A stretch of DNA of 64,000 nt from Streptomyces sp. NBC_00250 (lineage in GTDB: Bacteria > Actinomycetota > Actinomycetes > Streptomycetales > Streptomycetaceae), in assembly GCF_036192275.1 (NCBI RefSeq), contig NZ_CP108088.1, positions 4,217,501 through 4,281,500 of the forward strand, written 5' to 3'. Below the pieces are notes generated by a model. The model was not told where the DNA came from, did not search any database, and saw only the letters and a list, made by a program, of their open reading frames with translations. Both the position numbers and the translations under genes were made by a program. Below, one piece after another: positions 1 to 64,000 of this stretch. Position 1 is the first letter of the stretch, and every line of letters begins with the position of its first letter.

Positions 1-39
1 TTCTGAGACTCCCGCCGACCACCGAAAGGAGACACCGCC

Positions 40-222
40 ATGGACACCCGCCGCAACCGCCCGGGAGCCATGCCGCTCCAGGCCCGGCCCGTCCACCGCG
101 ACGGCCCCGACGCCGGAGCCCGCGACGCCCGTACCGGCGCCGTGGCCGCCATGTCCTCCTGCGCCACCAAGACCGGCCCGGCCAGGCAGATGTGCTACGC
201 CCAGTACGGCATAGCCGGCTGA
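40..222 (+). CDS. Small peptide, type A (60 aa)
   Basis: A strong ribosome binding site (GAAAGGAG, about 8 bases before the ATG) precedes this 60-residue ORF. The C-terminal 23 residues, from an internal Met at base 151, read MSSCATKTGPARQM-CYAQYGIAG and contain two Cys plus several Ser/Thr. The same segment recurs at 728-799 in broken form, so it is a duplicated unit and not chance coding. No signal peptide, membrane segment or known domain is visible. It could be a precursor whose C-terminal part is processed, or translation could begin at base 151; neither is proven. It sits 27 bases upstream of the first MFDET peptide gene and is probably in one transcript with it. Confidence 0.5.
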   Translation: MDTRRNRPGAMPLQARPVHRDGPDAGARDARTGAVAAMSSCATKTGPARQMCYAQYGIAG

Positions 223-249
223 CCGGAGCCTTCGAGGAAAGGAACCGTC

Positions 250-450
250 ATGTTCGACGAGACCCACGCCACCCCTGAGACCGGCAGCGACACTCCCCGT
301 CGGTCCGCCGCCGGGCAGCTCCGGCTCCAGCTCCCCCAGCAGTCCGCACCCGTCCAGCGCGACAAGTACGCCGAGAGCAGCGACGCCTCCGGCGGCGCGG
401 CGGCCAGCGGCATCTTCGGCAGCCTGCTCGGCGACATCATCCCGTTCTGA
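250..450 (+). CDS. Leader/core-like small peptide, copy 1 (66 aa)
   Basis: First of three tandem paralogues. It starts at ATG behind GAGGAAAGGAACCGTC, a good ribosome binding site. Residues 1-53 are hydrophilic, rich in Gln, Ser, Asp and Ala, and nearly identical to the other copies. Residues 54-66 form a hydrophobic tail, GIFGSLLGDIIPF. This two-part layout, a constant N-terminus followed by a variable short C-terminus, is what precursor peptides of ribosomally made natural products, pheromones or bacteriocins look like. There is no Cys, so lanthionine or thiopeptide chemistry is unlikely. I do not recognise the family, and no maturation enzyme or transporter is evident beside it in the window. 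Confidence 0.7.
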   Translation: MFDETHATPETGSDTPRRSAAGQLRLQLPQQSAPVQRDKYAESSDASGGAAASGIFGSLLGDIIPF

Positions 451-495
451 CGCCCCCTTGCCCCGCAGCAGGGGCCGCAGGCAGAGGAGAGCAGC

Positions 496-702
496 ATGTT
501 CGACGAGACCCGCGCCACCCCCGAGACCGGAGGCGATACACCCCGCCGGTCCCCCGCCGGGCAGCTCCGGCTCCAGCTCCCCCAGCAGTCCGCACCCGTC
601 CAGCGCGACAAGTACGCCGAGAGCAGCGACGCCTCCGGCGGCGCGGCGGCCAGCGCCATCCTGTCGCCGGGCATCGTGGCCCAGATCAAGGAATTCTTCT
701 GA
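496..702 (+). CDS. Leader/core-like small peptide, copy 2 (68 aa)
   Basis: Second tandem paralogue, behind GAGGAGAGCAGC. The first 53 residues differ from copy 1 only at positions 6 (His to Arg), 13 (Ser to Gly) and 20 (Ala to Pro). From codon 21 to codon 53 the DNA is identical to copies 1 and 3. The tail is quite different: AILSPGIVAQIKEFF, 15 residues, still hydrophobic and still ending in Phe. The sharp boundary between constant and variable parts at residue 53/54 supports a leader/core split. It has no recognised domain, signal peptide or Cys. It is probably cotranscribed with its neighbours (45-base gap to copy 1). Confidence 0.7.
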   Translation: MFDETRATPETGGDTPRRSPAGQLRLQLPQQSAPVQRDKYAESSDASGGAAASAILSPGIVAQIKEFF

Positions 703-727
703 CCCCTGTACCGGCACCGGGGCAGTC

Positions 728-799
728 ATGTCCCGCTACGCCACCACGACCGGCCCGGCCGGCCGGATGTGAGACGCGAACTCCGACGTGAACGCCTGA
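728..799 (+). pseudogene. Broken second copy of type A peptide
   Basis: This 23-codon stretch aligns without gaps to the last 23 codons of the 40-222 gene. MSRYATTTGPAGRM matches MSSCATKTGPARQM, then a TGA (770-772) stands where the intact copy has TGC (Cys). Reading on past that stop gives eight more codons and a final TGA at exactly the position of the intact gene's stop. Similarity also extends about eight codons upstream of the ATG, but the N-terminal half of the intact gene is missing. It is best read as a decayed duplicate left when the type A plus MFDET unit was duplicated. A 14-residue peptide made up to the first stop cannot be excluded. Confidence 0.55.
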
Positions 800-839
800 C
801 AGCCGACCCCTGACCGGGCATCAAGAGAAAGGAACCGTC

Positions 840-1040
840 ATGTTCGACGAGACCCACGCCACCCCCGAGACCGGCAGCGACACTCCCCGTCGGTCCGCCG
901 CCGGGCAGCTCCGGCTCCAGCTCCCCCAGCAGTCCGCACCCGTCCAGCGCGACAAGTACGCCGAGAGCAGCGACGCCTCCGGCGGCGCGGCGGCCAGCGG
1001 GTTCCTGGGCAGCCTCCTCGGCGACGTCCTGCCGTTCTGA
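840..1040 (+). CDS. Leader/core-like small peptide, copy 3 (66 aa)
   Basis: Third tandem paralogue. Its ribosome binding region (AGAAAGGAACCGTC) and first 53 codons match copy 1 with one synonymous change (CCT to CCC). The last 13 codons then carry eight base changes, giving GFLGSLLGDVLPF instead of GIFGSLLGDIIPF. All substitutions keep hydrophobic character, and the glycines, Ser, Asp and terminal Pro-Phe are retained. The contrast between leader and tail suggests recent duplication or gene conversion of the leader with change concentrated in the tail. No function is assigned; a secreted or membrane-active peptide is one option. Confidence 0.7.
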   Translation: MFDETHATPETGSDTPRRSAAGQLRLQLPQQSAPVQRDKYAESSDASGGAAASGFLGSLLGDVLPF

Positions 1041-1113
1041 ATCCTGAGTCACCTGCGGGACCGGTGCCGGGGCATGCACCCGACATCGGTCCCACCCGAT
1101 CCGAGGAAGCATC

Positions 1114-1344
1114 ATGCGACTCGATCTGCCGAAGCTGGCGCAGGCGGTGGACCGGCGGGAGCACTACCCGCCGTATCGCTTCGTGACCGTTTTCGTGGAC
1201 GTCGACGGGAAGGAGCAGCGGATACACACCCAGCCGCGGGGCAACTTCGGAAGTCTGCCCGGGGGTCCTGCGGCGCTCGTGCACAGCTACGGCCGCGGTT
1301 GGCAGAGCGCCCCGGCGGGCTGCCGGTGGTCCGGCGTCCTGTGA
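1114..1344 (+). CDS. Hypothetical protein (76 aa) in the peptide cassette
   Basis: The ATG follows CCGAGGAAGCATC, a usable ribosome binding site, 73 bases after peptide copy 3 and 73 bases before the hemopexin-like gene, all on one strand. The product is 76 residues with a short predicted beta region (RFVTVFVDVDGKEQRIHTQ) and a Gly/Pro/Ser-rich C-terminus containing a single Cys. There is no signal peptide or membrane segment and I do not recognise a family. Its position suggests it belongs to the same unit, perhaps as a partner or accessory protein, but that is inference only. Codon use looks like normal Streptomyces coding. Confidence 0.55.
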   Translation: MRLDLPKLAQAVDRREHYPPYRFVTVFVDVDGKEQRIHTQPRGNFGSLPGGPAALVHSYGRGWQSAPAGCRWSGVL

Positions 1345-1417
1345 GGGATGAGGGAAAGGGAAGGGGACGGGCCACCCGCCCGGCGGCCCGTCCCCGCAGG
1401 AAGGAGCCGAGAGTCCC

Positions 1418-2770
1418 ATGGTCACAGTGAGGTCGGCCGTCTCCTGGCCGAACGACAAGACGTACCTCTTCCACGCCGACGACACCTACGACCGGTACGA
1501 CTCGGTCACCGGTGTCCGCGAGGACTCCGGACTGCCCCTCTCCAACTGGCCCGGCCTCCCCCGCTCCCCCGACGCCTTCGTCTGGTGGGGTGCGGGCAAG
1601 GGGTACGCCTTCCTCGGGAACACCTACGTCCGCTACGACAACCCGACCGACAACAGCGCGGACACCGTCGAGGCCGAGTACCTGCCACCCCACTTCACCC
1701 TTGAGGAGGGCTGGCCGGGACTGCCCACCGGAGCCGGCGGCGGACCCGACTGGCGTACCGGCATCGACGCGGCCGTGAACTGGGGAAACGGCAAGGTGTA
1801 CCTCTTCAAGGGCGACTCCTACGCCCGGTACGACATGACCGCGGACCGCGTCGACCCCGACTACCCCCGCCCCATCGCGGGCAACTGGACGGGGCTCTTC
1901 CCCGGCGGCGTGGACGCCGCCACCTACCCGGGCGGCCGGTTCGCCTACTTCTTCCGCGGCGAGGAGTTCCAGCGCTTCGACGTGGATGCCGACCGGGTGG
2001 ACGCGAGCGGTCCATTGGACGCCTCCTTCCGTCTCGCGCCCACCCCGTCCGGGGCCGTGGCCCCGGCCCGCATGCTGACTCCGGCCCAGGCGAACAAGCT
2101 CATGGCCGACCTGATCCGGCGCGGCAAACTGACCCTGAAGAGCCCGGCGTTCGTCGACGGACCGGCCGGGATCGTGTCACCGACGCCCGACCAGCGGGTC
2201 GTGGTGAGCCCGCCGACGTTCGGCGGAGTCCGCTACACGAACCAGATCGCGCCGACGTCCGCGGTCATCGACAACCTCGACCAGCGCATGCTGATCGCGC
2301 TGTACCGCCTCACCCGCTGGATCAACTCCTCGGCGCCGGACGTCGCCGAACTCCTCCACCTGGGCATCGGCCACGGCGGACCGAACCTGAAGGACTGTCA
2401 CAACCAGGGCCGCGCGCTCGATCTCTCGGGCATCACCGGGGAGTTGAACGGGTCCGCGTTCACCCGGTCGGTGAAGAAGGACTGGGGCAACCTGCCGCGC
2501 CCGGCCGGCGTCAGGGTCCGCATCGACCCCGCCGTGGACCCGCTCGGGTTCGGCCTCTTCACGACCGCCTTCCGGTTCGCCACGTTCGAGTGCGAGGCGA
2601 CGACGATCGGCGCCGGCAACAAGTGGCCCATGCCCGAACTCGGCGGCACCGGGTTCGTGATCTACCCGGACTACGCCGCCGACGCCGCCCCCGGCAGCGA
2701 CAACGCCAACCTCCGCGCCGCCCACCAGGACCACTTCCACATCCAGATCGGCGTCACCCGGCTGCCCTGA
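1418..2770 (+). CDS. Hemopexin-like propeller fused to M15-like metallopeptidase
   Basis: 450 residues in two parts. Residues about 5-205 contain four hemopexin-type repeats with the pattern DA(A/F)..WG.GK.Y.F.G..Y.RYD (for example NWGNGKVYLFKGDSYARYD), enough for one four-bladed propeller. Residues about 260-450 resemble the D-Ala-D-Ala carboxypeptidase / extensin-like M15 fold: H328-NQGRAL-D335 fits the HxxGxAxD zinc motif and H439-F-H441 fits the C-terminal HxH. No signal peptide or lipobox is present, which is odd for a putative wall peptidase; it may stay in the cell, be released by lysis, or be exported by a specialised system. The ATG follows AGGAAGGAGCCGAGAGTCCC. It lies last in the small-peptide cassette. 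Substrate is unknown. Confidence 0.75.
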   Translation: MVTVRSAVSWPNDKTYLFHADDTYDRYDSVTGVREDSGLPLSNWPGLPRSPDAFVWWGAGKGYAFLGNTYVRYDNPTDNSADTVEAEYLPPHFTLEEGWPGLPTGAGGGPDWRTGIDAAVNWGNGKVYLFKGDSYARYDMTADRVDPDYPRPIAGNWTGLFPGGVDAATYPGGRFAYFFRGEEFQRFDVDADRVDASGPLDASFRLAPTPSGAVAPARMLTPAQANKLMADLIRRGKLTLKSPAFVDGPAGIVSPTPDQRVVVSPPTFGGVRYTNQIAPTSAVIDNLDQRMLIALYRLTRWINSSAPDVAELLHLGIGHGGPNLKDCHNQGRALDLSGITGELNGSAFTRSVKKDWGNLPRPAGVRVRIDPAVDPLGFGLFTTAFRFATFECEATTIGAGNKWPMPELGGTGFVIYPDYAADAAPGSDNANLRAAHQDHFHIQIGVTRLP

Positions 2771-2791
2771 GGACCCGGCGCAGCGGGCGGT

Positions 2792-3061
2792 TCAGGAAGC
2801 CGGCCGGCCCTTCGGCCGCCGCAGTCCCGCCTCCGTGAGGCGCCGGAGCAGCTCCTTGGAGCCGACCTCGACCGCACCACCCGTCACGGCGTCCGCGTAC
2901 CGGTCGGAGGGGATGTCGTAGTGGTCCCGCTCGAAGGCGCGCGGCGGGGCGCCGATCGAGGCGGCGAAGGTGTGCAGCTCCTCGAAGGAGACGTCGCTGA
3001 CCAGGTGCGACCACATACGGCCGTGCCCCGGCCACGTCGGCGGATCGATGTACAGGGTCAT
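2792..3061 (-). CDS. DUF4031 family protein
   Basis: 89 residues opening with MTLYIDPPTWPGHGR and continuing with WSHLVSD, ELHTFA and FERDHYDIP, the conserved signature of the DUF4031 family found widely in Actinobacteria and some other bacteria. The function of the family is unknown to me. It is cytoplasmic, with no membrane segment. It starts 13 bases after the stop of the upstream 118-residue gene on the same strand, so the two probably form an operon. The full length of the family appears to be present. Confidence 0.8.
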   Translation of the reverse strand: MTLYIDPPTWPGHGRMWSHLVSDVSFEELHTFAASIGAPPRAFERDHYDIPSDRYADAVTGGAVEVGSKELLRRLTEAGLRRPKGRPAS

Positions 3062-3074
3062 GCGGCGTCGCCGT

Positions 3075-3431
3075 TCACGTCAGCCCACCCACCGGCGCGA
3101 CCACGACCCCCTGCTTGCCGCAGACCCAGTGCGGGTCCGGCCCCAGCTCGGGCTCCACGTCCAGGGCGTGCGGGTCGCCCGTCGAGCAGACCGGGCAGAG
3201 CGGCCAGCGGCCGTACCGTTCGAGCAGGGCGTCCTGGACGTCCTGGGCGACGAGACCGGCGACGTACGTCAGCCCCTCGGGCCACTGCTCGACCCACCAG
3301 CGCCGGTGGGTCACCGCGTCCTCCACCATCGACACGACCTCGGCGGCCGCGACCTTGCGGGCCACCAGGTCGGCCAGTACCAGCGCGCGGGCGGCGTGCA
3401 GCGCCTGCTCCACGGGGTCTATGTCGTCCAT
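3075..3431 (-). CDS. Conserved hypothetical protein with Cys cluster (118 aa)
   Basis: Start chosen at the ATG of MDDIDPVEQALHAAR, since the in-frame extension upstream has no coding character. The N-terminal two thirds look helical (about residues 5-70). The C-terminal part carries CPVC followed 22 residues later by a Cys in HWVCGKQGVV, possibly a partial zinc-binding knuckle. No named domain is recognised. It is the first gene of a probable two-gene operon with the DUF4031 gene downstream. Confidence 0.6.
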   Translation of the reverse strand: MDDIDPVEQALHAARALVLADLVARKVAAAEVVSMVEDAVTHRRWWVEQWPEGLTYVAGLVAQDVQDALLERYGRWPLCPVCSTGDPHALDVEPELGPDPHWVCGKQGVVVAPVGGLT

Positions 3432-3502
3432 CCACTCATTGTCACCCGGGGCGCGCCCCGCACGCGAAAAAGGGCGAAGGTCCCACCCGGATCCGGGACC
3501 GA

Positions 3503-3518
3503 TGGGGTCTTGTCCACC
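3503..3518. promoter_or_regulatory. Candidate DasR (dre) site upstream of murR
   Basis: TGGGGTCTTGTCCACC matches the DasR consensus as I remember it, A(G/C)TGGTCTAGACCA(G/C)T, at about 11 of 16 positions, including the core GGTCT.G.CCAC. It lies 27 bases before the putative GTG start of the RpiR-type regulator gene. DasR controls amino-sugar uptake genes in Streptomyces, which fits the MurNAc operon that follows. The match is imperfect, so this is a candidate only. Confidence 0.4.
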
Positions 3519-3527
3519 CACCCCGCC

Positions 3528-3540
3528 GAAAGTATCTTTC
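3528..3540. promoter_or_regulatory. Inverted repeat abutting the murR start
   Basis: GAAAG-TAT-CTTTC is a perfect 5-bp inverted repeat ending 4 bases before the GTG start. A second inverted repeat, GTGAA-N7-TTCAC (3557-3573), lies just inside the coding region. RpiR/MurR regulators usually bind short palindromes near their own promoter, so these are candidate autoregulatory operators. Their closeness to the start also suggests a leaderless or nearly leaderless transcript. Confidence 0.4.
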
Positions 3541-3544
3541 AGAT

Positions 3545-4462
3545 GTGACCAATGAAGTGAAGGAAAGTTTCACCGGCGACGCGCCCCCCGCCCCCGCCGC
3601 CCTCGCGGCCAAGGTCCGCACCCTCGCGCCGTCCATGACCCGCTCCATGCAGCGGGTCGCCGAAGCCGTCGCCGGCGACCCGGCCGGCTGCGCCGCGCTC
3701 ACGGTCACCGGCCTCGCCGAGCTCACCGGCACCAGCGAGGCGACCGTCGTCCGCACCGCCCGCCTCCTCGGCTACCCCGGCTACCGCGACCTACGACTCG
3801 CCCTCGCCGGCCTCGCCGCCCAGCAGCAGTCCGGCCGCGCACCCGCCGTCACCGCCGACATCGCCGTCGACGACCCGATCGCCGACGTCGTCGCCAAGCT
3901 CGCCTACGACGAGCAGCAGACCCTCGCCGACACCGCCGCCGCACTCGACACCGTCCAGCTCGGCGCCGCCGTCGCCGCCCTCGCCGGCGCCCGCCGCATC
4001 GACATCTACGGCATCGGCGCCTCCGGCCTCGTCGCCCAGGACCTCGGCCAGAAACTCCTCCGCATCGGCCTCATCGCGCACGCCCACAGCGACCCGCACC
4101 TCGCCGTCACCAACGCCGTACAGCTCCGCTCCGGCGACGTCGCCATCGCCATCACCCACTCCGGCTCCACCGGCGACGTCATAGAACCGCTCCGGGTGGC
4201 CTTCGACCACGGGGCGACCACGGTCGCGATCACCGGCCGCCCGGACGGACCGGTCACGCAGTACGCCGACCACATCCTCACCACCTCCACGGCCCGCGAG
4301 AGCGAACTGCGCCCCGCGGCCATGTCGTCCCGCACCAGCCAACTCCTGGTCGTGGACTGCCTGTTCACCTGCGTCACGCAGCGTACGTACGAGACGGCGG
4401 CCCCTGCCCTCGCCGCCTCGTACGAAGCCCTCGCCCACCGCCACTCACCCCGCACCCGCTGA
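3545..4462 (+). CDS. murR: MurR/RpiR family regulator with SIS domain
   Basis: 305 residues. Residues about 20-100 form an HTH_6 (RpiR) DNA-binding domain with the helix-turn-helix around LAELTGTSEATVVRTARLLGYPGYRDLR. Residues about 125-265 are a sugar-isomerase (SIS) domain with IDIYGIGASGLVAQDLGQKL and ITHSGSTGDVIEPL, which binds a phosphosugar ligand. It precedes an N-acetylmuramic acid 6-phosphate etherase gene and a PTS permease gene, so MurNAc-6-phosphate is the likely effector by analogy with MurR. GTG at 3545 is chosen because coding character starts there; no clear Shine-Dalgarno is present, so ATG 3637 is an alternative. Palindromes flank the start. Confidence 0.85.
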   Translation: MTNEVKESFTGDAPPAPAALAAKVRTLAPSMTRSMQRVAEAVAGDPAGCAALTVTGLAELTGTSEATVVRTARLLGYPGYRDLRLALAGLAAQQQSGRAPAVTADIAVDDPIADVVAKLAYDEQQTLADTAAALDTVQLGAAVAALAGARRIDIYGIGASGLVAQDLGQKLLRIGLIAHAHSDPHLAVTNAVQLRSGDVAIAITHSGSTGDVIEPLRVAFDHGATTVAITGRPDGPVTQYADHILTTSTARESELRPAAMSSRTSQLLVVDCLFTCVTQRTYETAAPALAASYEALAHRHSPRTR

Positions 4463-4544
4463 ACCACCCGCACCACCCGGCGACCACCACACGCGCCGAC
4501 GACCACCGCACCCGCTGACGACCACAGCACCGAAAGAGCCGCTC

Positions 4545-5474
4545 GTGTCTGCTACGTACTCCGAACTCCGCGCCCAGCTGGCCACCCTCACCACCGAAGC
4601 GTTCCGTCCGGAACTGGCCGAGATCGACCAGCTCCCCACCGCCGAGATCGCCGCGCTCATGAACGGCGAGGACGCCACCGTCCCCGCCGCCGTCGCCCGG
4701 CAGCTCCCCGCCATCGCCGCCGCGATCGACGCCACCGCCGAGCGCATGGCCCGGGGCGGACGCCTCATCTACATGGGCGCCGGCACCGCGGGCCGCCTCG
4801 GCGTCCTCGACGCCAGCGAGTGCCCGCCCACCTTCAACACCGACCCGACCCAGGTCGTCGGCCTCATCGCGGGCGGACCGTCCGCCATGGTCAAGGCCGT
4901 CGAAGGCGCCGAGGACTCCAAGGAACTCGCCGCCGAGGACCTCACCGCACTCGGCGTCACCGCGAACGACACCGTCGTCGGCATCTCCGCCTCCGGCCGC
5001 ACCCCGTACGCCATCGGCGCCGTCGAACACGCCCGCGCGTGCGGCGCGCTCACCATCGGCCTCTCCTGCAACGAGGACAGCGCGCTCGCCGCCGCCGCCG
5101 AACACGGCATCGAGGTCGTCCCCGGCCCGGAGCTGCTCACCGGCTCGACCCGGCTCAAGGCGGGCACCGCCCAGAAGCTCGTCCTCAACATGATCTCGAC
5201 GATCACGATGATCCGGCTCGGCAAGACGTACGGAAACCTGATGGTCGACGTCCGCGCCTCCAACGAGAAGCTCCAGGCCCGCTCGCGGCGGATCGTCGCC
5301 CTGGCCACCGGCGCCCCTGACGAGCAGATCGAGACCGCCCTCGCCGCCGCCGACGGAGAGGTGAAGAACGCCATCCTCATGATCCTCGCCGACATCGACG
5401 CCCCCACGGCCGCCGAGCGGCTGACCGCCTCCCGGGGTCACCTGCGTGCGGCGCTGCACGCGAAGACCGGCTGA
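4545..5474 (+). CDS. murQ: N-acetylmuramic acid 6-phosphate etherase
   Basis: 309 residues, the usual MurQ length, GTG start. The enzyme removes the lactyl ether of MurNAc-6-phosphate, giving GlcNAc-6-phosphate and D-lactate in cell-wall recycling. Diagnostic segments are YMGAGTAGRLGVLDASECPP (about residues 76-95, with E92), VEGAED (119-124) and GPELLTGSTRLKAGTAQKL, all typical of MurQ and its SIS fold. It lies 82 bases after murR and 34 bases before the PTS permease gene in the same direction, so the three form an uptake and catabolism operon. The GlcNAc-6-phosphate formed would feed NagA, encoded at 35737-36879. Confidence 0.95.
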   Translation: MSATYSELRAQLATLTTEAFRPELAEIDQLPTAEIAALMNGEDATVPAAVARQLPAIAAAIDATAERMARGGRLIYMGAGTAGRLGVLDASECPPTFNTDPTQVVGLIAGGPSAMVKAVEGAEDSKELAAEDLTALGVTANDTVVGISASGRTPYAIGAVEHARACGALTIGLSCNEDSALAAAAEHGIEVVPGPELLTGSTRLKAGTAQKLVLNMISTITMIRLGKTYGNLMVDVRASNEKLQARSRRIVALATGAPDEQIETALAAADGEVKNAILMILADIDAPTAAERLTASRGHLRAALHAKTG

Positions 5475-5508
5475 GCCCCCTCCCCTCACAGCAAGGCACC
5501 ACCGCACC

Positions 5509-6990
5509 ATGAGCACAGACGACAAGAACCGCGCCACCGCCGCCGCGATCCTCCCCCTCGTCGGCGGCGCCGAGAACATCAGCTCCGTGGCCCACTGCAT
5601 GACCCGCCTCCGGCTGGGACTGCACGACCGCTCGCTCGTCCAGGACGAGGCCCTGAAGGCCCTGCCCGCCGTGATGGGTGTGGTGGAGGACGACACGTAC
5701 CAGATCGTCCTCGGTCCGGGCACCGTCGCCCGCGTGACCCCGGAGATCGAGGCCCTGGTGGCAGCGGCCCCTCCGGCGGCATCGCACACCGCCGACGACC
5801 TGGCGGCGCAGGGCGCGGCCCTCAAAGCGGCACAGAAGGCGAAGAACTCCACCCCGTTCAAGCTCTTCCTCCGCCGGATCGCGAACATCTTCGTCCCGCT
5901 GATCCCCGCGCTCATCGGCTGCGGCATCATCGCCGGCCTCAACGGACTGCTGATCAACCTCGGCTGGCTGCCCGGCGTCACCCCCGCCCTCGCGGCGATG
6001 GCGAGCGGCTTCATGGCGCTCATCGCGGTCTTCGTCGGCTACAACACGGCGAAGGAGTTCGGCGGTACGGCGATCCTCGGCGGCGCGGTGGCGGCGATCA
6101 TCGTCTTCCCCGGCGTCGCCAAGATCGACGCCTTCGGCCAGACGCTCTCCCCGGGCCAGGGCGGTGTGCTCGGCGCGCTCGGCGCGGCGATCCTCGCGGT
6201 GTACGTCGAGAAGTGGTGCCGCCGTTGGGTGCCGGAAGCGCTGGACGTCCTGGTCACCCCGACCCTCACGGTCCTGATCTCGGGCCTCGTCACGATCTTC
6301 GGCCTGATGTTCGTGGCCGGTGAGATCTCCACCGCCATCGGCGACTTCGCCGACTGGCTCCTCGCGAACGCGGGCGCCGGAGCGGGCTTCGTCCTCGGCG
6401 GCCTCTTCCTCCCGCTCGTCATGCTCGGCCTCCACCAGGCACTCATCCCCATCCACACCACGCTCATCGAGCAGCAGGGCTACACGGCCCTCCTCCCCAT
6501 CCTCGCGATGGCGGGCGCGGGCCAGGTCGGCGCGGCCATGGCCGTCTACCTGAAGCTCCCGCGCAACGGCTCGATCCGCCGCACCATCAAGTCGGCCCTC
6601 CCGGCCGGTTTCCTGGGCGTCGGCGAGCCCCTGATCTACGGCGTCTCGCTCCCTCTGGGCCGCCCGTTCATCACGGCCTGCGTCGGCGGAGCGTTCGGCG
6701 GCGGCTTCATCGGACTGTTCAGCATGCTGGGCGACACGGTCGGCTCGACCGCGATCGGCCCGTCCGGCTGGGCACTGTTCCCCCTCCTCGACGGCAACAA
6801 GGGGCTCGGCGAGACGATCGCCGTCTACGCGGGCGGCCTGATCGTCGGCTACCTGGCCGGATTCGTGGCGACGTACTTCTGGGGCTTCAGCAAGGAACTC
6901 CTGGAGGAGTTCGACGTGGACACGGAGCAGCCGGAGACAGTGGTCGCGACGGCACTCCCGGAGCCGGAGCCGGAGCCGGCGAAGGTCTGA
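5509..6990 (+). CDS. murP: PTS permease IIBC, probable MurNAc-specific MurP
   Basis: 493 residues from the ATG at 5509. Residues about 8-85 form an EIIB domain of the glucose superfamily with the phosphorylated Cys30 in SVAHCMTRLRLGL. A linker follows, then an EIIC domain from about residue 115 with roughly ten membrane segments and the family motif GVGEPLIYGVSLPLGRPF. A C-terminal acidic/Pro tail ends the protein. It imports and phosphorylates a sugar at the membrane; no EIIA domain is fused, so a separate IIA (Crr-like) must donate phosphate. Coupling to murQ indicates MurNAc rather than GlcNAc or glucose, as in E. coli MurP, but specificity is inferred. Confidence 0.85.
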   Translation: MSTDDKNRATAAAILPLVGGAENISSVAHCMTRLRLGLHDRSLVQDEALKALPAVMGVVEDDTYQIVLGPGTVARVTPEIEALVAAAPPAASHTADDLAAQGAALKAAQKAKNSTPFKLFLRRIANIFVPLIPALIGCGIIAGLNGLLINLGWLPGVTPALAAMASGFMALIAVFVGYNTAKEFGGTAILGGAVAAIIVFPGVAKIDAFGQTLSPGQGGVLGALGAAILAVYVEKWCRRWVPEALDVLVTPTLTVLISGLVTIFGLMFVAGEISTAIGDFADWLLANAGAGAGFVLGGLFLPLVMLGLHQALIPIHTTLIEQQGYTALLPILAMAGAGQVGAAMAVYLKLPRNGSIRRTIKSALPAGFLGVGEPLIYGVSLPLGRPFITACVGGAFGGGFIGLFSMLGDTVGSTAIGPSGWALFPLLDGNKGLGETIAVYAGGLIVGYLAGFVATYFWGFSKELLEEFDVDTEQPETVVATALPEPEPEPAKV

Positions 6991-7001
6991 GCACACCCGT
7001 A

Positions 7002-7042
7002 CGCGAGGGCCCGGTCGGAAGACATCCGGCCGGGCCCTCGCG
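7002..7042. terminator. Bidirectional terminator after murP
   Basis: A perfect 13-bp stem (CGCGAGGGCCCGG / CCGGGCCCTCGCG) with a 15-base loop lies between the convergent murP and peptidase genes. It can serve both. Confidence 0.75.
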
Positions 7043-7051
7043 CGTCCGGGC

Positions 7052-8545
7052 CTACCGGCACAGAACGTCCTCGGCCGGGCGCACACCCTCCTTGAGGAAC
7101 CGGGTCACGGCCAGATCCCCACAAGCGTTCCCGTTCCCGAGATAGACCCCGTGCCCGCCGTGGTCGACGGAGACGAGCCGCGCGCGGTCGCCGAGGGCGC
7201 GCCGCATGCCCATCCCCTTGGAGTACGGGGTGGAGGGATCCCGCAGGTTCTGGATCATCAGGATGTTGGACGGCCCCCGGTCGGTGATGCGCACGGGCTT
7301 CTCGACGGCCCCGCCCTTCCAGTACGCGCAGGGAGTGACGTTCACGGACAGGCCGCCGGTCAGCGGGTGCGCGGCACGGTCCGCGGCGACGGCCTTCCGG
7401 TAGCCGCGTACGGACTCCCGCGGCCAGTCGACGTCGTTGCAGATCACGCCGACGGTGATGGCGGCGGCCTCGTCGGGCAGGGCGCCGGCGAGCTCACGCG
7501 GCAGCACGGGCGAACCGTCGGGGTCGAGCGCCTCGGTGACGAGCTGACCGAAGGCGGGGAAGAAGTCGTCGGAGTAGAGCGCCTGCTGAAGAGCCTGAAG
7601 CAGCATGGTCCCGGTGAGAGCCACGCCGGTGGTGCCGGTGGGGCGAGGCTCCCGGTCGAGGCGAGCGGCAAGATCGAGCACGAGGGGCCGCACGTCCTCG
7701 GGGCGCTGGGCAAGGCGCCCCTCCCCCCTGTCCGGGTGGGAAGCCCACGCGGCGAAGTCGGGGAAGCGGTCCTCGACACCCCGCGACGTCCCCTCCAACC
7801 ACCCCCGGGCGACCCGCTTCGGGTCGGGGTCGTTGCTGCTGTCGAGAACCCAGCGATCGGTCCGCCCGGGAAACTTCTCGGCGTACGAGGCGGCGACATA
7901 GGTGCCGTACGACACGGCCCAGGCCGACAGCTTCCGCTCCCCGAGCGCCTGCCGCAGCCGCTCCAGATCCCGCACCTGATTGGCGGTGGTCAGCCCGCGC
8001 AGCATGGCACCCCCCGTACGGGCACAGGCCTCGGCCGTCCGCTTCGACCGGGCCACGTTGTCGTCGATCGACCCGTCGGCACCGGGCCAGGACCGCAGCG
8101 TCACCATCCACCGATCGGCCTCGGCAAGCCCGCACCTGGCCTTGGCGGACCCACCGACCCCCCGGGGATCGAAGGCGACGAGGTCATAGGCCCCGCCCAT
8201 CTCGCCGGCGAGAGCGGCCCCCTTCTGCGCGAGCCGCTGCACCCCGGAACTACCGGGCCCGCCGGGGATCACCATGAGCGTCCCGCGCCGGACGTCGGGC
8301 CGCGTGCTGACGATCCGGGAGACGGCGAGCTGAATCTGCTCGCCGTCGGGATCGGCGTAATCGAGGGGTACGGAGAGCTTGGCGCACTGCTGCCCGGGCA
8401 GCGGCTTCACGGCGGGATCGCACACCCCCCAGTCGAGCCCGGCGGCGGAGGCGGGAGCGACACCGCCCCCGGCGAGGGCGAGGCCGCCGACGGTGGCGAC
8501 GGAAAGGGCGATGAGAAGGGCGCTACGTCCGCGATTCGCTGTCAT
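7052..8545 (-). CDS. Secreted tripeptidyl aminopeptidase-like alpha/beta hydrolase
   Basis: 497 residues; ATG behind GAGGCTGTGTGC. Residues 1-33 are a signal peptide ending in APASA. The rest is an alpha/beta hydrolase of the mycelium-associated tripeptidyl aminopeptidase (TAP/Slp) type: oxyanion region VIPGGPGSSG (93-102), nucleophile Ser212 in WAVSYGTYVA, a C-terminal TAP-like domain with Asp in NLRDPSTPY and His in DHGGHGVYLG. The nucleophile elbow has Ala instead of the first Gly, which is tolerated in the family. Expected to cut tripeptides from the N-terminus of secreted or wall-associated proteins. Monocistronic. Confidence 0.88.
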   Translation of the reverse strand: MTANRGRSALLIALSVATVGGLALAGGGVAPASAAGLDWGVCDPAVKPLPGQQCAKLSVPLDYADPDGEQIQLAVSRIVSTRPDVRRGTLMVIPGGPGSSGVQRLAQKGAALAGEMGGAYDLVAFDPRGVGGSAKARCGLAEADRWMVTLRSWPGADGSIDDNVARSKRTAEACARTGGAMLRGLTTANQVRDLERLRQALGERKLSAWAVSYGTYVAASYAEKFPGRTDRWVLDSSNDPDPKRVARGWLEGTSRGVEDRFPDFAAWASHPDRGEGRLAQRPEDVRPLVLDLAARLDREPRPTGTTGVALTGTMLLQALQQALYSDDFFPAFGQLVTEALDPDGSPVLPRELAGALPDEAAAITVGVICNDVDWPRESVRGYRKAVAADRAAHPLTGGLSVNVTPCAYWKGGAVEKPVRITDRGPSNILMIQNLRDPSTPYSKGMGMRRALGDRARLVSVDHGGHGVYLGNGNACGDLAVTRFLKEGVRPAEDVLCR

Positions 8546-8656
8546 GCACACAGCCTCGCGAACCGGGACCGCCGATCCCATCCGGCAGGCACGCGGCCCG
8601 GGGGTAGGGCCAACCCCCGGAAGCAAATGGGGTGTTCAGCGGCCAAGGGGCGCCCC

Positions 8657-9199
8657 CTACCCCTTGAGGTCGGGCTTCCATTCCCGCACGAGAAGTCCGA
8701 GCAACACCTCGTCGAGGAACTCACCCATCACCCAGGCCGAGGAACGCAACACGCCTTCGCGGACGAAGCCGTTGCGCTCGGCGGACCGCAGCATCGCGGC
8801 GTTGTCCGCCAGGGTCTCGATCTGCAGCCGATGCAGACCACGCACGACGAACCCGTAGTGACAGAGCACCGCGACGACGTCGGTGCCGTACCCCTTGCCG
8901 CGACAGGCCGGCAACAGCCCGAGGCCGATGTGGGCGGACCGACTGTGGTTGTCGATCCCCCACAACGTGGCCGTCCCGACCAAGGTGCCGCCGTCGAGCT
9001 CGACCACGGAGAACGGGACGTGCCCCTCCACCTTGTCGTCCACCACGAGCCGCGAGTCCTCGGATCCGGGCGTCATCGGCCGCCAAGGCCGACTCTCGGC
9101 CCGCGAGCCGTTGACCACGTCGTCGTAGAGCTCGGTCCGCAGGACCGGGATGTCTTCCTCGTGCCGAGCCCTGAGCCCGACCTTGCTACCCGTCAGCAT
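8657..9199 (-). CDS. GNAT family N-acetyltransferase
   Basis: 180 residues with the GNAT acetyl-CoA site in GLGLLPACRGKGYGTDVVAVL (R/Q-x-x-G-x-G/A as RGKGYG) and the C-terminal LQIETLADNAAMLRSAERNGFVREG. This layout is that of RimJ/RimL-like acetyltransferases, which acetylate protein N-termini or small amines. The substrate cannot be read from sequence. It lies alone, divergent from the aldo/keto reductase gene. Confidence 0.8.
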   Translation of the reverse strand: MLTGSKVGLRARHEEDIPVLRTELYDDVVNGSRAESRPWRPMTPGSEDSRLVVDDKVEGHVPFSVVELDGGTLVGTATLWGIDNHSRSAHIGLGLLPACRGKGYGTDVVAVLCHYGFVVRGLHRLQIETLADNAAMLRSAERNGFVREGVLRSSAWVMGEFLDEVLLGLLVREWKPDLKG

Positions 9200-9282
9200 G
9201 CACGTTTCCTATCCGACGCCTCCGCCGACGGCAAACCGATATCCGATGGCAGCCGCCCCGCCCCTGGGGGATCATCCCCCGC

Positions 9283-10218
9283 ATGACCACCACCCCCACC
9301 CCCACCACCCCCGCTTCCGCCGCAGGCACCTGGGCCCTCGGTGACCTCACCGTCCGTCGCGTCGGCTTCGGGGCCATGCGGCTGCCCCAGCGCGGTGAGG
9401 CGCTCGTCGAGCAGGCCGTGCCCCGCGACCGCGACGAGGCGATAGCCGTTCTGCGCAAGGCCGTCGACCTCGGCGTGAACCACATCGACACCGCCGCCTT
9501 CTACTTCTCCCCGCTCCGCTCCGCCAACGAGCTGATCAGCAGCGCCCTCGGCGGCCCCTACCCCGACGACCTCGTCATCGCCACCAAGGTCGGCCCCTGC
9601 CGGGACGCCTCCGGTGCCTGGAGTGAGCACGCGCGTACCCCCGCAGCGCTCCGCGGCCAGGTCGAGGAGAACCTGCGCCAGCTCGGCCGCGACCACCTCG
9701 ACGTCGTCAACCTCCGTATCGTCGGCACCGATTCGATCGCCGAGCGCTTCGGCGCCCTCGCCGAGCTCCGCGAGGCCGGCCTCATCCGGCATCTCGGCGT
9801 CTCCAACATCACCCCCGAGCAGCTCGCCGAGGCGCAGTCCATCGCCCCCGTCGTCTGCGTGCAGAACATGTACGGGATCGGGGTCCGCCCCGAGTACGCG
9901 GACTTCGTGCGTCTCTGCGGTGAACAGGGCATCGCCTTCGTACCCTTCTACGCCATCGCCGCCGCCGGCCGTCAGGGCGGGGCCACCGCCCCCGAGAGCC
10001 CCGAGGTCCTCGCCGTCGCCGAGGCGCACGGTGCGAGCCCCGCCCAGGTCCGGATCGCCTGGACCCTCCACCAGGGCCCCCACCTCCTCGCCATCCCCGG
10101 CACCGGCGACCCCGACCACCTCGCCGCCAATGTCGCCGCAGGCGCGCTCCGGCTCACCACCGAGGACCTGGCCCTCCTCGACACGCTGCACCGCGAGCCC
10201 GTTCCCGAGGCTCCCTAG
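9283..10218 (+). CDS. Aldo/keto reductase
   Basis: 311 residues, NADPH-dependent (beta/alpha)8 barrel oxidoreductase. It begins LGDLTVRRVGFGAMRLPQ and shows the catalytic Asp69 and Tyr74 in HIDTAAFYFSP and Lys102 in VIATKVGP. The segment IRHLGVSNITPEQLAEA is the usual strand 6/7 signature. It starts 83 bases from the divergent GNAT gene; the next gene begins 12 bases after its stop, suggesting cotranscription. Substrate is unknown; related bacterial enzymes reduce aldehydes such as pyridoxal. Confidence 0.88.
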   Translation: MTTTPTPTTPASAAGTWALGDLTVRRVGFGAMRLPQRGEALVEQAVPRDRDEAIAVLRKAVDLGVNHIDTAAFYFSPLRSANELISSALGGPYPDDLVIATKVGPCRDASGAWSEHARTPAALRGQVEENLRQLGRDHLDVVNLRIVGTDSIAERFGALAELREAGLIRHLGVSNITPEQLAEAQSIAPVVCVQNMYGIGVRPEYADFVRLCGEQGIAFVPFYAIAAAGRQGGATAPESPEVLAVAEAHGASPAQVRIAWTLHQGPHLLAIPGTGDPDHLAANVAAGALRLTTEDLALLDTLHREPVPEAP

Positions 10219-10229
10219 ACTCCGTCCTC

Positions 10230-10973
10230 ATGACGACCACGCCGAGCCCCGCTCCCTCCGCCGCCCCCGCTCTCGCCGCCGACCTCGCCCCCACCGGCGT
10301 CCTCCGGGCCTCCGTCAATCTCGGGAACCCGGTGCTCGCGCAGGGCACCCCCGAGGCTCCGTCCGGGATCACCGTCGATCTGGCGCGGGAGATCGGGGCG
10401 CGGCTCGGTCTGCCGGTCGAGCTGCTCTGCTTCGACGCGGCGCGGAAGTCGTTCGAGGCGATGGCCGACGGCCGGGCGGACCTCTGTTTCCTCGCCGTGG
10501 ATCCCGCGCGGGAGACGGAGGTGGCGTTCACCGCTCCGTACGTCGTCATCGAGGGGGTGTACGCCGTCCCGCGGGGCTCCGGCCTCACCACGGTCGAGGA
10601 CGTGGACGCGCCCGGCGTCCGGATCGGCGTCAAGCAGGGTTCCGCGTACGACCTGTTCCTCTCCCGATCCCTCGCGCACGCGACGGTCGTACGCGGGGAG
10701 GAGGGCGTCGACACGTTCCGGGAGGAGGGGCTGGAGGCGGGTGCGGGCATCCGGCAGCCGATGACCTCGTACGTCGCACGGAATCCCGAAGTCCGCCTGA
10801 TCGAGGGCCGGTTCATGGAGATCCGACAGGCGGTCGGGACGACGGTCACCCGCGCCCCGGAGACCGTCGCCTTCCTCCGCGCCACCGTCGAGGAGCTGAA
10901 GGCGAACGGCTTCGTCGCGGAGTCCCTGCGCCGGGCCGGACAGGACGAGGCCCTGCTCGCCCCGCCCGCCTGA
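10230..10973 (+). CDS. Signal-less periplasmic-binding-protein-like (family 3)
   Basis: 247 residues with a family-3 solute-binding fold: GVLRASVNLGNPVLAQG at the start of lobe 1, FEAMADGRADLCFLAVDPAR and VAFTAPYVVIEGVYAVP (SBP_bac_3-like hinge), then a second lobe to about residue 235. Such proteins normally bind amino acids for ABC importers or sit in front of cyclohexadienyl dehydratase-like enzymes. Here there is no signal peptide, lipobox or membrane segment, and no permease or ATPase gene beside it. It may bind a ligand in the cytoplasm or be a substrate-sensing partner of the aldo/keto reductase 12 bases upstream. Confidence 0.8.
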   Translation: MTTTPSPAPSAAPALAADLAPTGVLRASVNLGNPVLAQGTPEAPSGITVDLAREIGARLGLPVELLCFDAARKSFEAMADGRADLCFLAVDPARETEVAFTAPYVVIEGVYAVPRGSGLTTVEDVDAPGVRIGVKQGSAYDLFLSRSLAHATVVRGEEGVDTFREEGLEAGAGIRQPMTSYVARNPEVRLIEGRFMEIRQAVGTTVTRAPETVAFLRATVEELKANGFVAESLRRAGQDEALLAPPA

Positions 10974-10987
10974 CGTTCCGGGAGGCC

Positions 10988-12286
10988 TCAGCCCACCACG
11001 TCCTCCGGCGTCAGCGGCTCCCCCGGGATCAGGATCCGGTCCCGGGGCCCGTAAGGGATGAGCTCGTCCCACCATCTCGCCGTCGGGTCGAAGCGGGCGT
11101 ACGCCGCCGTGCCGGCCGGGGCGGGGCCGCGGGTCCGGAGCGCGCGAAGGGCGAAGGCGGGGCCGTCCCGTAGCTGGACGATCCCGTCGACGGCGAGCGG
11201 GCCGCGCTCCGTGCACATCACCGGGCCGCCCACCGGGCCGACCACTGGTCCGCTCCCCCGACCCACCGGCCCCAGAGCCCGCCGTACCGCCTCCCCGTGG
11301 ACATCCACGACCGCGGCCAGCGGCAGGCCGAAGCAGCGGCGCACGCCCGTGCCGCGCTCGACGAGCATGCGGTGCGGGACGAGGCCCAGCTCGGTCTGCT
11401 CCTGCCACAGGCGCGCCCAGACTCCGGCGTCGTCGTTGACGTGGCGCAGGACGGCGCCTCGGGTGCGCAGCACCGCTCCCGTCGCGAGGAGGCGGCCGAC
11501 GGCTCGGCGGGTCGGTTCCGGGTGGAGTTCCCGGGGGTGGGAGACGTGCAGCAGCAGGGTGAGGTGGCGGCCGGAGGCGACGACGCGTTCGAGGAGGCGG
11601 AGGAGGTCGTCGACGTCGGGGGCGTCGAGGAAGCGTTGTGGGGAGAGGGACACGGCCTTGGTGCGGATGTGGATCGTCCGGACGTGCGGCCGGTCGAGGA
11701 GCGGCGTGACGTACGGATCGAGGAGCTCGGTCCGCATCAGCAGCGGGTCCCCGCCGTCGAGGACGACCTCGGTGATCTCCGGGTGCCGGGCCAGGTGGGC
11801 GGTCATCGCTCCGGGTCCGCCGAGCGCCCGCCCGCGCGCCGGGTCGCCGGTGAAGTGGGGCCAGCGGAAGCAGGACGCGCAGTGGCTGGGGCAGGTCCGG
11901 CCCTGGCCGGGGCCCTGGTGGGGGAGGACGAGCAGCGTCTCCGGGTACGGGTGCCGGAGTTCCCCGCCGTCCCGGCCGGCCGGGTGGGGGTCGAGCCGTT
12001 CCCGCAGGCCGTCGACGACGAGCCGCAGTCGGTCCCGGTCGCCGTCCCGGAGGGTCTGCTCGACGGCGGCGAAGTCCGCGGGGGCGAGCAGGTCGCGGTG
12101 GGGCATGAGGAGCCGGTAGAGGGGGTCGTCTGGGGCGCGCGACCAGTCGATGAGTTCGTCGGCGGCGTGGGAGCCGATCCTGAAGGGCAGGACCCGGCCG
12201 ACGACGTCGGCGTCGTGGGCGAGGGCGGGTTGCCCGGTGCGGTCGGCGATGAGTCGGCCGAGGCGGTGACCCGTGTGGACGGTCAC
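10988..12286 (-). CDS. KamA/lysine 2,3-aminomutase-like radical SAM protein
   Basis: 432 residues from GTG at 12286, which overlaps the stop of a small upstream ORF. The radical SAM motif CPSHCASCFRW (Cys132, 136, 139) is the CxxxCxxC [4Fe-4S] site; EVVLDGGDPLL and RHVNDDAGVWARLW follow in KamA order. The C-terminal segment, which holds the PLP-binding Lys (Gly-rich GGGGK or PGK) in true lysine 2,3-aminomutases, here reads GGPVMCTERGPLAVDG with no Lys. It may therefore act without PLP or use another residue. Substrate is unknown. It converges on the binding-protein gene. Confidence 0.82.
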   Translation of the reverse strand: MTVHTGHRLGRLIADRTGQPALAHDADVVGRVLPFRIGSHAADELIDWSRAPDDPLYRLLMPHRDLLAPADFAAVEQTLRDGDRDRLRLVVDGLRERLDPHPAGRDGGELRHPYPETLLVLPHQGPGQGRTCPSHCASCFRWPHFTGDPARGRALGGPGAMTAHLARHPEITEVVLDGGDPLLMRTELLDPYVTPLLDRPHVRTIHIRTKAVSLSPQRFLDAPDVDDLLRLLERVVASGRHLTLLLHVSHPRELHPEPTRRAVGRLLATGAVLRTRGAVLRHVNDDAGVWARLWQEQTELGLVPHRMLVERGTGVRRCFGLPLAAVVDVHGEAVRRALGPVGRGSGPVVGPVGGPVMCTERGPLAVDGIVQLRDGPAFALRALRTRGPAPAGTAAYARFDPTARWWDELIPYGPRDRILIPGEPLTPEDVVG

Positions 12287-12468
12287 CCGTCCCCCCTCGC
12301 CCTCACCCACGCAGGAACGTCGGTCGGCTGCACGGTCGTCGCCTCCCCGAAGGGCTCGCTGAGGGCCGGTGCGGCGGCCCACCCCAGGGCGATGATGGGG
12401 AGTGCGGCCGCTGCCGCCAAGAGCGCTAGCGGTGGGCCGGATCGGGGGCAACCCGGGACTCCGGCCAA
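12283..12468 (-). CDS. Possible small membrane protein upstream of the radical SAM gene
   Basis: A 61-codon reading frame from TTG at 12468 encodes one hydrophobic segment (PPLALLAAAAALPIIALGW) followed by a polar tail. Its TGA overlaps the GTG start of the KamA-like gene (GTGA), the usual sign of translational coupling. The start is uncertain; no strong ribosome binding site is visible and the frame stays open further upstream. No family is recognised. Confidence 0.4.
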   Translation of the reverse strand: MAGVPGCPRSGPPLALLAAAAALPIIALGWAAAPALSEPFGEATTVQPTDVPAWVRARGDG

Positions 12469-12660
12469 TCGTCCGTGACACGTACCGGACAGCGGCGCTC
12501 GGCGCCGACGGCCGGTCCGGGCCGATACGACCGGGTTCACACCCGGGGGCTTTCGGCCGGGGTGCACGGGGGCGTGCGGGCGGGACGTCTGCCAGATTGG
12601 CGCCTTTCCTCCGGCGGGGACGGCGATGGCGGACCGCACCGGAACGCCCCCGGAACACGC
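12469..12660. other. Intergenic stretch, no convincing gene
   Basis: Between the small membrane ORF and the terminator of the FG-GAP gene I see no convincing gene or structured RNA. It presumably carries the promoter for the minus-strand radical SAM transcript. Confidence 0.4.
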
Positions 12661-12691
12661 CGAGGACCCGGCCGTGGTGGCCGGGCCCTCG
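12661..12691. terminator. Terminator after the FG-GAP gene
   Basis: A 13-bp stem with one A/C mismatch (CGAGGACCCGGCC / GGCCGGGCCCTCG) and a 5-base loop lies 37 bases beyond the stop of the minus-strand FG-GAP gene. Confidence 0.65.
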
Positions 12692-12727
12692 GGTGGAGCG
12701 GATCAAGTGGGGCAGGACGGGGAAGCG

Positions 12728-15700
12728 TCAGGAGAGCGTCTTGAACGTGTTCCAGCCGCTCGTGCCGATCAGGGCCCGGGTGCCGTAGAGACCGGTCCCG
12801 GTGCCGCTGTACCGCCACAGCTTGCCGGCGGTGTCGCGGGCGACGAGGTCCGTGCGGCCGTCGCCGGAGAGGTCGCCGGTGCCGACGAGGGAGGAGTAGC
12901 CGCCCCAGCCGCCGCCGACCTTGACGCGCGCGGTGACGCCGCCGGTGGCCGTGCCGTAGTACCGCCAGAGCACGCCCGCCGCGTCCACGCCGAGCAGGTC
13001 GCCGCGGCCGTCGCCGTTCAGGTCACCGGCGCCGAAGAGCTTCTTGTACAGCTTCCAGTCGGCGCCGATCCTCACCCGGGACTTGACCCGGTGGTCGACC
13101 GTACCGCCGTAGAAGTACACGTCGCCGGTGGAGGCCTGACGTGCGATCAGGTCGATGAACCCGTCACCGTTCGCGTCGCCCGGGGACGTCAGGACGTCGT
13201 ACTGTGCCCAGCCCGTGCCGACCGGGGTGTACGGCGAGGAGGCCGAGACCACCTTTCCGCAGCCCGGCCGGTAGGCGCGCAGCTGGTCGCCGACGCGCAC
13301 CAGCACGTCCGCGCACCGGTCGCCGTTCACGTCGCCGAACGGCACGGCCACCGACGAGGTCGCGAACTTCGTTCCCGTACCGGCGATCCGCGCCGAGAGC
13401 GCGCCCGTGCCCGTGCCCCGGTACATGGACACCAGGCCCGCGGTGTCCATCACCAGCAGGTCACCGAAACCGTCGTCCCCGGCGAGGTCGCGCCAGACGG
13501 TCGCGCCGCCGGTCACCCCGACCGATCCGGTCTGGACGAGGTCGGCGCCCTGGCCGTCGGCGGGCTTGGCGGTCAGGGTCCAGGTGTACGCGCCGTTGGC
13601 GGCGTACCGGCCCGCCGTGTCCTTGCCGTCCCACGCCGGAGCGACGAGACCCCGGGCCTCGCCGCCCGTCAGGGTGCGGACGACCTTGCCGGTGGCCTTG
13701 TGCTTCAGCACGAGGGACCAGGAGCCGGCGGGCTTGGAAAGCCACCAGCGCGGCTTCCAGGCGCCCGACCTGAGGTTGACGGACGTCGCGGTGGCCCTGT
13801 CGTACGTGGTGAGGCGGCTGGTGACACCACCGAGGCCGACGATGTGGATCGCCTGCTGGTCGTCGATGTGGGCGATGCCGCCGCCGAAGCGGTCGACCGT
13901 CCAGCCGTCGTCGGGACCGGGGTGGCTTTCCGGCACGTGGCCGATGTGCTTGAGGACGGGCCGTCCGGATCGGACGTCGATCGTCTGGAGCCCGCCTGCC
14001 TCATAGCCGTTGAACGCCAGGAACCCGTCTCCCAGGTGCAGTTCCTCTCCGATCATGGTGATCGGGAGGTGGACCGGGATCTTCGCCTTCGTCTCGCGGT
14101 TGTAGACCGTCACCGAGTCTCCGTCCTCACAGAGCGCGGAGATCCACTTGCCGACGGCCCTGATGTCGGGGTTGACGCAACCGTTCCCGAGGGCGATCTT
14201 CTCGACGACGGCGCCCGTCCGCACGTCGACCGCCGAGACGGTGTCGTCGTCCCAGGATGCCGTCCAGATCCGGTCGCCCCACAGGGACGCCTTCATGTTG
14301 CCGGTCTTGACGACCTTGCCCGTCTCGATGTCGGCGACGTAGGAACGGCGGTAGCCGCCCTCGGTGCCGACGAAGTGCACGAAACGGCCGGTGGCACCCA
14401 CGGTCTCGGGCCGGCTGATCCTGTTCGGGTAGGTCAGCGTGAAGGTCCGCGTGGTGCCGCCGGGCGTCGCCACGGTGGCCTCGACGACGCAGCTGTAGCA
14501 GGGCTCCGACCCCCCGCCGACGGGGGGACCGTCCGCTTGGCCGACACCGACCAGGCGGCCGTCACCGGTGGGCGTCAGCGCGCCACAGAGCGGATCTTCC
14601 GCTTCGCAGCTCCAGGTCGGGGTGGTCTTGCGCGGGGCCGTGAGGGACAGGTCGTATCCCTGGTGGCTCCACGACTTGTCCGTGTGCTCGACCCCGAGAC
14701 GGCCGTTCGCCATGGAGAGGCGGGACCGCTCGACGGGGGTGGGCGGGGTCGCCAGGACCTGCGTGGTGACCGGGAGGCGCGCGGCGTCGAGGGAGACGCG
14801 GCGTACGCCCCAGTGGGCGGAGTCCGTGCCGCCGACCACGTACACGTCGGCGTCCGAGCCGGTCAGGATCCCGGAGCCGGGGGCGGCGAGGATGCCCAGG
14901 TCGCGCCGGGCGCCGGTGATCGACGTGGCCTTGAGCGGGCGCGGGCCGTACGTGTCGGTATCGGTGTAGTTGCCGACGATCCAGTCGCCGAGGACGGCGA
15001 GCGACGCGTAGGTGCCGGCGGCTCCGGTCACCAGCTTCACGGTCCGGCCCTGGTCGCCGGTGTCCTTGCGGGAGACGACGAAGGCCTCGGAGGTTTCGTA
15101 CTCGTGGTACTGGACGATCCAGTCGGCGCTGAGGGACGCCAGAAGGTTGCCGGGGGCGCTCGGCTTGCCGGGCACGCCGACGAATCCGCCCGTGCCGAAG
15201 TCGACGAGGCCGAGCGCCTTGCCGATGCCGTCCCCGTACCGGACGAGTGCGCCGACGCCGTCGAAGGCGATGACCTCGGGCCGTTCATTGCTCCGTCCCG
15301 GGAGGTCCACCTCCAGGTCGGCGAGCGCACCGGGGCCGACGCCCAGGAGGTGGAGGGAGGTGGAGCCATCGGCGCCGGGGGCGTAGCTCAGGAGCCGGTC
15401 CGGGCCGAAGGCGGGCAGCAGCCTGTGGCCTTCGGGGATGTACCGGGACCGGGTGACGCCGGTCGCGAAGTCGTGCAGGGTGGTCGCGCTGCCGGCGGAT
15501 CCGAGGCAGACGACCTTGTCACCGTGGAAGACGGCGTCGGAGCCTTGATAGCCGCAGGCGCCGAACTCGGCGACCCGCCCGTCCTGGAAGCTCTGCCAGC
15601 GCAGCGTCTGCTCGGTGTCGTCGCCCCATGTCTGGAGGCCGGTCCCGGCGGCGTACAGGCTCTGGTGCGGCGGTGCGACGGTGGGCCTCGCGGCGATCGT

Positions 15701-15823
15701 CACGTCGTACGGCGCATCGGACCCGGTGGCGGCGACGGCGGCGGGTGCGGTGGCTGCGGCCGTCAGGCCGGTGAAGCCCAGGGTCGCGCTCAGTGCGAGC
15801 GCGACGGCTCTTCGGACGGACAA
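12728..15823 (-). CDS. Large secreted FG-GAP/VCBS repeat protein
   Basis: 1031 residues if it starts at TTG 15823, which has GAGGGG ten bases upstream; ATG 15856 would add 11 residues but has no ribosome binding site. A signal peptide (VRRAVALALSATLGFTGL..AAVAA) leads to a long beta-propeller-like region (about 40-680), a FlgD-type Ig-like domain (WDGKDTAGRYAANGAYTW), then FG-GAP repeats with calcium-type loops such as DVNGDRCADVL, DANGDGFIDLI, DLNGDGRGDLL and DLSGDGRTDLV. Expected to be exported; such repeats form a calcium-binding propeller in adhesins and other secreted proteins. No enzyme active site is recognised. Transcribed alone. Confidence 0.85.
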   Translation of the reverse strand: MSVRRAVALALSATLGFTGLTAAATAPAAVAATGSDAPYDVTIAARPTVAPPHQSLYAAGTGLQTWGDDTEQTLRWQSFQDGRVAEFGACGYQGSDAVFHGDKVVCLGSAGSATTLHDFATGVTRSRYIPEGHRLLPAFGPDRLLSYAPGADGSTSLHLLGVGPGALADLEVDLPGRSNERPEVIAFDGVGALVRYGDGIGKALGLVDFGTGGFVGVPGKPSAPGNLLASLSADWIVQYHEYETSEAFVVSRKDTGDQGRTVKLVTGAAGTYASLAVLGDWIVGNYTDTDTYGPRPLKATSITGARRDLGILAAPGSGILTGSDADVYVVGGTDSAHWGVRRVSLDAARLPVTTQVLATPPTPVERSRLSMANGRLGVEHTDKSWSHQGYDLSLTAPRKTTPTWSCEAEDPLCGALTPTGDGRLVGVGQADGPPVGGGSEPCYSCVVEATVATPGGTTRTFTLTYPNRISRPETVGATGRFVHFVGTEGGYRRSYVADIETGKVVKTGNMKASLWGDRIWTASWDDDTVSAVDVRTGAVVEKIALGNGCVNPDIRAVGKWISALCEDGDSVTVYNRETKAKIPVHLPITMIGEELHLGDGFLAFNGYEAGGLQTIDVRSGRPVLKHIGHVPESHPGPDDGWTVDRFGGGIAHIDDQQAIHIVGLGGVTSRLTTYDRATATSVNLRSGAWKPRWWLSKPAGSWSLVLKHKATGKVVRTLTGGEARGLVAPAWDGKDTAGRYAANGAYTWTLTAKPADGQGADLVQTGSVGVTGGATVWRDLAGDDGFGDLLVMDTAGLVSMYRGTGTGALSARIAGTGTKFATSSVAVPFGDVNGDRCADVLVRVGDQLRAYRPGCGKVVSASSPYTPVGTGWAQYDVLTSPGDANGDGFIDLIARQASTGDVYFYGGTVDHRVKSRVRIGADWKLYKKLFGAGDLNGDGRGDLLGVDAAGVLWRYYGTATGGVTARVKVGGGWGGYSSLVGTGDLSGDGRTDLVARDTAGKLWRYSGTGTGLYGTRALIGTSGWNTFKTLS

Positions 15824-16237
15824 GTACGTGTGTCCCCTCGTGCGGGTGTGAAGCATGCAGACGGAAGCGACACAGGGGGGCGGCCCGACAGGCCCGACAG
15901 GCCCGACAGGCAAGCGTGCAAGGCAGGCAAGGCAGGCACGACAGGGCGAAGTGGACCGCGCGGGCCGGGGCCGGCGGGACCCCCCCTGTCGGCAGCCGGA
16001 TCGTACATTCACGCGAATCAAACGCGCCAGAAACCCACCTGCGCGCGGGCCGGAAAGCCCTCTTCCCGGCCCTGGAGGCCACCTTCCGGGAGCCCGCGCC
16101 CGGGGCGCCACCCCTCGGGGCTCCACCCCCGGCCGCAGCCCGCCCAGCACCTGCAGAACACCCCCGCACATCACCCCTGACCTGGGCTTTCACCCCTCCG
16201 CCCCCTACCCTGAGGGGAGACTCGGAGGGGGATCCAG
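15824..16237. other. Intergenic region with short tandem repeats
   Basis: The divergent region between the FG-GAP gene and the methyltransferase gene holds three to four copies of a 10-base unit, GGCCCGACAG, at about 15880-15911. Further short GGCAGGCAA/GGCAGGCAC repeats follow to about 15935. The rest shows no gene I can support and presumably holds both promoters. The last bases (GGGGAGACTCGGAGGGGGATCCAG) are the ribosome binding site of the methyltransferase. Confidence 0.5.
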
Positions 16238-17077
16238 ATGGACCTGAACAACCGTGACATCCGTACGATCGAGGACGTACTCACCCTGCTCGACGGGCTG
16301 TTCGCACCCGAGGCCGACCGGTGGTCCGACGGTGGGGCCGACTGGTGGGACGGGTTCTACGCCGACCGGGACAAACCGGTGCCTTTCTTCGTCGCCAAGC
16401 CGGACGAGAACCTCGTGTCGTACGGCGAGCGAGGGCTGCTTCCGGCCGGCGGCGGCCGGGCCCTCGACCTCGGGTGCGGGCCCGGGCGGAACAGCCTGCA
16501 CCTCGCCTCGCTCGGCTACCGGGTGGACGCCGTCGACCTCTCCCCCACCGCCATCCGGTGGGCGGAGGAACGCGCCCGGGACGCCGGAACCACCGGGATC
16601 CGGTTCGTCCGCGGCGACGCCTTCGCACCCGGCACCGGCCTCGACGGACCGTACGACCTCGTCTACGACTCCGGCTGCTTCCACCACCTGCCGCCGCACC
16701 GCCGCGTCGGCTACCTCGCGTTCCTGGACCGCGTCCTCGCGCCCGGCGGGCACTTCGCGCTCACCGCGTTCGCCGCCGGGGAGGGCGGCATGGGCTCCGA
16801 ACTACCGGACGCCGACTTCTACCGGCAGGGCCGGCTCGACGGTGGACTCGCCTATACGGACACGTCGTTGCGCACCCTTTTCGCCGAGCCGACAGAGCCC
16901 GGCCCAGCAGAGCCCCGCCCGACAGAGCCGGACCCGACAGAGCCCGGCCCGACCACCCCGGACCTGACACGGTCCGGACTGACCGAGGTCGAGATCCGTC
17001 GCATGCGCGACGAGCCCGCCGACTCCCCGTTCTTCGGCGAATCCTTCCTCTGGACCGCCCTCTTCCGACGCCCGTAA
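16238..17077 (+). CDS. Class I SAM-dependent methyltransferase
   Basis: 279 residues; ATG behind CGGAGGGGGATCCAG. The Rossmann SAM site is ALDLGCGPGRNSLHLASLGY (motif I), followed by VDAVDLSP (motif II) and a Phe-His-His stretch in SGCFHHLPPHRR. This arrangement is typical of small-molecule methyltransferases of the tellurite/thiopurine-like type. A Pro/Glu/Thr-rich insertion of about 26 residues (EPGPAEPRPTEPDPTEPGP) built from a DNA repeat interrupts the C-terminal part, before the final strand LTEVEIRRM. Substrate is unknown. Confidence 0.83.
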   Translation: MDLNNRDIRTIEDVLTLLDGLFAPEADRWSDGGADWWDGFYADRDKPVPFFVAKPDENLVSYGERGLLPAGGGRALDLGCGPGRNSLHLASLGYRVDAVDLSPTAIRWAEERARDAGTTGIRFVRGDAFAPGTGLDGPYDLVYDSGCFHHLPPHRRVGYLAFLDRVLAPGGHFALTAFAAGEGGMGSELPDADFYRQGRLDGGLAYTDTSLRTLFAEPTEPGPAEPRPTEPDPTEPGPTTPDLTRSGLTEVEIRRMRDEPADSPFFGESFLWTALFRRP

Positions 17078-17118
17078 TCCGGTGGGGGCGGGCACCCGGC
17101 GCCCCTACCCTGAACTCC

Positions 17119-17475
17119 ATGGGCCACGCGAGGACTTCATACGTCTGTTTGCCGTGCCGCGCCTCGTACAAGCAGTCGTACCCGGAGCCGTACGACAGGG
17201 CGCGCGAGCGGCGGTGTCCGCGCTGTGCGCGCGCCCTCATCCACGTGGGGTCCGCCTTCGCGCCGCCCCGGCGCCGGGACGTCTCGGCCTGGCGGGCGCT
17301 GTCCGTCGTCCTCCGTGCCGGCATCCGGTTCCACAAGAACTGCTGCTTCGGCGGGCCCGGTTACCGCCCCCGCACCCTCTCCGAGGTCAAGGCCGGCCTG
17401 GTGCGCGCCCAGCGCACCGGAGAGCCGATCGCGAAGGCCCTCCTCGGCGTGGATGAGAGGGGTGGCGGGCACTGA
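17119..17475 (+). CDS. Small zinc-ribbon-like protein (118 aa)
   Basis: The N-terminus carries CLPC (residues 10-13) and CPRC (34-37), spaced like a zinc ribbon; the remainder is basic (APPRRRD, LSEVKAGLVRAQRTGEP) with CC at about residues 75-76. It resembles a family of short Streptomyces proteins I remember only as hypothetical, with no trustworthy function. A nucleic-acid-binding role is possible from the zinc ribbon and charge. It starts 41 bases after the methyltransferase stop. Confidence 0.65.
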   Translation: MGHARTSYVCLPCRASYKQSYPEPYDRARERRCPRCARALIHVGSAFAPPRRRDVSAWRALSVVLRAGIRFHKNCCFGGPGYRPRTLSEVKAGLVRAQRTGEPIAKALLGVDERGGGH

Positions 17476-17491
17476 TCCGCCCGGCCGGCCC

Positions 17492-17962
17492 TCACATCGA
17501 CGTCAGGTGCTCCGCGAGGCGGTCGTACTGCTCCCGCACCCCCGCCTCCATGCCCGCCGCGAGCGCCTGGTCCCTGATCTCGTTCGACGGCCAGAAGGAC
17601 GTGCTGGTCAGGGCCGTACCGCCGTCCGGGGTGGCGTCGAAGGTGAGGGTGACACGGACCGCTGCGGTGTCCGGCATCTGCTCGAAGACCTCTGTGTAGT
17701 CGAGCCGTTCGACCGGGACGACGTCCTCGTACGTGCCGGAGAAGACGATCTGCTGACCGTCGGGGGCGGTCTGCCCCCAGCGCCAGGCGCCGCCCACCCG
17801 CAGGTCGATGTCGAGGACCGTCGTGGTCAGCGCGGACACCCCGTACCACTCCCGCACGTGCGCGGGGACCGTCCACGCCTCCCAGACGCGGGCCGGCGGG
17901 GCGTCGAAGGTGCGGGTGATGACCAGCTCGCGGTCGGCCGGCGTCGTCAGGAGGGTGACCAT
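17492..17962 (-). CDS. SRPBCC / AHSA1-like domain protein
   Basis: 156 residues of the START/AHA1 superfamily: ITRTFDAPPARVWEAWTVP at the N-terminus, VGGAWRW and FSGTYEDVVPVERLDYTE in the middle and a C-terminal helix QALAAGMEAGVREQYDRLAEHL. These proteins form a deep hydrophobic pocket and in Actinobacteria often pair with an ArsR regulator gene, which is absent here. The upstream region carries two 19-base direct repeats and a 12-bp palindrome that may be operator sites. Confidence 0.85.
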   Translation of the reverse strand: MVTLLTTPADRELVITRTFDAPPARVWEAWTVPAHVREWYGVSALTTTVLDIDLRVGGAWRWGQTAPDGQQIVFSGTYEDVVPVERLDYTEVFEQMPDTAAVRVTLTFDATPDGGTALTSTSFWPSNEIRDQALAAGMEAGVREQYDRLAEHLTSM

Positions 17963-18013
17963 GGTCCGTTCCCTTCACGCAGGGGCACTTCCAGGATCCC
18001 CCCGACGCCCCGG

Positions 18014-18052
18014 CCGAGCACTTTCGTAAACCGACCGAGCACTTTCTAAACC
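18014..18052. repeat. Direct repeats upstream of the SRPBCC gene
   Basis: CCGAGCACTTTCGTAAACC (18014-18032) is followed 21 bases later, two helical turns, by CCGAGCACTTTC-TAAACC (18035-18052). Same-face spacing is typical of tandem operator half-sites. Confidence 0.6.
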
Positions 18053-18055
18053 AAG

Positions 18056-18067
18056 TGAACATGTTCA
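18056..18067. promoter_or_regulatory. 12-bp palindrome TGAACATGTTCA
   Basis: A perfect palindrome lies 3 bases from the direct repeats, between the SRPBCC gene and the divergent secreted-protein gene. It is a plausible binding site for a dimeric regulator such as a TetR-family protein; which regulator is unknown. Confidence 0.45.
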
Positions 18068-18148
18068 ACAGGTGAGCGCTAAAGTTCTGCCACGCGGCCG
18101 CCTCGACCATGGCGCAGCCGCCGTCTTCAGACCTGTGGGGGGTCCCCT

Positions 18149-19819
18149 TTGCCGCGCTCTACGCGCAGGCTTCCGCACGCCCTCGTGCGTGCCGCAGCCG
18201 TATTCGCACTCTCGGCGGGCGTCATCGTGCCCGCCGTCGTCCACGCCCCGGCCGCACACGCGGACTGGACCGCCGTCCAGGGCACCACCGAGGACGACGG
18301 GCGCTACACCGTCACCCTGCCCAGCACCGCGCTCTGGGTGAAGGTCAGCGTCCTGGCCTCGACCGCCGCCGACGCCGCGGTCCTCGCCTCCACGGAGGAG
18401 GTGGAACCCAAGGGCAGCTGGCTGACGACCAAGGCACCGCTCACCCTGCCCGAGGGCACCGCACTCGGCAGCTACCCGATCAGGGTGGACTACCGCCTGC
18501 CCGGCGAGACCACCAAGCAGTGGACCGCCGGCACCTACGACCATCTGCCGCACATCGGCGTCGGGAACCTGTCCTACGACCGTTCCTCGACGGACTGGGA
18601 CCACCGCAAGGCGGTGCTCACCGGCACCACCACCCTGTGGAACCCGGCGACCGGCGAGCGCACCACCGCCCCCGAGGGCACCAAGGTGCAGGTCAGTCTG
18701 CCCATCGAGAACATCACGACGCGCACCGTCACCGCGTTCGCCACCGTGGGCGCCGACGGGACGTTCTCGCTCCCCGTCACGCCCAACGGCACCGTCACCG
18801 GCGGCACGGCCAAGATCGTGGGGACGACACCGGGTCTCGACCCCGACGACGCCGCCTCCCTGCCGTGGCTGCCCGCCGACGCGACCCTCAAGTACCGGAT
18901 CACCACGAACATCAGCAAGTACCGCGTCCTCGCCGGGACCGACGTGCGCGTGAGCGGACGGGTGGAGCGGCTCACCCCGGCCGGCTGGAAGCCGTTCGCG
19001 GGCGTTCCCGTCGTCGCCACCAGCCGCGAGCCCCAGTACGAGAACACCGCGTCGAACGTGATCGGCGGCAACAACACGGCGGCGAACGGCACCTTCTCCT
19101 TCAACGCCCGCCCGACCTACGCCACCGCGGACATCTTCACCTCGCTGCGGCCCTCGCCGTACTTCGCGGGCACGCCCCGCCCGTACGACAAGAGCGACAT
19201 CGTCGTCCCGCAGCAGTTCTCGTACGGCGCCTACAAGATGTCCCTGGACGCGTACGGCAAGGTCACCGCGACCGGCAGGCTCGGCAGCGGCAACACGTAC
19301 TGCGAAAGGACGCAGCCGGTCGCCCTCCAGGTCTCCCGCGACGGCGGGCGCACCTGGGGCACCCTGCGCTCCGGCACCACCGACAACTACTGCGCGTACA
19401 CCCTCTCCGCCTGGGGCTACACCACCGCCCTCTACCGGGTCCACCACACGGAGACGGACCGGTTCGTGGCCAAGACCGGGTCGGCCGTCCGCCTCGCCCG
19501 CTCCGAGACCCGCTTCTCCGCCTTCACCATCAGCCCCACCCGGCCCACGGTGAACGGCAAGATGACGGTCTCCGGAACGGTCCAGCGCAAGGTCAACGGG
19601 GTCTGGAAGCCGCTCCCCGGCGTGAAGCTGACGCTCCTGTTCAAGCCCAAGGGCGAGAACACCTGGTACTGGGTGACCAAGAGCATCTCCACCAACAGCA
19701 GCGGCAAGTTCAGCTACCGGGCCACCGCCTACGAAGACGGCTCCTGGGCCACGGTCCTGCAGCCGCCGGCCGGCTACTTCTACAGCGAGACGAAGGCGAA
19801 GTACATCGATGCGCGCTGA
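18149..19819 (+). CDS. Secreted Ig-like repeat protein A (556 aa)
   Basis: TTG start with a G-rich ribosome binding region (GTGGGGGGTCCC). Residues 1-36 form a signal peptide (RRLPHALVRAAAVFALSAGVIVPAVVHAPAAHA). The mature part looks all-beta, with several Ig-like or transthyretin-like modules; the last, about residues 455-556, contains VNGKMTVSGTVQRKVNGVW and ends KYIDAR. Paired cysteines (TYCERT, NYCAYT) may form a disulfide. No catalytic motif is seen. The downstream paralogue starts 11 bases before this gene ends, so they are translationally coupled. Likely an exported surface or matrix protein. Confidence 0.72.
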   Translation: MPRSTRRLPHALVRAAAVFALSAGVIVPAVVHAPAAHADWTAVQGTTEDDGRYTVTLPSTALWVKVSVLASTAADAAVLASTEEVEPKGSWLTTKAPLTLPEGTALGSYPIRVDYRLPGETTKQWTAGTYDHLPHIGVGNLSYDRSSTDWDHRKAVLTGTTTLWNPATGERTTAPEGTKVQVSLPIENITTRTVTAFATVGADGTFSLPVTPNGTVTGGTAKIVGTTPGLDPDDAASLPWLPADATLKYRITTNISKYRVLAGTDVRVSGRVERLTPAGWKPFAGVPVVATSREPQYENTASNVIGGNNTAANGTFSFNARPTYATADIFTSLRPSPYFAGTPRPYDKSDIVVPQQFSYGAYKMSLDAYGKVTATGRLGSGNTYCERTQPVALQVSRDGGRTWGTLRSGTTDNYCAYTLSAWGYTTALYRVHHTETDRFVAKTGSAVRLARSETRFSAFTISPTRPTVNGKMTVSGTVQRKVNGVWKPLPGVKLTLLFKPKGENTWYWVTKSISTNSSGKFSYRATAYEDGSWATVLQPPAGYFYSETKAKYIDAR

Positions 19820-21542
19820 CCTCCGCCGACGCCTCTCCCTCGCGGCGGTGCTCACCGTCGCGGCGCTGACCGTCACCACCCTGCCCGCCGCCGCCCTGAC
19901 CGGCACCGCCCCGATCGGCAGCGCCGAGGCGGCTGCGGCCGCCCCGGGCCCGATCGGCATCGGCCCGGCCCTCACCGATGACGCCCAGCGCGGCACGTTC
20001 AAGGTGGCGGCCTGGACCGACGCCCCGCGGGCCACCGTCGCCAAGGTGTCGGCCCGGATCCGGCAGGGCGACACCGTCCTCGCCGAGATCCCGGCCCTGG
20101 CACCCGGCAACCCCTGGGACCCGCTGACCGCGGGCCGGTTCGTGCTGCCCGCCGAGGCCGCACTGCGGCTGACCGAGGACGGCGGCACCATCCCGGCCCT
20201 CGGCACGTACGCCATCGACGTCACGGCCACCGACTCGCTGGGCAACAAGCTCACCCGCACCGACGCCGGCACGCTGGACTTCCGGCTGCGCCCGCAGTTC
20301 GACACCTTCGGCATCGGCACCCCCGCCTGGGACGACCGGAACGCGCGCCCGAAGGGCACGCTGCTCGGCATCCAGCCCGGCTCCGGGGACGCGGTGCCGC
20401 TGTCCGGCCGCACGATCACCGTCGCACCCACGTACACGACGCCGGGCTCCGCCACGACCGTGGTCACCGACGCCACCGGCGCGTTCCTCGGCAGCCCGAT
20501 GCCCGTGAACGACGCCTACGCCACCTTCGAGGCCACGTTCTCCGAGGACAGCACCGAGGTGCACGGCTCGGTCGCCGAGACGCGCCGGGTGTACGAGGTG
20601 ACGGGGCGCGCGGTGAAGATCACCGCCACCGCCGACAAGAAGCGGGCGCTCAGCGGCGAGGCCGTGACCATCAGCGGCCGGGTCACCGACACGGCCGCCG
20701 GGCAGGCCCCGCTCGCGGGCCAGACCCTCCAGGTCTCCCTCGGGGAGTACACGAGCAACACCCCGTACGGCACGACCGTCCTCACCGACGCGAACGGGCG
20801 CTTCTCCGTACGACTGATCGCCGCCTCCGGGCTCTCGACCTACGACGAGTACTGGCAGGTCCGGACCGCCGACCCGTTCCTGAAGTACACCGCGGTCAAC
20901 GGCCGGATCGCCGTGCCGTGGGAGTCCCGGATCGACCTGCTCTCCCGCAGCCTGGCCGCCGACGGCCGGGTCTCGGTGGCCGGCATCTTCCGGGCCCGGT
21001 ACACGCTGGGCACCCGCTCCACCGGAGGGGCCCAGTACGTCCAGCTGGAGCAGTCGGCGGACGGGAAGACCGGCTGGCGGAAGCTCGCCGGTGCGCAGAC
21101 GAGCGACGGCTACTGGACGTCGTTCTCCGTCGCCGGGAAGAGCACCGGCGGCTACTACCGCGTCCGTCACCTGACCAGCGACGCGTACGCCGAGTCGAGC
21201 AGCAACGTCTTCCGCCTCGTGCGCACCTCCACCCGGATCGTCGGCATGAACGCCGGCCCCGAGCCGGTCCGCAAGGGCGCCTATGTGACCGCGACGGGCA
21301 CGCTCCAGCACTACACGAGCGGGGCGTGGCGGACGTTCGGCAGCGGGTCCGTGGCCCTGCAGTTCCAGGCGAAGGGTTCGACGGCCTGGCGTCAGGTCGC
21401 CACCGGCCGCCCGGCCGCCGACGGAAAGATCTCGCTCAAGGCGAAGGCGACCGTCGACGGTACGTGGCGCCTCCGGTACTACGGGGACGCCACGCACTTC
21501 ACGTCGCCGTTCTCGTGGGCCGACTACGTCGACGTGCGCTGA
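19809..21542 (+). CDS. Secreted Ig-like repeat protein B (577 aa)
   Basis: ATG lies within the last codons of protein A. The signal peptide is LRRRLSLAAVLTVAALTV..PAAA. The mature protein has beta-rich modules; KITATADKKRALSGEAVTIS and the C-terminal GAYVTATGTLQHYTSGAW..YYGDATHFTSPFSWADYVDVR correspond to modules of protein A, so the two are diverged tandem paralogues. Bacterial Ig-like units of this type act as spacers or surface modules. No enzyme motif is seen. A strong terminator follows. Confidence 0.72.
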   Translation: MRADLRRRLSLAAVLTVAALTVTTLPAAALTGTAPIGSAEAAAAAPGPIGIGPALTDDAQRGTFKVAAWTDAPRATVAKVSARIRQGDTVLAEIPALAPGNPWDPLTAGRFVLPAEAALRLTEDGGTIPALGTYAIDVTATDSLGNKLTRTDAGTLDFRLRPQFDTFGIGTPAWDDRNARPKGTLLGIQPGSGDAVPLSGRTITVAPTYTTPGSATTVVTDATGAFLGSPMPVNDAYATFEATFSEDSTEVHGSVAETRRVYEVTGRAVKITATADKKRALSGEAVTISGRVTDTAAGQAPLAGQTLQVSLGEYTSNTPYGTTVLTDANGRFSVRLIAASGLSTYDEYWQVRTADPFLKYTAVNGRIAVPWESRIDLLSRSLAADGRVSVAGIFRARYTLGTRSTGGAQYVQLEQSADGKTGWRKLAGAQTSDGYWTSFSVAGKSTGGYYRVRHLTSDAYAESSSNVFRLVRTSTRIVGMNAGPEPVRKGAYVTATGTLQHYTSGAWRTFGSGSVALQFQAKGSTAWRQVATGRPAADGKISLKAKATVDGTWRLRYYGDATHFTSPFSWADYVDVR

Positions 21543-21561
21543 TCGACTCTCGTGAAACGCC

Positions 21562-21597
21562 CGAGGGCGGCACCCCCTGGTGGGGGTGCCGCCCTCG
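21562..21597. terminator. Bidirectional terminator
   Basis: A perfect 16-bp stem (CGAGGGCGGCACCCCC / its complement) with a TGGT loop sits between the convergent secreted-protein operon and groEL2. Confidence 0.85.
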
Positions 21598-21632
21598 TTC
21601 GCGTTCAGCGATGAACAACCGATCCCGGAGGA

Positions 21633-23418
<1,786 letters not shown>

Positions 23419-23427
23419 CGCCAATGA

Positions 23428-23454
23428 TTAGCACTCGCCCTAGGAGAGTGCAAG
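23428..23454. promoter_or_regulatory. CIRCE element 2 upstream of groEL2
   Basis: TTAGCACTC-N9-GAGTGCAAG has a perfect left arm and two changes in the right arm. It starts 9 bases after element 1, so the inner arms of the two elements also form GAGTGCTAA-N9-TTAGCACTC. Confidence 0.8.
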
Positions 23455-23534
23455 CGACTCTCGATGATCGGGATGCGGGGCAGGGGGTGACGGAAGGGGC
23501 GCGCGAGGGGCGCGGGAGGGGTCCGGGAACGCAC

Positions 23535-23570
23535 GAGGGGTCCGCATCCCCTCAGGGATGCGGACCCCTC
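23535..23570. terminator. Terminator of the cold-shock gene
   Basis: A perfect 16-bp stem (GAGGGGTCCGCATCCC and complement) with a CTCA loop lies 35 bases past the stop of the minus-strand cold-shock gene. Confidence 0.85.
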
Positions 23571-23604
23571 GACGGCGTTGCGTCGGTGGCCGATCGCGCC
23601 GCGC

Positions 23605-23808
23605 TCAGACGGCGAGCTTGACCATGTCCGCCTGCGGACCCTTCTGGCCCTGCGAGATCTCGAACTCGACTCGCTGTCCCTCTTCGAGGCTGCGGTAGCC
23701 ATCCATCTGGATCGCGCTGTAGTGGACGAAAACATCCGCACCACCGTCGACCGCGATGAAGCCGTAGCCCTTCTCCGCGTTGAACCACTTGACGGTGCCC
23801 TGAGCCAT
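23605..23808 (-). CDS. Cold-shock domain protein (CspA family)
   Basis: 67 residues forming one cold-shock OB-fold: [13 protein letters not shown] contains RNP1 (KGYGFI) and DVFVHYSAI contains RNP2. It binds single-stranded RNA/DNA and acts as an RNA chaperone. ATG has GGGGAG six bases upstream. About 400 bases separate it from the next gene upstream, leaving room for a long 5' untranslated leader such as those that control some csp genes by RNA structure; I did not identify a specific fold. Confidence 0.95.
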
Positions 23809-24142
23809 GCCTAACTCCCCTATTACTGTGGCCCTTGCGCGGGACCGCACTTCGCGGACCCGGGTCAGACCCTGCGCCGGAACGCGTCGACCGCCGCTGA
23901 ATGTATCTGCCCAACTGCCCTCTGCAACAGGTCAATCGAGCGAGAATTCTGGGCGTCGCGGAAAGGCGAATTGGGGAGAATCCCTTGAGTTACGGGGCAA
24001 GTCGGGCCCGGCAAAGCGTGCAGAGGGTACACATCGCACACGCACTTTGGCTGCTTCTTGTCGTGCGGGGACGCATTCTCATATGCGCCCGGCATGAGCA
24101 GCGGAGGGGACTTCCCCAACTCTACCGCGCTCAACCATGCAG
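23809..24142. other. Intergenic region upstream of the cold-shock gene
   Basis: No gene I can support. The stretch is locally less GC-rich (for example GAGAATTCTGGGCG, CATTCTCATATGC) than the flanking coding DNA, as expected for promoter and leader sequence of the minus-strand cold-shock gene. Confidence 0.5.
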
Positions 24143-24180
24143 AATTGCCCCTTCCGCTTTATGACGCGGAAGGGGCAATT
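24143..24180. terminator. Terminator of the sulfur-carrier operon
   Basis: A perfect 15-bp stem (AATTGCCCCTTCCGC and complement) with an 8-base loop lies 39 bases beyond the stop of the minus-strand sulfur-carrier gene. Confidence 0.85.
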
Positions 24181-24219
24181 CAAGAAAGACGGGACAACCG
24201 GTGTGGCCGGAGCGACGGC

Positions 24220-24498
24220 TCAGCAGCCGCCGGCGACGGCCGGGATGATCGAGACGCCGGCGCCGGCCGGGGTGGCCGTCTCCAGGCCCTGCTCGAAGCG
24301 GACGTCGTCGTCGTTCACGTAGACGTTGACGAAGCGGCGCAGCTTGCCCTGGTCGTCCAGGACGCGGGCGGAGATGCCCGTGTGGTTCTTCTCCAGGTCC
24401 GCGATGACCTCGGCGAGGGTCGCGCCCTCGGCCTGGACCTCGGACCGACCGCCCGTGTAGGTGCGGAGGATGGTGGGGATGCGGACGTTCACGGCCAT
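24220..24498 (-). CDS. Sulfur-carrier protein, CysO/MoaD/ThiS-like, ending Gly-Gly-Cys
   Basis: 92 residues with the ubiquitin-like beta-grasp pattern: VRIPTILRTYTGGRSEVQAE, a helix TLAEVIADLEKNH, then FVNVYVNDDDVRF and a C-terminus SIIPAVAGGC. Carriers of this family are adenylated at the terminal Gly-Gly and converted to a thiocarboxylate that donates sulfur. Here an extra Cys follows Gly-Gly, so a JAMM-type protease would have to trim it first, as described for CysO-type proteins with C-terminal extensions. It starts 14 bases after the ThrC-like gene and shares its SAM-riboswitch leader, which links it to methionine or cysteine synthesis rather than molybdopterin. Confidence 0.88.
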   Translation of the reverse strand: MAVNVRIPTILRTYTGGRSEVQAEGATLAEVIADLEKNHTGISARVLDDQGKLRRFVNVYVNDDDVRFEQGLETATPAGAGVSIIPAVAGGC

Positions 24499-24512
24499 GT
24501 CTTCGTAACCTT

Positions 24513-25799
24513 TCAGAGGGCCAGGCCGGCGTCGCGGAACGCGTCGAGGCTCGGGCGGATGGTGGCGGTCGCCTGAGAGGTGTCGGCCACCGCGTCCAGG
24601 GTCTTGAGTCCGTCGCCGGTGTTGAGGACGACGGTGGTGAGGTTCGGGTCGATCAGCCCGTTCTCGACGAGCTTCTTCGCGACACCGACCGTCACGCCGC
24701 CCGCGGTCTCGGCGAAGATGCCCTCCGTCTCGGCGAGGAGCTTGATCGCGGCCACGACCTGCTCGTCGTCGACGTCCTCCACGGCGCCGCCGGTGCGGCG
24801 GGCGATGTCGAGGACGTACGGGCCGTCGGCCGGGTTGCCGATCGCGAGCGACTTGGCGATCGTGTTCGGCTTCTGGGGCCGTACGACGTCGTGCCCGGCC
24901 TTGAAGGCCACCGACACCGGGGAGCAGCCCTCGGCCTGGGCGCCGAAGATCTTGTACGGCTTGTCCTCGACGAGGCCGAGCTTGATGAGCTCCTGCAGAC
25001 CCTTGTCGATCTTGGTGAGCTGGGAGCCGGAGGCGATCGGGATGACGAGCTGGTCGGGGATGACCCAGCCGAGCTGCTCGCAGATCTCGTACGCCAGCGT
25101 CTTGGAGCCCTCGCCGTAGTACGGGCGGAGGTTGACGTTGACGAAGCCCCAGCCCTCGCCCAGCGGGTCGCCGATGAGCTCGGAGCAGAAGCGGTTGACG
25201 TCGTCGTAGTTGCCCTCGATGGCGACGAGGTCACCGCCGTAGACACCGGCCATGACGACCTTGCCCTGCTCCAGGTCGTGCGGGATGAACACGCAGGAGC
25301 GGAAGCCGGCGCGGGCGGCGGCGGCGCCGACGGCGCCGGCCAGGTTGCCGGTGGAGGAGCAGGAGAGGGTGGTGAAGCCGAAGGCGCGGGCGGCCTCGAT
25401 GGCCTGGGCGACGACCCGGTCCTTGAAGGAGTGGGTCGGGTTGCCCGAGTCGTCCTTGACGAAGAGCTTGCCGGGGGCGACGCCGATCTCGCGGGCGAGG
25501 TTGTCGGCCTGGACGAGCTTGGTCCAGCCCGGGTTCAGGTTCGGCTTGTCGGCGACGTCGGCGGGGACGGGCAGCAGGGGGGCGTAGCGCCAGATGTTGG
25601 CGGGGCCGGCCTCGATCTGCTTGCGCAGTGCCTCGGGGTCACCGGTGGGGAGGTCGTACGCGACTTCGAGCGGTCCGAAACAGAGTTCGCAGGCGAAGAT
25701 CGGGCCGAGTGCGAACTTTTCACCGCATTCGCGACAGGAGAGCCCGGACGCGGGACCGAGGTCGACCGAAGTGGCGGGGGTAACAGTCTGTACAGCCAT
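24513..25799 (-). CDS. Threonine-synthase-like PLP enzyme under a SAM riboswitch
   Basis: 428 residues, fold type II PLP enzyme. Residues 22-40 form a zinc ribbon (CREC..CELC), PLP binds at Lys126 in NPTHSFKDR, and SSTGNLAGAVGAA is the phosphate-binding loop. Family enzymes act on O-phosphohomoserine (threonine synthase) or phosphoserine (cysteate synthase). An S-box riboswitch upstream and a sulfur-carrier gene directly downstream argue that this copy makes homocysteine or a related thiol from O-phosphohomoserine and a protein thiocarboxylate, in place of or besides threonine. ATG 25799 chosen (AAAGGG ten bases upstream); ATG 25823 is in frame. Confidence 0.85.
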   Translation of the reverse strand: MAVQTVTPATSVDLGPASGLSCRECGEKFALGPIFACELCFGPLEVAYDLPTGDPEALRKQIEAGPANIWRYAPLLPVPADVADKPNLNPGWTKLVQADNLAREIGVAPGKLFVKDDSGNPTHSFKDRVVAQAIEAARAFGFTTLSCSSTGNLAGAVGAAAARAGFRSCVFIPHDLEQGKVVMAGVYGGDLVAIEGNYDDVNRFCSELIGDPLGEGWGFVNVNLRPYYGEGSKTLAYEICEQLGWVIPDQLVIPIASGSQLTKIDKGLQELIKLGLVEDKPYKIFGAQAEGCSPVSVAFKAGHDVVRPQKPNTIAKSLAIGNPADGPYVLDIARRTGGAVEDVDDEQVVAAIKLLAETEGIFAETAGGVTVGVAKKLVENGLIDPNLTTVVLNTGDGLKTLDAVADTSQATATIRPSLDAFRDAGLAL

Positions 25800-25818
25800 G
25801 GAGGCGAGGCCCTTTCTC

Positions 25819-25959
25819 CTCATCTTTCCCATGACGAATTTTTCGCCATGAGACGGATTTGGCACCTTCCCTAGCCGGGAGCCTCGCTGGAGGACGAGTA
25901 ACCGACTGGAGGGTTGCCGGGGCTTCAACGGGCCGTTTCCCTCTGCCCCTCTGGATGAG
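25819..25959 (-). promoter_or_regulatory. SAM-I (S-box) riboswitch
   Basis: On the minus strand, CTCATC-CAGAGGGGCAGAGGG opens the element. CGGCCCGTTGAAGCCCCGGCAACC follows, then GGTGCCAAATCC, matching the conserved S-box core (AGAGRGG, GGCCC..UGAARCC..GCAACC, GGUGCCAAAUCC). The P1 stem is CTCATC (25954-25959) with GATGAG (25819-25824). The 3' P1 strand runs straight into GAGAAAGGG before the ThrC-like ATG, so SAM binding would hide the ribosome binding region. Translational repression by SAM is the likely mechanism. Confidence 0.9.
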
Positions 25960-26110
25960 CGGTATTCGATTGTGAAGCGCGGTGAACTTTCGTTCCTGCG
26001 CTCCGGCGCGGGCGGCACCCCGACGTGCATCGGGCATCCGCGTTGTTCAAGACTGTAACCGAAGGCCCGGACGCTTGGACCGGCCGTCCGAACCGCGAGA
26101 TGGAGATCAC

Positions 26111-27079
26111 GTGCTGGAAGAGGTGGAGCGCTGGCTGGACCGGCGGTCCTGGTCCGTGGAGGACCGGCCGCTGGAGCGAATCCTCGCCGCCAAGCGAAAC
26201 ACGAAGGTCAGCGTCGTCCTGCCGGCGCTGAACGAGGAGGCGACGGTCGGTGACATCGTCGCCGTGATCCGGCGCGAGCTGATGTCGGAGGCGGTGCCGC
26301 TCGTCGACGAGCTGGTGGTGATCGACTCGGGCTCCACGGACCGTACGGCGGAGGTGGCGGCGGCGGCCGGGGCGCGGGTGGTCGCGCGGGACGCGATACT
26401 CCCGCGGATACCGGCCGTGCCGGGCAAGGGCGAGGTGCTGTGGCGGTCACTGATGGTGACCACCGGGGACGTCGTGTGCTTCGTGGACGCCGACCTGCGG
26501 GACTTCTCCGCGGACTTCGTGACGGGGATCGTGGGCCCGCTGCTCACCGATCCGGACGTCGACTTCGTGAAGGCGATGTACGACCGTCCCTTCGGCCCCG
26601 AGTTCAACGGGCTCGCCTCCGGCAAGACCGCCGGCCAGGGCGGTCGGGTGACGGAGCTGGTGGCGCGCCCGCTGCTGAATCTGCACTGGCCGCAGCTGGC
26701 CGGCTTCGTGCAGCCGCTCGGCGGTGAGTACGCGGCCCGCCGCTCGCTGCTCGAACGGCTGCCCTTCCCGGTCGGTTACGGAGTGGAGCTGGGGCTGCTC
26801 GTGGACGCCCTGCACACGGTGGGTCTGGACGCGCTCGCACAGGTGGACGTGGGGGTGCGCAAGCACCGGCACCAGGACGGTCTCGCGCTGGGCCGGATGG
26901 CGGCGGCGATCTACCGGACGGCGCAGCTGCGGCTCTCGCGGGGCCATCTGGTGCGGCCGCGGCTGACCCAGTTCGAGCGGGGCGAGAAGGGCTTCGAGCC
27001 GCGGACGTACGACGTGGACACGGAGGAGCGGCCGCCGATGGCCGACATCGCGGAGTACGCGCACCGCCGCGTGGCCTGA
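26111..27079 (+). CDS. gpgS: Glucosyl-3-phosphoglycerate synthase
   Basis: 322 residues; GTG with GGAG seven bases upstream. GT-A glycosyltransferase with VSVVLPALNEEATVG at the N-terminus and the metal-binding D126-A-D128 in CFVDADLRD; PVGYGVELGLLVD and GVRKHRHQDG are typical of GpgS. It transfers glucose from a nucleotide sugar to 3-phosphoglycerate, the first step to glucosylglycerate and, in mycobacteria, methylglucose lipopolysaccharides. It is divergent from the SAM-regulated operon. Trehalose-synthesis genes nearby suggest a shared theme of compatible solutes and glucans. Confidence 0.88.
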   Translation: MLEEVERWLDRRSWSVEDRPLERILAAKRNTKVSVVLPALNEEATVGDIVAVIRRELMSEAVPLVDELVVIDSGSTDRTAEVAAAAGARVVARDAILPRIPAVPGKGEVLWRSLMVTTGDVVCFVDADLRDFSADFVTGIVGPLLTDPDVDFVKAMYDRPFGPEFNGLASGKTAGQGGRVTELVARPLLNLHWPQLAGFVQPLGGEYAARRSLLERLPFPVGYGVELGLLVDALHTVGLDALAQVDVGVRKHRHQDGLALGRMAAAIYRTAQLRLSRGHLVRPRLTQFERGEKGFEPRTYDVDTEERPPMADIAEYAHRRVA

Positions 27080-27156
27080 CCGGACGGCCTGACCGCATGG
27101 CCCGACCGCGTGGCGTAACGCCGCATGATGATCCGTTTTGCCTACATTGCCCTTTT

Positions 27157-28983
27157 ATGCGCTTCAGACAACAACACCTGGGCAGGGTGCTCGCGGTCGT
27201 CGCGGCCGCAGGACTGGCGGCGGGCTCGCTCGCCTTCACCGCGGCGGGGCCGGCCGCGGCGGATGTGGTCGAGCCCTTCGGCAAGCGGTACGACGAGTCG
27301 CTGTACGGCGACTTCACCACGATCGGCAACACGGTGATGGGCTGCCCGGCCGCCCCCGCCGACCTGGCCGCCCGCTGTGCGACCGCGGCGAGCGGCCAGG
27401 GCTCGGACGACAACAACACCTTCGTGATGCGGCGGATCGACGCGGGCGGCACCGGCGGCGGATACGGCTCCAGTACCGGCCACGTGCGGATCCCGGCGGG
27501 CGCCGAGGTCGCATACGCCCGGCTCTTCTGGGGCGGCAACGACGGCACGTACAAGGGTCCGAGCGGGGCGCGGCTGAAGCGCTGCGACATCTCCGGCACG
27601 GATGTCGAGCCCTCGCCCGGCGACCCGACGACCACCACCCCGCTGATCAAGGTCGGCTCGGCCGCGGCTGCCCCGGTCTCGATCGACAGCATGGTCGCCG
27701 ACCCGGCCGACACCAACGGCCCGCACTACTACACGGGCGAGTCGGACGTGACCGCCGCCTTCGCGGGCGTCTCGGGGACGGACGCGCAGGTGGCCGTCGG
27801 CAACATCTGGGCGCCCGACGGCAAGGGCTGCGTGGCGGGTTGGTCGCTGACCGTCGTCCACAAGTTCCCCGGCCCGGATCCGGTCCACGCCCCCGAGCGG
27901 CGCACCGTGTACGTGTACGGCGGCCATGTCCTGCAGCGTTCGACCTCCCCCGCCACCACGATCACCGTGGACGGCTTCCACCGGAGCGGCGGCAAGGTGC
28001 GGGCCGGCATCACCGCGTACGAGGGCGACCGGAACACCCCGGGGGACACCTTCCTCGTCGACGGCAAGAACGTCACCGAGGCCCACACGGGCAACACCCG
28101 CAACTTCTTCGTCAGCGAGGACGACGGCGCCGTCACCCCCAAGCTGATCAACAACCTGAGCATCGACGCCAAGGCCTTCGACATCCCCGACGGCGCCATC
28201 CCCCAGGGCGCGACCTCGGCCGACCTGACCTTCACCACCCGCGGCGACACCTACGTGCCCTCCGCGCTCGCCTTCTCCGTACCGGTCCCCGACCTGGAGA
28301 TCACCAGGACGGCGAGCCCGCGCACGGTGAAGCCGGGCGACACCCTCACGTACACGATCACCGCGAAGAACATCAGCACGCTCGACTATCCGAACGCCGC
28401 GTTCAGCGACGATCTGGCCGGGAACCTCGACGACGCCGACTACAACGGCGACGTGAAGACGACCCTGGGCAGGGCGACGTACACGGCGCCGAAGATCGGG
28501 TACGTGGGCACCGTCCCGGCCGGGAAGGCGGTGACCGTCACCTACTCGGTGAAGATCAAGAACCCGCCGACGGGCGACGGGAAGCTCCGCAACAGCGTGA
28601 AGGTGGAGACACCCCGCTCCAACTGCGGAGACGGCAGCCGGGACCCGGCGTGCGCGGTGACCCCGGCGATCGGGAAACCGAAGCCGACACCCAGGCCGAC
28701 GCCGACGCCGACCCCGGTGGATCCCACGCCCACCCCGACGCCGACCCCGACGCCGGTGGACCCCACGCCGACCCCGACCCCGGTGGACCCCACCTGGGCC
28801 CCGGCCCCCGCCGAGTCCTCCCCCGCTCCCCCGGCCCCCGGGCCGCACGGGAACGACGGCGGCTCGATGGCCGAGACCGGCGGCAACGGTGAGCGGCTGT
28901 GGCTGCTCGGCGCGCTCGGCCTCGCCCTCGCGGCGACGGGCGTGGTGGCGAAGGCGGCGATGCGCGGCCGACGCGAGAACTGA
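27157..28983 (+). CDS. Secreted DUF11-type protein with wall-anchor-like C-terminus
   Basis: 608 residues from ATG 27157. Signal peptide: GRVLAVVAAAGLAAGSLAF..PAAA. Residues about 35-380 are a large beta-rich secreted region of unknown role; about 385-495 is a DUF11-like module (LEITRTASPRTVKPGDTLTY..GTVPAGKAVTVTYSVKI). A long Pro-Thr repeat (PTPTPTPVDPTPTP) would span the wall, followed by MAETGG, a hydrophobic segment WLLGALGLALAATGVVA and a basic end RGRREN. That is the layout of a sortase substrate, with Met in place of the Leu of the LAxTG motif. Surface protein, binding partner unknown. Confidence 0.8.
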   Translation: MRFRQQHLGRVLAVVAAAGLAAGSLAFTAAGPAAADVVEPFGKRYDESLYGDFTTIGNTVMGCPAAPADLAARCATAASGQGSDDNNTFVMRRIDAGGTGGGYGSSTGHVRIPAGAEVAYARLFWGGNDGTYKGPSGARLKRCDISGTDVEPSPGDPTTTTPLIKVGSAAAAPVSIDSMVADPADTNGPHYYTGESDVTAAFAGVSGTDAQVAVGNIWAPDGKGCVAGWSLTVVHKFPGPDPVHAPERRTVYVYGGHVLQRSTSPATTITVDGFHRSGGKVRAGITAYEGDRNTPGDTFLVDGKNVTEAHTGNTRNFFVSEDDGAVTPKLINNLSIDAKAFDIPDGAIPQGATSADLTFTTRGDTYVPSALAFSVPVPDLEITRTASPRTVKPGDTLTYTITAKNISTLDYPNAAFSDDLAGNLDDADYNGDVKTTLGRATYTAPKIGYVGTVPAGKAVTVTYSVKIKNPPTGDGKLRNSVKVETPRSNCGDGSRDPACAVTPAIGKPKPTPRPTPTPTPVDPTPTPTPTPTPVDPTPTPTPVDPTWAPAPAESSPAPPAPGPHGNDGGSMAETGGNGERLWLLGALGLALAATGVVAKAAMRGRREN

Positions 28984-29077
28984 CGGCCGCCCGGAGGTCC
29001 GGCCACCCTCCGTGGCCGGATCCACCCGTCTCGTATACGTACGTTTGAGCGTTTACGGGACGGGCTAGGTTCGCCAC

Positions 29078-30520
29078 ATGGCTTCTGTTCTTGTGGCATC
29101 CAATCGAGGCCCCGTCTCGTACGTGCTCGGCGAGGACGGTGAGCTCGACGCCCGCAGGGGCGGCGGCGGCCTGGTCTCCGGGCTGAGCGCCGTCTCCTCG
29201 CAGGACAGCCTGTGGGTGTGCGCGGCGCTCGGCGAGGGCGACCGGGAGGCCGTCCGGCGCGGGATCGGCGAGCCGGGCGTACGGATGCTGGACATCGACC
29301 CGGACGTGTACGCCGACGCGTACAACGGCATCGCGAACTCGGTGCTGTGGTTCCTCCACCACCACCTGTACGACATCCCGCGCGAGCCGGTCTTCGACGC
29401 GGAGTTCCGGCGCCGCTGGGCGTCCTACCGCGCCTACAACCGCGCCTTCGCCGAGGCCCTGGCCGCCGAGGCGGACCAGGGCGCGGCGGTCCTGGTGCAG
29501 GACTACCACCTGGCGCTCGTCCCCGGGATGCTGCGGGAGCTCCGCCCCGACCTGCGGATCGGGCACTTCACCCACACCCCCTGGACGTCCTCCGAGTACC
29601 TGCGGATGGTGCCGGACGACATCGTCGAGGAGCTGCTGTGGGGCATGCTCGGCGCGGACGAGCTGGGCTTCCACACCTGGCGATGGGCCTCGCTCTTCAT
29701 CGACTGCTGCTCCCAGCGGGACGACTCGACCGGCATGGCCGAGGGGGTGTGGCCGAGCGGTGACCCCTGGCACGGGGTGGAGTGGCGCCGCTACGGCGTC
29801 GGGAAGGGCCGCACCCGGGTCCGGGCGTACCCCCTGGGTGTGGACGGCGATGAGCTGCGGGCCCTCGCGTACCGCCCGGAGGTGGACGAGCGGCTGGCCC
29901 GGCTCCGCGAGGAGGTCGGCGGCCGGAAGACCATCGTCCGCGTCGACCGCACGGAGCTGTCGAAGAACATCCTGCGCGGCCTGCTCGCCTACCGGGAGCT
30001 GCTCACCGTCCACCCCGAGTGGCGCGACCGGGTGGTCCACCTGGCCTCGGCGTACCCCTCCCGGCAGGACCTGGCCTCGTACCGGGAGTACACGGCCTCG
30101 GTGACGGAACTGGCCGAGGAGATCAACGCCGAGTTCGGCACGGCCGACTGGCAGCCGGTCGTCGTCTCCGTGGAGGACGACTTCACCCGCTCCCTGGCCG
30201 CCTACCGCCTGGCCGACGTGGCCCTGGTGAACCCGGTGCGCGACGGCATGAACCTGGTCGCGAAGGAGATACCGGTGGTCTCGGAGGCGGGCTGCGCGCT
30301 CGTCCTGTCGACAGGCGCGGGCGCGTACCGGGAGCTGATGCGCGACGCCCTCACGGTGAACCCCTACGACGTGTCGGAGACCGCGGAGGCCCTCCACACC
30401 GCCCTGTCGATGCCGGCGGCCGAGCGCGCCGACCGCTCGCAGCGCCTCGCGGCGGCGGCGACGGCCCTGCCCCCGCAGCGCTGGTTCCTGAACCAGCTGG
30501 AGGCCCTGAGGGAGGGCTAG
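29078..30520 (+). CDS. otsA: Alpha,alpha-trehalose-phosphate synthase
   Basis: 480 residues, GT20 family, GT-B fold. It makes trehalose-6-phosphate from glucose-6-phosphate and a nucleotide glucose. Motifs: SNRGPVSYV and RRGGGGLVSGL near the N-terminus, VLVQDYHLALVPGMLRELRP, then RVDRTELSKNILRGL and NPVRDGMNLVAKE in the donor-binding C-terminal domain. Its partner phosphatase OtsB is encoded 1.4 kb away on the other strand. Trehalose protects against osmotic and desiccation stress and supports spore formation in Streptomyces. Confidence 0.95.
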   Translation: MASVLVASNRGPVSYVLGEDGELDARRGGGGLVSGLSAVSSQDSLWVCAALGEGDREAVRRGIGEPGVRMLDIDPDVYADAYNGIANSVLWFLHHHLYDIPREPVFDAEFRRRWASYRAYNRAFAEALAAEADQGAAVLVQDYHLALVPGMLRELRPDLRIGHFTHTPWTSSEYLRMVPDDIVEELLWGMLGADELGFHTWRWASLFIDCCSQRDDSTGMAEGVWPSGDPWHGVEWRRYGVGKGRTRVRAYPLGVDGDELRALAYRPEVDERLARLREEVGGRKTIVRVDRTELSKNILRGLLAYRELLTVHPEWRDRVVHLASAYPSRQDLASYREYTASVTELAEEINAEFGTADWQPVVVSVEDDFTRSLAAYRLADVALVNPVRDGMNLVAKEIPVVSEAGCALVLSTGAGAYRELMRDALTVNPYDVSETAEALHTALSMPAAERADRSQRLAAAATALPPQRWFLNQLEALREG

Positions 30521-30540
30521 CGGGTAGGCGTTCCCGCCCG

Positions 30541-30587
30541 CGGGGAGTCCCTCCGCTCACGCGGGCGGGGAGTCCCTCCGCTCACGC
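30541..30587. repeat. 22-bp tandem duplication at the 3' end of the HxlR gene
   Basis: CGGGGAGTCCCTCCGCTCACGC occurs at 30541-30562 and again, identically, at 30566-30587. The second copy encodes the C-terminus of the regulator; the first lies over and just beyond its stop. Confidence 0.8.
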
Positions 30588-30904
30588 CCCCACGCCGCCA
30601 GTGGTTCGAGGGCCTCGTTGAGGCGGACGCCGTCCTTCGTGAGGGCGTACTCGACGCGGGGCGGGACCTCCTCGTAGGAGACGCGGTCCACGATGCCGTC
30701 CGCCTCCAGCTCCCGCAGGTGCGAGGCGAGGACCTTCTCCGTGATGCCCGGGACGAGTCTGCGGAGCTCCCCGAAGCGGCGGTGCGGCTGCTCGTGGAGG
30801 GCCCAGAGGATGAGCACCTTCCACTTGCCGCCGATGACCTCCATGGCGGCGTCGATCCCGCAGACGTGCCCGTCCCCGGCTCCGGGCCGATTCAGCGTCG
30901 CCAT
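30557..30904 (-). CDS. HxlR family transcriptional regulator
   Basis: 115 residues, winged helix of the HxlR type: AMEVIGGKWKVLILWALHE, RFGELRRLVPGITEKVLASHLRELEADGIV and EYALTKDG. It has Cys15 in HVCGIDAAMEV, the position used as a redox or electrophile sensor in several HxlR proteins. It is divergent from an imine-reductase-like gene; a perfect 8-bp inverted repeat lies between them and is the probable operator. Confidence 0.9.
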   Translation of the reverse strand: MATLNRPGAGDGHVCGIDAAMEVIGGKWKVLILWALHEQPHRRFGELRRLVPGITEKVLASHLRELEADGIVDRVSYEEVPPRVEYALTKDGVRLNEALEPLAAWGRERRDSPPA

Positions 30905-30945
30905 GCGCCACCCCTCCTGACCTGTTCGCTCACCTCAGGGTAACC

Positions 30946-30963
30946 ACCCACTTCCAAGTGGGT
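30946..30963. promoter_or_regulatory. Probable HxlR operator
   Basis: ACCCACTT-CC-AAGTGGGT, a perfect inverted repeat of 8 bp, sits 42 bases from the regulator start and 39 bases from the divergent oxidoreductase start. HxlR-family operators commonly contain an ACTT..AAGT core. Confidence 0.65.
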
Positions 30964-31001
30964 ACTTGAGCAGGTCAGAGGCCTGAAGCAGCCTTGCCGT
31001 C

Positions 31002-31889
31002 ATGACAGCGAACACGATCGAGAAGACCCCCGTCACCCTGCTCGGCCTCGGCGCGATGGGCACCGCGCTCGCCCGCACCTGGCTCGCCGCCGGCCATCCG
31101 CTCACCGCCTGGAACCGCACCCCGGCCCGTGCCGCGCCGCTCGCCGCCGAGGGCGCGAAGACGGCCGACACCGCTGCCGAGGCGGTCGCGGCGAGCGACC
31201 TGATCATCGTCTGCCTGCTGGACGACGCCTCGGTCGAGGAGGCGCTCGCCGACGCCGACCTGGTCGGAAAGGACCTGGTGAACCTGGTCACCGGCACCCC
31301 CGCCCAGGCCCGCGCCCGCGCCGCGTGGGCCGAGGCGCGGGGCGCCCGCTACCTGGACGGCGGCATCATGGCCGTACCGCCGATGATCGGGGTCCCGGAA
31401 GCCGGCGGCTACGTCTTCTACAGCGGCTCGCGAGCCCTCTTCGAGCAGTACGAGAAGGCCCTGGCCGTCCCGGCGGGCGCCACGTACGTCGGCGAGGACC
31501 CGGGCTTCGCGGCCCTCCACGACGTGGCCCTGCTCAGCGCCATGTACGGGATGTTCGCCGGGGCGGCACACGCCTTCGCCCTGATCCGCGAGGAGGACAT
31601 CGACCCCGTCGCCTTCGCCCCGCTGCTCGCCGGCTGGCTCACCGCGATGGCCCCGTCGGTCCACGGAACGGCCCGGCAACTGAGCAGCGGCGACCGCACC
31701 ACGGACGTCGTGTCGAACCTGGCGATGCAGGTGGCCGGCGTCCCCACCTTCCTGGACACCGCCGAAGGGCAGGGCGTCAGCCCCGAACTGATCGCCCCCT
31801 ACTTCGCGTTGATGCGCCGACGGCTCGACATCGGCAGCGGCGATGAGGACCTGACGGGCGTCGTGGACCTGCTGGTGCGGAAGGGCTGA
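31002..31889 (+). CDS. NAD(P)-dependent oxidoreductase, imine-reductase-like
   Basis: 295 residues of the 6-phosphogluconate / 3-hydroxyisobutyrate dehydrogenase superfamily. The Rossmann motif is LLGLGAMGTALARTWLAAGH with NRT (residues about 43-45) favouring NADPH. Instead of the active Lys of hydroxyisobutyrate dehydrogenases, the central helix reads LHDVALLSAMYGMFAG, the D-x-ALL pattern of imine reductases. It may reduce cyclic imines. It is probably controlled by the divergent HxlR regulator. Confidence 0.85.
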   Translation: MTANTIEKTPVTLLGLGAMGTALARTWLAAGHPLTAWNRTPARAAPLAAEGAKTADTAAEAVAASDLIIVCLLDDASVEEALADADLVGKDLVNLVTGTPAQARARAAWAEARGARYLDGGIMAVPPMIGVPEAGGYVFYSGSRALFEQYEKALAVPAGATYVGEDPGFAALHDVALLSAMYGMFAGAAHAFALIREEDIDPVAFAPLLAGWLTAMAPSVHGTARQLSSGDRTTDVVSNLAMQVAGVPTFLDTAEGQGVSPELIAPYFALMRRRLDIGSGDEDLTGVVDLLVRKG

Positions 31890-31936
31890 CCGGTTCCTCC
31901 CGATCCCCGACTCCGCCGCCCCGAGCCCGGCGGGCC

Positions 31937-32779
31937 TCAGCCCTCCCGTACGGCCTCCGCAAGCGCCGCGAGGAAGTCGACCACTCCCGGCGGGCCCGCG
32001 ACCGCGAGGTCCGCGCGGTCGGACAGTTCCGGGACCTCCGTGGAGCCGCTGCAGACCAGGAGGCCCGGGGTGCCGTCGGAGCGGAGTTTCTCGACGGCGG
32101 CGAAGGCGGGCAGGTCGCCCAGATCGTCGCCCGCGTAGAGCACGGACCCGGCGCCGACCTCCCGTACGTACTCCGCGAGCGCGACGCCCTTGTCCATGCC
32201 CGGGGGGCGCAGCTCCAGGACCATCCTGCCGGGTTCCAGGACGAGGCCGTGATGGGTGGCGAGGTCGCCCAGGGGGCCCTTGAGGGCCTCGAAGGCGCCC
32301 TCGGGGTCGAGGGCGCGGCGGGTGTGGACGGCGACCGCGCGGCCCTTCTCCTCGATCCAGACGCCCGGCCAGGCGCCGGCCCGGTCGAGGAAGCCGGGGA
32401 GCTCGGCGCGGACGGAGGCCACGCCCGGGTGCGGGGCGGCGGCCCTGACGGTGCCGGTGACGGCGTCCCAGCGTTCGGCTCCGTAGTGGCCGAGGACGAC
32501 GAGGTGGTCCAGGCCGGGGACGCCGGCGAAGCCGCCGTACCGGACGGCGACCCCGGCGGGGCGGCCGGTCACGACGGCGACGGAGGCGACCTCGGGGGCG
32601 AGTGCGGCGAGCGCCTCGACGGCTCCGGGGTGGGCGCGGGCCCGTTCGGGGTCGGGGACGATCTCGGCGAGGGTGCCGTCGAAGTCGAGCGCGACGACGG
32701 CCTTCGCGGGCCGCGCGAGGAGCGCGGCCAGACCGTCGCGGCCGGCGGATGTGGTCGGGTGCGGGAGGCTGCTGACCAT
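31937..32779 (-). CDS. otsB: Trehalose-6-phosphate phosphatase
   Basis: 280 residues, HAD superfamily. ALDFDGTLAEI holds the nucleophile Asp32 and Asp34, VVTGRPAGVA is motif II, and YAGDDLGDLPAF provides the C-terminal acidic metal ligands. It removes phosphate from trehalose-6-phosphate made by OtsA. ATG 32779 was chosen because the in-frame extension upstream lacks family similarity. It lies downstream of the DUF3263 gene on the same strand, separated by a repeat array. Confidence 0.92.
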   Translation of the reverse strand: MVSSLPHPTTSAGRDGLAALLARPAKAVVALDFDGTLAEIVPDPERARAHPGAVEALAALAPEVASVAVVTGRPAGVAVRYGGFAGVPGLDHLVVLGHYGAERWDAVTGTVRAAAPHPGVASVRAELPGFLDRAGAWPGVWIEEKGRAVAVHTRRALDPEGAFEALKGPLGDLATHHGLVLEPGRMVLELRPPGMDKGVALAEYVREVGAGSVLYAGDDLGDLPAFAAVEKLRSDGTPGLLVCSGSTEVPELSDRADLAVAGPPGVVDFLAALAEAVREG

Positions 32780-32835
32780 GCTCACGACCCTACCGACGCG
32801 AGGCGCCCGCGTCAGGGGCACGAACGAGACGGGCC

Positions 32836-32940
32836 GGGTGCTCAGCGCCTGCGTGGCTTCTCCTCGCGGAGGGTGCTCAGCGTCTGCGCGGCTTCTCCTC
32901 GCGGAGGGTGCTCAGCGCCTGCGTTGCCTCTCCTCGCGGA
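32836..32940. repeat. 35-bp tandem repeat, three copies
   Basis: Units start at 32836, 32871 and 32906 (GGGTGCTCAGCGCCTGCGTG...TCCTCGCGGA) and differ at only a few bases. The third copy encodes the C-terminus and stop of the DUF3263 gene; the other two lie in the gap before otsB. Confidence 0.9.
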
Positions 32941-33172
32941 CCCGGCGGAGCCGGTTCACCGTCACCGGGTCGTGGGCGAGGGCGCGCGGGTCGTCGAGGA
33001 GGGCGTTGAGCAGCTGGTAGTAGCGCGTCGGGGAGAGCCCGAGGCTCTCGCGGACCACGCGCTCCTTGGCGCCGGGTCCGGGCCAGGAGCGGCGCTCGAC
33101 GGCGAGGAGGGCCTGCTCGCGCTCACCGAGCCCGCCCTCGTCGCCGTCCACTGCTTCCCGCTCTTCGGTCAT
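32912..33172 (-). CDS. DUF3263 family protein
   Basis: 86 residues with the DUF3263 signature: GEREQALLAVERRSWPGPGAKE, LGLSPTRYYQLLNALLDDPRALAHDPVTVNRLRRVREER. It looks like a short helical, HTH-like DNA-binding protein of Actinobacteria; its function is unknown. The C-terminus (ERQRRR) falls inside the 35-bp repeat array, so the gene's end appears to be the source of the repeat. Upstream of otsB on the same strand. Confidence 0.85.
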   Translation of the reverse strand: MTEEREAVDGDEGGLGEREQALLAVERRSWPGPGAKERVVRESLGLSPTRYYQLLNALLDDPRALAHDPVTVNRLRRVREERQRRR

Positions 33173-33250
33173 ACGAACAACCTATTACCCGGCGCTCCAC
33201 GGCGCCGTCGCCCGCCCGGCCCGCCCAGCACACCGGGGGGGGCGCCCGAC

Positions 33251-34558
33251 CTACTCGGCGTTCTCCGCCGCCGTCGCCGCGCGGCCGATCGCGCCGAGGA
33301 CCTCGGCGGGGCGGCCGGCCGGGGTGACGGCCTTGCCGATGTTCTGCTTGACGTTCTCGCTGACCTTGGCCCAGGACGTCTTGCCGACCGGCGGGAGCTG
33401 GCTGTCCGGGAGGGTCTTGAGGAAGACGCGCAGGTTGGCGTGCTCGGGCTCGGTCTCCATGCGGGTGGAGGCGGTGACGGTGACCGGCAGGAGGTCGTTG
33501 TCGCCGGCGAACTTCAGGACGTTCTCGTCGGAGAAGACGAAGTTGAGGAAGTCGCCGATCTCCTTGCGGTGACCGTTCTGCTTGAAGCCCATGATCCAGT
33601 CGGCGACGCCCATCGCGGCCTTGGCCTGGCCGTCGGCGCCGGGGAGCGGGACCTGGCCGACCTCGACGCCCTTCTTGGCGGCTTCCTTCAGCAGCGAGGG
33701 GTGGCCGTTGAGCATGCCGACCTCGCCGTTCGCGAAGGAGGCGAACGCGGCCTTGCGGTTGAGCTTGCCGGGGGCGACGGGTCCGGTGAGGCCCTTGCCG
33801 ACGAGGTTGGTCTTGAGCCATTCGAAGGTCTTGACGTTGGCGTCGGAGTCGACCGAGTAGTGGTCGGTGCCGTCGGTCCAGCCGCCGCCGCCGCTGAGCA
33901 GCCACATCAGGGCCTCGGCCTGGGCCTCCTCGGGTCCGAGGGGCAGCGCGAAGGGGGTGCGGACACCGTTGTCCTTCAGCTTCCCGGCGGCCGCGGCGAG
34001 CTCGTCCCAGGTCGTGGGGGGCTCGACGCCGGCGTCCTCGAAGAGGGCCTTGTTGTAGAACAGCGGCCGGGTGGAGGCGACGAAGGGCAGGCCGTACTGG
34101 GTCCGCTTGTGCTCACCGGCCGCGACGAGCGGCGGGAGGAAGTTGGACTGGACGGGTATGGAGAGCATCTCGTCGGCGGCATAGAGGTCGCCGGCGGCCG
34201 CGTAGTCGGCGTAGGCGCCGATCTGCGCGATGTCGGGGGCCTCGTCGGCCTTGACCATCTCGGCGACCTTGCGGTCGACGTCGTCCCAGGACTCGACCTG
34301 CACCTCGACCTTGACGCCGGGGTGCTCGGCCTCGAACGCGGCGACGAGGTCGGTCCAGTACTTCTTGGTGCTGTCGCCACCGTTGAGGTCGTAGTCGGCG
34401 GCGACCAGTCTGAGGGTCACGTCACCGGAGTCGCCTCCGAGGGAGCCACAGCCGGCGACCGTGGCGGTCAGTCCGAGTGCGGCGACGGCCGCGGTCAGTC
34501 CAAGGAATCGTCGCCGCTCCACGGCTTCATCCACCTTTTGCTCGTCGTTGAGCTGCAT
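33251..34558 (-). CDS. Sugar-binding lipoprotein of an ABC importer (family 1)
   Basis: 435 residues. The N-terminus has RRRFLGL, a hydrophobic stretch and lipobox TVAGC with Cys37 as the lipidated residue; the RR pair suggests Tat export. The mature protein is a family-1 extracellular solute-binding protein (VEVQVESWDDVDRKV, APDIAQIGAYADYA, STRPLFYNKALFEDAGVEPP, FANGEVGMLNG). No permease or ATPase gene is adjacent. A candidate DasR site lies 54 bases upstream and nagK is divergent, so an amino sugar or chito-oligosaccharide is the likely ligand. Confidence 0.88.
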   Translation of the reverse strand: MQLNDEQKVDEAVERRRFLGLTAAVAALGLTATVAGCGSLGGDSGDVTLRLVAADYDLNGGDSTKKYWTDLVAAFEAEHPGVKVEVQVESWDDVDRKVAEMVKADEAPDIAQIGAYADYAAAGDLYAADEMLSIPVQSNFLPPLVAAGEHKRTQYGLPFVASTRPLFYNKALFEDAGVEPPTTWDELAAAAGKLKDNGVRTPFALPLGPEEAQAEALMWLLSGGGGWTDGTDHYSVDSDANVKTFEWLKTNLVGKGLTGPVAPGKLNRKAAFASFANGEVGMLNGHPSLLKEAAKKGVEVGQVPLPGADGQAKAAMGVADWIMGFKQNGHRKEIGDFLNFVFSDENVLKFAGDNDLLPVTVTASTRMETEPEHANLRVFLKTLPDSQLPPVGKTSWAKVSENVKQNIGKAVTPAGRPAEVLGAIGRAATAAENAE

Positions 34559-34611
34559 CGAGCCGCACGTTTGCTCTGCGCAGGGCCGTAAGTCTCTCCC
34601 GCGCGCGGGTA

Positions 34612-34627
34612 TGAGGTCTACACCACT
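34612..34627. promoter_or_regulatory. Candidate DasR (dre) site for the lipoprotein gene
   Basis: Read on the minus strand, AGTGGTGTAGACCTCA matches the dre consensus ACTGGTCTAGACCACT over nearly all core positions (GGT.TAGACC). It lies 54 bases upstream of the lipoprotein ATG. Confidence 0.65.
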
Positions 34628-34742
34628 CGGGTATCACTTCCGCAACGCCAGGGGGATGAAAAGCCCATGCCGGACCCGGGGTGGACCCATGGTGGACCCA
34701 TGGTGACTCCCGAATTTGTATCCGTACGCAACAATCCTCAGC

Positions 34743-34758
34743 AGTGGACTAGACCTTT
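34743..34758. promoter_or_regulatory. Candidate DasR (dre) site for nagKA
   Basis: AGTGGACTAGACCTTT matches the dre consensus closely (AGTGG.CTAGACC). It is 28 bases upstream of the nagK GTG. Known nagKA operons of Streptomyces are DasR targets, induced when glucosamine-6-phosphate releases DasR. Confidence 0.75.
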
Positions 34759-34786
34759 TGGGTCTCCGCGCGCCAAACTGTCACCC

Positions 34787-35737
34787 GTGAGACACGTCAT
34801 CGCCCTGGATGTGGGCGGCACCGGTATGAAGGCCGCCCTCGTCGGGGCGGACGGCACCCTGCTCCACGAGGCCCGCCGCGCCACCGGGCGCGAGCGCGGC
34901 CCCGAGGCCGTCGTGGAGACCATCCTCGGCTTCGCCGAAGATCTCCGGGCCCTCGGCCAGGAGCGGTACGGCGAGCCCGCCGCGGCCGCCGGCGTCGCCG
35001 TCCCCGGCATCGTCGACGCGGAGAACGGCATCGCCGTCTACGCGGCCAACCTCGGCTGGCGCGACGTTCCCATGCGCGAACTCCTCAGCGAAAGACTCGA
35101 CGGCGTCCCCGTCGCCCTCGGCCACGACGTCCGCACCGGCGGCCTCGCCGAAGGCCGTATCGGCGCGGGCAACGGCGCCGACCGCTTCCTCTTCGTACCG
35201 CTCGGCACCGGCATCGCCGGAGCCATCGGCATCGGCGACCGCATCGAGGCCGGCGCCCACGGCTACGCCGGCGAGATCGGCCACATCGTCGTCCGCCCCG
35301 GCGGCACCGCCTGCGGCTGCGGCCAGCGCGGCTGCCTGGAGCGGTACGCCTCCGCCTCCGCCGTCTCCCAGGCCTGGGCCGAGGCGAGCGGCGACCCGGA
35401 CGCCGACGCCGCCGACTGCGCCAAGGCCGTCGAATCCGGCGACGCCACGGCCGTCCAGGTCTGGCAGGACGCCGTCGACGCCCTCGCCGACGGCCTGGTC
35501 ACCGCGCTCACCCTGCTGGACCCCCGCACGCTCATCATCGGTGGCGGGCTGGCCGAGGCGGGGGAAACCTTGTTCACACCACTTCGGGCCGCGGTGGAGG
35601 AGCGAGTCACGTTCCAGAAGCTGCCCGCCATCGTCCCGGCGGCCCTCGGGGACACCGCCGGATGCCTGGGCGCGGGCCTCCTCGCCTGGGACCTGCTCGC
35701 CGAACAGCACCCCACCGACTCGGAGGTTTCCGCCTGA
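34787..35737 (+). CDS. nagK: ROK-family N-acetylglucosamine kinase
   Basis: 316 residues from GTG 34787. ROK kinase: ATP site IALDVGGTGMKAALVG, sugar site LGHDVRTGGLAEGRIG, and the ROK zinc motif GGTACGCGQRGCLERYAS. It phosphorylates N-acetylglucosamine (or a related hexose) at C6. Its TGA overlaps the ATG of nagA, so the two enzymes are translationally coupled and act in sequence. A dre site upstream supports the GlcNAc assignment over glucose. Confidence 0.88.
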   Translation: MRHVIALDVGGTGMKAALVGADGTLLHEARRATGRERGPEAVVETILGFAEDLRALGQERYGEPAAAAGVAVPGIVDAENGIAVYAANLGWRDVPMRELLSERLDGVPVALGHDVRTGGLAEGRIGAGNGADRFLFVPLGTGIAGAIGIGDRIEAGAHGYAGEIGHIVVRPGGTACGCGQRGCLERYASASAVSQAWAEASGDPDADAADCAKAVESGDATAVQVWQDAVDALADGLVTALTLLDPRTLIIGGGLAEAGETLFTPLRAAVEERVTFQKLPAIVPAALGDTAGCLGAGLLAWDLLAEQHPTDSEVSA

Positions 35738-36879
35738 TGGCCGATCACAAGGTTCTCGCCGGCGCACACGTCGTGCTGCCCACCGGAATCGTCGAGAACG
35801 GACGCGTGATCGTCGAAGGCGGCCGCATCACCGGCAGCGCGCCCGAGGGCGCCCCCACCGTCGACCTGACCGGCCACTGGCTCGTCCCCGGCTTCGTCGA
35901 CATGCACAACCACGGCGGCGGCGGCGCGTCCTTCACCTCCGGCACCGTCGACGAGGTCCTCAAGGGCGTCCACACCCACCGGCTGCACGGCACCACCACC
36001 GTCGTCGCCTCCTTCGTCACCGGCGAGATGGACTTCCTCACCCAGCGGGCCGGACTGCTCTCCGAGCTCGCCGAGCAGGGCGAGATCGCCGGCCTCCACT
36101 TCGAGGGCCCGTTCATCTCCCCCTGCCGCAAGGGCGCCCACGACGAGACGCTGCTCCGCGACCCCGACCCGGCCGACGTCCGCAAGCTGATCGACGCCGC
36201 CCGCGGCCAGGCCAAGATGGTCACCCTCGCCACCGAGCTGCCCGGCGGCCTCGACTCCGTACGCCTGCTCGCCGAGCACGGCATCATCGCCGCCATCGGC
36301 CACACCGACGCCAGCTACGAGCAGACCGTCGAGGCCATCGACGCGGGCGCCACGGTCGCCACCCACCTCTACAACGCGATGCCCGCCCTCGGCCACCGCG
36401 CGCCCGGCCCGATCGCCGCCCTCCTGGAGGACGAGCGGATCACCGTCGAGCTCATCAACGACGGCACCCACCTCCACCCCGCCGCCCTGGAGCTCGCCTT
36501 CCACCACGCGGGCGCCGACCGCGTCGCCCTCATCACCGACGCCATGGACGCCGCCGGCTTCGGCGACGGCCGCTACATGCTCGGCCCCCTGGAGGTCGAG
36601 GTGAAGGACAGCGTCGCCCGCCTCGTCGAGGGCGGCTCCATCGCGGGCTCCACCCTCACCCTGGACCGGGCGTTCAAGCGCGCCGCCACCATCGACGGCC
36701 TCCCCGTCGAGTCGGTCGTCCAGGCCATCTCCGCCAACCCCGCCCGCCTGCTCGGCGTGTACGACCGCGTCGGCTCCCTCGAACCCGGCAAGGACGCCGA
36801 CATCGCCGTCCTCGACGCCGAGTTCGACCTCAAGGGCGTCATGCGCAAGGGCGAGTGGATCGTCGACCCGACGGCCTGA
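35737..36879 (+). CDS. nagA: N-acetylglucosamine-6-phosphate deacetylase
   Basis: 380 residues, amidohydrolase fold. Motifs: GFVDMHNHGGGG near the N-terminus, the metal-binding Glu in HFEGPFISPCRKGAHD, IGHTDASYEQT, THLYNAMPALGHRAPG and the catalytic Asp in LITDAMDAAG. It converts GlcNAc-6-phosphate to glucosamine-6-phosphate and acetate; glucosamine-6-phosphate is the effector that releases DasR, so the enzyme also sets the regulatory signal. It also receives GlcNAc-6-phosphate made by MurQ. Confidence 0.96.
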   Translation: MADHKVLAGAHVVLPTGIVENGRVIVEGGRITGSAPEGAPTVDLTGHWLVPGFVDMHNHGGGGASFTSGTVDEVLKGVHTHRLHGTTTVVASFVTGEMDFLTQRAGLLSELAEQGEIAGLHFEGPFISPCRKGAHDETLLRDPDPADVRKLIDAARGQAKMVTLATELPGGLDSVRLLAEHGIIAAIGHTDASYEQTVEAIDAGATVATHLYNAMPALGHRAPGPIAALLEDERITVELINDGTHLHPAALELAFHHAGADRVALITDAMDAAGFGDGRYMLGPLEVEVKDSVARLVEGGSIAGSTLTLDRAFKRAATIDGLPVESVVQAISANPARLLGVYDRVGSLEPGKDADIAVLDAEFDLKGVMRKGEWIVDPTA

Positions 36880-37015
36880 GCACGCTCCTGATCCGGAGTC
36901 ATACGGAAGCGCGGTGGGCCGGGGGTCTGGGCCTGCCGCCTTTCGTTTGGCATGATCAGTCCCCGTCGGAGCGCGCGTTCCACAGGACTTCACAGGGAGT
37001 ACGGAGGGTGGACAG

Positions 37016-37936
37016 GTGATTCTCACGGTCACCCTCAACACGGCGGTGGACCTGACCTACCGGGTCCCCGCCCTCGTCCCGCACGCCTCGCACCGGGTCA
37101 CCCAGGTCATCGAACGCCCCGGCGGCAAGGGGCTCAACGTCGCCCGGGTCCTCGCCGCACTCGGCCACGAGACCGTCGCGACCGGCTTCGCGGGCGGCGC
37201 CACGGGTGCCGTGCTCCGCGAGCAGCTCGCCGCGACCCCGGTCCGCGACGAGCTCGTCGACACCGCGGGCCCCACCCGCCGTACCGTCGCGATCGTCGAC
37301 AACGCCACCGGCGACACCACGCAGCTCAACGAACCGGGCCCCACCGTCACCGCCGCCGAGTGGACCGTCTTCCGCACCCGCTTCACCGCGCTCCTGGACG
37401 GCGCCGCGGCGGTCGCCCTCTGCGGCAGCCTCCCGCCGGGCATCCACGTCGGCGCGTACGCGGAACTCGTCCGCCTCGCCCGTACGGCCGGAGTGCCCGT
37501 CCTCCTCGACACCAGCGGCGAACCACTGCGACGCGGCATCGCCGCCCGCCCGGACCTCGTCAAGCCCAACGCCGACGAACTCGCCCAGCTCACCGGCTCC
37601 CGCGACCCGCTGCGCGCGACCCGCGAGGCACGGGGCCGGGGCGCCCGCACGGTGATCTCCTCGCTCGGCCCCGAAGGGCTCCTCGCCGCGACCCCGGAGG
37701 GCCTGTGGCGCGCGGCCCCGCCGGCGGCCGTGAAGGGCAACCCGACGGGCGCGGGCGACTCGGCCGTCGCGGGCCTGCTGTCGGGCCTCGTCGAGAACGC
37801 CCCCTGGCCCGACCGCCTGTCCCGCGCGGTCGCCCTCTCGGCGGCGACGGTGCTCTCCCCGGTGGCCGGCGAGTTCGACCCGACGGCCTACGCGGAACTG
37901 CTGGCGCAGGTCCGCGTCACGGCAGACGTCGCCTGA
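37016..37936 (+). CDS. PfkB-family 1-phosphofructokinase-like hexose kinase
   Basis: 306 residues; GTG behind ACGGAGGGTGGACAG. It starts MILTVTLNTAVDLTYRV and has GGKGLNVARVLAALG, KPNADELAQLTGS and KGNPTGAGDSAVAG with the catalytic Asp, the 1-phosphofructokinase / tagatose-6-phosphate kinase branch of PfkB. It phosphorylates a sugar phosphate; which one is not clear. It lies 136 bases after nagA, possibly in the same transcript, but a separate promoter is equally possible. Confidence 0.85.
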   Translation: MILTVTLNTAVDLTYRVPALVPHASHRVTQVIERPGGKGLNVARVLAALGHETVATGFAGGATGAVLREQLAATPVRDELVDTAGPTRRTVAIVDNATGDTTQLNEPGPTVTAAEWTVFRTRFTALLDGAAAVALCGSLPPGIHVGAYAELVRLARTAGVPVLLDTSGEPLRRGIAARPDLVKPNADELAQLTGSRDPLRATREARGRGARTVISSLGPEGLLAATPEGLWRAAPPAAVKGNPTGAGDSAVAGLLSGLVENAPWPDRLSRAVALSAATVLSPVAGEFDPTAYAELLAQVRVTADVA

Positions 37937-38067
37937 GGGCCCTGCCATTCGAGCCAGACACCGGCCTCTTCCTGCCGACTTGACTACCTAGCGCAGCAGA
38001 CGTGGCATCCGTTCGAACGTGCGAGCGAAAATCAAGAACAATCGTTCGCACCGCATCAGGAATGCGC

Positions 38068-38487
38068 ATGTCAAAGAAGGTCATGGCCGCTGCGGGAGTC
38101 CTCGTTTCGGCACTCGCACTATCTCTGTCGACGGCCGGGTCGGCTAACGCCGCCGACGGCTTCACCGTCGTCCGCGGCTGCGGCACGACCGGCGCATACG
38201 GGGACATGTCCGCGACCAACTGGCACGGACCCGACGCCACGATTCCCATCAAGTTCACTCTGACCGACACGGTCGGCGACGGAAACAGCGTCCGGATCCG
38301 CCTGGTCTCGAAGGACGTCTGGGGCAAGATCCACTACTGGCCGTGGCGCACCAACTCCCAGGGCCGGGGCAAGACCAGCACCTGGAACACCACGGCCTCG
38401 CACCAGAACGGCCTCTTCGACATCGGGATCCAGGTCGCCCGCGTCAATAGTGACGGCACCACGAAGAACCACTGCACCGACTGGTAG
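38068..38487 (+). CDS. Small secreted protein (139 aa)
   Basis: Starts at ATG 38068 with AGGA seven bases upstream; two further Met codons lie just upstream. The signal peptide is KKVMAAAGVLVSALALSLSTAGSANA. The mature part is about 110 residues, beta-rich, with two Cys (VVRGCGTT and KNHCTDW) probably joined by a disulfide and many Trp/Thr/Asn. No family is recognised. A small exported, disulfide-bonded protein of unknown role. Confidence 0.65.
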   Translation: MSKKVMAAAGVLVSALALSLSTAGSANAADGFTVVRGCGTTGAYGDMSATNWHGPDATIPIKFTLTDTVGDGNSVRIRLVSKDVWGKIHYWPWRTNSQGRGKTSTWNTTASHQNGLFDIGIQVARVNSDGTTKNHCTDW

Positions 38488-38531
38488 GCGTCCGAGCCCC
38501 GTCACCGCATGACCCAGGGCTACGCCCGAGA

Positions 38532-38560
38532 GGCCGCCGGACCGTTTCCGGCCGGCGGCC
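38532..38560. terminator. Bidirectional terminator candidate
   Basis: GGCCGCCGG and CCGGCGGCC form a 9-bp stem with an 11-base loop between the convergent small secreted protein and the CBM-like protein. Confidence 0.55.
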
Positions 38561-38575
38561 GCGGCGGCCCGGCGG

Positions 38576-39550
38576 TCACCGACCGGTCTTACCCGCCTCC
38601 AGGTAGACCTGGTCCAGGATCGCGTCGCAGGAGTTTCCGGTCTCGCAGGAGATCTTCAGGGCGTTGTTGCCCTTGTCGAGGTCCACGTAGGCGTACGTGT
38701 ACGTCCAGCCCTTCTCCCAGTCGCCCTCGGCGGCCTTGGCGAAGTTGGACATGTTCACCTCGCGCGGCGGCGTGCCGTTGACCGTAAGCGAGGTCTTGGC
38801 GTCCTTGCCGGGCACGCTGTAGATGATGCGCAGGGTGTACTCGCCGGACTTCGGCACTTCGACGGACCAGCTCGCCGAGCCACCCTCGCCGTTGAAGGCC
38901 ACGTAGGACCCGCCCGGACCCTTCGCGCCCTTCACGGTCGTAGCGAGGGCCGCCGGGCCACCCAGCTTCAGCGTCGCCGCGTCCTGCTTCGGGAGTTCGG
39001 CCGGGGTCTCGTCCGCGGTCGGCTCGCTGCTGGTTTCCTCGGACGGCTTCACCGGCGCGGTCGTGGCGGTGCCGCCGGTGCCGGCCTGCTTGTCCTTGTC
39101 GTCGTCGTTGCCCGAGTTGGTGATCACGGCGGCCGCGATGCCGACCACGACGACCGCGACGACCGCGACGGCGCCGATGAGGATGCCCCGGGTGTTGGGG
39201 CCTCGACCGGAGCCGCCACCGTGGTGCTGCTGCGGCGGGACCTGCCGGGTCGGCGGACCGCCGTACGTCTCGGGGGCGGCGTACTGCGCCTGCGGCTGGC
39301 CGTACGGGGCCTGCTGCTGCGGCGGTACGTAGGGCTGCGCGTGCTGCTGACCGCCGTACTGGCGCTCGCCGACCGTTCTGACCTGGTTGTACGAGGTCCG
39401 GGGCACGCCGGGCTGAGCCGCGGCGGGGCCGGGGTAGCCGTAGCCGCCCCCACCCGGGGGCTGGGCGCCCGCGGCCTGACCGTCCTCGTACAGGTAGCCG
39501 AACGGGTCGTCGTTCTCGGGCTTGTTCGCGCCGTCGTTACCGGCAGCCAT
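38576..39550 (-). CDS. Membrane-anchored protein with CBM35-like C-terminal domain
   Basis: 324 residues. Residues 1-120 are cytoplasmic and low-complexity, rich in Gln, Pro, Gly and Tyr (QQHAQPYVPPQQQAPYGQ). A single membrane segment (ILIGAVAVVAVVVVGIAAAVI, about 123-143) follows, then an acidic Thr/Glu linker and a beta-sandwich at about 185-324 (SASWSVEVPKSGEYTLRIIY, DLDKGNNALKISCE, CDAILDQVYLE) that resembles CBM6/35 carbohydrate-binding modules. Probably an outside-facing glycan-binding protein anchored by its N-terminus. Confidence 0.75.
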   Translation of the reverse strand: MAAGNDGANKPENDDPFGYLYEDGQAAGAQPPGGGGYGYPGPAAAQPGVPRTSYNQVRTVGERQYGGQQHAQPYVPPQQQAPYGQPQAQYAAPETYGGPPTRQVPPQQHHGGGSGRGPNTRGILIGAVAVVAVVVVGIAAAVITNSGNDDDKDKQAGTGGTATTAPVKPSEETSSEPTADETPAELPKQDAATLKLGGPAALATTVKGAKGPGGSYVAFNGEGGSASWSVEVPKSGEYTLRIIYSVPGKDAKTSLTVNGTPPREVNMSNFAKAAEGDWEKGWTYTYAYVDLDKGNNALKISCETGNSCDAILDQVYLEAGKTGR

Positions 39551-39645
39551 CCGGGTTCCTCTCCATGCTCGCCAGCCGTCGCCGACCGGCCGAGCCTACC
39601 TCGAACGGACCAGCCCCCGAAGCGGTCCCGGGCGTGTCAGGAGCC

Positions 39646-41373
39646 TCAGCCGGCGCGCCGGTGCACCTTGGCGCGGGAGCGTTTCTCCACGTACATCCGC
39701 TGGTCGGCGGAGTTCAGGACCTCTTCCACGGTCATCCCGCATTCGGCCCAGCCGATGCCGAAACTCGCACCCACCCGGACCGCCCGACCGTCCACCCTGA
39801 TCGGCGGAATGATCGCGTTCCGCAGGCGTACGGCCAGGTCGGCCGCGTCGGCCGCGCCGAGGCCGTCGGCGAGGACGACGAACTCGTCACCGCCGAGCCG
39901 GGCGACCGTGTCCCCGTCGCGGACCCCGGTGGTCAGACGGCGGGCGACCTCGATGAGAACCGCGTCACCCGTGTGGTGCCCGAAGCGGTCGTTGATCGAC
40001 TTGAAGCCGTCGAGGTCACAGAAGAGGACGGCGAGACCCTTGGTGCCGTCGTCGATGTCACCGCCCGTGGGGGCGACGATGTGGACGTGGTGGTCGTACG
40101 GGCCGACACCCGCCGGCTCGAAACCGAAGCCGTGCTCGTGTTCGTGCTCGTACGGCGACTCGTAACCGGAGTGACCGGCGTGCCCGGCGTGGCCCGACTG
40201 GCCGGTGTGACCCGCGTGGTAGCCGGAGTCGTAACCGCCGTCACGCCCCGACTCGTAGCCCCCGCCGTACCCCGCGGCCTGCTCCGCCGCCGGGCGCTCG
40301 CACAGCCGGGCGGAGAGCCGGGAGCGCAGCTCGGCACTGTTGGGGAGGCCGGTGAGCGCGTCGTGCGAGGCACGGTGGGCGAGCTGCAGCTCGTGCCGCT
40401 TGCGCTCCTCGATGTCCTCGACGTGGGTGAGGAGGAAGCGAGGACCGTCGGCCGCGTCGGCGACGACGGAGTTACGGAGGGACACCCACACGTACGTGCC
40501 GTCGCGCCGCCCGAGCCGCAGCTCGGCCCGGCCGCCCTCGGCGGAGGTCCGCAGAAGGGTCCCGATGTCCTCGGGGTGGACCAGGTCGGCGAAGGAGTAG
40601 CGCCGCATGGCGGCGGCCGGACGGCCCAGGAGACGGCACAGGGCGTCGTTGGTGCGCAGGAGGCGGCCGTGCTGGTCGCCGCCCATCTCGGCGATGGCCA
40701 TGCCGGAGGGCGCGTACTCGAAGGCCTGCCGGAAGGACTCCTCGCTGGCGCGCAGCGCCTGCTGCTCCCGCTCCAGCCGGACGAGGGCCCGCTGCATGTT
40801 GGAACGGAGCCGGGCGTTGCTGATGGCGATCGCCGACTGGGAGGCGTACATCTGGAGCGCCTCCTGGCCCCAGGGGCCCGGGTGCCGGCCGTTGCGCGGG
40901 CGGTCGACGGATATGACGCCGAGCAGCTCACGGCCGGAGCCGGACGCGTACATCGGGGCGTAGAGGCGGTCGTGCGGGTGCCACTCGTCCTCGAAACGGG
41001 GCGCGGGGCCGTCCGTGTGCCACTGGGGGACGTCGTCCTCCATCAGCACCCAGCCCTCGGTGTGCGGGATGAACCGCAGGTCGCCCCAGGCGGTCGCCAT
41101 GGACAGGCGCCGCTCCCAGGAGGCGCGGGAGCCGACCCGGCCGGTGATCAGGGCCTCGGCGGCGGAGCTTCCGGCGAAGGCGGCGACGACGAGGTCACCG
41201 TCGGGGCGTACGAGGTTGACACAGGCCAGCTCGTAGTTGAGACCGGCGACCACACCGTCGGCGACGGTCTGCAGGGTGTCCGCCAGGCTGCGCGCAGTGT
41301 TGAGGTCCGCCACGACCTGATGCAGCTGCCGCAGGGTCGAGAGACGGACGTACGGCTCCGACTCGGTCTCCAT
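39646..41373 (-). CDS. cdgB: GAF-PAS-GGDEF diguanylate cyclase, CdgB-like
   Basis: 575 residues; ATG behind GGGGAGAGCGAGCG. A GAF domain covers about 15-185, PAS/PAC about 205-330 (FRQAFEYAPSGMAIAEM..RRDGTYVWVSLRN), and the GGDEF domain about 335-575. The active site is RLGGDEFV (GGDEF at 494-498), and CDLDGFKSIND provides metal and base contacts, so it should make c-di-GMP. An unusual insertion of about 80 Gly/His/Tyr residues (366-446, eleven His) splits the GGDEF domain. Architecture and context match S. coelicolor CdgB, a BldD target affecting development. Candidate BldD and Crp sites lie upstream. Confidence 0.92.
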   Translation of the reverse strand: METESEPYVRLSTLRQLHQVVADLNTARSLADTLQTVADGVVAGLNYELACVNLVRPDGDLVVAAFAGSSAAEALITGRVGSRASWERRLSMATAWGDLRFIPHTEGWVLMEDDVPQWHTDGPAPRFEDEWHPHDRLYAPMYASGSGRELLGVISVDRPRNGRHPGPWGQEALQMYASQSAIAISNARLRSNMQRALVRLEREQQALRASEESFRQAFEYAPSGMAIAEMGGDQHGRLLRTNDALCRLLGRPAAAMRRYSFADLVHPEDIGTLLRTSAEGGRAELRLGRRDGTYVWVSLRNSVVADAADGPRFLLTHVEDIEERKRHELQLAHRASHDALTGLPNSAELRSRLSARLCERPAAEQAAGYGGGYESGRDGGYDSGYHAGHTGQSGHAGHAGHSGYESPYEHEHEHGFGFEPAGVGPYDHHVHIVAPTGGDIDDGTKGLAVLFCDLDGFKSINDRFGHHTGDAVLIEVARRLTTGVRDGDTVARLGGDEFVVLADGLGAADAADLAVRLRNAIIPPIRVDGRAVRVGASFGIGWAECGMTVEEVLNSADQRMYVEKRSRAKVHRRAG

Positions 41374-41471
41374 CGCTCGCTCTCCCCGAGACCTCGACAG
41401 CAACTCCAGGGTTCTCATCGGCTTCGTGTTGCACTGTCCCCGCCACTGAATCACAGCGAGCTGCGCACCCG

Positions 41472-41484
41472 GTACACAGGGTCA
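41472..41484. promoter_or_regulatory. Candidate BldD box upstream of cdgB
   Basis: GTACACAGGGTCA fits the BldD consensus as I recall it (TNACNC(A/T)GNGTNA) at every fixed position but the first. It lies about 100 bases upstream of the cdgB ATG. Confidence 0.55.
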
Positions 41485-41498
41485 GCAAATACTCGCCT

Positions 41499-41516
41499 CT
41501 GTGACTCAAGTCACAG
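41499..41516. promoter_or_regulatory. Crp-like palindrome upstream of cdgB
   Basis: CTGTGACT-CA-AGTCACAG is a perfect 8-bp inverted repeat containing TGTGA-N6-TCACA, the classic Crp half-sites and spacing. It is 126 bases upstream of the cdgB ATG. Confidence 0.55.
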
Positions 41517-41590
41517 CAGGTCATGGCGGGTCGCGTAGGAATCCGGCCACCCACGGGTTCCGGCCGTCCGGGGGCTGTCGGACGAGGCGC

Positions 41591-41690
41591 AGGGGACGCC
41601 GTACGAGACCCCGCGAGGACGCCGTACGAGACGCGCCGGGGGCGCCCGCACGAGGCCCCGCGAGGACGCCGCACGAGACCCGGGGGCGCC
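41591..41690. repeat. Degenerate GC-rich tandem repeats
   Basis: GGACGCCGTACGAGAC occurs at 41594 and 41617 and, with one change, at 41664. A weaker copy lies near 41642, giving a period of about 23-24 bases. No gene is supported in this gap (41374-41782) between cdgB and the flavin reductase. Confidence 0.65.
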
Positions 41691-41782
41691 CTGCCGGACC
41701 CCGGGTCCTAGGACCGGCGGGGGGCGCGGGCTGGTCCCCCGGCCCGATGCGGCGCCCGGAGGGCCGGGGCTAGCGTGCGGGT

Positions 41783-42346
41783 GTGCTGCAGAAGAGCCCC
41801 GCCTCGCCCCCCGTGTCCGATCTGGCCATCCCTCATGCTGAGGGGGTGAGCAACGACGACTTCCGGGCGGCGATGTCCCGCCTCGCGGCCGGCGTGGTCC
41901 TGGTGACCGCGCACGACCCCGACGACGGCCCGCGCGGCGAGGACGTCGGCATGACCGCCACGGCCTTCGTGTCGGTCTCCCTCGACCCGCCCCTGGTCCT
42001 GGTCAGCCTGCGCAACGGCTCCCGCATGGACGACCTGCTCACCGACGTACCCGTCTGGGCGGTGTCGATCCTCGGCGAGAACCAGCGCCACATCGCCGGG
42101 CGCTTCGCCATGAAGAACCGGGTCAGCGACCGGCTGCTCTTCGCCGACCTGCCGTACGCCCGAGGCGAGGAGAGCGGCGCCCCGCTCATGGGCGGTGCGC
42201 TGGCGACCCTGGAGTGCCGTACCGAGAGCCGCGTCGTGGCCGGCGACCACACGCTCGTGGTGGGCCGGGTCCTGACGGTCGGCGCCGTCGCGCCGGCGGG
42301 CGGGCCGCTGACCTACTACCAGGGGAAGTACCGGCAGCTGTCCTGA
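41783..42346 (+). CDS. Flavin reductase family protein
   Basis: 187 residues, GTG start. FMN-binding split-barrel of the flavin reductase / HpaC type: DFRAAMSRLAAGVVLVTAHD, TATAFVSVSLDPPLVLVSL, FAVSILGEN-like WAVSILGENQ and a C-terminal GPLTYYQGKYRQL. It uses NAD(P)H to reduce free flavin, often for a two-component monooxygenase. No monooxygenase partner lies next to it; the FAD monooxygenase at 53087 is of a self-sufficient type. The true start may be GTG 41846 (VSNDDFRAA), since the first 20 residues are not family-like. Confidence 0.85.
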   Translation: MLQKSPASPPVSDLAIPHAEGVSNDDFRAAMSRLAAGVVLVTAHDPDDGPRGEDVGMTATAFVSVSLDPPLVLVSLRNGSRMDDLLTDVPVWAVSILGENQRHIAGRFAMKNRVSDRLLFADLPYARGEESGAPLMGGALATLECRTESRVVAGDHTLVVGRVLTVGAVAPAGGPLTYYQGKYRQLS

Positions 42347-42362
42347 GTCCGCTTCGGAGGGC

Positions 42363-42803
42363 TCAGCCCCAGTCGCCGCGGGACTGACGCGTCCGCTTGG
42401 TCTCCGAGCGCTGCTTCTTCTCCCGCAGCCGCCGCTCGTTGATACCGCGGGGGATCTTCGTCGGACGGCGGGGCTTCGGCGGCGGGGCGGTCGCCTCGGC
42501 GAGGAGCGCGGCGAGCCGGACCGCGGCCGTCTCGCGGTTGCGCCACTGGGAGCGGTGCTCCGAGGCGCGGACCGTCACGACGCCGTTCACGAGGCGGCTT
42601 GCGAGGCGCTCCAGGGCGCGGGCCTTCCACACCTCGGGGAGGGACTCGGTGGCCGCGAGGTCGAAGCGGAGCTCGACCTGCGAGTCGCTGGTGTTCACAT
42701 GCTGACCGCCCGGGCCCGACGAACGCGAGAAACGCCACTGGAGCTCGGCCTCGGGGAGCGAGACGGAGCCGCGGATGGGATACGGACCGGACATGCCCCC
42801 CAT
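42363..42803 (-). CDS. arfB: Ribosome rescue hydrolase ArfB
   Basis: 146 residues with the release-factor catalytic loop SSGPGGQHVN (GGQ at 32-34) and the basic C-terminal tail RRLREKKQRSETKRTR that enters the empty mRNA channel. ArfB/YaeJ releases peptides from ribosomes stalled without a stop codon. The GPYPIRGSVSLPEAELQW opening is typical. Start could be ATG 42803 or the in-frame ATG 42794. Convergent with the flavin reductase gene. Confidence 0.92.
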   Translation of the reverse strand: MGGMSGPYPIRGSVSLPEAELQWRFSRSSGPGGQHVNTSDSQVELRFDLAATESLPEVWKARALERLASRLVNGVVTVRASEHRSQWRNRETAAVRLAALLAEATAPPPKPRRPTKIPRGINERRLREKKQRSETKRTRQSRGDWG

Positions 42804-42918
42804 GTTCCCCGCAGGGGGCCATCGGAGTCATCCTGTTTTCGCCGGGAACCCCACGGGAACCGTGGGAGGGCGACACGCGTTTCTCCAGGCGAAGACACCA
42901 CGATGAAAGGGACTTTCC

Positions 42919-43494
42919 ATGGCTGTGAGCCTGTCCAAGGGCGGCAACGTCTCTCTGACCAAGGAGGCCCCGGGCCTCACCGCTGTCACCGTGGGCCTCG
43001 GCTGGGACGTCCGTACGACCACCGGCACCGACTTCGACCTCGACGCCTCGGCGATCGGCGTGGACGCGGCGGGCAAGGTCGCCTCCGACGCGCACTTCGT
43101 CTTCTTCAACAACAAGTCGACGCCGGACCAGACCATCGTCCACACCGGTGACAACCGCACCGGCGAGGGCGGCGGCGACGACGAGCAGATCAACGTCAAC
43201 CTCGCGGCCCTCCCGCCGAACGTCGACAAGATCGTCTTCCCGGTCTCCATCTACGACGCGGTCAACCGCTCGCAGAACTTCGGCCAGGTGCGCAACGCGT
43301 ACATCCGCATCGTCAACCAGGCCGGCGGCGCCGAGCTCGCCCGCTACGACCTCTCCGAGGACGCCGCCGTCGAGACCGCCATGGTCTTCGGCGAGCTGTA
43401 CCGCAACGGCGCCGAGTGGAAGTTCCGCGCGGTCGGCCAGGGCTACGCCTCGGGTCTCGAGGGCATCGCCCGCGACTTCGGCGTCAACCTCTGA
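42919..43494 (+). CDS. terD: TerD family stress protein
   Basis: 191 residues; ATG behind GAAAGGGACTTTCC. It starts [20 protein letters not shown] and shows [46 protein letters not shown] and FVVSIYD-like [11 protein letters not shown], all TerD hallmarks including the acidic calcium-binding loops. TerD proteins bind calcium and are linked to tellurite and other stresses; several affect differentiation in Streptomyces. It stands alone, followed by a terminator. Confidence 0.95.
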
Positions 43495-43515
43495 CCGACG
43501 CCCCGCAGCACCGTT

Positions 43516-43546
43516 GAGCCCCGGCCGGGTTTCCCCGCCGGGGCTC
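43516..43546 (+). terminator. Terminator after terD
   Basis: A perfect 10-bp stem GAGCCCCGGC / GCCGGGGCTC with an 11-base loop lies 21 bases after the terD stop. Confidence 0.65.
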
Positions 43547-43559
43547 TACCCTTGCCCGC

Positions 43560-44099
43560 GTGATCGTCGAAGCCCTCGCGCCCAAGGCCCTGGAGGACGG
43601 TGCGGCCCTCCCGGGCCCGCTGCTCACCGAACTCACCGCGCTGTACGCCTCGAACGAGGAGTTCCAGCAGCTGAGCGGCGACTTCCCGGACCCGTCCGAC
43701 ATCCGGCCCGAGCAGGTCGCGGCCGCCCTCGCCGACGAACTCGCCCGGCCCACCGCCGAAGTCCTGCTCGCCCGCTCCGAGGGCCGGCTCGTCGCCGTCG
43801 CCCTCACCCTCGGCCGCCACCCCGACCCGGCGGAACCCGAACCGTGGCTCGGACTCCTCATGGTCCACGGGGACGAACGGCGCGCGGGCCACGGACGCCG
43901 GCTCGCCGCGTACGTCGAGGACCGCTTCCGCGCCGAGGGCCGCACCGGCCTGCGTCTCGCCGTCCTGGAGAACAACCCGAAGGCCCTCGCCTTCTGGACC
44001 TCCCTCGGTTACGAGGAGACCGACCGCCGCCCCGACCTCGCCCACGGCCGCGCGTGCGTGGTCATGCGGAAGGCCCTGGCCCGACCCCGATCAGGGTGA
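43560..44099 (+). CDS. GNAT family N-acetyltransferase
   Basis: 179 residues, GTG start. The acetyl-CoA loop is DERRAGHGRRLAAYVEDRF (RxxGxGR) and LRLAVLENNPKALAFWTSLGYEETDRR is the C-terminal GNAT signature. Substrate is unknown. Its 3' end overlaps the convergent NUDIX gene by 38 bases, so the two genes share sequence on opposite strands. Confidence 0.82.
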   Translation: MIVEALAPKALEDGAALPGPLLTELTALYASNEEFQQLSGDFPDPSDIRPEQVAAALADELARPTAEVLLARSEGRLVAVALTLGRHPDPAEPEPWLGLLMVHGDERRAGHGRRLAAYVEDRFRAEGRTGLRLAVLENNPKALAFWTSLGYEETDRRPDLAHGRACVVMRKALARPRSG

Positions 44100-44520
44100 G
44101 CGCGTCGGCCGCCGCCGGGGAGAGCTCTTCCGCCGGCCCGGTCAGCGGCCGCCACGCGACGGCCTCCGTACTGCCGTCCGTCTCGGTGACGACCAGGGGA
44201 TCACCGGGGCGGAGCTCCACCGCGTAGAAGACCGCCACCAGGTGCCAGGCCACACCGTTCCGGGTGGCCGTGTACGTACGGGCGTCGACCAGCCGGGCCC
44301 CGGCGAGCACCCGGCCCGTCTCCTCGTACAGCTCGCGCGCCAGCGCCTCCACCGGCTGCTCGCCGGGGTCGATCCCGCCGCCCGGGAGATGCCAGAGACC
44401 GGGCTCGAAGACCGGCGAGGCCTCCGACAGACGGGTCAGGAGCAGCTGCTCGCGCTCGACGCAGATCGCGTAGGCCGAGACGCGTCTGCGCACAGGGGTG
44501 TTCATCGGTTCCGCGTTCAT
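44062..44520 (-). CDS. NUDIX hydrolase
   Basis: 152 residues; ATG 44520 follows GGAGGGGAACCG and overlaps the stop of the response-regulator gene (ATGA). The Nudix box GGGIDPGEQPVEAL-ARELYEETG (about 47-69) fits Gx5Ex7REUxEExGU, with LWHLPGG before it. It cleaves a nucleoside diphosphate linked to another group; the substrate is unknown. Coupling to a response regulator suggests coregulation with the adjacent two-component/ABC system. Confidence 0.9.
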   Translation of the reverse strand: MNAEPMNTPVRRRVSAYAICVEREQLLLTRLSEASPVFEPGLWHLPGGGIDPGEQPVEALARELYEETGRVLAGARLVDARTYTATRNGVAWHLVAVFYAVELRPGDPLVVTETDGSTEAVAWRPLTGPAEELSPAAADALTLIGVGPGPSA

Positions 44521-45209
44521 CGGTTCCCCTCCGGGTTCATCGGCGGGACCAGTCCCGCCTCGTGCGCGGTGATGGCGGCCTCCACCCGGTTGCGGGCCCC
44601 GAGCTTGGCGAGGACCGCGCTGACGTGTGCCTTCACGGTGCCCTCGACCAGATGGAGCCGGGCGCCGATCTCCGCGTTGGAGAGTCCGACGCCGAGCCCC
44701 GCGAGCACGTCCCGCTCCCGTGGCGTCAGGTGGTCGAGAGGGCGGTGGGGCCTGGCCGCCCGGTGGGCGCGCAGGCCCGCGATGACCCGGGCGGCCACCC
44801 TCGGAGACAGATACGCCCCGCCCGCGCCCACCGCCTGGACCCCGTGGAGGAGCTCCCGGGGGTCGTCCGCCTTCAGCAGGAAACCGCTGGCCCCTTCTTC
44901 GAGCGCGCGCGAGATGAACGCGTCCTCCCCGAAGGTCGTCAGCATGATCACGCCGGCCGTCGGCTGCACGCGGTGGATCCGTACCGCCGCCGCCAGGCCG
45001 TCGAGGCCCGGCATCCGGATGTCGAGGAGGACCACGTCGGGGCGGTGCCGGCGGGTCAGCTCGACGGCCTCGTGCCCGTCGGCGGCCTCCGCGACCACCT
45101 CCGCCCGCTCGTCCCGGGCCAGGATGGCCCGCACCCCGGCCCGGACCATCGCCTCGTCGTCCGCCACCAGGACACGGACCGGACGGCGGGCTGCTGCGCT
45201 CTCTTCCAC
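44517..45209 (-). CDS. NarL-type response regulator
   Basis: 230 residues. Receiver domain 11-125 with DD (17-18), phosphorylation site Asp63 in VVLLDIRMPG, and Lys in FLLKAD; a LuxR-type HTH at the C-terminus (LTPRERDVLAGLGVGLSNAEIGARLHLVEGTVKAHVSAVLAKL). Divergent from an ABC exporter operon that ends with a histidine kinase gene; the kinase is the likely partner although it lies 1.9 kb away beyond the transporter. Confidence 0.92.
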   Translation of the reverse strand: MEESAAARRPVRVLVADDEAMVRAGVRAILARDERAEVVAEAADGHEAVELTRRHRPDVVLLDIRMPGLDGLAAAVRIHRVQPTAGVIMLTTFGEDAFISRALEEGASGFLLKADDPRELLHGVQAVGAGGAYLSPRVAARVIAGLRAHRAARPHRPLDHLTPRERDVLAGLGVGLSNAEIGARLHLVEGTVKAHVSAVLAKLGARNRVEAAITAHEAGLVPPMNPEGNR

Positions 45210-45317
45210 CGGTCGAGCCTACGGCCGGAGGAAGGGGCCGTACCCCTGACGAAGGGAAGGAAGCCGCTGCCGAACGCCCCATGCGCCGTCCCGGCACCCG
45301 CTCCTAGCGTCCACCCC

Positions 45318-46271
45318 GTGATCGCACTCAGAGAACTCACGAAACGGTACGGCGGCACGACGGCCGTGCACGGCCTCACCCTGGACGTCCGCGAAGGGAA
45401 GGTGACCGGCTTCCTCGGTCCCAACGGCGCCGGGAAATCCACCACGATGCGGATGATCCTCGGCCTCGACCACCCCACCCGGGGCTCCGCCCTCATCGAC
45501 GGCAGGCCCTACGCGGCCCTGCGCCACCCGGTCCGAGAGGTCGGGGCGCTCCTCGACGCCAAAGCCGTGCACCCGTCCCGTACGGCCCGTTCCCATCTGG
45601 TCGCGCACGCCCGCAGCAACGGCATCCCGGTACGCCGGGTCGACGAGGTCCTGGACCTGGTGGGCCTCGCCAAGGCGGCCCGCCGCCGGGCCGGTTCGTA
45701 CTCACTCGGCATGTTCCAGCGCCTCGGAGTGGCCGGGGCTCTCCTCGGCGACCCCCCGACGCTCATCCTGGACGAACCCGTCAACGGCCTCGACCCCGAC
45801 GGCGTGCGCTGGATGCGCCGGCTCGTGCGGGGGCAGGCCGCCCAGGGCCGCACGGTCTTCCTCTCCAGCCATCTGATGAGCGAGATGCAGCTGACGGCCG
45901 ACCACCTCGTCGTCATCGGCCGGGGCAGGCTGCTCGCCGACACCCCGATGGCCGACTTCCTCGCGGGCGGCGCCACCGCGTCCGTACGGGCCGAGGTGCC
46001 CGATCCCGGAGAACGGTCCGTTCTCGTCCGCCACCTCGCGGCCGAGTCCGGAGTGACGGTGGAGGCGGAGACATCGCCCTCCCCCGGGACGGTCGTCGTC
46101 CGGGGCCGGAACGCCGCCCAGGTCGGCGACCTCGCCCACCGCCACGGCATCCGGCTGCACCGGCTGAGCGACGTCGGGGCCTCCCTGGAGGAGGCGTACA
46201 TGGAACTGACGGCACAGAGCGTCGAGTACGTGACAGGAGGGGAGAACGGTGAACACGACCCGTACGCGTAA
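45318..46271 (+). CDS. ABC transporter ATP-binding protein (ABC-2 exporter)
   Basis: 317 residues from GTG 45318. Walker A GPNGAGKST, Q-loop region, signature SLGMFQRLG (a variant of LSGGQ), Walker B LILDEPVNGLDPDG and switch His in SSHLMSEM. This is the single-domain DRR/bacitracin-export type. It overlaps the permease gene by 23 bases. It is closely similar in layout to the ATPase at 55103-56101. Confidence 0.93.
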   Translation: MIALRELTKRYGGTTAVHGLTLDVREGKVTGFLGPNGAGKSTTMRMILGLDHPTRGSALIDGRPYAALRHPVREVGALLDAKAVHPSRTARSHLVAHARSNGIPVRRVDEVLDLVGLAKAARRRAGSYSLGMFQRLGVAGALLGDPPTLILDEPVNGLDPDGVRWMRRLVRGQAAQGRTVFLSSHLMSEMQLTADHLVVIGRGRLLADTPMADFLAGGATASVRAEVPDPGERSVLVRHLAAESGVTVEAETSPSPGTVVVRGRNAAQVGDLAHRHGIRLHRLSDVGASLEEAYMELTAQSVEYVTGGENGEHDPYA

Positions 46272-47100
46272 CGGAACCACGGACGGCCGTCCGCCGGCGG
46301 GCGGTCCGACGGGGAGCGGTCCGACGGGCAGGGGCCTCACGGACGCGAGCCCGGGACACGCCGGCCTCGCGGGGGCATTCGGCGCAGAGTGGACCAAGCT
46401 GTGGTCCGTCCGCGCCCCGTACATCTGTCTGCTCGCGGCCCTCGCGGTCACCGGGGTGTTCACCTACTACTACGGCTCGATCGCCCGCATCAACGCCCAC
46501 CCCGTCCAGCCCCTCGGCAACGCCCCCGTCTCCTCCGCGGTCCTCGTCCAGTTCGCCGTCGTCGTCCTGGCCATGACCACGGTGACCAGCGAGTACACGA
46601 CCTCCGGCATCCGCGCCTCGCTCCTCTGGGTGCCCGTCCGGCACCGGGTCCTGCTCGCCAAGGCCCTGCTCACCGCCGCGGTCTCGTTCGCCGCCGGCAC
46701 CGTGAGCGCGGTCCTGGGCATGGCGGTGGCCTGGGCCCCGTTCTCCGGTCACGCCTCCTTCGACGCCGCCCTGGCCACCCGTCAGACCCTCGCCGTCGGC
46801 GGCTACTACGCCCTCGTCGCCGTCCTCACCGTGGGCGTGTCCTTCGCCACCCGGCACGCCGCCGGAGCGCTCACCATCCTCGTCACCCTGCTCTGGGCGC
46901 TGCCGACCACCCTCCTGGCGCTGGGCGGCCCCGCCCTGCTCGCCGTCCACGACCTGCTCCCGCACAGCCTGGGCAGCCACCTCATGCACGGTGGCCCCGA
47001 CACCCCCCATCCCCCGGGCGTGGCGGTCCTGCTCCTGGCGGCCTGGGCCCTGGCCGCCCATCTGACGGGCCGCTACCTGCTGCTCCGGCGCGACGCGTAG
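46249..47100 (+). CDS. ABC-2 type permease
   Basis: 283 residues, GTG start inside the ATPase gene. After a Gly/Pro-rich N-terminus comes AEWTKLWSVRAPYICLLAAL, typical of ABC-2 permeases, and six hydrophobic segments up to LLAAWALAAHLTGRYLLL. It would form the membrane channel of an exporter with the upstream ATPase. Substrate is unknown; such systems beside two-component genes often export or sense cell-envelope antibiotics. Confidence 0.87.
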   Translation: MNTTRTRNGTTDGRPPAGGPTGSGPTGRGLTDASPGHAGLAGAFGAEWTKLWSVRAPYICLLAALAVTGVFTYYYGSIARINAHPVQPLGNAPVSSAVLVQFAVVVLAMTTVTSEYTTSGIRASLLWVPVRHRVLLAKALLTAAVSFAAGTVSAVLGMAVAWAPFSGHASFDAALATRQTLAVGGYYALVAVLTVGVSFATRHAAGALTILVTLLWALPTTLLALGGPALLAVHDLLPHSLGSHLMHGGPDTPHPPGVAVLLLAAWALAAHLTGRYLLLRRDA

Positions 47101-47110
47101 CGTCGGACGG

Positions 47111-48769
47111 ATGACAGCCCCGGCGCACCGGCGCCTCCTCGGCGACCTGGCCCTCTGGGCGGCCCTGTGCGGCGCCCACGTCGTCTGGTTCCGCGGCGAC
47201 CCGAACCCCTCGGTCACGAGGGACCTGGTGCTCCCGCTCCTCGTGGCGACCGCCGCCGTCCCGCTCGCCCGGCACCGGCCGACGGCGGCGGTCGCCCTGG
47301 CCGGCGCCCTGTGCGCCGCGGGCCTGGCGGACGCCACGAGCCCCGCGCACGTCGCCGTCCTCACCCTGGGCACGACGAGCTGTCTCCTCGGGGTGCGGAC
47401 CGCCGGCGCGCGCACGCCGCTGCTGGTCCTCGCGGGCTGCCTGGCCGCCGCCCTCGCCGTCTGCGCCGTCCTGCGGGCGGGGCCGGTGTGGTGGTTCTAC
47501 ACGCTGACGGTGCTGCCGACCGCGCTCCTCCTGCCCTGGCTCGCCGGCCGGTACTGGCGCGGGCGGACCGAGCTGGTGAGCGGCGGCTGGCGACTCGCAC
47601 GCAGCCTGGAGGAACGGCAGCGGTTCGTGGCGGAGCGGGCCCGGCTGACGGAACGCGCGGACATCGCCGCCGACATGCACGACTCCCTCGGCCACGCCCT
47701 CAGCCTCGCCGCGCTGCGCGCCGGGGCCCTCGAACTCTCCCCCGCCCTCGCCGCGCGGGACCGGGAGGACCTGGCCGAGCTGCGCGGGACGATCGCGGAC
47801 GCCGTCGACCAGCTGCGGGAGACGGTCACGGTGCTGCGCACGGGGCCGGACGCGCTCCCGCATGCGGCCGTGACCCCCGCCGACACCGTCGAGGCGCTGC
47901 TCGGCCGGGCCGTCGCCTCCGGCGTGCCCGTCCGGTGGGAGCGCGAGGGACCGCCGCCCGCGCTCTCCCCGCTGATCGAACGCGGCGTGTACCGGGTGGT
48001 GCGCGAAGCCCTCACCAACGCCGTCAAACACGCGCCCGGCAGCACTGTCCAGGTCCGCATCACCCACGACCACGCGCGGGACCACACCCGCGTACGGGTC
48101 GTCAACGCCCTCCCGGTGCCGGGCCCGTCGGCCGTACGGCCGGTCGGCGGCCACGGTCTGGCGGGGCTGCGGGAACGGGTCACCGTCCTCGGCGGCACCC
48201 TGTGGACCGGCCCGTACGAGGACGGCTTCCACGTCAGCGCCACCCTGCCGCACCGCGCGACCCCACCCCACGACGCCGGGGAACACGACGCCGCGAAGGA
48301 CGGCGGAGAGCAGGACGTCGGAGGACAGGACGGCGGAGAGCAGAAAGACCGCACGAAGAACAGCGGCGGACCTCACACCGGCGGCTCCGCGTCCGAAGCG
48401 GCCCGGCGGCTCGCCCAGGTGCGGCGCAGCACCCGGCTCAGGCTCGCGGCCGCGTTCGCGATACCCGCCGGAGCGGCGCTCTTCTTCGTGCCGGCCGCCG
48501 TGTTCCTCGCGTACCAGCTGAGCACCGGTGTGCTGGCGCCGTCCCGCTACGAAGAACTGCACGTCGGCGGCACCCGCGCCGAGCTCGCGGAGCTGCTCCC
48601 GGCGCGCCCCTTCCCGTATCCGCCGGACGACGCGCGTGCTGCGCCGCGGCCGCCCGGCACGGAGTGCGTGTTCTACCGGTCGAACGGCAACCTCCTGGCG
48701 GAGGTCGACCTCTACCGCCTGTGCTGGTCCGGCCCGCGGCTGGCCGCCAAGGACGTGCTGGTCCCCTAG
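47111..48769 (+). CDS. NarL-type sensor kinase with extra C-terminal domain
   Basis: 552 residues. The N-terminus has about five membrane segments (20-145); HisKA_3 follows with His190 in ADMHDSLGHALSL, then an HATPase domain (REALTNAVKHAPG, GGHGLAGLRERV) ending near 380. Unusually, a Gly/Asp/Glu-rich linker, another membrane segment (about 446-470) and a 75-residue domain (YEELHVGGTRAELAELLP..CVFYRSNGNLLAEVDLYRLCW) follow. That domain has the look of BamE/SmpA-like modules and two Cys. It starts 10 bases after the permease stop and overlaps the convergent M1 peptidase by 4 bases. Confidence 0.87.
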   Translation: MTAPAHRRLLGDLALWAALCGAHVVWFRGDPNPSVTRDLVLPLLVATAAVPLARHRPTAAVALAGALCAAGLADATSPAHVAVLTLGTTSCLLGVRTAGARTPLLVLAGCLAAALAVCAVLRAGPVWWFYTLTVLPTALLLPWLAGRYWRGRTELVSGGWRLARSLEERQRFVAERARLTERADIAADMHDSLGHALSLAALRAGALELSPALAARDREDLAELRGTIADAVDQLRETVTVLRTGPDALPHAAVTPADTVEALLGRAVASGVPVRWEREGPPPALSPLIERGVYRVVREALTNAVKHAPGSTVQVRITHDHARDHTRVRVVNALPVPGPSAVRPVGGHGLAGLRERVTVLGGTLWTGPYEDGFHVSATLPHRATPPHDAGEHDAAKDGGEQDVGGQDGGEQKDRTKNSGGPHTGGSASEAARRLAQVRRSTRLRLAAAFAIPAGAALFFVPAAVFLAYQLSTGVLAPSRYEELHVGGTRAELAELLPARPFPYPPDDARAAPRPPGTECVFYRSNGNLLAEVDLYRLCWSGPRLAAKDVLVP

Positions 48770-50202
48770 GGCTTCGCCGGCTTGCCGTCGCCGTACAGCC
48801 ACACGTCCCACAGCTCGTCCAGACCGCGGCCCGCGACGCTCTCCGCGTAGGCGGTGAAGTCGGCCGTGGAGGCGTTGGCGTGACGGTACTTCGCGGGCCA
48901 GCCGCGCAGGATCTCGTCGAAGGTCTCGTCCCCGACGGTCTCGCGCAGCTTGTGCAGGACCATCGCGCCCCGCTGGTACACGGGCGGGTCGAAGAGGTTC
49001 TCGGCGGCCGGCGGCGCGGCGGGCGGGAAGGCCCAGTTCGCGTCCTGGGCGAAGGCCCGCTCGAAGTGCGTCCGGGCGGGAACGTGCTCGTACTCCTCCG
49101 TGTACAGCCACTCTGCGTACGTCGCGAAGCCCTCGTTCAGCCACAGATCCCGCCAGGTCGCGGGCGTGACCGAGTTCCCGAACCACTGGTGGGCAAGCTC
49201 GTGGACCAGTGTCGTCCGGTCGAAAGCGGCGGCGGGGAAGACGGGCCGCGTCTGGGTCTCCAGGGCGTACCCGAGCGTCCCGTCCTCGGTGACGATCGCA
49301 CCGGCGGTGGAGAAGGGGTACGGGCCGAAGCGCCGGGTCTGCCGGTCGATGATCTCGGGGATCTCGTCCCGGAGCGCGGCGCTTCCCGCCGCGACCGACC
49401 GCTCGGCGGCGGTCAGGACGGGCAGGGAACCGGGGGCGGTCGCCGACCCCGCCCCGTCCGTCTCGTACCGGCCGATCGCGACCGTCGCCAGATAGCTCGC
49501 CATCGGTTCGGTCGTGCGCCACTCGGTGGTGACGCGGCCGTCGGCCGTCGTCCGGCGGGCGGTCCTGACGCCGTTGGAGATGCCTTCGAGCCCGGCGGGG
49601 ACGGTGAGCGTGAGCGTGTACGCGGCCTTGTCGGAGGGATGGTGGTTGCCCGGGAACCAGGTCATCGAACCGGCCGGTTCGCCGACCGCGACGGCTCCGT
49701 CGTCGGTGCGCAGCCAGCCCTCCTCGGAGCCGTCCGCGTCCGTGATCGGCTCGGGCACGCCCCCGTAGGTGACGCTGGCCCGGAACTCCGCGCCCTCGCG
49801 GATCTCCTCCAGCGGCCGGAGCGTCAGCTCGTTCCCGGCCCGGTTGGCGGCGGCGGGGGCGTCGTCGACGGACGCCCGGTCGACGGTGAGTCCGGCGAGG
49901 TCGAGGTTGAAGGCGCTGAGGTCCTGGGTGGCGCGGGCGGTGATCTCGGCGGTGCCGTCGAGCCGCCCGGTCCGGGGGTCGTAGGCGAGGGTGAGGGCGT
50001 AGCGGCTCACGTCGTAGCCGCCGTTGCCGAGCTTGGGGAAGAACGGGTCGCGCAGCCCGGCGGCCCCGGGGGTGCCACGGACGCCGCCGGTCGCCTCGGT
50101 ACAGCCGCCCGCGAGGAGTGCGAGGGCGGTGAGGGCGGCGGCGAGGCCGCCCGCGGCGGCTCCGGTCCGGTGGTGCCGGTCAGTCCGGTTGCGCTGTGTC
50201 AC
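48766..50202 (-). CDS. M1 family metallopeptidase, lipoprotein
   Basis: 478 residues. Lipobox LLAGGC with Cys34 after a hydrophobic segment, so probably membrane-tethered outside the cell. The zinc site is HELAH (334-338) with the third ligand Glu357 in NEGFATYAEW; the family's exopeptidase motif GAMEN is replaced by YALETQ. At 478 residues it has the N-terminal beta domain and catalytic domain but not the C-terminal helical domain of large aminopeptidase N. Likely trims extracellular peptides. Confidence 0.92.
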   Translation of the reverse strand: MTQRNRTDRHHRTGAAAGGLAAALTALALLAGGCTEATGGVRGTPGAAGLRDPFFPKLGNGGYDVSRYALTLAYDPRTGRLDGTAEITARATQDLSAFNLDLAGLTVDRASVDDAPAAANRAGNELTLRPLEEIREGAEFRASVTYGGVPEPITDADGSEEGWLRTDDGAVAVGEPAGSMTWFPGNHHPSDKAAYTLTLTVPAGLEGISNGVRTARRTTADGRVTTEWRTTEPMASYLATVAIGRYETDGAGSATAPGSLPVLTAAERSVAAGSAALRDEIPEIIDRQTRRFGPYPFSTAGAIVTEDGTLGYALETQTRPVFPAAAFDRTTLVHELAHQWFGNSVTPATWRDLWLNEGFATYAEWLYTEEYEHVPARTHFERAFAQDANWAFPPAAPPAAENLFDPPVYQRGAMVLHKLRETVGDETFDEILRGWPAKYRHANASTADFTAYAESVAGRGLDELWDVWLYGDGKPAKP

Positions 50203-50306
50203 GTATCGATCCTAAGCAGGGCGGATACGGAAAAGGTGATGGCACCCGGCGGGGGATCCGGGCGCCATCACCAGCTGGGGACAGCTGTGGGTGTGCAGCT
50301 GCGGTG

Positions 50307-50846
50307 TTACTTGCCGAGGGCGGCGACGCCGGCCTGGGCGAACTTCTCGTCGAGGTCGCCCGAGGGGGCGCCGGCGACACCGATGCCCGCGATCGGGGCA
50401 CCCTTGGCGGTCACCGGGGCGCCACCGGCGAGGAAGAGGGTGCCGGGGATGTCCTTCAGGTTCGGGGCCTGGGCGAGGCGGCCGGCGAGGACGGAGGTCG
50501 GGGCGTTCCAGGAGACGGCGGTGTACGCCTTCTTCTCGGCCGACTCGTAGGACTGCGGGCCCGCGCCGTCGCCGCGGAGGGTGACGATGGTGTTGCCGTT
50601 GCGGTCGACGACGGCGACGGAGACGCGCTGGTTCTCCTTCTCGGCGGCGTCGAGGGTCGCCTGCGCAGCCTTGGTCGCGGCCTCGATCGTCAGGTGCGTC
50701 GACTGCTGGAGGTTGTCGTCCCCGGCGTCGGCGCGGACCACGGCGGCGGGGGCGGCGGCCGGGGCGGAGGCGTTCGCGGAGACGGCGCCGAAGGTACCGG
50801 CGGCGACGACAGCGGCGGCGGTGGCACCGAAGAGGATCTTCTTCAT
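50307..50846 (-). CDS. hbpS: Secreted haem-binding sensor protein HbpS-like
   Basis: 179 residues; ATG behind CACGGAGTTCCTC. Signal peptide KKILFGATAAAVVAAGTFGAVSANA. The mature part is the GlcG/HbpS fold: THLTIEAATKAAQATLDAAEKEN, VSVAVVDRNGNTIVTLRGDG, SYESAEKKAYTAVSW and LAGGAPVTAKGAPIAGIGVAG. In S. reticuli, HbpS binds haem outside the cell and modulates the SenS kinase under iron/redox stress. Here it is divergent from a SenS/SenR-like pair, so the whole three-part system is present. Confidence 0.9.
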   Translation of the reverse strand: MKKILFGATAAAVVAAGTFGAVSANASAPAAAPAAVVRADAGDDNLQQSTHLTIEAATKAAQATLDAAEKENQRVSVAVVDRNGNTIVTLRGDGAGPQSYESAEKKAYTAVSWNAPTSVLAGRLAQAPNLKDIPGTLFLAGGAPVTAKGAPIAGIGVAGAPSGDLDEKFAQAGVAALGK

Positions 50847-51020
50847 GAGGAACTCCGTGAGGGTGAGGAGGGGCGGAACGACGAGGAGAAGCGAGCCGAG
50901 CCGAGGTGGACCGTGTGAGTGGTCCGTTCCTTCGCTCTGCCATCCATCCTGTGGTCGGAACCCGGGCCGCACGGTCCACGGTCCGGCTGCCCTCCTCACG
51001 CACACTGGAGGACGACCGGG

Positions 51021-51036
51021 TCAGCCGATCGGCTGA
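51021..51036. promoter_or_regulatory. 16-bp palindrome between hbpS and senS
   Basis: TCAGCCGATCGGCTGA is a perfect palindrome 62 bases upstream of the senS GTG and 175 bases from hbpS. Its position suits a SenR operator acting on one or both divergent genes. Confidence 0.45.
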
Positions 51037-51097
51037 TGCCCTCGTGGTCCCTCCGGGCCAGGATGGACAGATATCCCCAGGTCAAGAAGGTGAGAAC

Positions 51098-52363
51098 GTG
51101 ACACGGCCGACGGAGACGGACCAAGACCCGGACGCCCCCTGGCTGGCGCGGGTCATGCACATCGCCTTCTTCCTCCTCCTCGGCGCCTCGCTCGCCCGCT
51201 TCCTGCTGCGGCACCCCTGGGAGGACCGCAGCCCCTGGATCGTCGCCCTCTCCGGCGCCCTCGCCTCCCTCTACCTCCTCGGCCCCGTCGTCGGCACCCG
51301 CGCGGCGCCCCGCCGGATCGCCTGGCTGAGCACGGTCGTCGCCGTCTGGATCCTCCTCGTCGTCCTCGCACCGAGCTTCGCCTGGTGCGCGGTGCCGCTC
51401 TTCTACACGGGCCTGCGCACCCTCCCGGCGCGGGCGGCGCTCGGCCTGGTCACGCTGCTCACCGCGTTCGTGGTGTTCGCGCAGGTGCAGCTCGCGCACG
51501 GCGGCTGGGACCCGAACCTGATCGTCGCCCCGCCGGCCGTCGCCGCCATCGCCACCGGAGTGTTCGTGTACTCGGACCGGCAGGCGGCCCGGCAGCGGGC
51601 GCTCATCGACGACCTGATCCGCACCCGGCGCGAGCTCGCCGCGATCGAGCGCCGCGAGGGCACCCTCGCCGAGCGCCAGCGGTTGTCGATGGAGATCCAC
51701 GACACCCTGGCGCAGGGCCTGTCCAGCCAGCAGATGCTGCTGCAGGCGGCCGACCGCACCTGGGACAGCGACCCGGCGACCGCCCGCCGCCATGTCCGTA
51801 CGGCCGAGTCCATCGCCGAACGCAACCTCGCCGAGGCCCGCCGCTTCGTGCACGACCTCGCTCCGGCCGATCTCGCCGAGGGCGGCGGCCTCGAAGAGGC
51901 CCTGCGCGGCCTGGCCGCCCGCGAGTCGACGGCCTTCCGCGTCGACGGGACGGCCGTGCCGCTCCCCGAACGGGTGCAGTCGGCGCTGCTCCGCATCGCG
52001 CAGGGCGCCCTCGCCAACATCCGCGAGCATGCCGGCGCCGACTCCGCCGCCCTGACCCTCACGTACCTCGACGACCAGGTGGTCCTGGACATCGCCGACG
52101 ACGGCCGCGGCTTCGACCCGGTCGAGAAGCCGGGCGGGGTACGGGGGCACGGGCTGCCCGCGATGCGCGTGCGGGCGCGGCAGCTGGGCGGCACCCTGAC
52201 AGTCGAGTCCACCCCGGGCGAGGGCACGGTGCTCTCGGCCGCGATCCCGCTCCCGGGCCCGCACCAGAACCCGAACCCGCACCCGCACCCGCACCCGCAC
52301 CCGCACCAGAGCCCGCCCTCGCAGTCGACCCCGCCCTCGAACCCGTTCTCCCAGGAGTCCTGA
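51098..52363 (+). CDS. senS: SenS-like sensor histidine kinase
   Basis: 421 residues, GTG start. Five hydrophobic segments (about 20-155), a coiled region, HisKA_3 with His201 in SMEIHDTLAQGLSS, and an HATPase (DIADDGRGFDP, GHGLPAMRVRARQLGG). The C-terminal tail is a run of Pro-His and Pro-Ser residues from a CACCCG hexamer repeat. In the S. reticuli system SenS is controlled by extracellular HbpS and phosphorylates SenR. Its TGA overlaps the senR ATG. Confidence 0.88.
   Translation: MTRPTETDQDPDAPWLARVMHIAFFLLLGASLARFLLRHPWEDRSPWIVALSGALASLYLLGPVVGTRAAPRRIAWLSTVVAVWILLVVLAPSFAWCAVPLFYTGLRTLPARAALGLVTLLTAFVVFAQVQLAHGGWDPNLIVAPPAVAAIATGVFVYSDRQAARQRALIDDLIRTRRELAAIERREGTLAERQRLSMEIHDTLAQGLSSQQMLLQAADRTWDSDPATARRHVRTAESIAERNLAEARRFVHDLAPADLAEGGGLEEALRGLAARESTAFRVDGTAVPLPERVQSALLRIAQGALANIREHAGADSAALTLTYLDDQVVLDIADDGRGFDPVEKPGGVRGHGLPAMRVRARQLGGTLTVESTPGEGTVLSAAIPLPGPHQNPNPHPHPHPHPHQSPPSQSTPPSNPFSQES
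52276..52308 (+). repeat. CACCCG hexanucleotide repeat in senS
   Basis: About five consecutive CCGCAC/CACCCG units encode the Pro-His run near the SenS C-terminus. Copy-number change would stay in frame. Confidence 0.75.
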
Positions 52364-52983
52364 TGTCCGTACGGATCCTCCTCTGCGACGACCACGTCGT
52401 CGTCCGCGCCGGCCTGCTGGCCCTGCTCGGCAGCACCCCCGACATCGAGGTCGTCGGCGAGGCCGGCAGCGGCGAGGAGGCCGTCGCGATGGCGGCGAAG
52501 CTGAAGCCGGACGTCGTCCTGATGGACCTGCAGCTCGGCGCGGGCATCGACGGCGTGGAGGCGACCCGGCTGATCGCCCCCACGGGAGTCCACGTCCTCG
52601 TTCTCACCACGTACGACACGGACGCCGACATCACCCGGGCGATCGAGGCGGGCGCCACCGGCTACCTCCTGAAGGCCGAGCGGCCCGAGGAACTGTTCGC
52701 CGCGATCCACTCGGCCGCCCAGGGCCGCACCGCCCTCTCCCCGCCGGTCGCCAGCCGGGTCATGGACCGGATGCGGGGCGCGGCGGGCCCGAGCCTCACG
52801 GACCGGGAGCGGGACATCCTGGGCCAGCTCGGCCGGGGCCTCGGCAACCGCGAGATCGCGCGGGCCCTGTTCATCAGCGAGGCGACGGTGAAGACCCACC
52901 TGGGCCGCATCTACGCGAAGCTCGGCGTCGACACGCGCGCGGGCGCCGTCGCGGTCGCGAAGGAACGACGCCTGCTGCCGTAG
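52363..52983 (+). CDS. senR: SenR-like NarL-type response regulator
   Basis: 206 residues. Receiver with DD at 9-10, Asp55 in VVLMDLQLG, Thr/Lys residues in VLTTYD and YLLKAE; LuxR HTH LTDRERDILGQLGRGLGNREIARALFISEATVKTHL at the C-terminus. ATG overlaps the senS stop (TGATG), giving coupled expression. Known SenR proteins activate hbpS and redox-protection genes; the local palindrome is a candidate target. Confidence 0.9.
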   Translation: MSVRILLCDDHVVVRAGLLALLGSTPDIEVVGEAGSGEEAVAMAAKLKPDVVLMDLQLGAGIDGVEATRLIAPTGVHVLVLTTYDTDADITRAIEAGATGYLLKAERPEELFAAIHSAAQGRTALSPPVASRVMDRMRGAAGPSLTDRERDILGQLGRGLGNREIARALFISEATVKTHLGRIYAKLGVDTRAGAVAVAKERRLLP

Positions 52984-53086
52984 GCCGCGCTTCGTGCACA
53001 CCCGGGGGCCCACCACTGCTACCCTGCGTTGCCGTTCGACAGCACGGTGTCATGCCTCAGGCCCGGTCAGTCCAGTGGGAGCGCAC

Positions 53087-54292
53087 GTGAAGCTCGCGAT
53101 CGTCGGCGGCGGTCCCGCCGGCCTCTACCTCTCGATCCTGCTGAAGCGGCAGGACCCCGCCCACGAGATCGCCGTCTACGAGCGGAATCCCGAGGGCTCC
53201 ACGTACGGCTGGGGCGTGACGTACTGGGCCGGGCTCCTCGACAAGCTCCGCGCGGGCGACCCCGAGTCCGCGGCCGCCGTCGCCGAGGCGTCGGTGACCT
53301 GGACCGACGGGGTCGCGATCGTGCGCGACGAGCGGACCGTCCACCGAGGCGACGCGGGCTTCGGCATCGGGCGGCGGCGGATGCTCGCGCTGCTCGCCGA
53401 CCGGGCCGAGGAACTGGGCGTACGGGTCGAGTTCGAGCACGACATCACCGGCCCGGACGCGCCCGAACTGGCCGACGCGGATCTGGTCGTCGCCGCCGAC
53501 GGCGTCAACAGCGTGCTCCGCGAGGCCCACCCCGAGCACTTCGGCAGCACGGTCGCCGGCGGCCGCAACCAGTACGTCTGGCTCGGCACCACCAAGGTCT
53601 TCGACTCCTTCAGCTTCGCCTTCAAGGAGACCGACCACGGCTGGATCTGGTGCTACGCCTACGGGTTCAGCGGCGAGCGTTCCACCTGTGTCGTCGAGTG
53701 CTCCCCGGAGACCTGGACGGGCCTCGGCCTCGACACGCTCGGCGAGGCGGACAGCCTGAACCTCCTGGAGAAGCTGTTCCACGACCTCCTCGACGGTCAC
53801 GAGCTGATCGGCCGCGACCGGGCCGACGAGCCCGCCCAGTGGCTCACCTTCCGCACCCTCACCAACCGGGTCTGGCACCGCGGCAACCTCGTCCTCCTCG
53901 GCGACGCCGCCCACACCACGCACTACTCGATCGGCGCGGGCACCACCCTGGCCCTGGAGGACGCGCTCGCCCTCGCGGACGCCCTGCGTTCGAACCCCGA
54001 CCTGGACACGGCCCTCACCACCTACGGGAAGCGGCGCCGCGCCGAACTCGTCTCCGCGCAGAGCGCCGCCCGCTACAGCGCCCAGTGGTACGAGAACCTC
54101 CCGCGGTACATGCGCCTGGAGCCGGCCCGGATGTTCGCACTCCTGGGCCAGCGCCACTCGCCGCTGCTCCCGCACATCCCGCCGCAGCTCTACTACCGGA
54201 TCGACCGGGCCGCCGAACGGCTGGAGCCACTGCGCCGCCTCAAGCGCTGGCTGGGCCCGCGGGTGGCGCGCGCGGTGCACGGCCGCCGCTGA
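53087..54292 (+). CDS. FAD-dependent monooxygenase
   Basis: 401 residues from GTG 53087 (GTGGGAGCGCAC upstream). The FAD-binding motif is LAIVGGGPAGLYLSILLK, DG motif VVAADGVNSVLR, and LVLLGDAAHTTHYSIGAGTTLALEDA contains the second FAD motif GDAAH. This is the aromatic hydroxylase group; YGWGVTYW and the HYSIG.G segment resemble the anthraniloyl-CoA / salicylyl-CoA type. It would hydroxylate an aromatic or CoA-linked substrate. It stands alone between the SenS/SenR and second ABC clusters. Confidence 0.88.
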   Translation: MKLAIVGGGPAGLYLSILLKRQDPAHEIAVYERNPEGSTYGWGVTYWAGLLDKLRAGDPESAAAVAEASVTWTDGVAIVRDERTVHRGDAGFGIGRRRMLALLADRAEELGVRVEFEHDITGPDAPELADADLVVAADGVNSVLREAHPEHFGSTVAGGRNQYVWLGTTKVFDSFSFAFKETDHGWIWCYAYGFSGERSTCVVECSPETWTGLGLDTLGEADSLNLLEKLFHDLLDGHELIGRDRADEPAQWLTFRTLTNRVWHRGNLVLLGDAAHTTHYSIGAGTTLALEDALALADALRSNPDLDTALTTYGKRRRAELVSAQSAARYSAQWYENLPRYMRLEPARMFALLGQRHSPLLPHIPPQLYYRIDRAAERLEPLRRLKRWLGPRVARAVHGRR

Positions 54293-54299
54293 GCACTTC

Positions 54300-55106
54300 T
54301 CACACGTCCCGGCGGTGGACCGCGACCAGGGCCACCGCCACGGCGCCGAGCGACCAGACCACGTACACCGTCCACGCCCCGCCCGCCGTCCACGGGAACT
54401 CCACCGGCACCGGCGAGTCCCCCACCTGCGTCAGCGGCTTCCACGCGCCCTGCGGCAGGGCGTGCAGGAACGTCGCCGACCAGCGGCTGCGCCCGTCGAC
54501 GAGCGCGGGCAGCAGGAGCAGCACACCGGTGAGGGTGACGATCGTCGTCGCCGTGTGCCGGAGCAGCGCCCCGAGGCCGAAGCCGACGAGCGCGCACACG
54601 GGGGCGAGCAGCGCGGACGCGGTGACGGCCGTCGCGGCGCCCGGGTAGCCGATCGACATGCCGACGTCCCGGCCGGACAGCACCGCCTGGGTGGCGGCGA
54701 AGGACGCCACGGCGACGAGCGCCCCGTACACGAGCATCACGCCCGCCAGGACGAGCGTCTTCGCCGCGATCACGGACCGCCGGTCGGGAACGGCGGCGAA
54801 GGTCGTACGGATCTGGCCGGTGCCGTACTCGCCGACGATCACGAGCGCGCCGACGGCCCCGGTCGCCAGCATGAACACCATGGCCCCGCCGAGTGTGAAG
54901 GCGTCCCGCATCGCCCAGATGGGCACGAAGAGTTCGCGGATGCCCTCGGCGTAGTGCGGGTAGTTCCGGTAGTCGGCGTAGGACGCGTTGAGGTTGATGC
55001 CGAGGACGGCGAACGCGCCGACGCCGAACGCCCAGGGGGTGGAACGCAGGGACCACAGCTTCATCCACTCGCCGGCGAGGAGATCACGGAAACGGGCGTT
55101 CGTCAC
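54300..55106 (-). CDS. ABC-2 type permease
   Basis: 268 residues; GTG start overlaps the ATPase stop (GTGA) with GGAGGAG just upstream, so translation is coupled. It begins ARFRDLLAGEWMKLWSLRSTPWAF, the usual ABC-2 permease opening, with six hydrophobic segments and VIVGEYGTGQIRTTFAAVPDRR in the first cytoplasmic loop. Forms an exporter with the preceding ATPase. Substrate unknown. Confidence 0.9.
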   Translation of the reverse strand: MTNARFRDLLAGEWMKLWSLRSTPWAFGVGAFAVLGINLNASYADYRNYPHYAEGIRELFVPIWAMRDAFTLGGAMVFMLATGAVGALVIVGEYGTGQIRTTFAAVPDRRSVIAAKTLVLAGVMLVYGALVAVASFAATQAVLSGRDVGMSIGYPGAATAVTASALLAPVCALVGFGLGALLRHTATTIVTLTGVLLLLPALVDGRSRWSATFLHALPQGAWKPLTQVGDSPVPVEFPWTAGGAWTVYVVWSLGAVAVALVAVHRRDV

Positions 55107-56101
55107 CTGGCTCCTCCCCGCTGCCGGTACTCCACGCTGTCGGCGGTCAGTTCCATGAACGCGTCCTCCAAGGACGAGCCGCGCGACGCCAGTTCGGCGA
55201 GCGGGGTGCCGTGCCGGAAGGCGAGCACCCCGATCCGGTCCGCCTCCATCCCGGCCACGGTGAACGGCCCTTCCCCCTCCTCGGGGCGCTGTACGGTCGC
55301 CCCGGCCCGGGCCAGCGCGTCGGCGAGGTCCGGTCCGGCGGCCGGGTCGGCGGTCCGCACGGTCACACGGTGGCGGGTGCCGCGCGCGGCGAAGGCCGCC
55401 AGGCTCTCGGCGGCGATCAGCCTGCCGCGGCCGATGACGAGGAGGTCGTCGGCGGTGTGCTCCATCTCGCTCATCAGATGGCTGGAGACGAACACCGTGC
55501 GGCCCTCGGCGGCGAGTCGCCGGAACAGCCCCCGCGCCCACAGCACGCCCTCCGGGTCGAGGCCGTTGACCGGCTCGTCGAAGAGCAGCACGGGCGGGTC
55601 GCCGAGGAGGGCGGCGGCGATCCCGAGCCGCTGCTTCATGCCGAGGGAGTAGCCGCCGATCCTGCGGCGGGCCGCCTCGGCGAGTCCCACCTCGTCGAGG
55701 ACCTCGCCGACCCGGCGGCGCGGGATGCCGTTGGTCCGGGCGAGCGCGGCGAGATGCCCGTCGCCGGTCCGGCCGCCGTGCACGTCGTGCGCGTCGAGCA
55801 GCGCCCCGACGTGCCGCAGCCCCCGGGGCAGCTCCCTGAACCGCCGGCCCCCGACGGTCGCCGTCCCGAAGGTCGGCTCGTCGAGCCCGAGGATCAGTCG
55901 CAGGGTCGTGGACTTCCCGGCCCCGTTGGGCCCGAGGAACCCGGTCACCCGCCCGGCCCGAACGGTGAAGCTGAGGCGGTCGACGGCGAGGCGACCACGG
56001 CCGGAGGACGTGGTCGAGGTGGAGGAGGGAGTGTTCCCGTCGGCGAGGCGGCCGCTCGGGCGGCGGCCGTAACGTTTGGTCAGTTCGTGGGCTTCGATCA
56101 C
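55103..56101 (-). CDS. ABC transporter ATP-binding protein (ABC-2 exporter)
   Basis: 332 residues from GTG 56101. Walker A GPNGAGKST, signature SLGMKQRLG, Walker B LLFDEPVNGLDPEG, and SSHLMSEMEHTADDLLVIGRG. A Ser/Thr-rich insertion of about 25 residues (around 14-38, DGNTPSSTSTTSSGRG) separates the first strand from the rest, unlike the homologue at 45318. The C-terminal region ending LEDAFMELTADSVEYR closely parallels that homologue. Divergent from a kinase/regulator pair. Confidence 0.92.
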   Translation of the reverse strand: MIEAHELTKRYGRRPSGRLADGNTPSSTSTTSSGRGRLAVDRLSFTVRAGRVTGFLGPNGAGKSTTLRLILGLDEPTFGTATVGGRRFRELPRGLRHVGALLDAHDVHGGRTGDGHLAALARTNGIPRRRVGEVLDEVGLAEAARRRIGGYSLGMKQRLGIAAALLGDPPVLLFDEPVNGLDPEGVLWARGLFRRLAAEGRTVFVSSHLMSEMEHTADDLLVIGRGRLIAAESLAAFAARGTRHRVTVRTADPAAGPDLADALARAGATVQRPEEGEGPFTVAGMEADRIGVLAFRHGTPLAELASRGSSLEDAFMELTADSVEYRQRGGAR

Positions 56102-56233
56102 CCGGCCCACGCTGCCGCCACGACACCCCCGCCGGCATCGGCTCGCCGGCCACAACCGGGCGGGGCCGGTGGCCCGTGGGCGTACGCCCGCGGGCCGATG
56201 TCCGGCCACCCCTCCGCGCCTACGATCGACCGC

Positions 56234-57550
56234 ATGCCCGCCACGCCCAGCCCGTCCCCGCCGGCCCCCGGACGCATCCCCACCCTCCTGGTCTGGTGCG
56301 CCGCTCTCGTCCATCCCTTCGTCCTCTTCGCGGGCGTGCAGGCGGGTCCCTTCCGCTCCACCGAGCTGCGGTTGTTCCTCACCGTCGTCGCCGTGGGGCT
56401 CCTGCTCCCGCTCGCGCGCCGCAGGCCCGAGGCGGCGCTCGGGCTGCTGCTCGTCGGCCTGTTCGCCGCGTCGACGACCCGGCCGTACGCCGAGCTGCTG
56501 TACCTTCCGGTGCTCGCCGCCGACGCCTGCGTCGGCCTCCTGGCGGCCCGTCGTCCGCTCCTCCGGGTCGCCCTGCCCGCCGCCGCCGTGACGCTCACCG
56601 TGCAGATCGGTTCGGCGCTGTACATGACCTCGGGCCAAAACGTCTTCGTCACCACCGTCGTCGCCCTGGCCCTCGCGCTGCTCACCGCCGGGCTGCTCGG
56701 GCACGCCTCCCGCGAGCGGCGCGCGCACGCGGCGGAGCTGCGCGCCCGGACGGCGGCCGAGGCCGTCACCGCCGAACGGCTGCGGATCGCCCGCGAGCTG
56801 CACGACGTGATCGCGCACAGCATCGGCGTCATCGCCATCCAGGCGGGCGTCGGCCGCCGGGTCATCGACACCCAGCCCGCCGAGGCCCGCAACGCGCTCG
56901 CCACCATCGAGACCACCAGCCGGGAGACCCTCGCCGGTCTCCGCCGCACCCTGGGCGCGCTGCGGGCCTCCGCGAAGGACGCGGAAGGGCCCGGGTCGGG
57001 GGTCGCGCCCGCGCCGCGCGATCCGGCGCCGGGCCTCGCGGACCTGGACCGGCTCGTCGCGTCGGCGGCGGACGCGGGCGTACGGGTCGAAGTGCGGCAC
57101 CTCGGTCACCCGGACCGGTCGCTGCCCCCGGAGGTCGACCTCGCCGCGTACCGGATCGTGCAGGAGTCGCTGACCAACGTCGTACGCCACGCGGGCACGG
57201 CCATCTGCCGGGTGACCGTGGAGCGGGGCGAGGACGCGTTGCTCGTCGAGATCACGGACGACGGCCGGCCGACGAAGCCCGGCACGGCACCCGCCGCAGC
57301 CGCCGCACCGGCCGCACCCGCCTCCACCGGCTACGGCATCATCGGTATGAGCGAGCGCGCCGCACTCCTCGGCGGCCGTTTCTCGGCGGGCCCGCGCCCC
57401 GGCGGCGGCTTCCACGTGACCGCCGTACTGCCCCTGCCGCTCCCCCTGCCCGTGCCGCTGCCCCTGCCGCTCGCGGCCCGGGAGCCGTCCCCCGTACCGG
57501 CCCGGGAATCGGCCCCGGAACCGGCCCAGGAAGGAACCCCCGCCCCATGA
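56234..57550 (+). CDS. NarL-type sensor histidine kinase
   Basis: 438 residues. Four to five membrane segments in 15-155, then HisKA_3 with His190 in [20 protein letters not shown] and an HATPase ([29 protein letters not shown]). The C-terminal tail is a Pro/Leu/Ala-rich run. Its last codons overlap the ATG of the regulator gene (ATGA). Likely senses envelope stress for the divergent ABC exporter. Confidence 0.92.
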
Positions 57551-58263
57551 GCAGCAGCCCCTCCGCCCCGATCAACGTCCTCCTCGTCGACGACCAGCCG
57601 CTGGTACGGGCCGGCCTGCGCGTGCTGATGGCGGACAACCCCGACCTCCTCGTGGTCGGCGAGGCGGGCACGGGCGACGAGGCCGTCCGGCTCGCGCGCG
57701 ACCTCCGGCCCGACGTGATCGTGATGGACGTCCGGATGCCCGGCATGGACGGCATCGAGGCGACCCGGATCGTCACGGCCGGCCCCGGCGCGCCCCGGGT
57801 CCTCGTCCTCACCACCTTCGACGACGACGAGTACGTGTACGGCGCGCTCCGCTCCGGGGCCAGCGGCTTCCTGGTCAAGGACATGGCCCTGGACGACATC
57901 CTCGCGGCGATCCGGGTCGTCGCCGCCGGGGACGCCCTGATCGCACCGGGCATCACACGCCGTCTGATCGAGGAGTTCGCGGCCCGCCCCGAGCCCGCCG
58001 CTGCCGGGTCCGGCGCCGCTCCCGTGTCCGGCCCCGGGCGGGCACCCGAACGTGATCCCCGCACCCTCGCCGGGGTCACCGCGCGGGAGCGCGAGGTGCT
58101 CGCCCTCGTCGGCCGGGGGCTGTCCAACGGCGAGATCGCGGAACGGCTCCACATCAGCGCGGCCACCGCCAAGGCGCACGTGGCACGCCTCTTCGCCAAG
58201 CTGGACGCCCGCGACCGGGTGCAGCTGGTGATCCTCGCGTACGAGGCGGGCCTGGCGCCGTGA
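57547..58263 (+). CDS. NarL-type response regulator
   Basis: 238 residues. Receiver with DD at 15-16 and Asp61 in [13 protein letters not shown]; an Ala/Pro/Gly-rich linker of about 30 residues; LuxR HTH ([36 protein letters not shown]). Coupled to the upstream kinase. The probable target is the divergent ABC operon. Confidence 0.93.
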
Positions 58264-58276
58264 CACCATCGGCTAC

Positions 58277-58777
58277 GTGCTCGACATCGGCTACTCCCTC
58301 TCGCGTCGCTTCCCCGACCCGCCGCAGACCGACTACCGCCACGCGGACGTCCACGCCCTGCGTCACGACCTGTTCTGCGGGGACGTGTACCTCGCCGACA
58401 CCAAGACGGACCGCGAGGTGTCCACAGCCTGGGGATGGGTGCCGGTCCTCGACTTCGCCTGGGCCCTGTGCGACATCGTCGAGCAGCTCGACCAGGACCC
58501 GCGCGGCAACCGCGCCTCCCAGCCGCAGTACGCCGAGCTCGACTTCACCGAGTCCTCGGACCGCATGCTCTTCGAGCGCCGCTTCGGCTGGGTGGACGTC
58601 GAGGCCGACTGGATGCCGGGCGACGAACCGCCGGTCACCTTCAACCACAAGGTGCTCCGCCGCGAGGCCCGCGACTTCCTCCACGACCTGATCGCCGACC
58701 TCACGGACATGCACGAGGGCCTCGCCGACAACCCGGCCATCTGGTCCCTCCAGGCCCGCTTCCCCCGCGTGCCCTGA
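58277..58777 (+). CDS. Conserved hypothetical protein (166 aa)
   Basis: GTG start 13 bases after the response-regulator stop. The product is acidic and soluble, rich in Asp, Trp and Phe ([53 protein letters not shown]). I do not recognise a family. It may be cotranscribed with the two-component genes. A Streptomyces-type conserved hypothetical by feel; no function is offered. Confidence 0.65.
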
Positions 58778-58800
58778 CCCCCCCCCGGGCCCAGGCCCCC

Positions 58801-59475
58801 CTACCCCTCCACCCGCACCCCCAGCTGCGCCGCGAGCACCGGCGCCAGGTCGAACAGCTGGGCCGTCGAGATCACGGCCCCCGCGAGGGACTCCACCCCG
58901 CGCGCGATCTCAAGCCGCTGGACCCCTCTCAGGTCCACGTCCTTGAGCCGCGCCCCGCTGAAGTCCGCCCCCGTCAGGACGCAGTCCACGAACTCGACCC
59001 GTTCGAGCACCGCGCCCCCGAAGTCGGTCTCGCTGAGCACGCACCCCTCGAAGACGACGTCCTTCAGCTTCGCCGCCCGCAGGTTCAGGTAGTCGCTCTT
59101 CCCTCCCCGCACCACCACTCTCTCCAGCACCGCCCCGTGCAGCTGCGCCCCGCCGAGCCGCGCGTCCACGACCTCCACGTCCCGCAGCTGCGCCCCGGCG
59201 AGGACCGTCCCCACCCCCCGTACGCCGGTCAGCACCGAGTCGAGGAACCGGGCCCCCGTCAGCCGCGCCTCGTCGAGCCCGCACTCCCGCAGCGCGCAGT
59301 CCAGGAACCGCGCGCCCTCCCCCGACTGGCCCGTGAGGTCGAGCCCGGTCAGTTCGAGGCCGTCGTAGTCCCCGTCCGGTTCGAGCCCTCCCTCGTACGC
59401 CTCCAGGGGAGGAAGCCGCAGCTCCGGCCGCCGCGCCCCCGCCACAGCCGCCTTCTTCTTCCGAGTCGTCGCCAT
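58801..59475 (-). CDS. Pentapeptide-repeat protein
   Basis: 224 residues. From about residue 35 to 185 it consists of tandem five-residue units of the A(D/N)LXX type (for example LELTGLDLTGQ, ARLTGARFLDS, LSETDFGGAVLERVEF), which fold into a right-handed four-sided beta-helix. Proteins of this fold include DNA mimics that protect gyrase (Qnr, MfpA), but many have unknown roles; nothing here decides. The N-terminus is basic (TTRKKK). Confidence 0.87.
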   Translation of the reverse strand: MATTRKKKAAVAGARRPELRLPPLEAYEGGLEPDGDYDGLELTGLDLTGQSGEGARFLDCALRECGLDEARLTGARFLDSVLTGVRGVGTVLAGAQLRDVEVVDARLGGAQLHGAVLERVVVRGGKSDYLNLRAAKLKDVVFEGCVLSETDFGGAVLERVEFVDCVLTGADFSGARLKDVDLRGVQRLEIARGVESLAGAVISTAQLFDLAPVLAAQLGVRVEG

Positions 59476-59601
59476 GACCCCATGGTGATGTACGCCACTG
59501 ACAACGCCCCGATGTCACGAACGCGACCCCGCCGCTCGTCCCCTTTGCGAGACCGGACACGGGGTCGACGAGAGGTCGACCCGATCGAGAGGGAGAGCGA
59601 C

Positions 59602-60792
59602 ATGCGGAAGCTCACGATCATCGGCGGCGGCTTCGCCGGACTGACCGCGGCCATCACCGCCGCCGAGGCGGGCGTCAAGGTGACCGTCCACGAGGCGCAC
59701 CGGACCCCCGGTGGCCGGGCTCGCACCGCCGAGGGCCCGTACCTCGCCAACGAGGGCCCGCACGCGATCTACGCCGGCGGCCCGCACTGGACCTGGCTCA
59801 AGCAGCGCGGCCTCCTCGGCGCGCTGGCCCCGCTGCCGGTCTCCGAGGCCCTCAAGCTCCGCTTCCACCGCGGCGGTGCCCTGCGCCGCACCCCGCCGCT
59901 CGGGATGCTGCGCCAGTCCCTCCGCAACGCCGAACAGGCCCCCGTGGACGTCGACTTCCGCACCTGGGCCACCGGGCTCGTGGGCGAGCGGGGAGCGCAC
60001 GCCGCCGCCACGTACGCGGCGGTCGCGACGTTCCACCACGACCCGGGCTCGCTCTCCGCACGCTTCGTGCAGGAGCGGCTCCATCGGGCGACCTCCGTGC
60101 CGCCGGAGGCGCACTTCATCCGGGGCGGCTGGGGTCAGCTGATCGAGCGGATGGTCGCGCACGCGTGGGAGGCAGGCGTACGGATCGAGACGTCGTCCCG
60201 TGTCGACAGCCTCGACGCCCTGCCGCTCGGCGAGGGTCCCGTGATCGTCGCCACCTCCCTGCCCGCCGCCTCCCGGCTCCTCGGCGACCCGTCGCTGACG
60301 TGGGAGAGCGGCCGTACGGTCCTGTTCGACCTGGCCCTGAGCACCCGCAAGGGCGACCCGTTCGTGGTCTCGGACCTGGACGCGCCGGGCTGGATCGAGC
60401 GGTTCACGGCCCAGGACCCGTCGCTGGCCCCGGCCGGACAGCAGCTGATCCAGGCCCAGCTGCCCATCGGCCCGGGCGAGTCGAAGGCGGACGGCGTCGC
60501 CCACGCGGAACGGCTCCTCGACCTCGGATTCCCGGGCTGGCGCGAGCGGGCTGTGTGGCGGCGGGACTCGGTGTGCCAGGGACGTACGGGAGCGGTCGAC
60601 CTGCCCGGCACGACCTGGCGCGACCGGCCGGCCGTCGACCGGGGCGACGGTGTCTACCTGGTGGGCGACCAGGTGGCGGCGCCCGGCGTCCTCGCGGAGG
60701 TGTCGTTCACGAGCGCGGTGGAAGCGGTGTCGCTGGCCCTGCGCTCGGAACGAGGTGTCCTGAGGAAGGGCCTTGACCTCAAGCATGCTTGA
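59602..60792 (+). CDS. NAD(P)/FAD-dependent amine-oxidase-like oxidoreductase
   Basis: 396 residues. Rossmann FAD motif LTIIGGGFAGLTAAITAAEAG followed by HEAHRTPGGRARTAEG (the E..GGR.RT motif of amine oxidases and phytoene desaturases), and a C-terminal FAD segment GDGVYLVGDQVAAPGVLAEV. It resembles desaturase-like flavoproteins, but no carotenoid genes are nearby. ATG follows GAGAGGGAGAGCGAC. Substrate unknown. Confidence 0.85.
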   Translation: MRKLTIIGGGFAGLTAAITAAEAGVKVTVHEAHRTPGGRARTAEGPYLANEGPHAIYAGGPHWTWLKQRGLLGALAPLPVSEALKLRFHRGGALRRTPPLGMLRQSLRNAEQAPVDVDFRTWATGLVGERGAHAAATYAAVATFHHDPGSLSARFVQERLHRATSVPPEAHFIRGGWGQLIERMVAHAWEAGVRIETSSRVDSLDALPLGEGPVIVATSLPAASRLLGDPSLTWESGRTVLFDLALSTRKGDPFVVSDLDAPGWIERFTAQDPSLAPAGQQLIQAQLPIGPGESKADGVAHAERLLDLGFPGWRERAVWRRDSVCQGRTGAVDLPGTTWRDRPAVDRGDGVYLVGDQVAAPGVLAEVSFTSAVEAVSLALRSERGVLRKGLDLKHA

Positions 60793-60849
60793 GGTCGGAG
60801 GCTGTTCCTCGTCGGACAACGCCCACCCACGCGACGAACGGGGAACACC

Positions 60850-61848
60850 ATGCACGCCATCCGCCTCCACGCCTTCGGCCCCGCCGAGAACCTCACGTAC
60901 GAGGAGACCCCCGACCCCGTACCGGGCCCCGGCCAGGTCCGCATCAAGGTCGCGGCAGCCGGCGTACACCTCCTCGACACCGCGCTCAGGGAGGGGATGA
61001 CGGGCCCGTTCCCGGCGCCCGCCGAGCTGCCCACCGTCCCCGGCCGCGAGGTCGCCGGCACCGTCGACGCCCTCGGCGAGGGCACCGACCCGGCCTGGCT
61101 CGGCAAGCGGGTCGTCGCCCACCTCGGCATGGCGCCCGGCGGGTACGCCGAACTCGCCGTCACCGACGCCACCCGCCTCCACGCCCTGGCCGACCACCTC
61201 GGCGAGGCGGAGGCCGTCGCCATGATCGGCACCGGCCGCACCACCCTGGGCATCCTGCAGTTCACGGCCCTCGGCCCCGACTCGGTGGCGGTCGTCCCCG
61301 CGGCGGCCGGCGGCATCGGCACCCTGCTCGTCCAGTACGCCAAGAACGCCGGCGCCACCGTCATCGGCCTCGCCGGCGGCCCCACGAAGGTCGCCCTCGT
61401 CGAGGAGAACGGCGCCGACCTGGCCGTCGACTACAAGCGGCCCGACTGGCCCGAGAAGGTCCGCGCCCACCTGGGCGGGCGCACCGCCACCGTCGTCTTC
61501 GACTCGGTCGGCGGCGACACCGGCCGCGCCGCCGTCGACCTCCTCGGCAAGGGCGGACAGCACGTCGTGTTCGGCTGGTCGGGCGCCGGACTCCACGACG
61601 GCGAGGCGCTCACCTTCACACCGGAGGAACTGGACGCGCGCGGCATCACCTCGGAGTCCGTCCTCGGCCCCGTCATGATCCGGAAGGCGGGCGGCGACGT
61701 CCGCAACCTCGAACTCGCCGCCCTCGACGCGGCGACCACCGGCACCCTCCGCCCGGCGGTCCACCGCTTCCCGCTCGCGGACGCGGCGGGCGCCCACCGC
61801 GCCCTGGAGAACAGGGGCACGACGGGCAAGGTGGTCCTGATCCCCTAG
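60850..61848 (+). CDS. Zinc-binding-dehydrogenase-family quinone oxidoreductase-like protein
   Basis: 332 residues of the medium-chain dehydrogenase/reductase superfamily, quinone-oxidoreductase branch: MHAIRLHAFGPAENLTYEETP, VPGREVAGTVDALGEG, and the NADPH site VVPAAAGGIGTLLVQYAKNAGA. The catalytic zinc Cys/His set of alcohol dehydrogenases is absent, as usual for this branch. It would reduce a quinone or enone with NADPH. It starts 57 bases after the flavoprotein stop. A terminator follows. Confidence 0.9.
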   Translation: MHAIRLHAFGPAENLTYEETPDPVPGPGQVRIKVAAAGVHLLDTALREGMTGPFPAPAELPTVPGREVAGTVDALGEGTDPAWLGKRVVAHLGMAPGGYAELAVTDATRLHALADHLGEAEAVAMIGTGRTTLGILQFTALGPDSVAVVPAAAGGIGTLLVQYAKNAGATVIGLAGGPTKVALVEENGADLAVDYKRPDWPEKVRAHLGGRTATVVFDSVGGDTGRAAVDLLGKGGQHVVFGWSGAGLHDGEALTFTPEELDARGITSESVLGPVMIRKAGGDVRNLELAALDAATTGTLRPAVHRFPLADAAGAHRALENRGTTGKVVLIP

Positions 61849-61872
61849 CGGGTGTCCTGCCGGCCTGATCGA

Positions 61873-61897
61873 CACCGCACCCCTGAGGGGTGCGGTG
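61873..61897. terminator. Terminator
   Basis: A perfect 11-bp stem CACCGCACCCC / GGGGTGCGGTG with a 3-base loop between convergent genes. Confidence 0.75.
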
Positions 61898-61900
61898 GCC

Positions 61901-62245
61901 TCAGACGGCCCCGACGACATCCCAGGAGTGCGCCTTGAACTCCTTCAGGAAGTCGGGGTGGTCCTCCCACATCCGGGCGACGGAGCGCAGCACGTCCCAG
62001 TTGTGCTCCAGCGCCTGGTCCACCACCTGCCGCAGCTCCGGCGCCGACTCCCGCTTCTCCACGAGCCCGTTGACGGCGGAGGCGGCCTGCACGGTGTAGC
62101 GCGCGGCGCGCAGGGCCCGGGAGGTGTCGTCCATGCCGAAGCCGTGGTCACTGCCGTTCGCCGGGTCGAAGAGCGGCGTCAACCGCGCCTCGATGAAGGC
62201 CGTGATCCGCTGAAACCGCTGCTCGATGTCCGTAACCGTATCCAT
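61901..62245 (-). CDS. Hypothetical helical protein (114 aa)
   Basis: ATG 62245 has AAAGGGG four bases upstream. The product is soluble and looks mostly alpha-helical (DIEQRFQRITAFIEARLTPL, RALRAARYTVQAASAVNGLVEKR, LRQVVDQALEHNWDVLRSVARMWEDH). No domain is recognised. It starts 10 bases after the upstream GNAT stop, so the two may be cotranscribed. Confidence 0.6.
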   Translation of the reverse strand: MDTVTDIEQRFQRITAFIEARLTPLFDPANGSDHGFGMDDTSRALRAARYTVQAASAVNGLVEKRESAPELRQVVDQALEHNWDVLRSVARMWEDHPDFLKEFKAHSWDVVGAV

Positions 62246-62255
62246 GACCCCTTTC

Positions 62256-62735
62256 CTACACCCCCGCCCCACCCAGCTCCGCCAGCGCCCCGTCCGTCAG
62301 CCGGTACACGGTCCACTCGTCCTGCGGGCGGGCGCCGAGGGACGCGTAGAAGTCGATCGACGGCTTGTTCCAGTTCAGTACGGACCACTCCAGGCGCTCG
62401 TACCCGCGCTCGACGCAGATCCGGGCCAGTTCGGTGAGCAGCGCCTTGCCGTGGCCGCCGCCGCGCACCTCCGGACGGACGTACAGGTCCTCCAGGTAGA
62501 TGCCGTGGACCCCGCGCCAGGTCGAGAAGTTGAGGAACCAGATCGCGAAGCCGACGACCTCGCCCGCCTCGGTCTCGGCGACGTGCGCGAAGGCGGCGGG
62601 GCGGGCGCCGAAGAGGGCCTCGTGGAGCTGCTCCGGAGTCGTACGGACCTCGTCGAGGGCCTTCTCGTACTCCGCGAGGTCACGGACGAGGGAGTGGATG
62701 ACGGGGACGTCGGCAGGCGTGGCTGTACGGATCAT
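62256..62735 (-). CDS. GNAT acetyltransferase, diamine/thialysine-type
   Basis: 159 residues. IRTATPADVPVIHSLVRDLAEYEKALDEV at the start, WRGVHGIYLEDLYVRPEVRGGGHGKALLTEL with the acetyl-CoA loop, and LEWSVLNWNKPSIDFYASLGA. The FSTWRG..IYLEDLYV and NWNKPSI.FY segments are typical of spermidine/thialysine (SSAT-like) acetyltransferases. It would acetylate a small amine. Confidence 0.85.
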   Translation of the reverse strand: MIRTATPADVPVIHSLVRDLAEYEKALDEVRTTPEQLHEALFGARPAAFAHVAETEAGEVVGFAIWFLNFSTWRGVHGIYLEDLYVRPEVRGGGHGKALLTELARICVERGYERLEWSVLNWNKPSIDFYASLGARPQDEWTVYRLTDGALAELGGAGV

Positions 62736-62750
62736 GGGGCCAGCCTGCCC

Positions 62751-62851
62751 CGCGCGGACCGGTCCTGGCCAGGAGGTTTCACCGGCCGGACCCCTCACCC
62801 CCGCGCGGACCGGTCCTCGCCAAGAGGATTCACCGGGCCGGACCCCTCACC
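62751..62851. repeat. 51-bp tandem duplication
   Basis: A unit beginning CGCGCGGACCGGTCCT and ending in CCGGACCCCTCACCC starts at 62751 and again at 62802, with only a few differences. It fills the gap between the GNAT start and the phosphotransferase stop. Confidence 0.85.
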
Positions 62852-63734
62852 CCCGCGCCGCCCGCAGGATCCGCGCCACCTCCACCTGCTCCGCGTCCAG
62901 ACCCGGTTCCCCGTCCTCCACGTCCCACAGCCCGTTCTGCAGCACCCGCCCCAGCGTCCACGCCACCGCCCTCCCCCGGTCGCCGACGACCTCGGCGAGG
63001 AGGTCGAACCGCCACAGGAAGTCGTCGGGATCGAAGCGGTCCATCAGGGCCGGCAGCAGGTCGAAGCCCGGGTCGCCGGCGAGCGGCTTGGGGTCGATCG
63101 CCAGCCACGGTTCGCGCCCGGCCGCGAGGACATTGCCCAGGTGCAGGTCCCAGTGGAGGAGCCGGTCGCCCGCTTCGCCCGCCACCTCCCGTACGGCCGC
63201 CGCACAGTCACGCAGCACCGCCGCGTCGTCCGCGCCGAGGCGTGCGACCGCGTCCGGCACGTCCGCGAGCATCCCGGCCGCGATGTCGCCGAGCCGACGC
63301 AGCCCCTCCGGCGCGGGGACCGCCGTCAGCCGGGCGAGCAGTCCCGCCACGACGCCGAGCGCCTCCCGCGTGTCGCCGTGGGAGGTCAGCGGCCGGGCCT
63401 CGTCGAGCCGCTCCAGGAGCATCGTGCCCGTACCGGCGTCGTGGTCGAGGAGCCGCACCACACCGTCCCCGCCCCACGTGCGCAGACCGACGGGCTCCCC
63501 CTCGGTCTCGTCGTCGAGGATCTGCATCTTGAGCGCGGCCCGCGTGCCGTCCGCGACCCGCTCGACGGGCAGGACCAGGGAGGCCACCCCGTACATGGAG
63601 GGCCCCGTGACCCGCAGCCCCCACCGGTCGAGGAACTCCTCGGCCCGCTCCGGCAGCGCGGCGATGAACGCCCGCCCCGCCTCACCGTTGTACTTCGCCT
63701 GCGACGCCGCGAGTTCCTCGGGTACGTGAATCAC
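62847..63734 (-). CDS. Aminoglycoside/hydroxyurea-type phosphotransferase
   Basis: 295 residues, GTG start. Kinase-like fold: LKMQILDDETEGEP holds the ATP-binding Lys region, and HWDLHLGNVLAAGREPWLAIDPKP has the catalytic HxDxxxxN and the metal-binding Asp. The order and spacing fit the aminoglycoside/hydroxyurea resistance kinase family (streptomycin 6-kinase-like). It could inactivate an antibiotic or phosphorylate a metabolite; resistance is not proven. Confidence 0.88.
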   Translation of the reverse strand: MIHVPEELAASQAKYNGEAGRAFIAALPERAEEFLDRWGLRVTGPSMYGVASLVLPVERVADGTRAALKMQILDDETEGEPVGLRTWGGDGVVRLLDHDAGTGTMLLERLDEARPLTSHGDTREALGVVAGLLARLTAVPAPEGLRRLGDIAAGMLADVPDAVARLGADDAAVLRDCAAAVREVAGEAGDRLLHWDLHLGNVLAAGREPWLAIDPKPLAGDPGFDLLPALMDRFDPDDFLWRFDLLAEVVGDRGRAVAWTLGRVLQNGLWDVEDGEPGLDAEQVEVARILRAARG

Positions 63735-63884
63735 CCCACGACCCTAGACAGCGGCGGCGCGCGGCGCCTTCGAGATTCGAGCCGCGTCGTACAGCGCCTC
63801 CCCGCCCTGCCGCCGAAGCACCCGTATCCACAGGGCCGGGGCCCCCGGTAACCTCCCGCCCACGCACCCGGAAGAGGGATACAC

Positions 63885-64000
63885 ATGAGTACGGTCAACG
63901 GCGGCATCTCGTTCTGGTACGCGCAGGACGGCGCCCCCGATCCCTGCGAACCGCTCCCCGGCGACACCACTGCCGACGTCTGCATCGTCGGCGGCGGCTA
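63885..64000 (+). CDS. FAD-dependent oxidoreductase, cut by window end
   Basis: ATG 63885 follows GGAAGAGGGATACAC. The visible 38 codons include ISFWYAQDG and TTADVCIVGGGY, the start of a GxGxxG FAD-binding motif. This opening is typical of DAO-family (glycine oxidase / sarcosine oxidase-like) flavoproteins. The rest lies beyond the window. Confidence 0.75.
   Translation, partial: MSTVNGGISFWYAQDGAPDPCEPLPGDTTADVCIVGGG

Follow-up and report, generated by a model that had tools for sequence, protein, structure and literature searches.

The closest described systems are the cyanobactin pathways without heterocycles, represented by anacyclamide and piricyclamide (families TIGR04446 and DUF5840). 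They combine a PatA-family protease with an APVxR leader and a G(L/V)E(A/P)S-like site, and each cluster encodes several precursors with differing cores. The consensus published for PatA is G(L/V)E(A/P)S, as given in one section of PMC10885120. The macrocyclization insert of PatG is described in a section of a 2015 review (PMC4663559), where it is also stated that cyanobactin clusters have been identified only in cyanobacteria and that the active ones always encode both proteases. Concerning the actinomycetes, a passage of PMC8510958 mentions a cyanobactin cluster in Streptomyces lydicus A02 and a cited count of seven in 1,110 Streptomyces genomes, no report of their expression being known to its authors; cyanobactin-like genes of a Saccharopolyspora appear in a passage of PMC10145562. 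In these passages the predicted clusters bear the label only, and the precursor classes, the missing macrocyclase and the helical cores presented below are not described. The clusters predicted in such surveys may include some of the present loci. Cluster-prediction software keys on the PatA/PatG family, and its label "cyanobactin" on an actinomycete may mislead chemically. Among the matches listed by searches of the open-access literature (titles and starts of abstracts), a PatA-only system with helical cores was not described.

The window analysed here is a stretch of 64,000 nucleotides from Streptomyces sp. NBC_00250, whose base 1 corresponds to position 4,217,501 on the main contig; the genome measures 9.27 Mb. 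Its left end holds part of a 6.2-kb unit composed of a SARP gene, a protease gene, a class A precursor gene, three class B precursor genes, a class C gene and a hemopexin gene, the SARP and protease genes lying outside the window (Table 1). In L176, a related genome without the unit, blastn homology ends at L002:10554 and resumes at 16792, and the two ends are 57 bases apart there. In a second relative (L177) the flank matches end at 9836 and resume at 16799, with 736 bases between them. Because the empty site spans the SARP gene to the hemopexin gene, these two outer genes are tied to the system. The combination of one cyanobactin-type protease with several small precursors, whose ends resemble short membrane-active helices, suggests that the cassette is a peptide-making system related to, yet distinct from, the ring-making cyanobactin pathways. 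It resembles them by its PatA-type N-terminal protease and by a predicted PatA-type site (GAAAS) before the core. Unlike the anacyclamide and piricyclamide pathways, the cassette of the actinobacterial loci has neither a PatG macrocyclase nor a FAGDDAE-type follower, its cores are predicted amphipathic helices, two more conserved small proteins (A and C) accompany the precursors, and the protease belongs to a separate lineage.

Table 1. Features of the cassette, in window coordinates (negative numbers lie left of base 1).
Feature	Position	Strand	Product	Remarks
6.2-kb unit	-3445 to 2791 (L002:10555-16791; window part 1..2791)			delimited by blastn against L176
SARP-type regulator gene	about -3435 to -2722	-		BTAD domain; divergent, upstream of the protease
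PatA-type protease	-2414 to 6 (L002:11586-14006)	+	806 aa	TIGR03895; S8, PatG_D and PatG_C domains; PDB match
Class A precursor	40..222	+	60 aa	short leader PLQARPVHRD; core SSCATKTGPARQMCYAQYGIAG; two Cys ten residues apart
Class B precursor 1	250..450	+	66 aa	tail GIFGSLLGDIIPF
Leader motif P29-R37 (PQQSAPVQR), precursor 1	334..360	+		P29 and R37 invariant in 38 precursors
Predicted cleavage site GAAAS (residues 49-53), precursor 1	394..408	+		G49 invariant, A52 nearly so (38 precursors)
Class B precursor 2	496..702	+	68 aa	tail AILSPGIVAQIKEFF
Predicted GAAAS-equivalent site, precursor 2	640-654	+		
Apparent relic of a class A core	728..772	+		MSRYATTTGPAGRM followed by a stop; between class B precursors 2 and 3; read from sequence
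Class B precursor 3	840..1040	+	66 aa	tail GFLGSLLGDVLPF
Predicted GAAAS-equivalent site, precursor 3	984-998	+		
Class C protein	1114..1344	+	76 aa	L-x-L-P start, Y-x-P-Y, GRGW...W-x-G-x-L end (15-sequence alignment)
Hemopexin-repeat protein	1418..2770	+	450 aa	Pfam Hemopexin 9.1e-19; C-terminal domain with H-x6-D and H-x-H

An earlier, sequence-only reading had described three tandem genes between bases 40 and 1040 that share a leader of 53 residues. The three genes, with their lengths and the leader common to their products, were recovered exactly on re-reading; the span itself holds four small genes, the first of which (40-222) encodes a related but distinct precursor. That reading had also recognised no family and seen no modifying enzyme beside the genes, which holds within the window, but a protease of a named family ends at window base 6. 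Bases 1-6 are its last sense codon and its stop. The search left of base 1 for a neighbouring enzyme, which the same reading had proposed, thus leads directly to the gene of a PatA-type cyanobactin protease.

With 525 bits the protease exceeds the cut-off (421) of TIGR03895, the family of PatA/PatG cyanobactin proteases, and Pfam recognises in it the domains S8, PatG_D and PatG_C. The protease domain matches the cyanobactin N-terminal proteases of the PDB (4h6w, 4h6v, 3zxx and 3zxy, of which we take the last three to be PatA) at E 2.6e-88 to 1.3e-84, and the chains of the PatG macrocyclase (4h6x, 4aks, 4akt) at E 6e-44 to 1.4e-42. In all, 90 S8 domains were compared; the set omits pieces shorter than 220 residues, loci already represented by another copy (L056, L057, L058, L065, L069, L095) and weak or different matches (L066, L068, L071, L139), and L095 and L058, where the protease is frame-broken, served for the small genes only. 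The Asp-His-Ser triad is intact in the window protease and in all 34 single-protease rows. The spacing from the catalytic Asp to the His is 34 in every one of these rows; it ranges from 33 to 35 among the cyanobacterial PatA-type rows and from 71 to 170 among the 15 PatG-type ones. Two Streptomyces genomes with a pair of proteases display spacings of 34 and 39. With its spacing of 34, the window protease lacks the macrocyclization insert. At E up to 1e-30 the genome of the window contains no second member of the family, both matches being pieces of this same protease, and no PatG-type macrocyclase with the insert was found at this threshold.

In the tree of S8 domains the PatG rows form one group (support 100/99) and 31 cyanobacterial PatA rows another (98/96). 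In a third group (98/92) the 34 single proteases are joined by four proteins from cyanobacteria, one from an acidobacterium and one from a proteobacterium; the branch that sets the 34 rows apart is unevenly supported (95/51). One of the 34, L113, is labelled Rhodococcus but is placed in the Chroococcidiopsidaceae by the tree listing, so that its origin is unsure. A strict "PatA-only" rule for this lineage is weakened by Tolypothrix (L131), which belongs to it and has a PatG-type protein at its own locus. The AlphaFold model of the window protease was built from 8 sequences only and has a mean pLDDT of 55.9.

Two further observations concern the proteases. The Pro/Ala-rich linker of the window protease (L002:12700-12830, window about -1300 to -1170) contains repeats of APVQAAPVQAAPVQ that echo the APVQR motif of the substrate leaders, as low complexity or as a built-in pseudo-substrate. 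The loci L063 and L064 (Streptomyces G089 and G104) look like canonical cyanobactin loci with two proteases and precursors ending in FAGDDAE; their second protease falls among the PatG rows of the tree, yet its Asp-His spacing is only 39 and the long macrocyclization insert is missing.

Each of the three class B genes has a purine-rich stretch 5' of its start, and the GC content at the third codon position is 0.93-0.95. Used as a protein query, gene 3 recovered 38 proteins (the window's own included), which excludes a chance origin of these reading frames; homologues and codon signature together rule it out. It is very improbable that the genes are untranslated or decaying, as the degraded remnant of a cyanobactin cluster. 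Such an explanation could draw on the relic between precursors 2 and 3, where MSRYATTTGPAGRM is comparable to MSSCATKTGPARQMC, the C-terminal end of the 40-222 product, and on proteases truncated or frame-broken in some genomes (L107, L095), but codon composition and start signals, homologues in many genomes and the catalytic triad intact in 34 of 34 rows speak against it. The relic would be a sign of duplication and decay within the cassette.

The layout of leader and core attributed to the three precursors is supported by the family. From an alignment of 38 class B precursors (18 loci), we observe that M1, P29, R37 and G49 are invariant and A52 nearly so, all of them in the leader or the cleavage site and none in the tail. 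Across the related loci the leader keeps the motif P-x-Q-x2-P-V/I-x-R, or a near variant, and a GVEA[S/N/D]-like site, with which the GAAAS of the window aligns. In 58 further class B proteins the predicted site is GVEAD (41), GVEAN (6), GVEPD (3) or a rarer form. The PLQARPVHRD of class A is a shorter version of the class B leader, and classes A and B, less clearly class C, share this motif. Against DUF5840 (threshold 25) the three class B precursors score 27.8, 24.1 and 24.6 bits; precursor 1 thus passes the threshold of a named family, which the first reading had not recognised, and precursors 2 and 3 stay just below it. All three fall under the TIGR04446 cut-off of 35, and at E up to 0.01 TIGR04446 and DUF5840 are matched by four and three of the 38 precursors, respectively.

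Variable tails had been proposed, with a tail as conserved as the leader named as the finding that would contradict them. Between lineages the tails do vary. Within the clade of the window (41 rows, one a duplicate), where such conservation was partly found, they are semi-conserved: the mean majority frequency is 0.71 in the tail and 0.94, 0.69 and 0.76 in leader residues 22-37, 1-21 and 38-53, respectively. Between genes 1 and 3 the leader differs by one synonymous and no nonsynonymous change, and the tail by two synonymous and six nonsynonymous changes. Between the orthologues of gene 1 in the window and in Streptomyces sp. NBC_00572 (L072), the leader carries four synonymous and seven nonsynonymous changes, and the tail has no change. 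It thus seems that leaders are homogenised inside a genome and that tails are preserved from one genome to another, a pattern to be expected of a tail that is the product.

No known C-terminal follower is present in the window, where the tails end with F directly before the stop. That all tails end in Phe, as first noticed, is valid for the window; among 107 listed class B proteins the last residue is F in 45, L in 35, I in 21 and another in 6. In 69 further class B proteins, none of the searched follower motifs occurs after the core, the two pattern matches being located in leaders. A canonical cyanobactin pathway was ruled out on the missing macrocyclase and the missing follower. We also consider it quite unlikely that this is a strict cyanobactin system in which the tails become head-to-tail rings, e.g. 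GIFGSLLGDIIP, the final Phe serving as a follower of one residue and the ring being closed by this or another enzyme. The protease family and the relationship of the leaders favour such rings, as does the penultimate Pro, present in 0.95 of the 41 rows of the window clade, where nearly all tails end in Pro-Phe or Pro-Ile; the canonical precursors of two Streptomyces and several cyanobacteria end in PFAGDDAE, also with Pro before Phe. These Pro-Phe and Pro-Ile ends count against a linear product, because they could be a residual ring-closing signal. However, Pro is absent at this place in the tails of most other lineages, and ring closure is opposed as well by the protease without insert, by its being the only family member in the genome at the threshold given above and by the searched motifs missing from all 69 further proteins. 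A lanthipeptide or other Cys-based class was also rejected for the class B tails, as Cys occurs in one of 35 tails and the 6.2-kb unit encodes no such enzyme.

The tails differ in sequence between lineages yet keep the periodicity of an amphipathic helix, as judged by the hydrophobic moment, a criterion computed from sequence alone. At 100 degrees, 36 tails that do not belong to the window clade have a mean moment of 0.342, compared with 0.106-0.159 at 60, 80, 120, 140, 160, 170 and 180 degrees; 25 of these 36 tails exceed shuffled versions of themselves at p < 0.05. For 35 tails taken by coordinates it is 0.345, against a shuffle mean of 0.168 (reached by 0 of 300 shuffles), and for a later set of 52 distinct tails 0.358 against 0.187 (0 of 500 shuffles; 34 of 52 at p < 0.05). 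This later set derives from the 58 proteins matching the site (of the 69, one had no pattern match and 10 were already in alignment A6), and two of its tails were wrongly split by the pattern. As the tail sequences are related and not independent, these counts overstate the evidence. The leaders are also raised near 90-110 degrees, less sharply, with 0.267-0.297 at 100 degrees in two of three leader sets. The resemblance to short amphipathic peptides, initially drawn from the window, is supported as a general property of the family, with the exception of the second window tail AILSPGIVAQIKEFF, which has no significant amphipathicity (p 0.42). The net charge is neutral in 34, +1 in 11 and negative in 7 of the 52 later tails, and -1, 0 and -1 in the window tails.

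From these data we favour, with a probability of about 0.6, a SARP-controlled, PatA-only branch of the cyanobactin proteases that releases linear, unmodified, amphipathic class B tails, probably acting on membranes, together with the class A peptide. The SARP would switch on the cassette, and the protease would recognise the leader of the precursors and cut behind GAAAS, the local form of the GVEA[S/N/D]-like site. The class B tails would then be freed as linear helices without modification, mostly of 12-25 residues and mostly of near-zero net charge. Most likely they would be membrane-active, as a bacteriocin- or surfactant-like set that includes the two-Cys peptide of class A. Temporins and aureins are short membrane-active helical peptides of frog skin released from a precursor by proteolysis. 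The tails are similar to them in length, in their hydrophobic amphipathic helix and in the proposed proteolytic release, and GLFDLIAKGIGGLIG and FLPLIPLVASLFA are alike by eye; homology is not expected, the tails being mostly of charge 0 and the leader and the protease different. The near-zero charge counts against the membrane reading, since the tails lack the net positive charge typical of classical cationic alpha-helical antimicrobial peptides. If the favoured reading is true, the cyanobactin machinery can be split, and its leader-cutting half is used without the ring-making half to yield a large and sequence-diverse set of helical peptides. If the tails carry no modification, the products could be synthesised straight from the genome sequence and their function tested in many strains.

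Peptides of this kind could also be signals or biosurfactants that coat hyphae or spores or serve as pheromones, and not killers, which we regard as rather unlikely. Strong hydrophobicity with a charge near zero, SARP control in filamentous actinobacteria and the conservation of tails between sister genomes are consistent with such a role. However, the identity of the tails is lost between lineages while the amphipathicity stays, unlike what is expected of a receptor-bound signal, and such precursors also occur in Mycolicibacterium and in cyanobacteria, which are not known to form aerial hyphae.

The putative operator of the regulator was searched upstream of the protease. A SARP-like gene is present in 28 of 35 loci and is missing from six Mycolicibacterium loci and from L113. 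Three ACG triplets at a spacing of 11 bp occur within 320 bases 5' of the protease in 19 of 25 loci. Every other spacing between 6 and 24 yields a triple ACG in no or one locus, except 22 (3 loci) and 23 (6 loci). SARP sites consist of 11-bp repeats according to a part of PMC5930380. The ACG repeats are thus a candidate SARP operator, and the cassette has the features of a putative SARP-regulated cluster.

The class A gene directly follows the protease gene in all 27 loci that continue past the protease, among 35 examined (23 recognised by pattern and four, L059, L062, L073 and L113, by eye). The count omits L107, where the protease is truncated, and seven loci whose contig ends at or within the protease (L079, L080, L082, L088, L093, L098, L105). 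Protein searches returned 78 class A proteins, the names shown being "hypothetical protein" or "uncharacterized", and two Cys at a spacing of ten residues are conserved in 76 of them. Among 22 sequences compared with NCBIfam there was one weak match (0.048). A class A profile matched 10 of 295 Streptomyces genomes at E up to 7e-15, and seven further genomes at the background-like values of 3e-4 to 8e-3; from these 10 genomes the cassette is uncommon in Streptomyces. TIGR03895 has matches at E up to 1e-30 in 14 genomes, which include all of these 10. The other four are G089 and G104, with a protease pair and FAGDDAE precursors, and G191 and G266, with partial or divergent matches. The class A peptide, present beside the protease wherever the sequence allows a look, represents a second question of its own.

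The class C protein has no Pfam family in any of 15 sequences and is a possible third substrate of the protease. In the protein of the last gene, the H-x6-D and H-x-H motifs are invariant in seven sequences of the C-terminal domain. This domain may be called LAS/M15-like at the level of these motifs only, as no match to M15 was found in Pfam or PDB profile searches; the AlphaFold model, from 6 sequences only, has a mean pLDDT of 64.1 and an unreliable C-terminal half. The last gene varies between loci: hemopexin repeats with the H-x6-D/H-x-H domain (window clade, L074, L077 and partly L061), this domain without a hemopexin match (L059, L073), a trypsin-like protein in five loci (L060, L062, L099, L102, L103) and a peptidoglycan-binding protein (PG_binding_1) in two loci (L102, L074). 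For the peptidoglycan-binding protein of L102, the PDB search gave no match at E up to 0.1. By hydropathy windows, a crude test, no N-terminal signal peptide was detected in the cassette proteins examined, and no transporter, exporter or immunity gene is encoded within the 6.2-kb unit; the missing exporter and immunity genes weigh against the favoured reading.

These last results bear on self-lysis or cell death, in which the SARP-activated cytoplasmic protease would unmask permeabilising peptides inside the producer and so release a cytoplasmic wall-acting protein (hemopexin/LAS-like here, peptidoglycan-binding elsewhere). The proteins without signal peptide, the unit without transporter and the varying last gene, whose recurrent types include the motif-defined LAS-like domain and the PG_binding_1 protein of two loci, would agree with this. 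Against it, the LAS-like label is motif-based and finds no support in profile searches, the hydropathy test is crude, a transporter-free unit is compatible with an exporter elsewhere in the genome, and trypsin-like proteins hold the last place in five loci. We judge self-lysis improbable, about on a par with ring closure. Slightly less improbable, and still speculative, is a broader proposal where the SARP-triggered cytoplasmic PatA protease would unmask the variable helices, the near-universal two-Cys peptide and perhaps class C, whose joint action with a wall-acting enzyme would constitute a new mode of killing or suicide in actinobacteria and some cyanobacteria. In its logic it would resemble a holin-endolysin pair, with a cyanobactin protease as the building block.

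When public genomes were scanned with eight aligned proteases, 72 loci were detected, and a PatG_C search over 396 genomes of the phylum matched four genomes and added one locus. The related loci belong to Streptomyces, Saccharopolyspora, Amycolatopsis, Mycolicibacterium and two cyanobacteria. In the latter, Spirulina sp. SIO3F2 (L092) and Symploca sp. SIO2C1 (L084), there are class B-like precursors that lack a follower; class A and class C proteins can also be recognised in L092. Searches with class B returned 103 proteins, with the same uninformative names as for class A.

In five Mycolicibacterium loci (L112, L120, L125, L127, L133) a hemopexin-repeat protein is located about 5 kb away on the opposite strand; that of L112 (L112:15001-16569) also has a HEXXH-type metallopeptidase-like segment. 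The leader motif is also present, together with the sequence L-x-G-A-N-x-N-D-P, in a conserved small protein at L084:3680-3913 (with a Cys-rich C-terminal piece), L118:10013, L132:10611, L134:10177 and L063:10500-10703, which may be another leader-bearing substrate. Finally, L131:5727 (Tolypothrix) and L135:10115 (a MAG of Oxalobacteraceae) encode small proteins that combine the leader motif with Cys-rich tails, next to a protease from the single-protease lineage.
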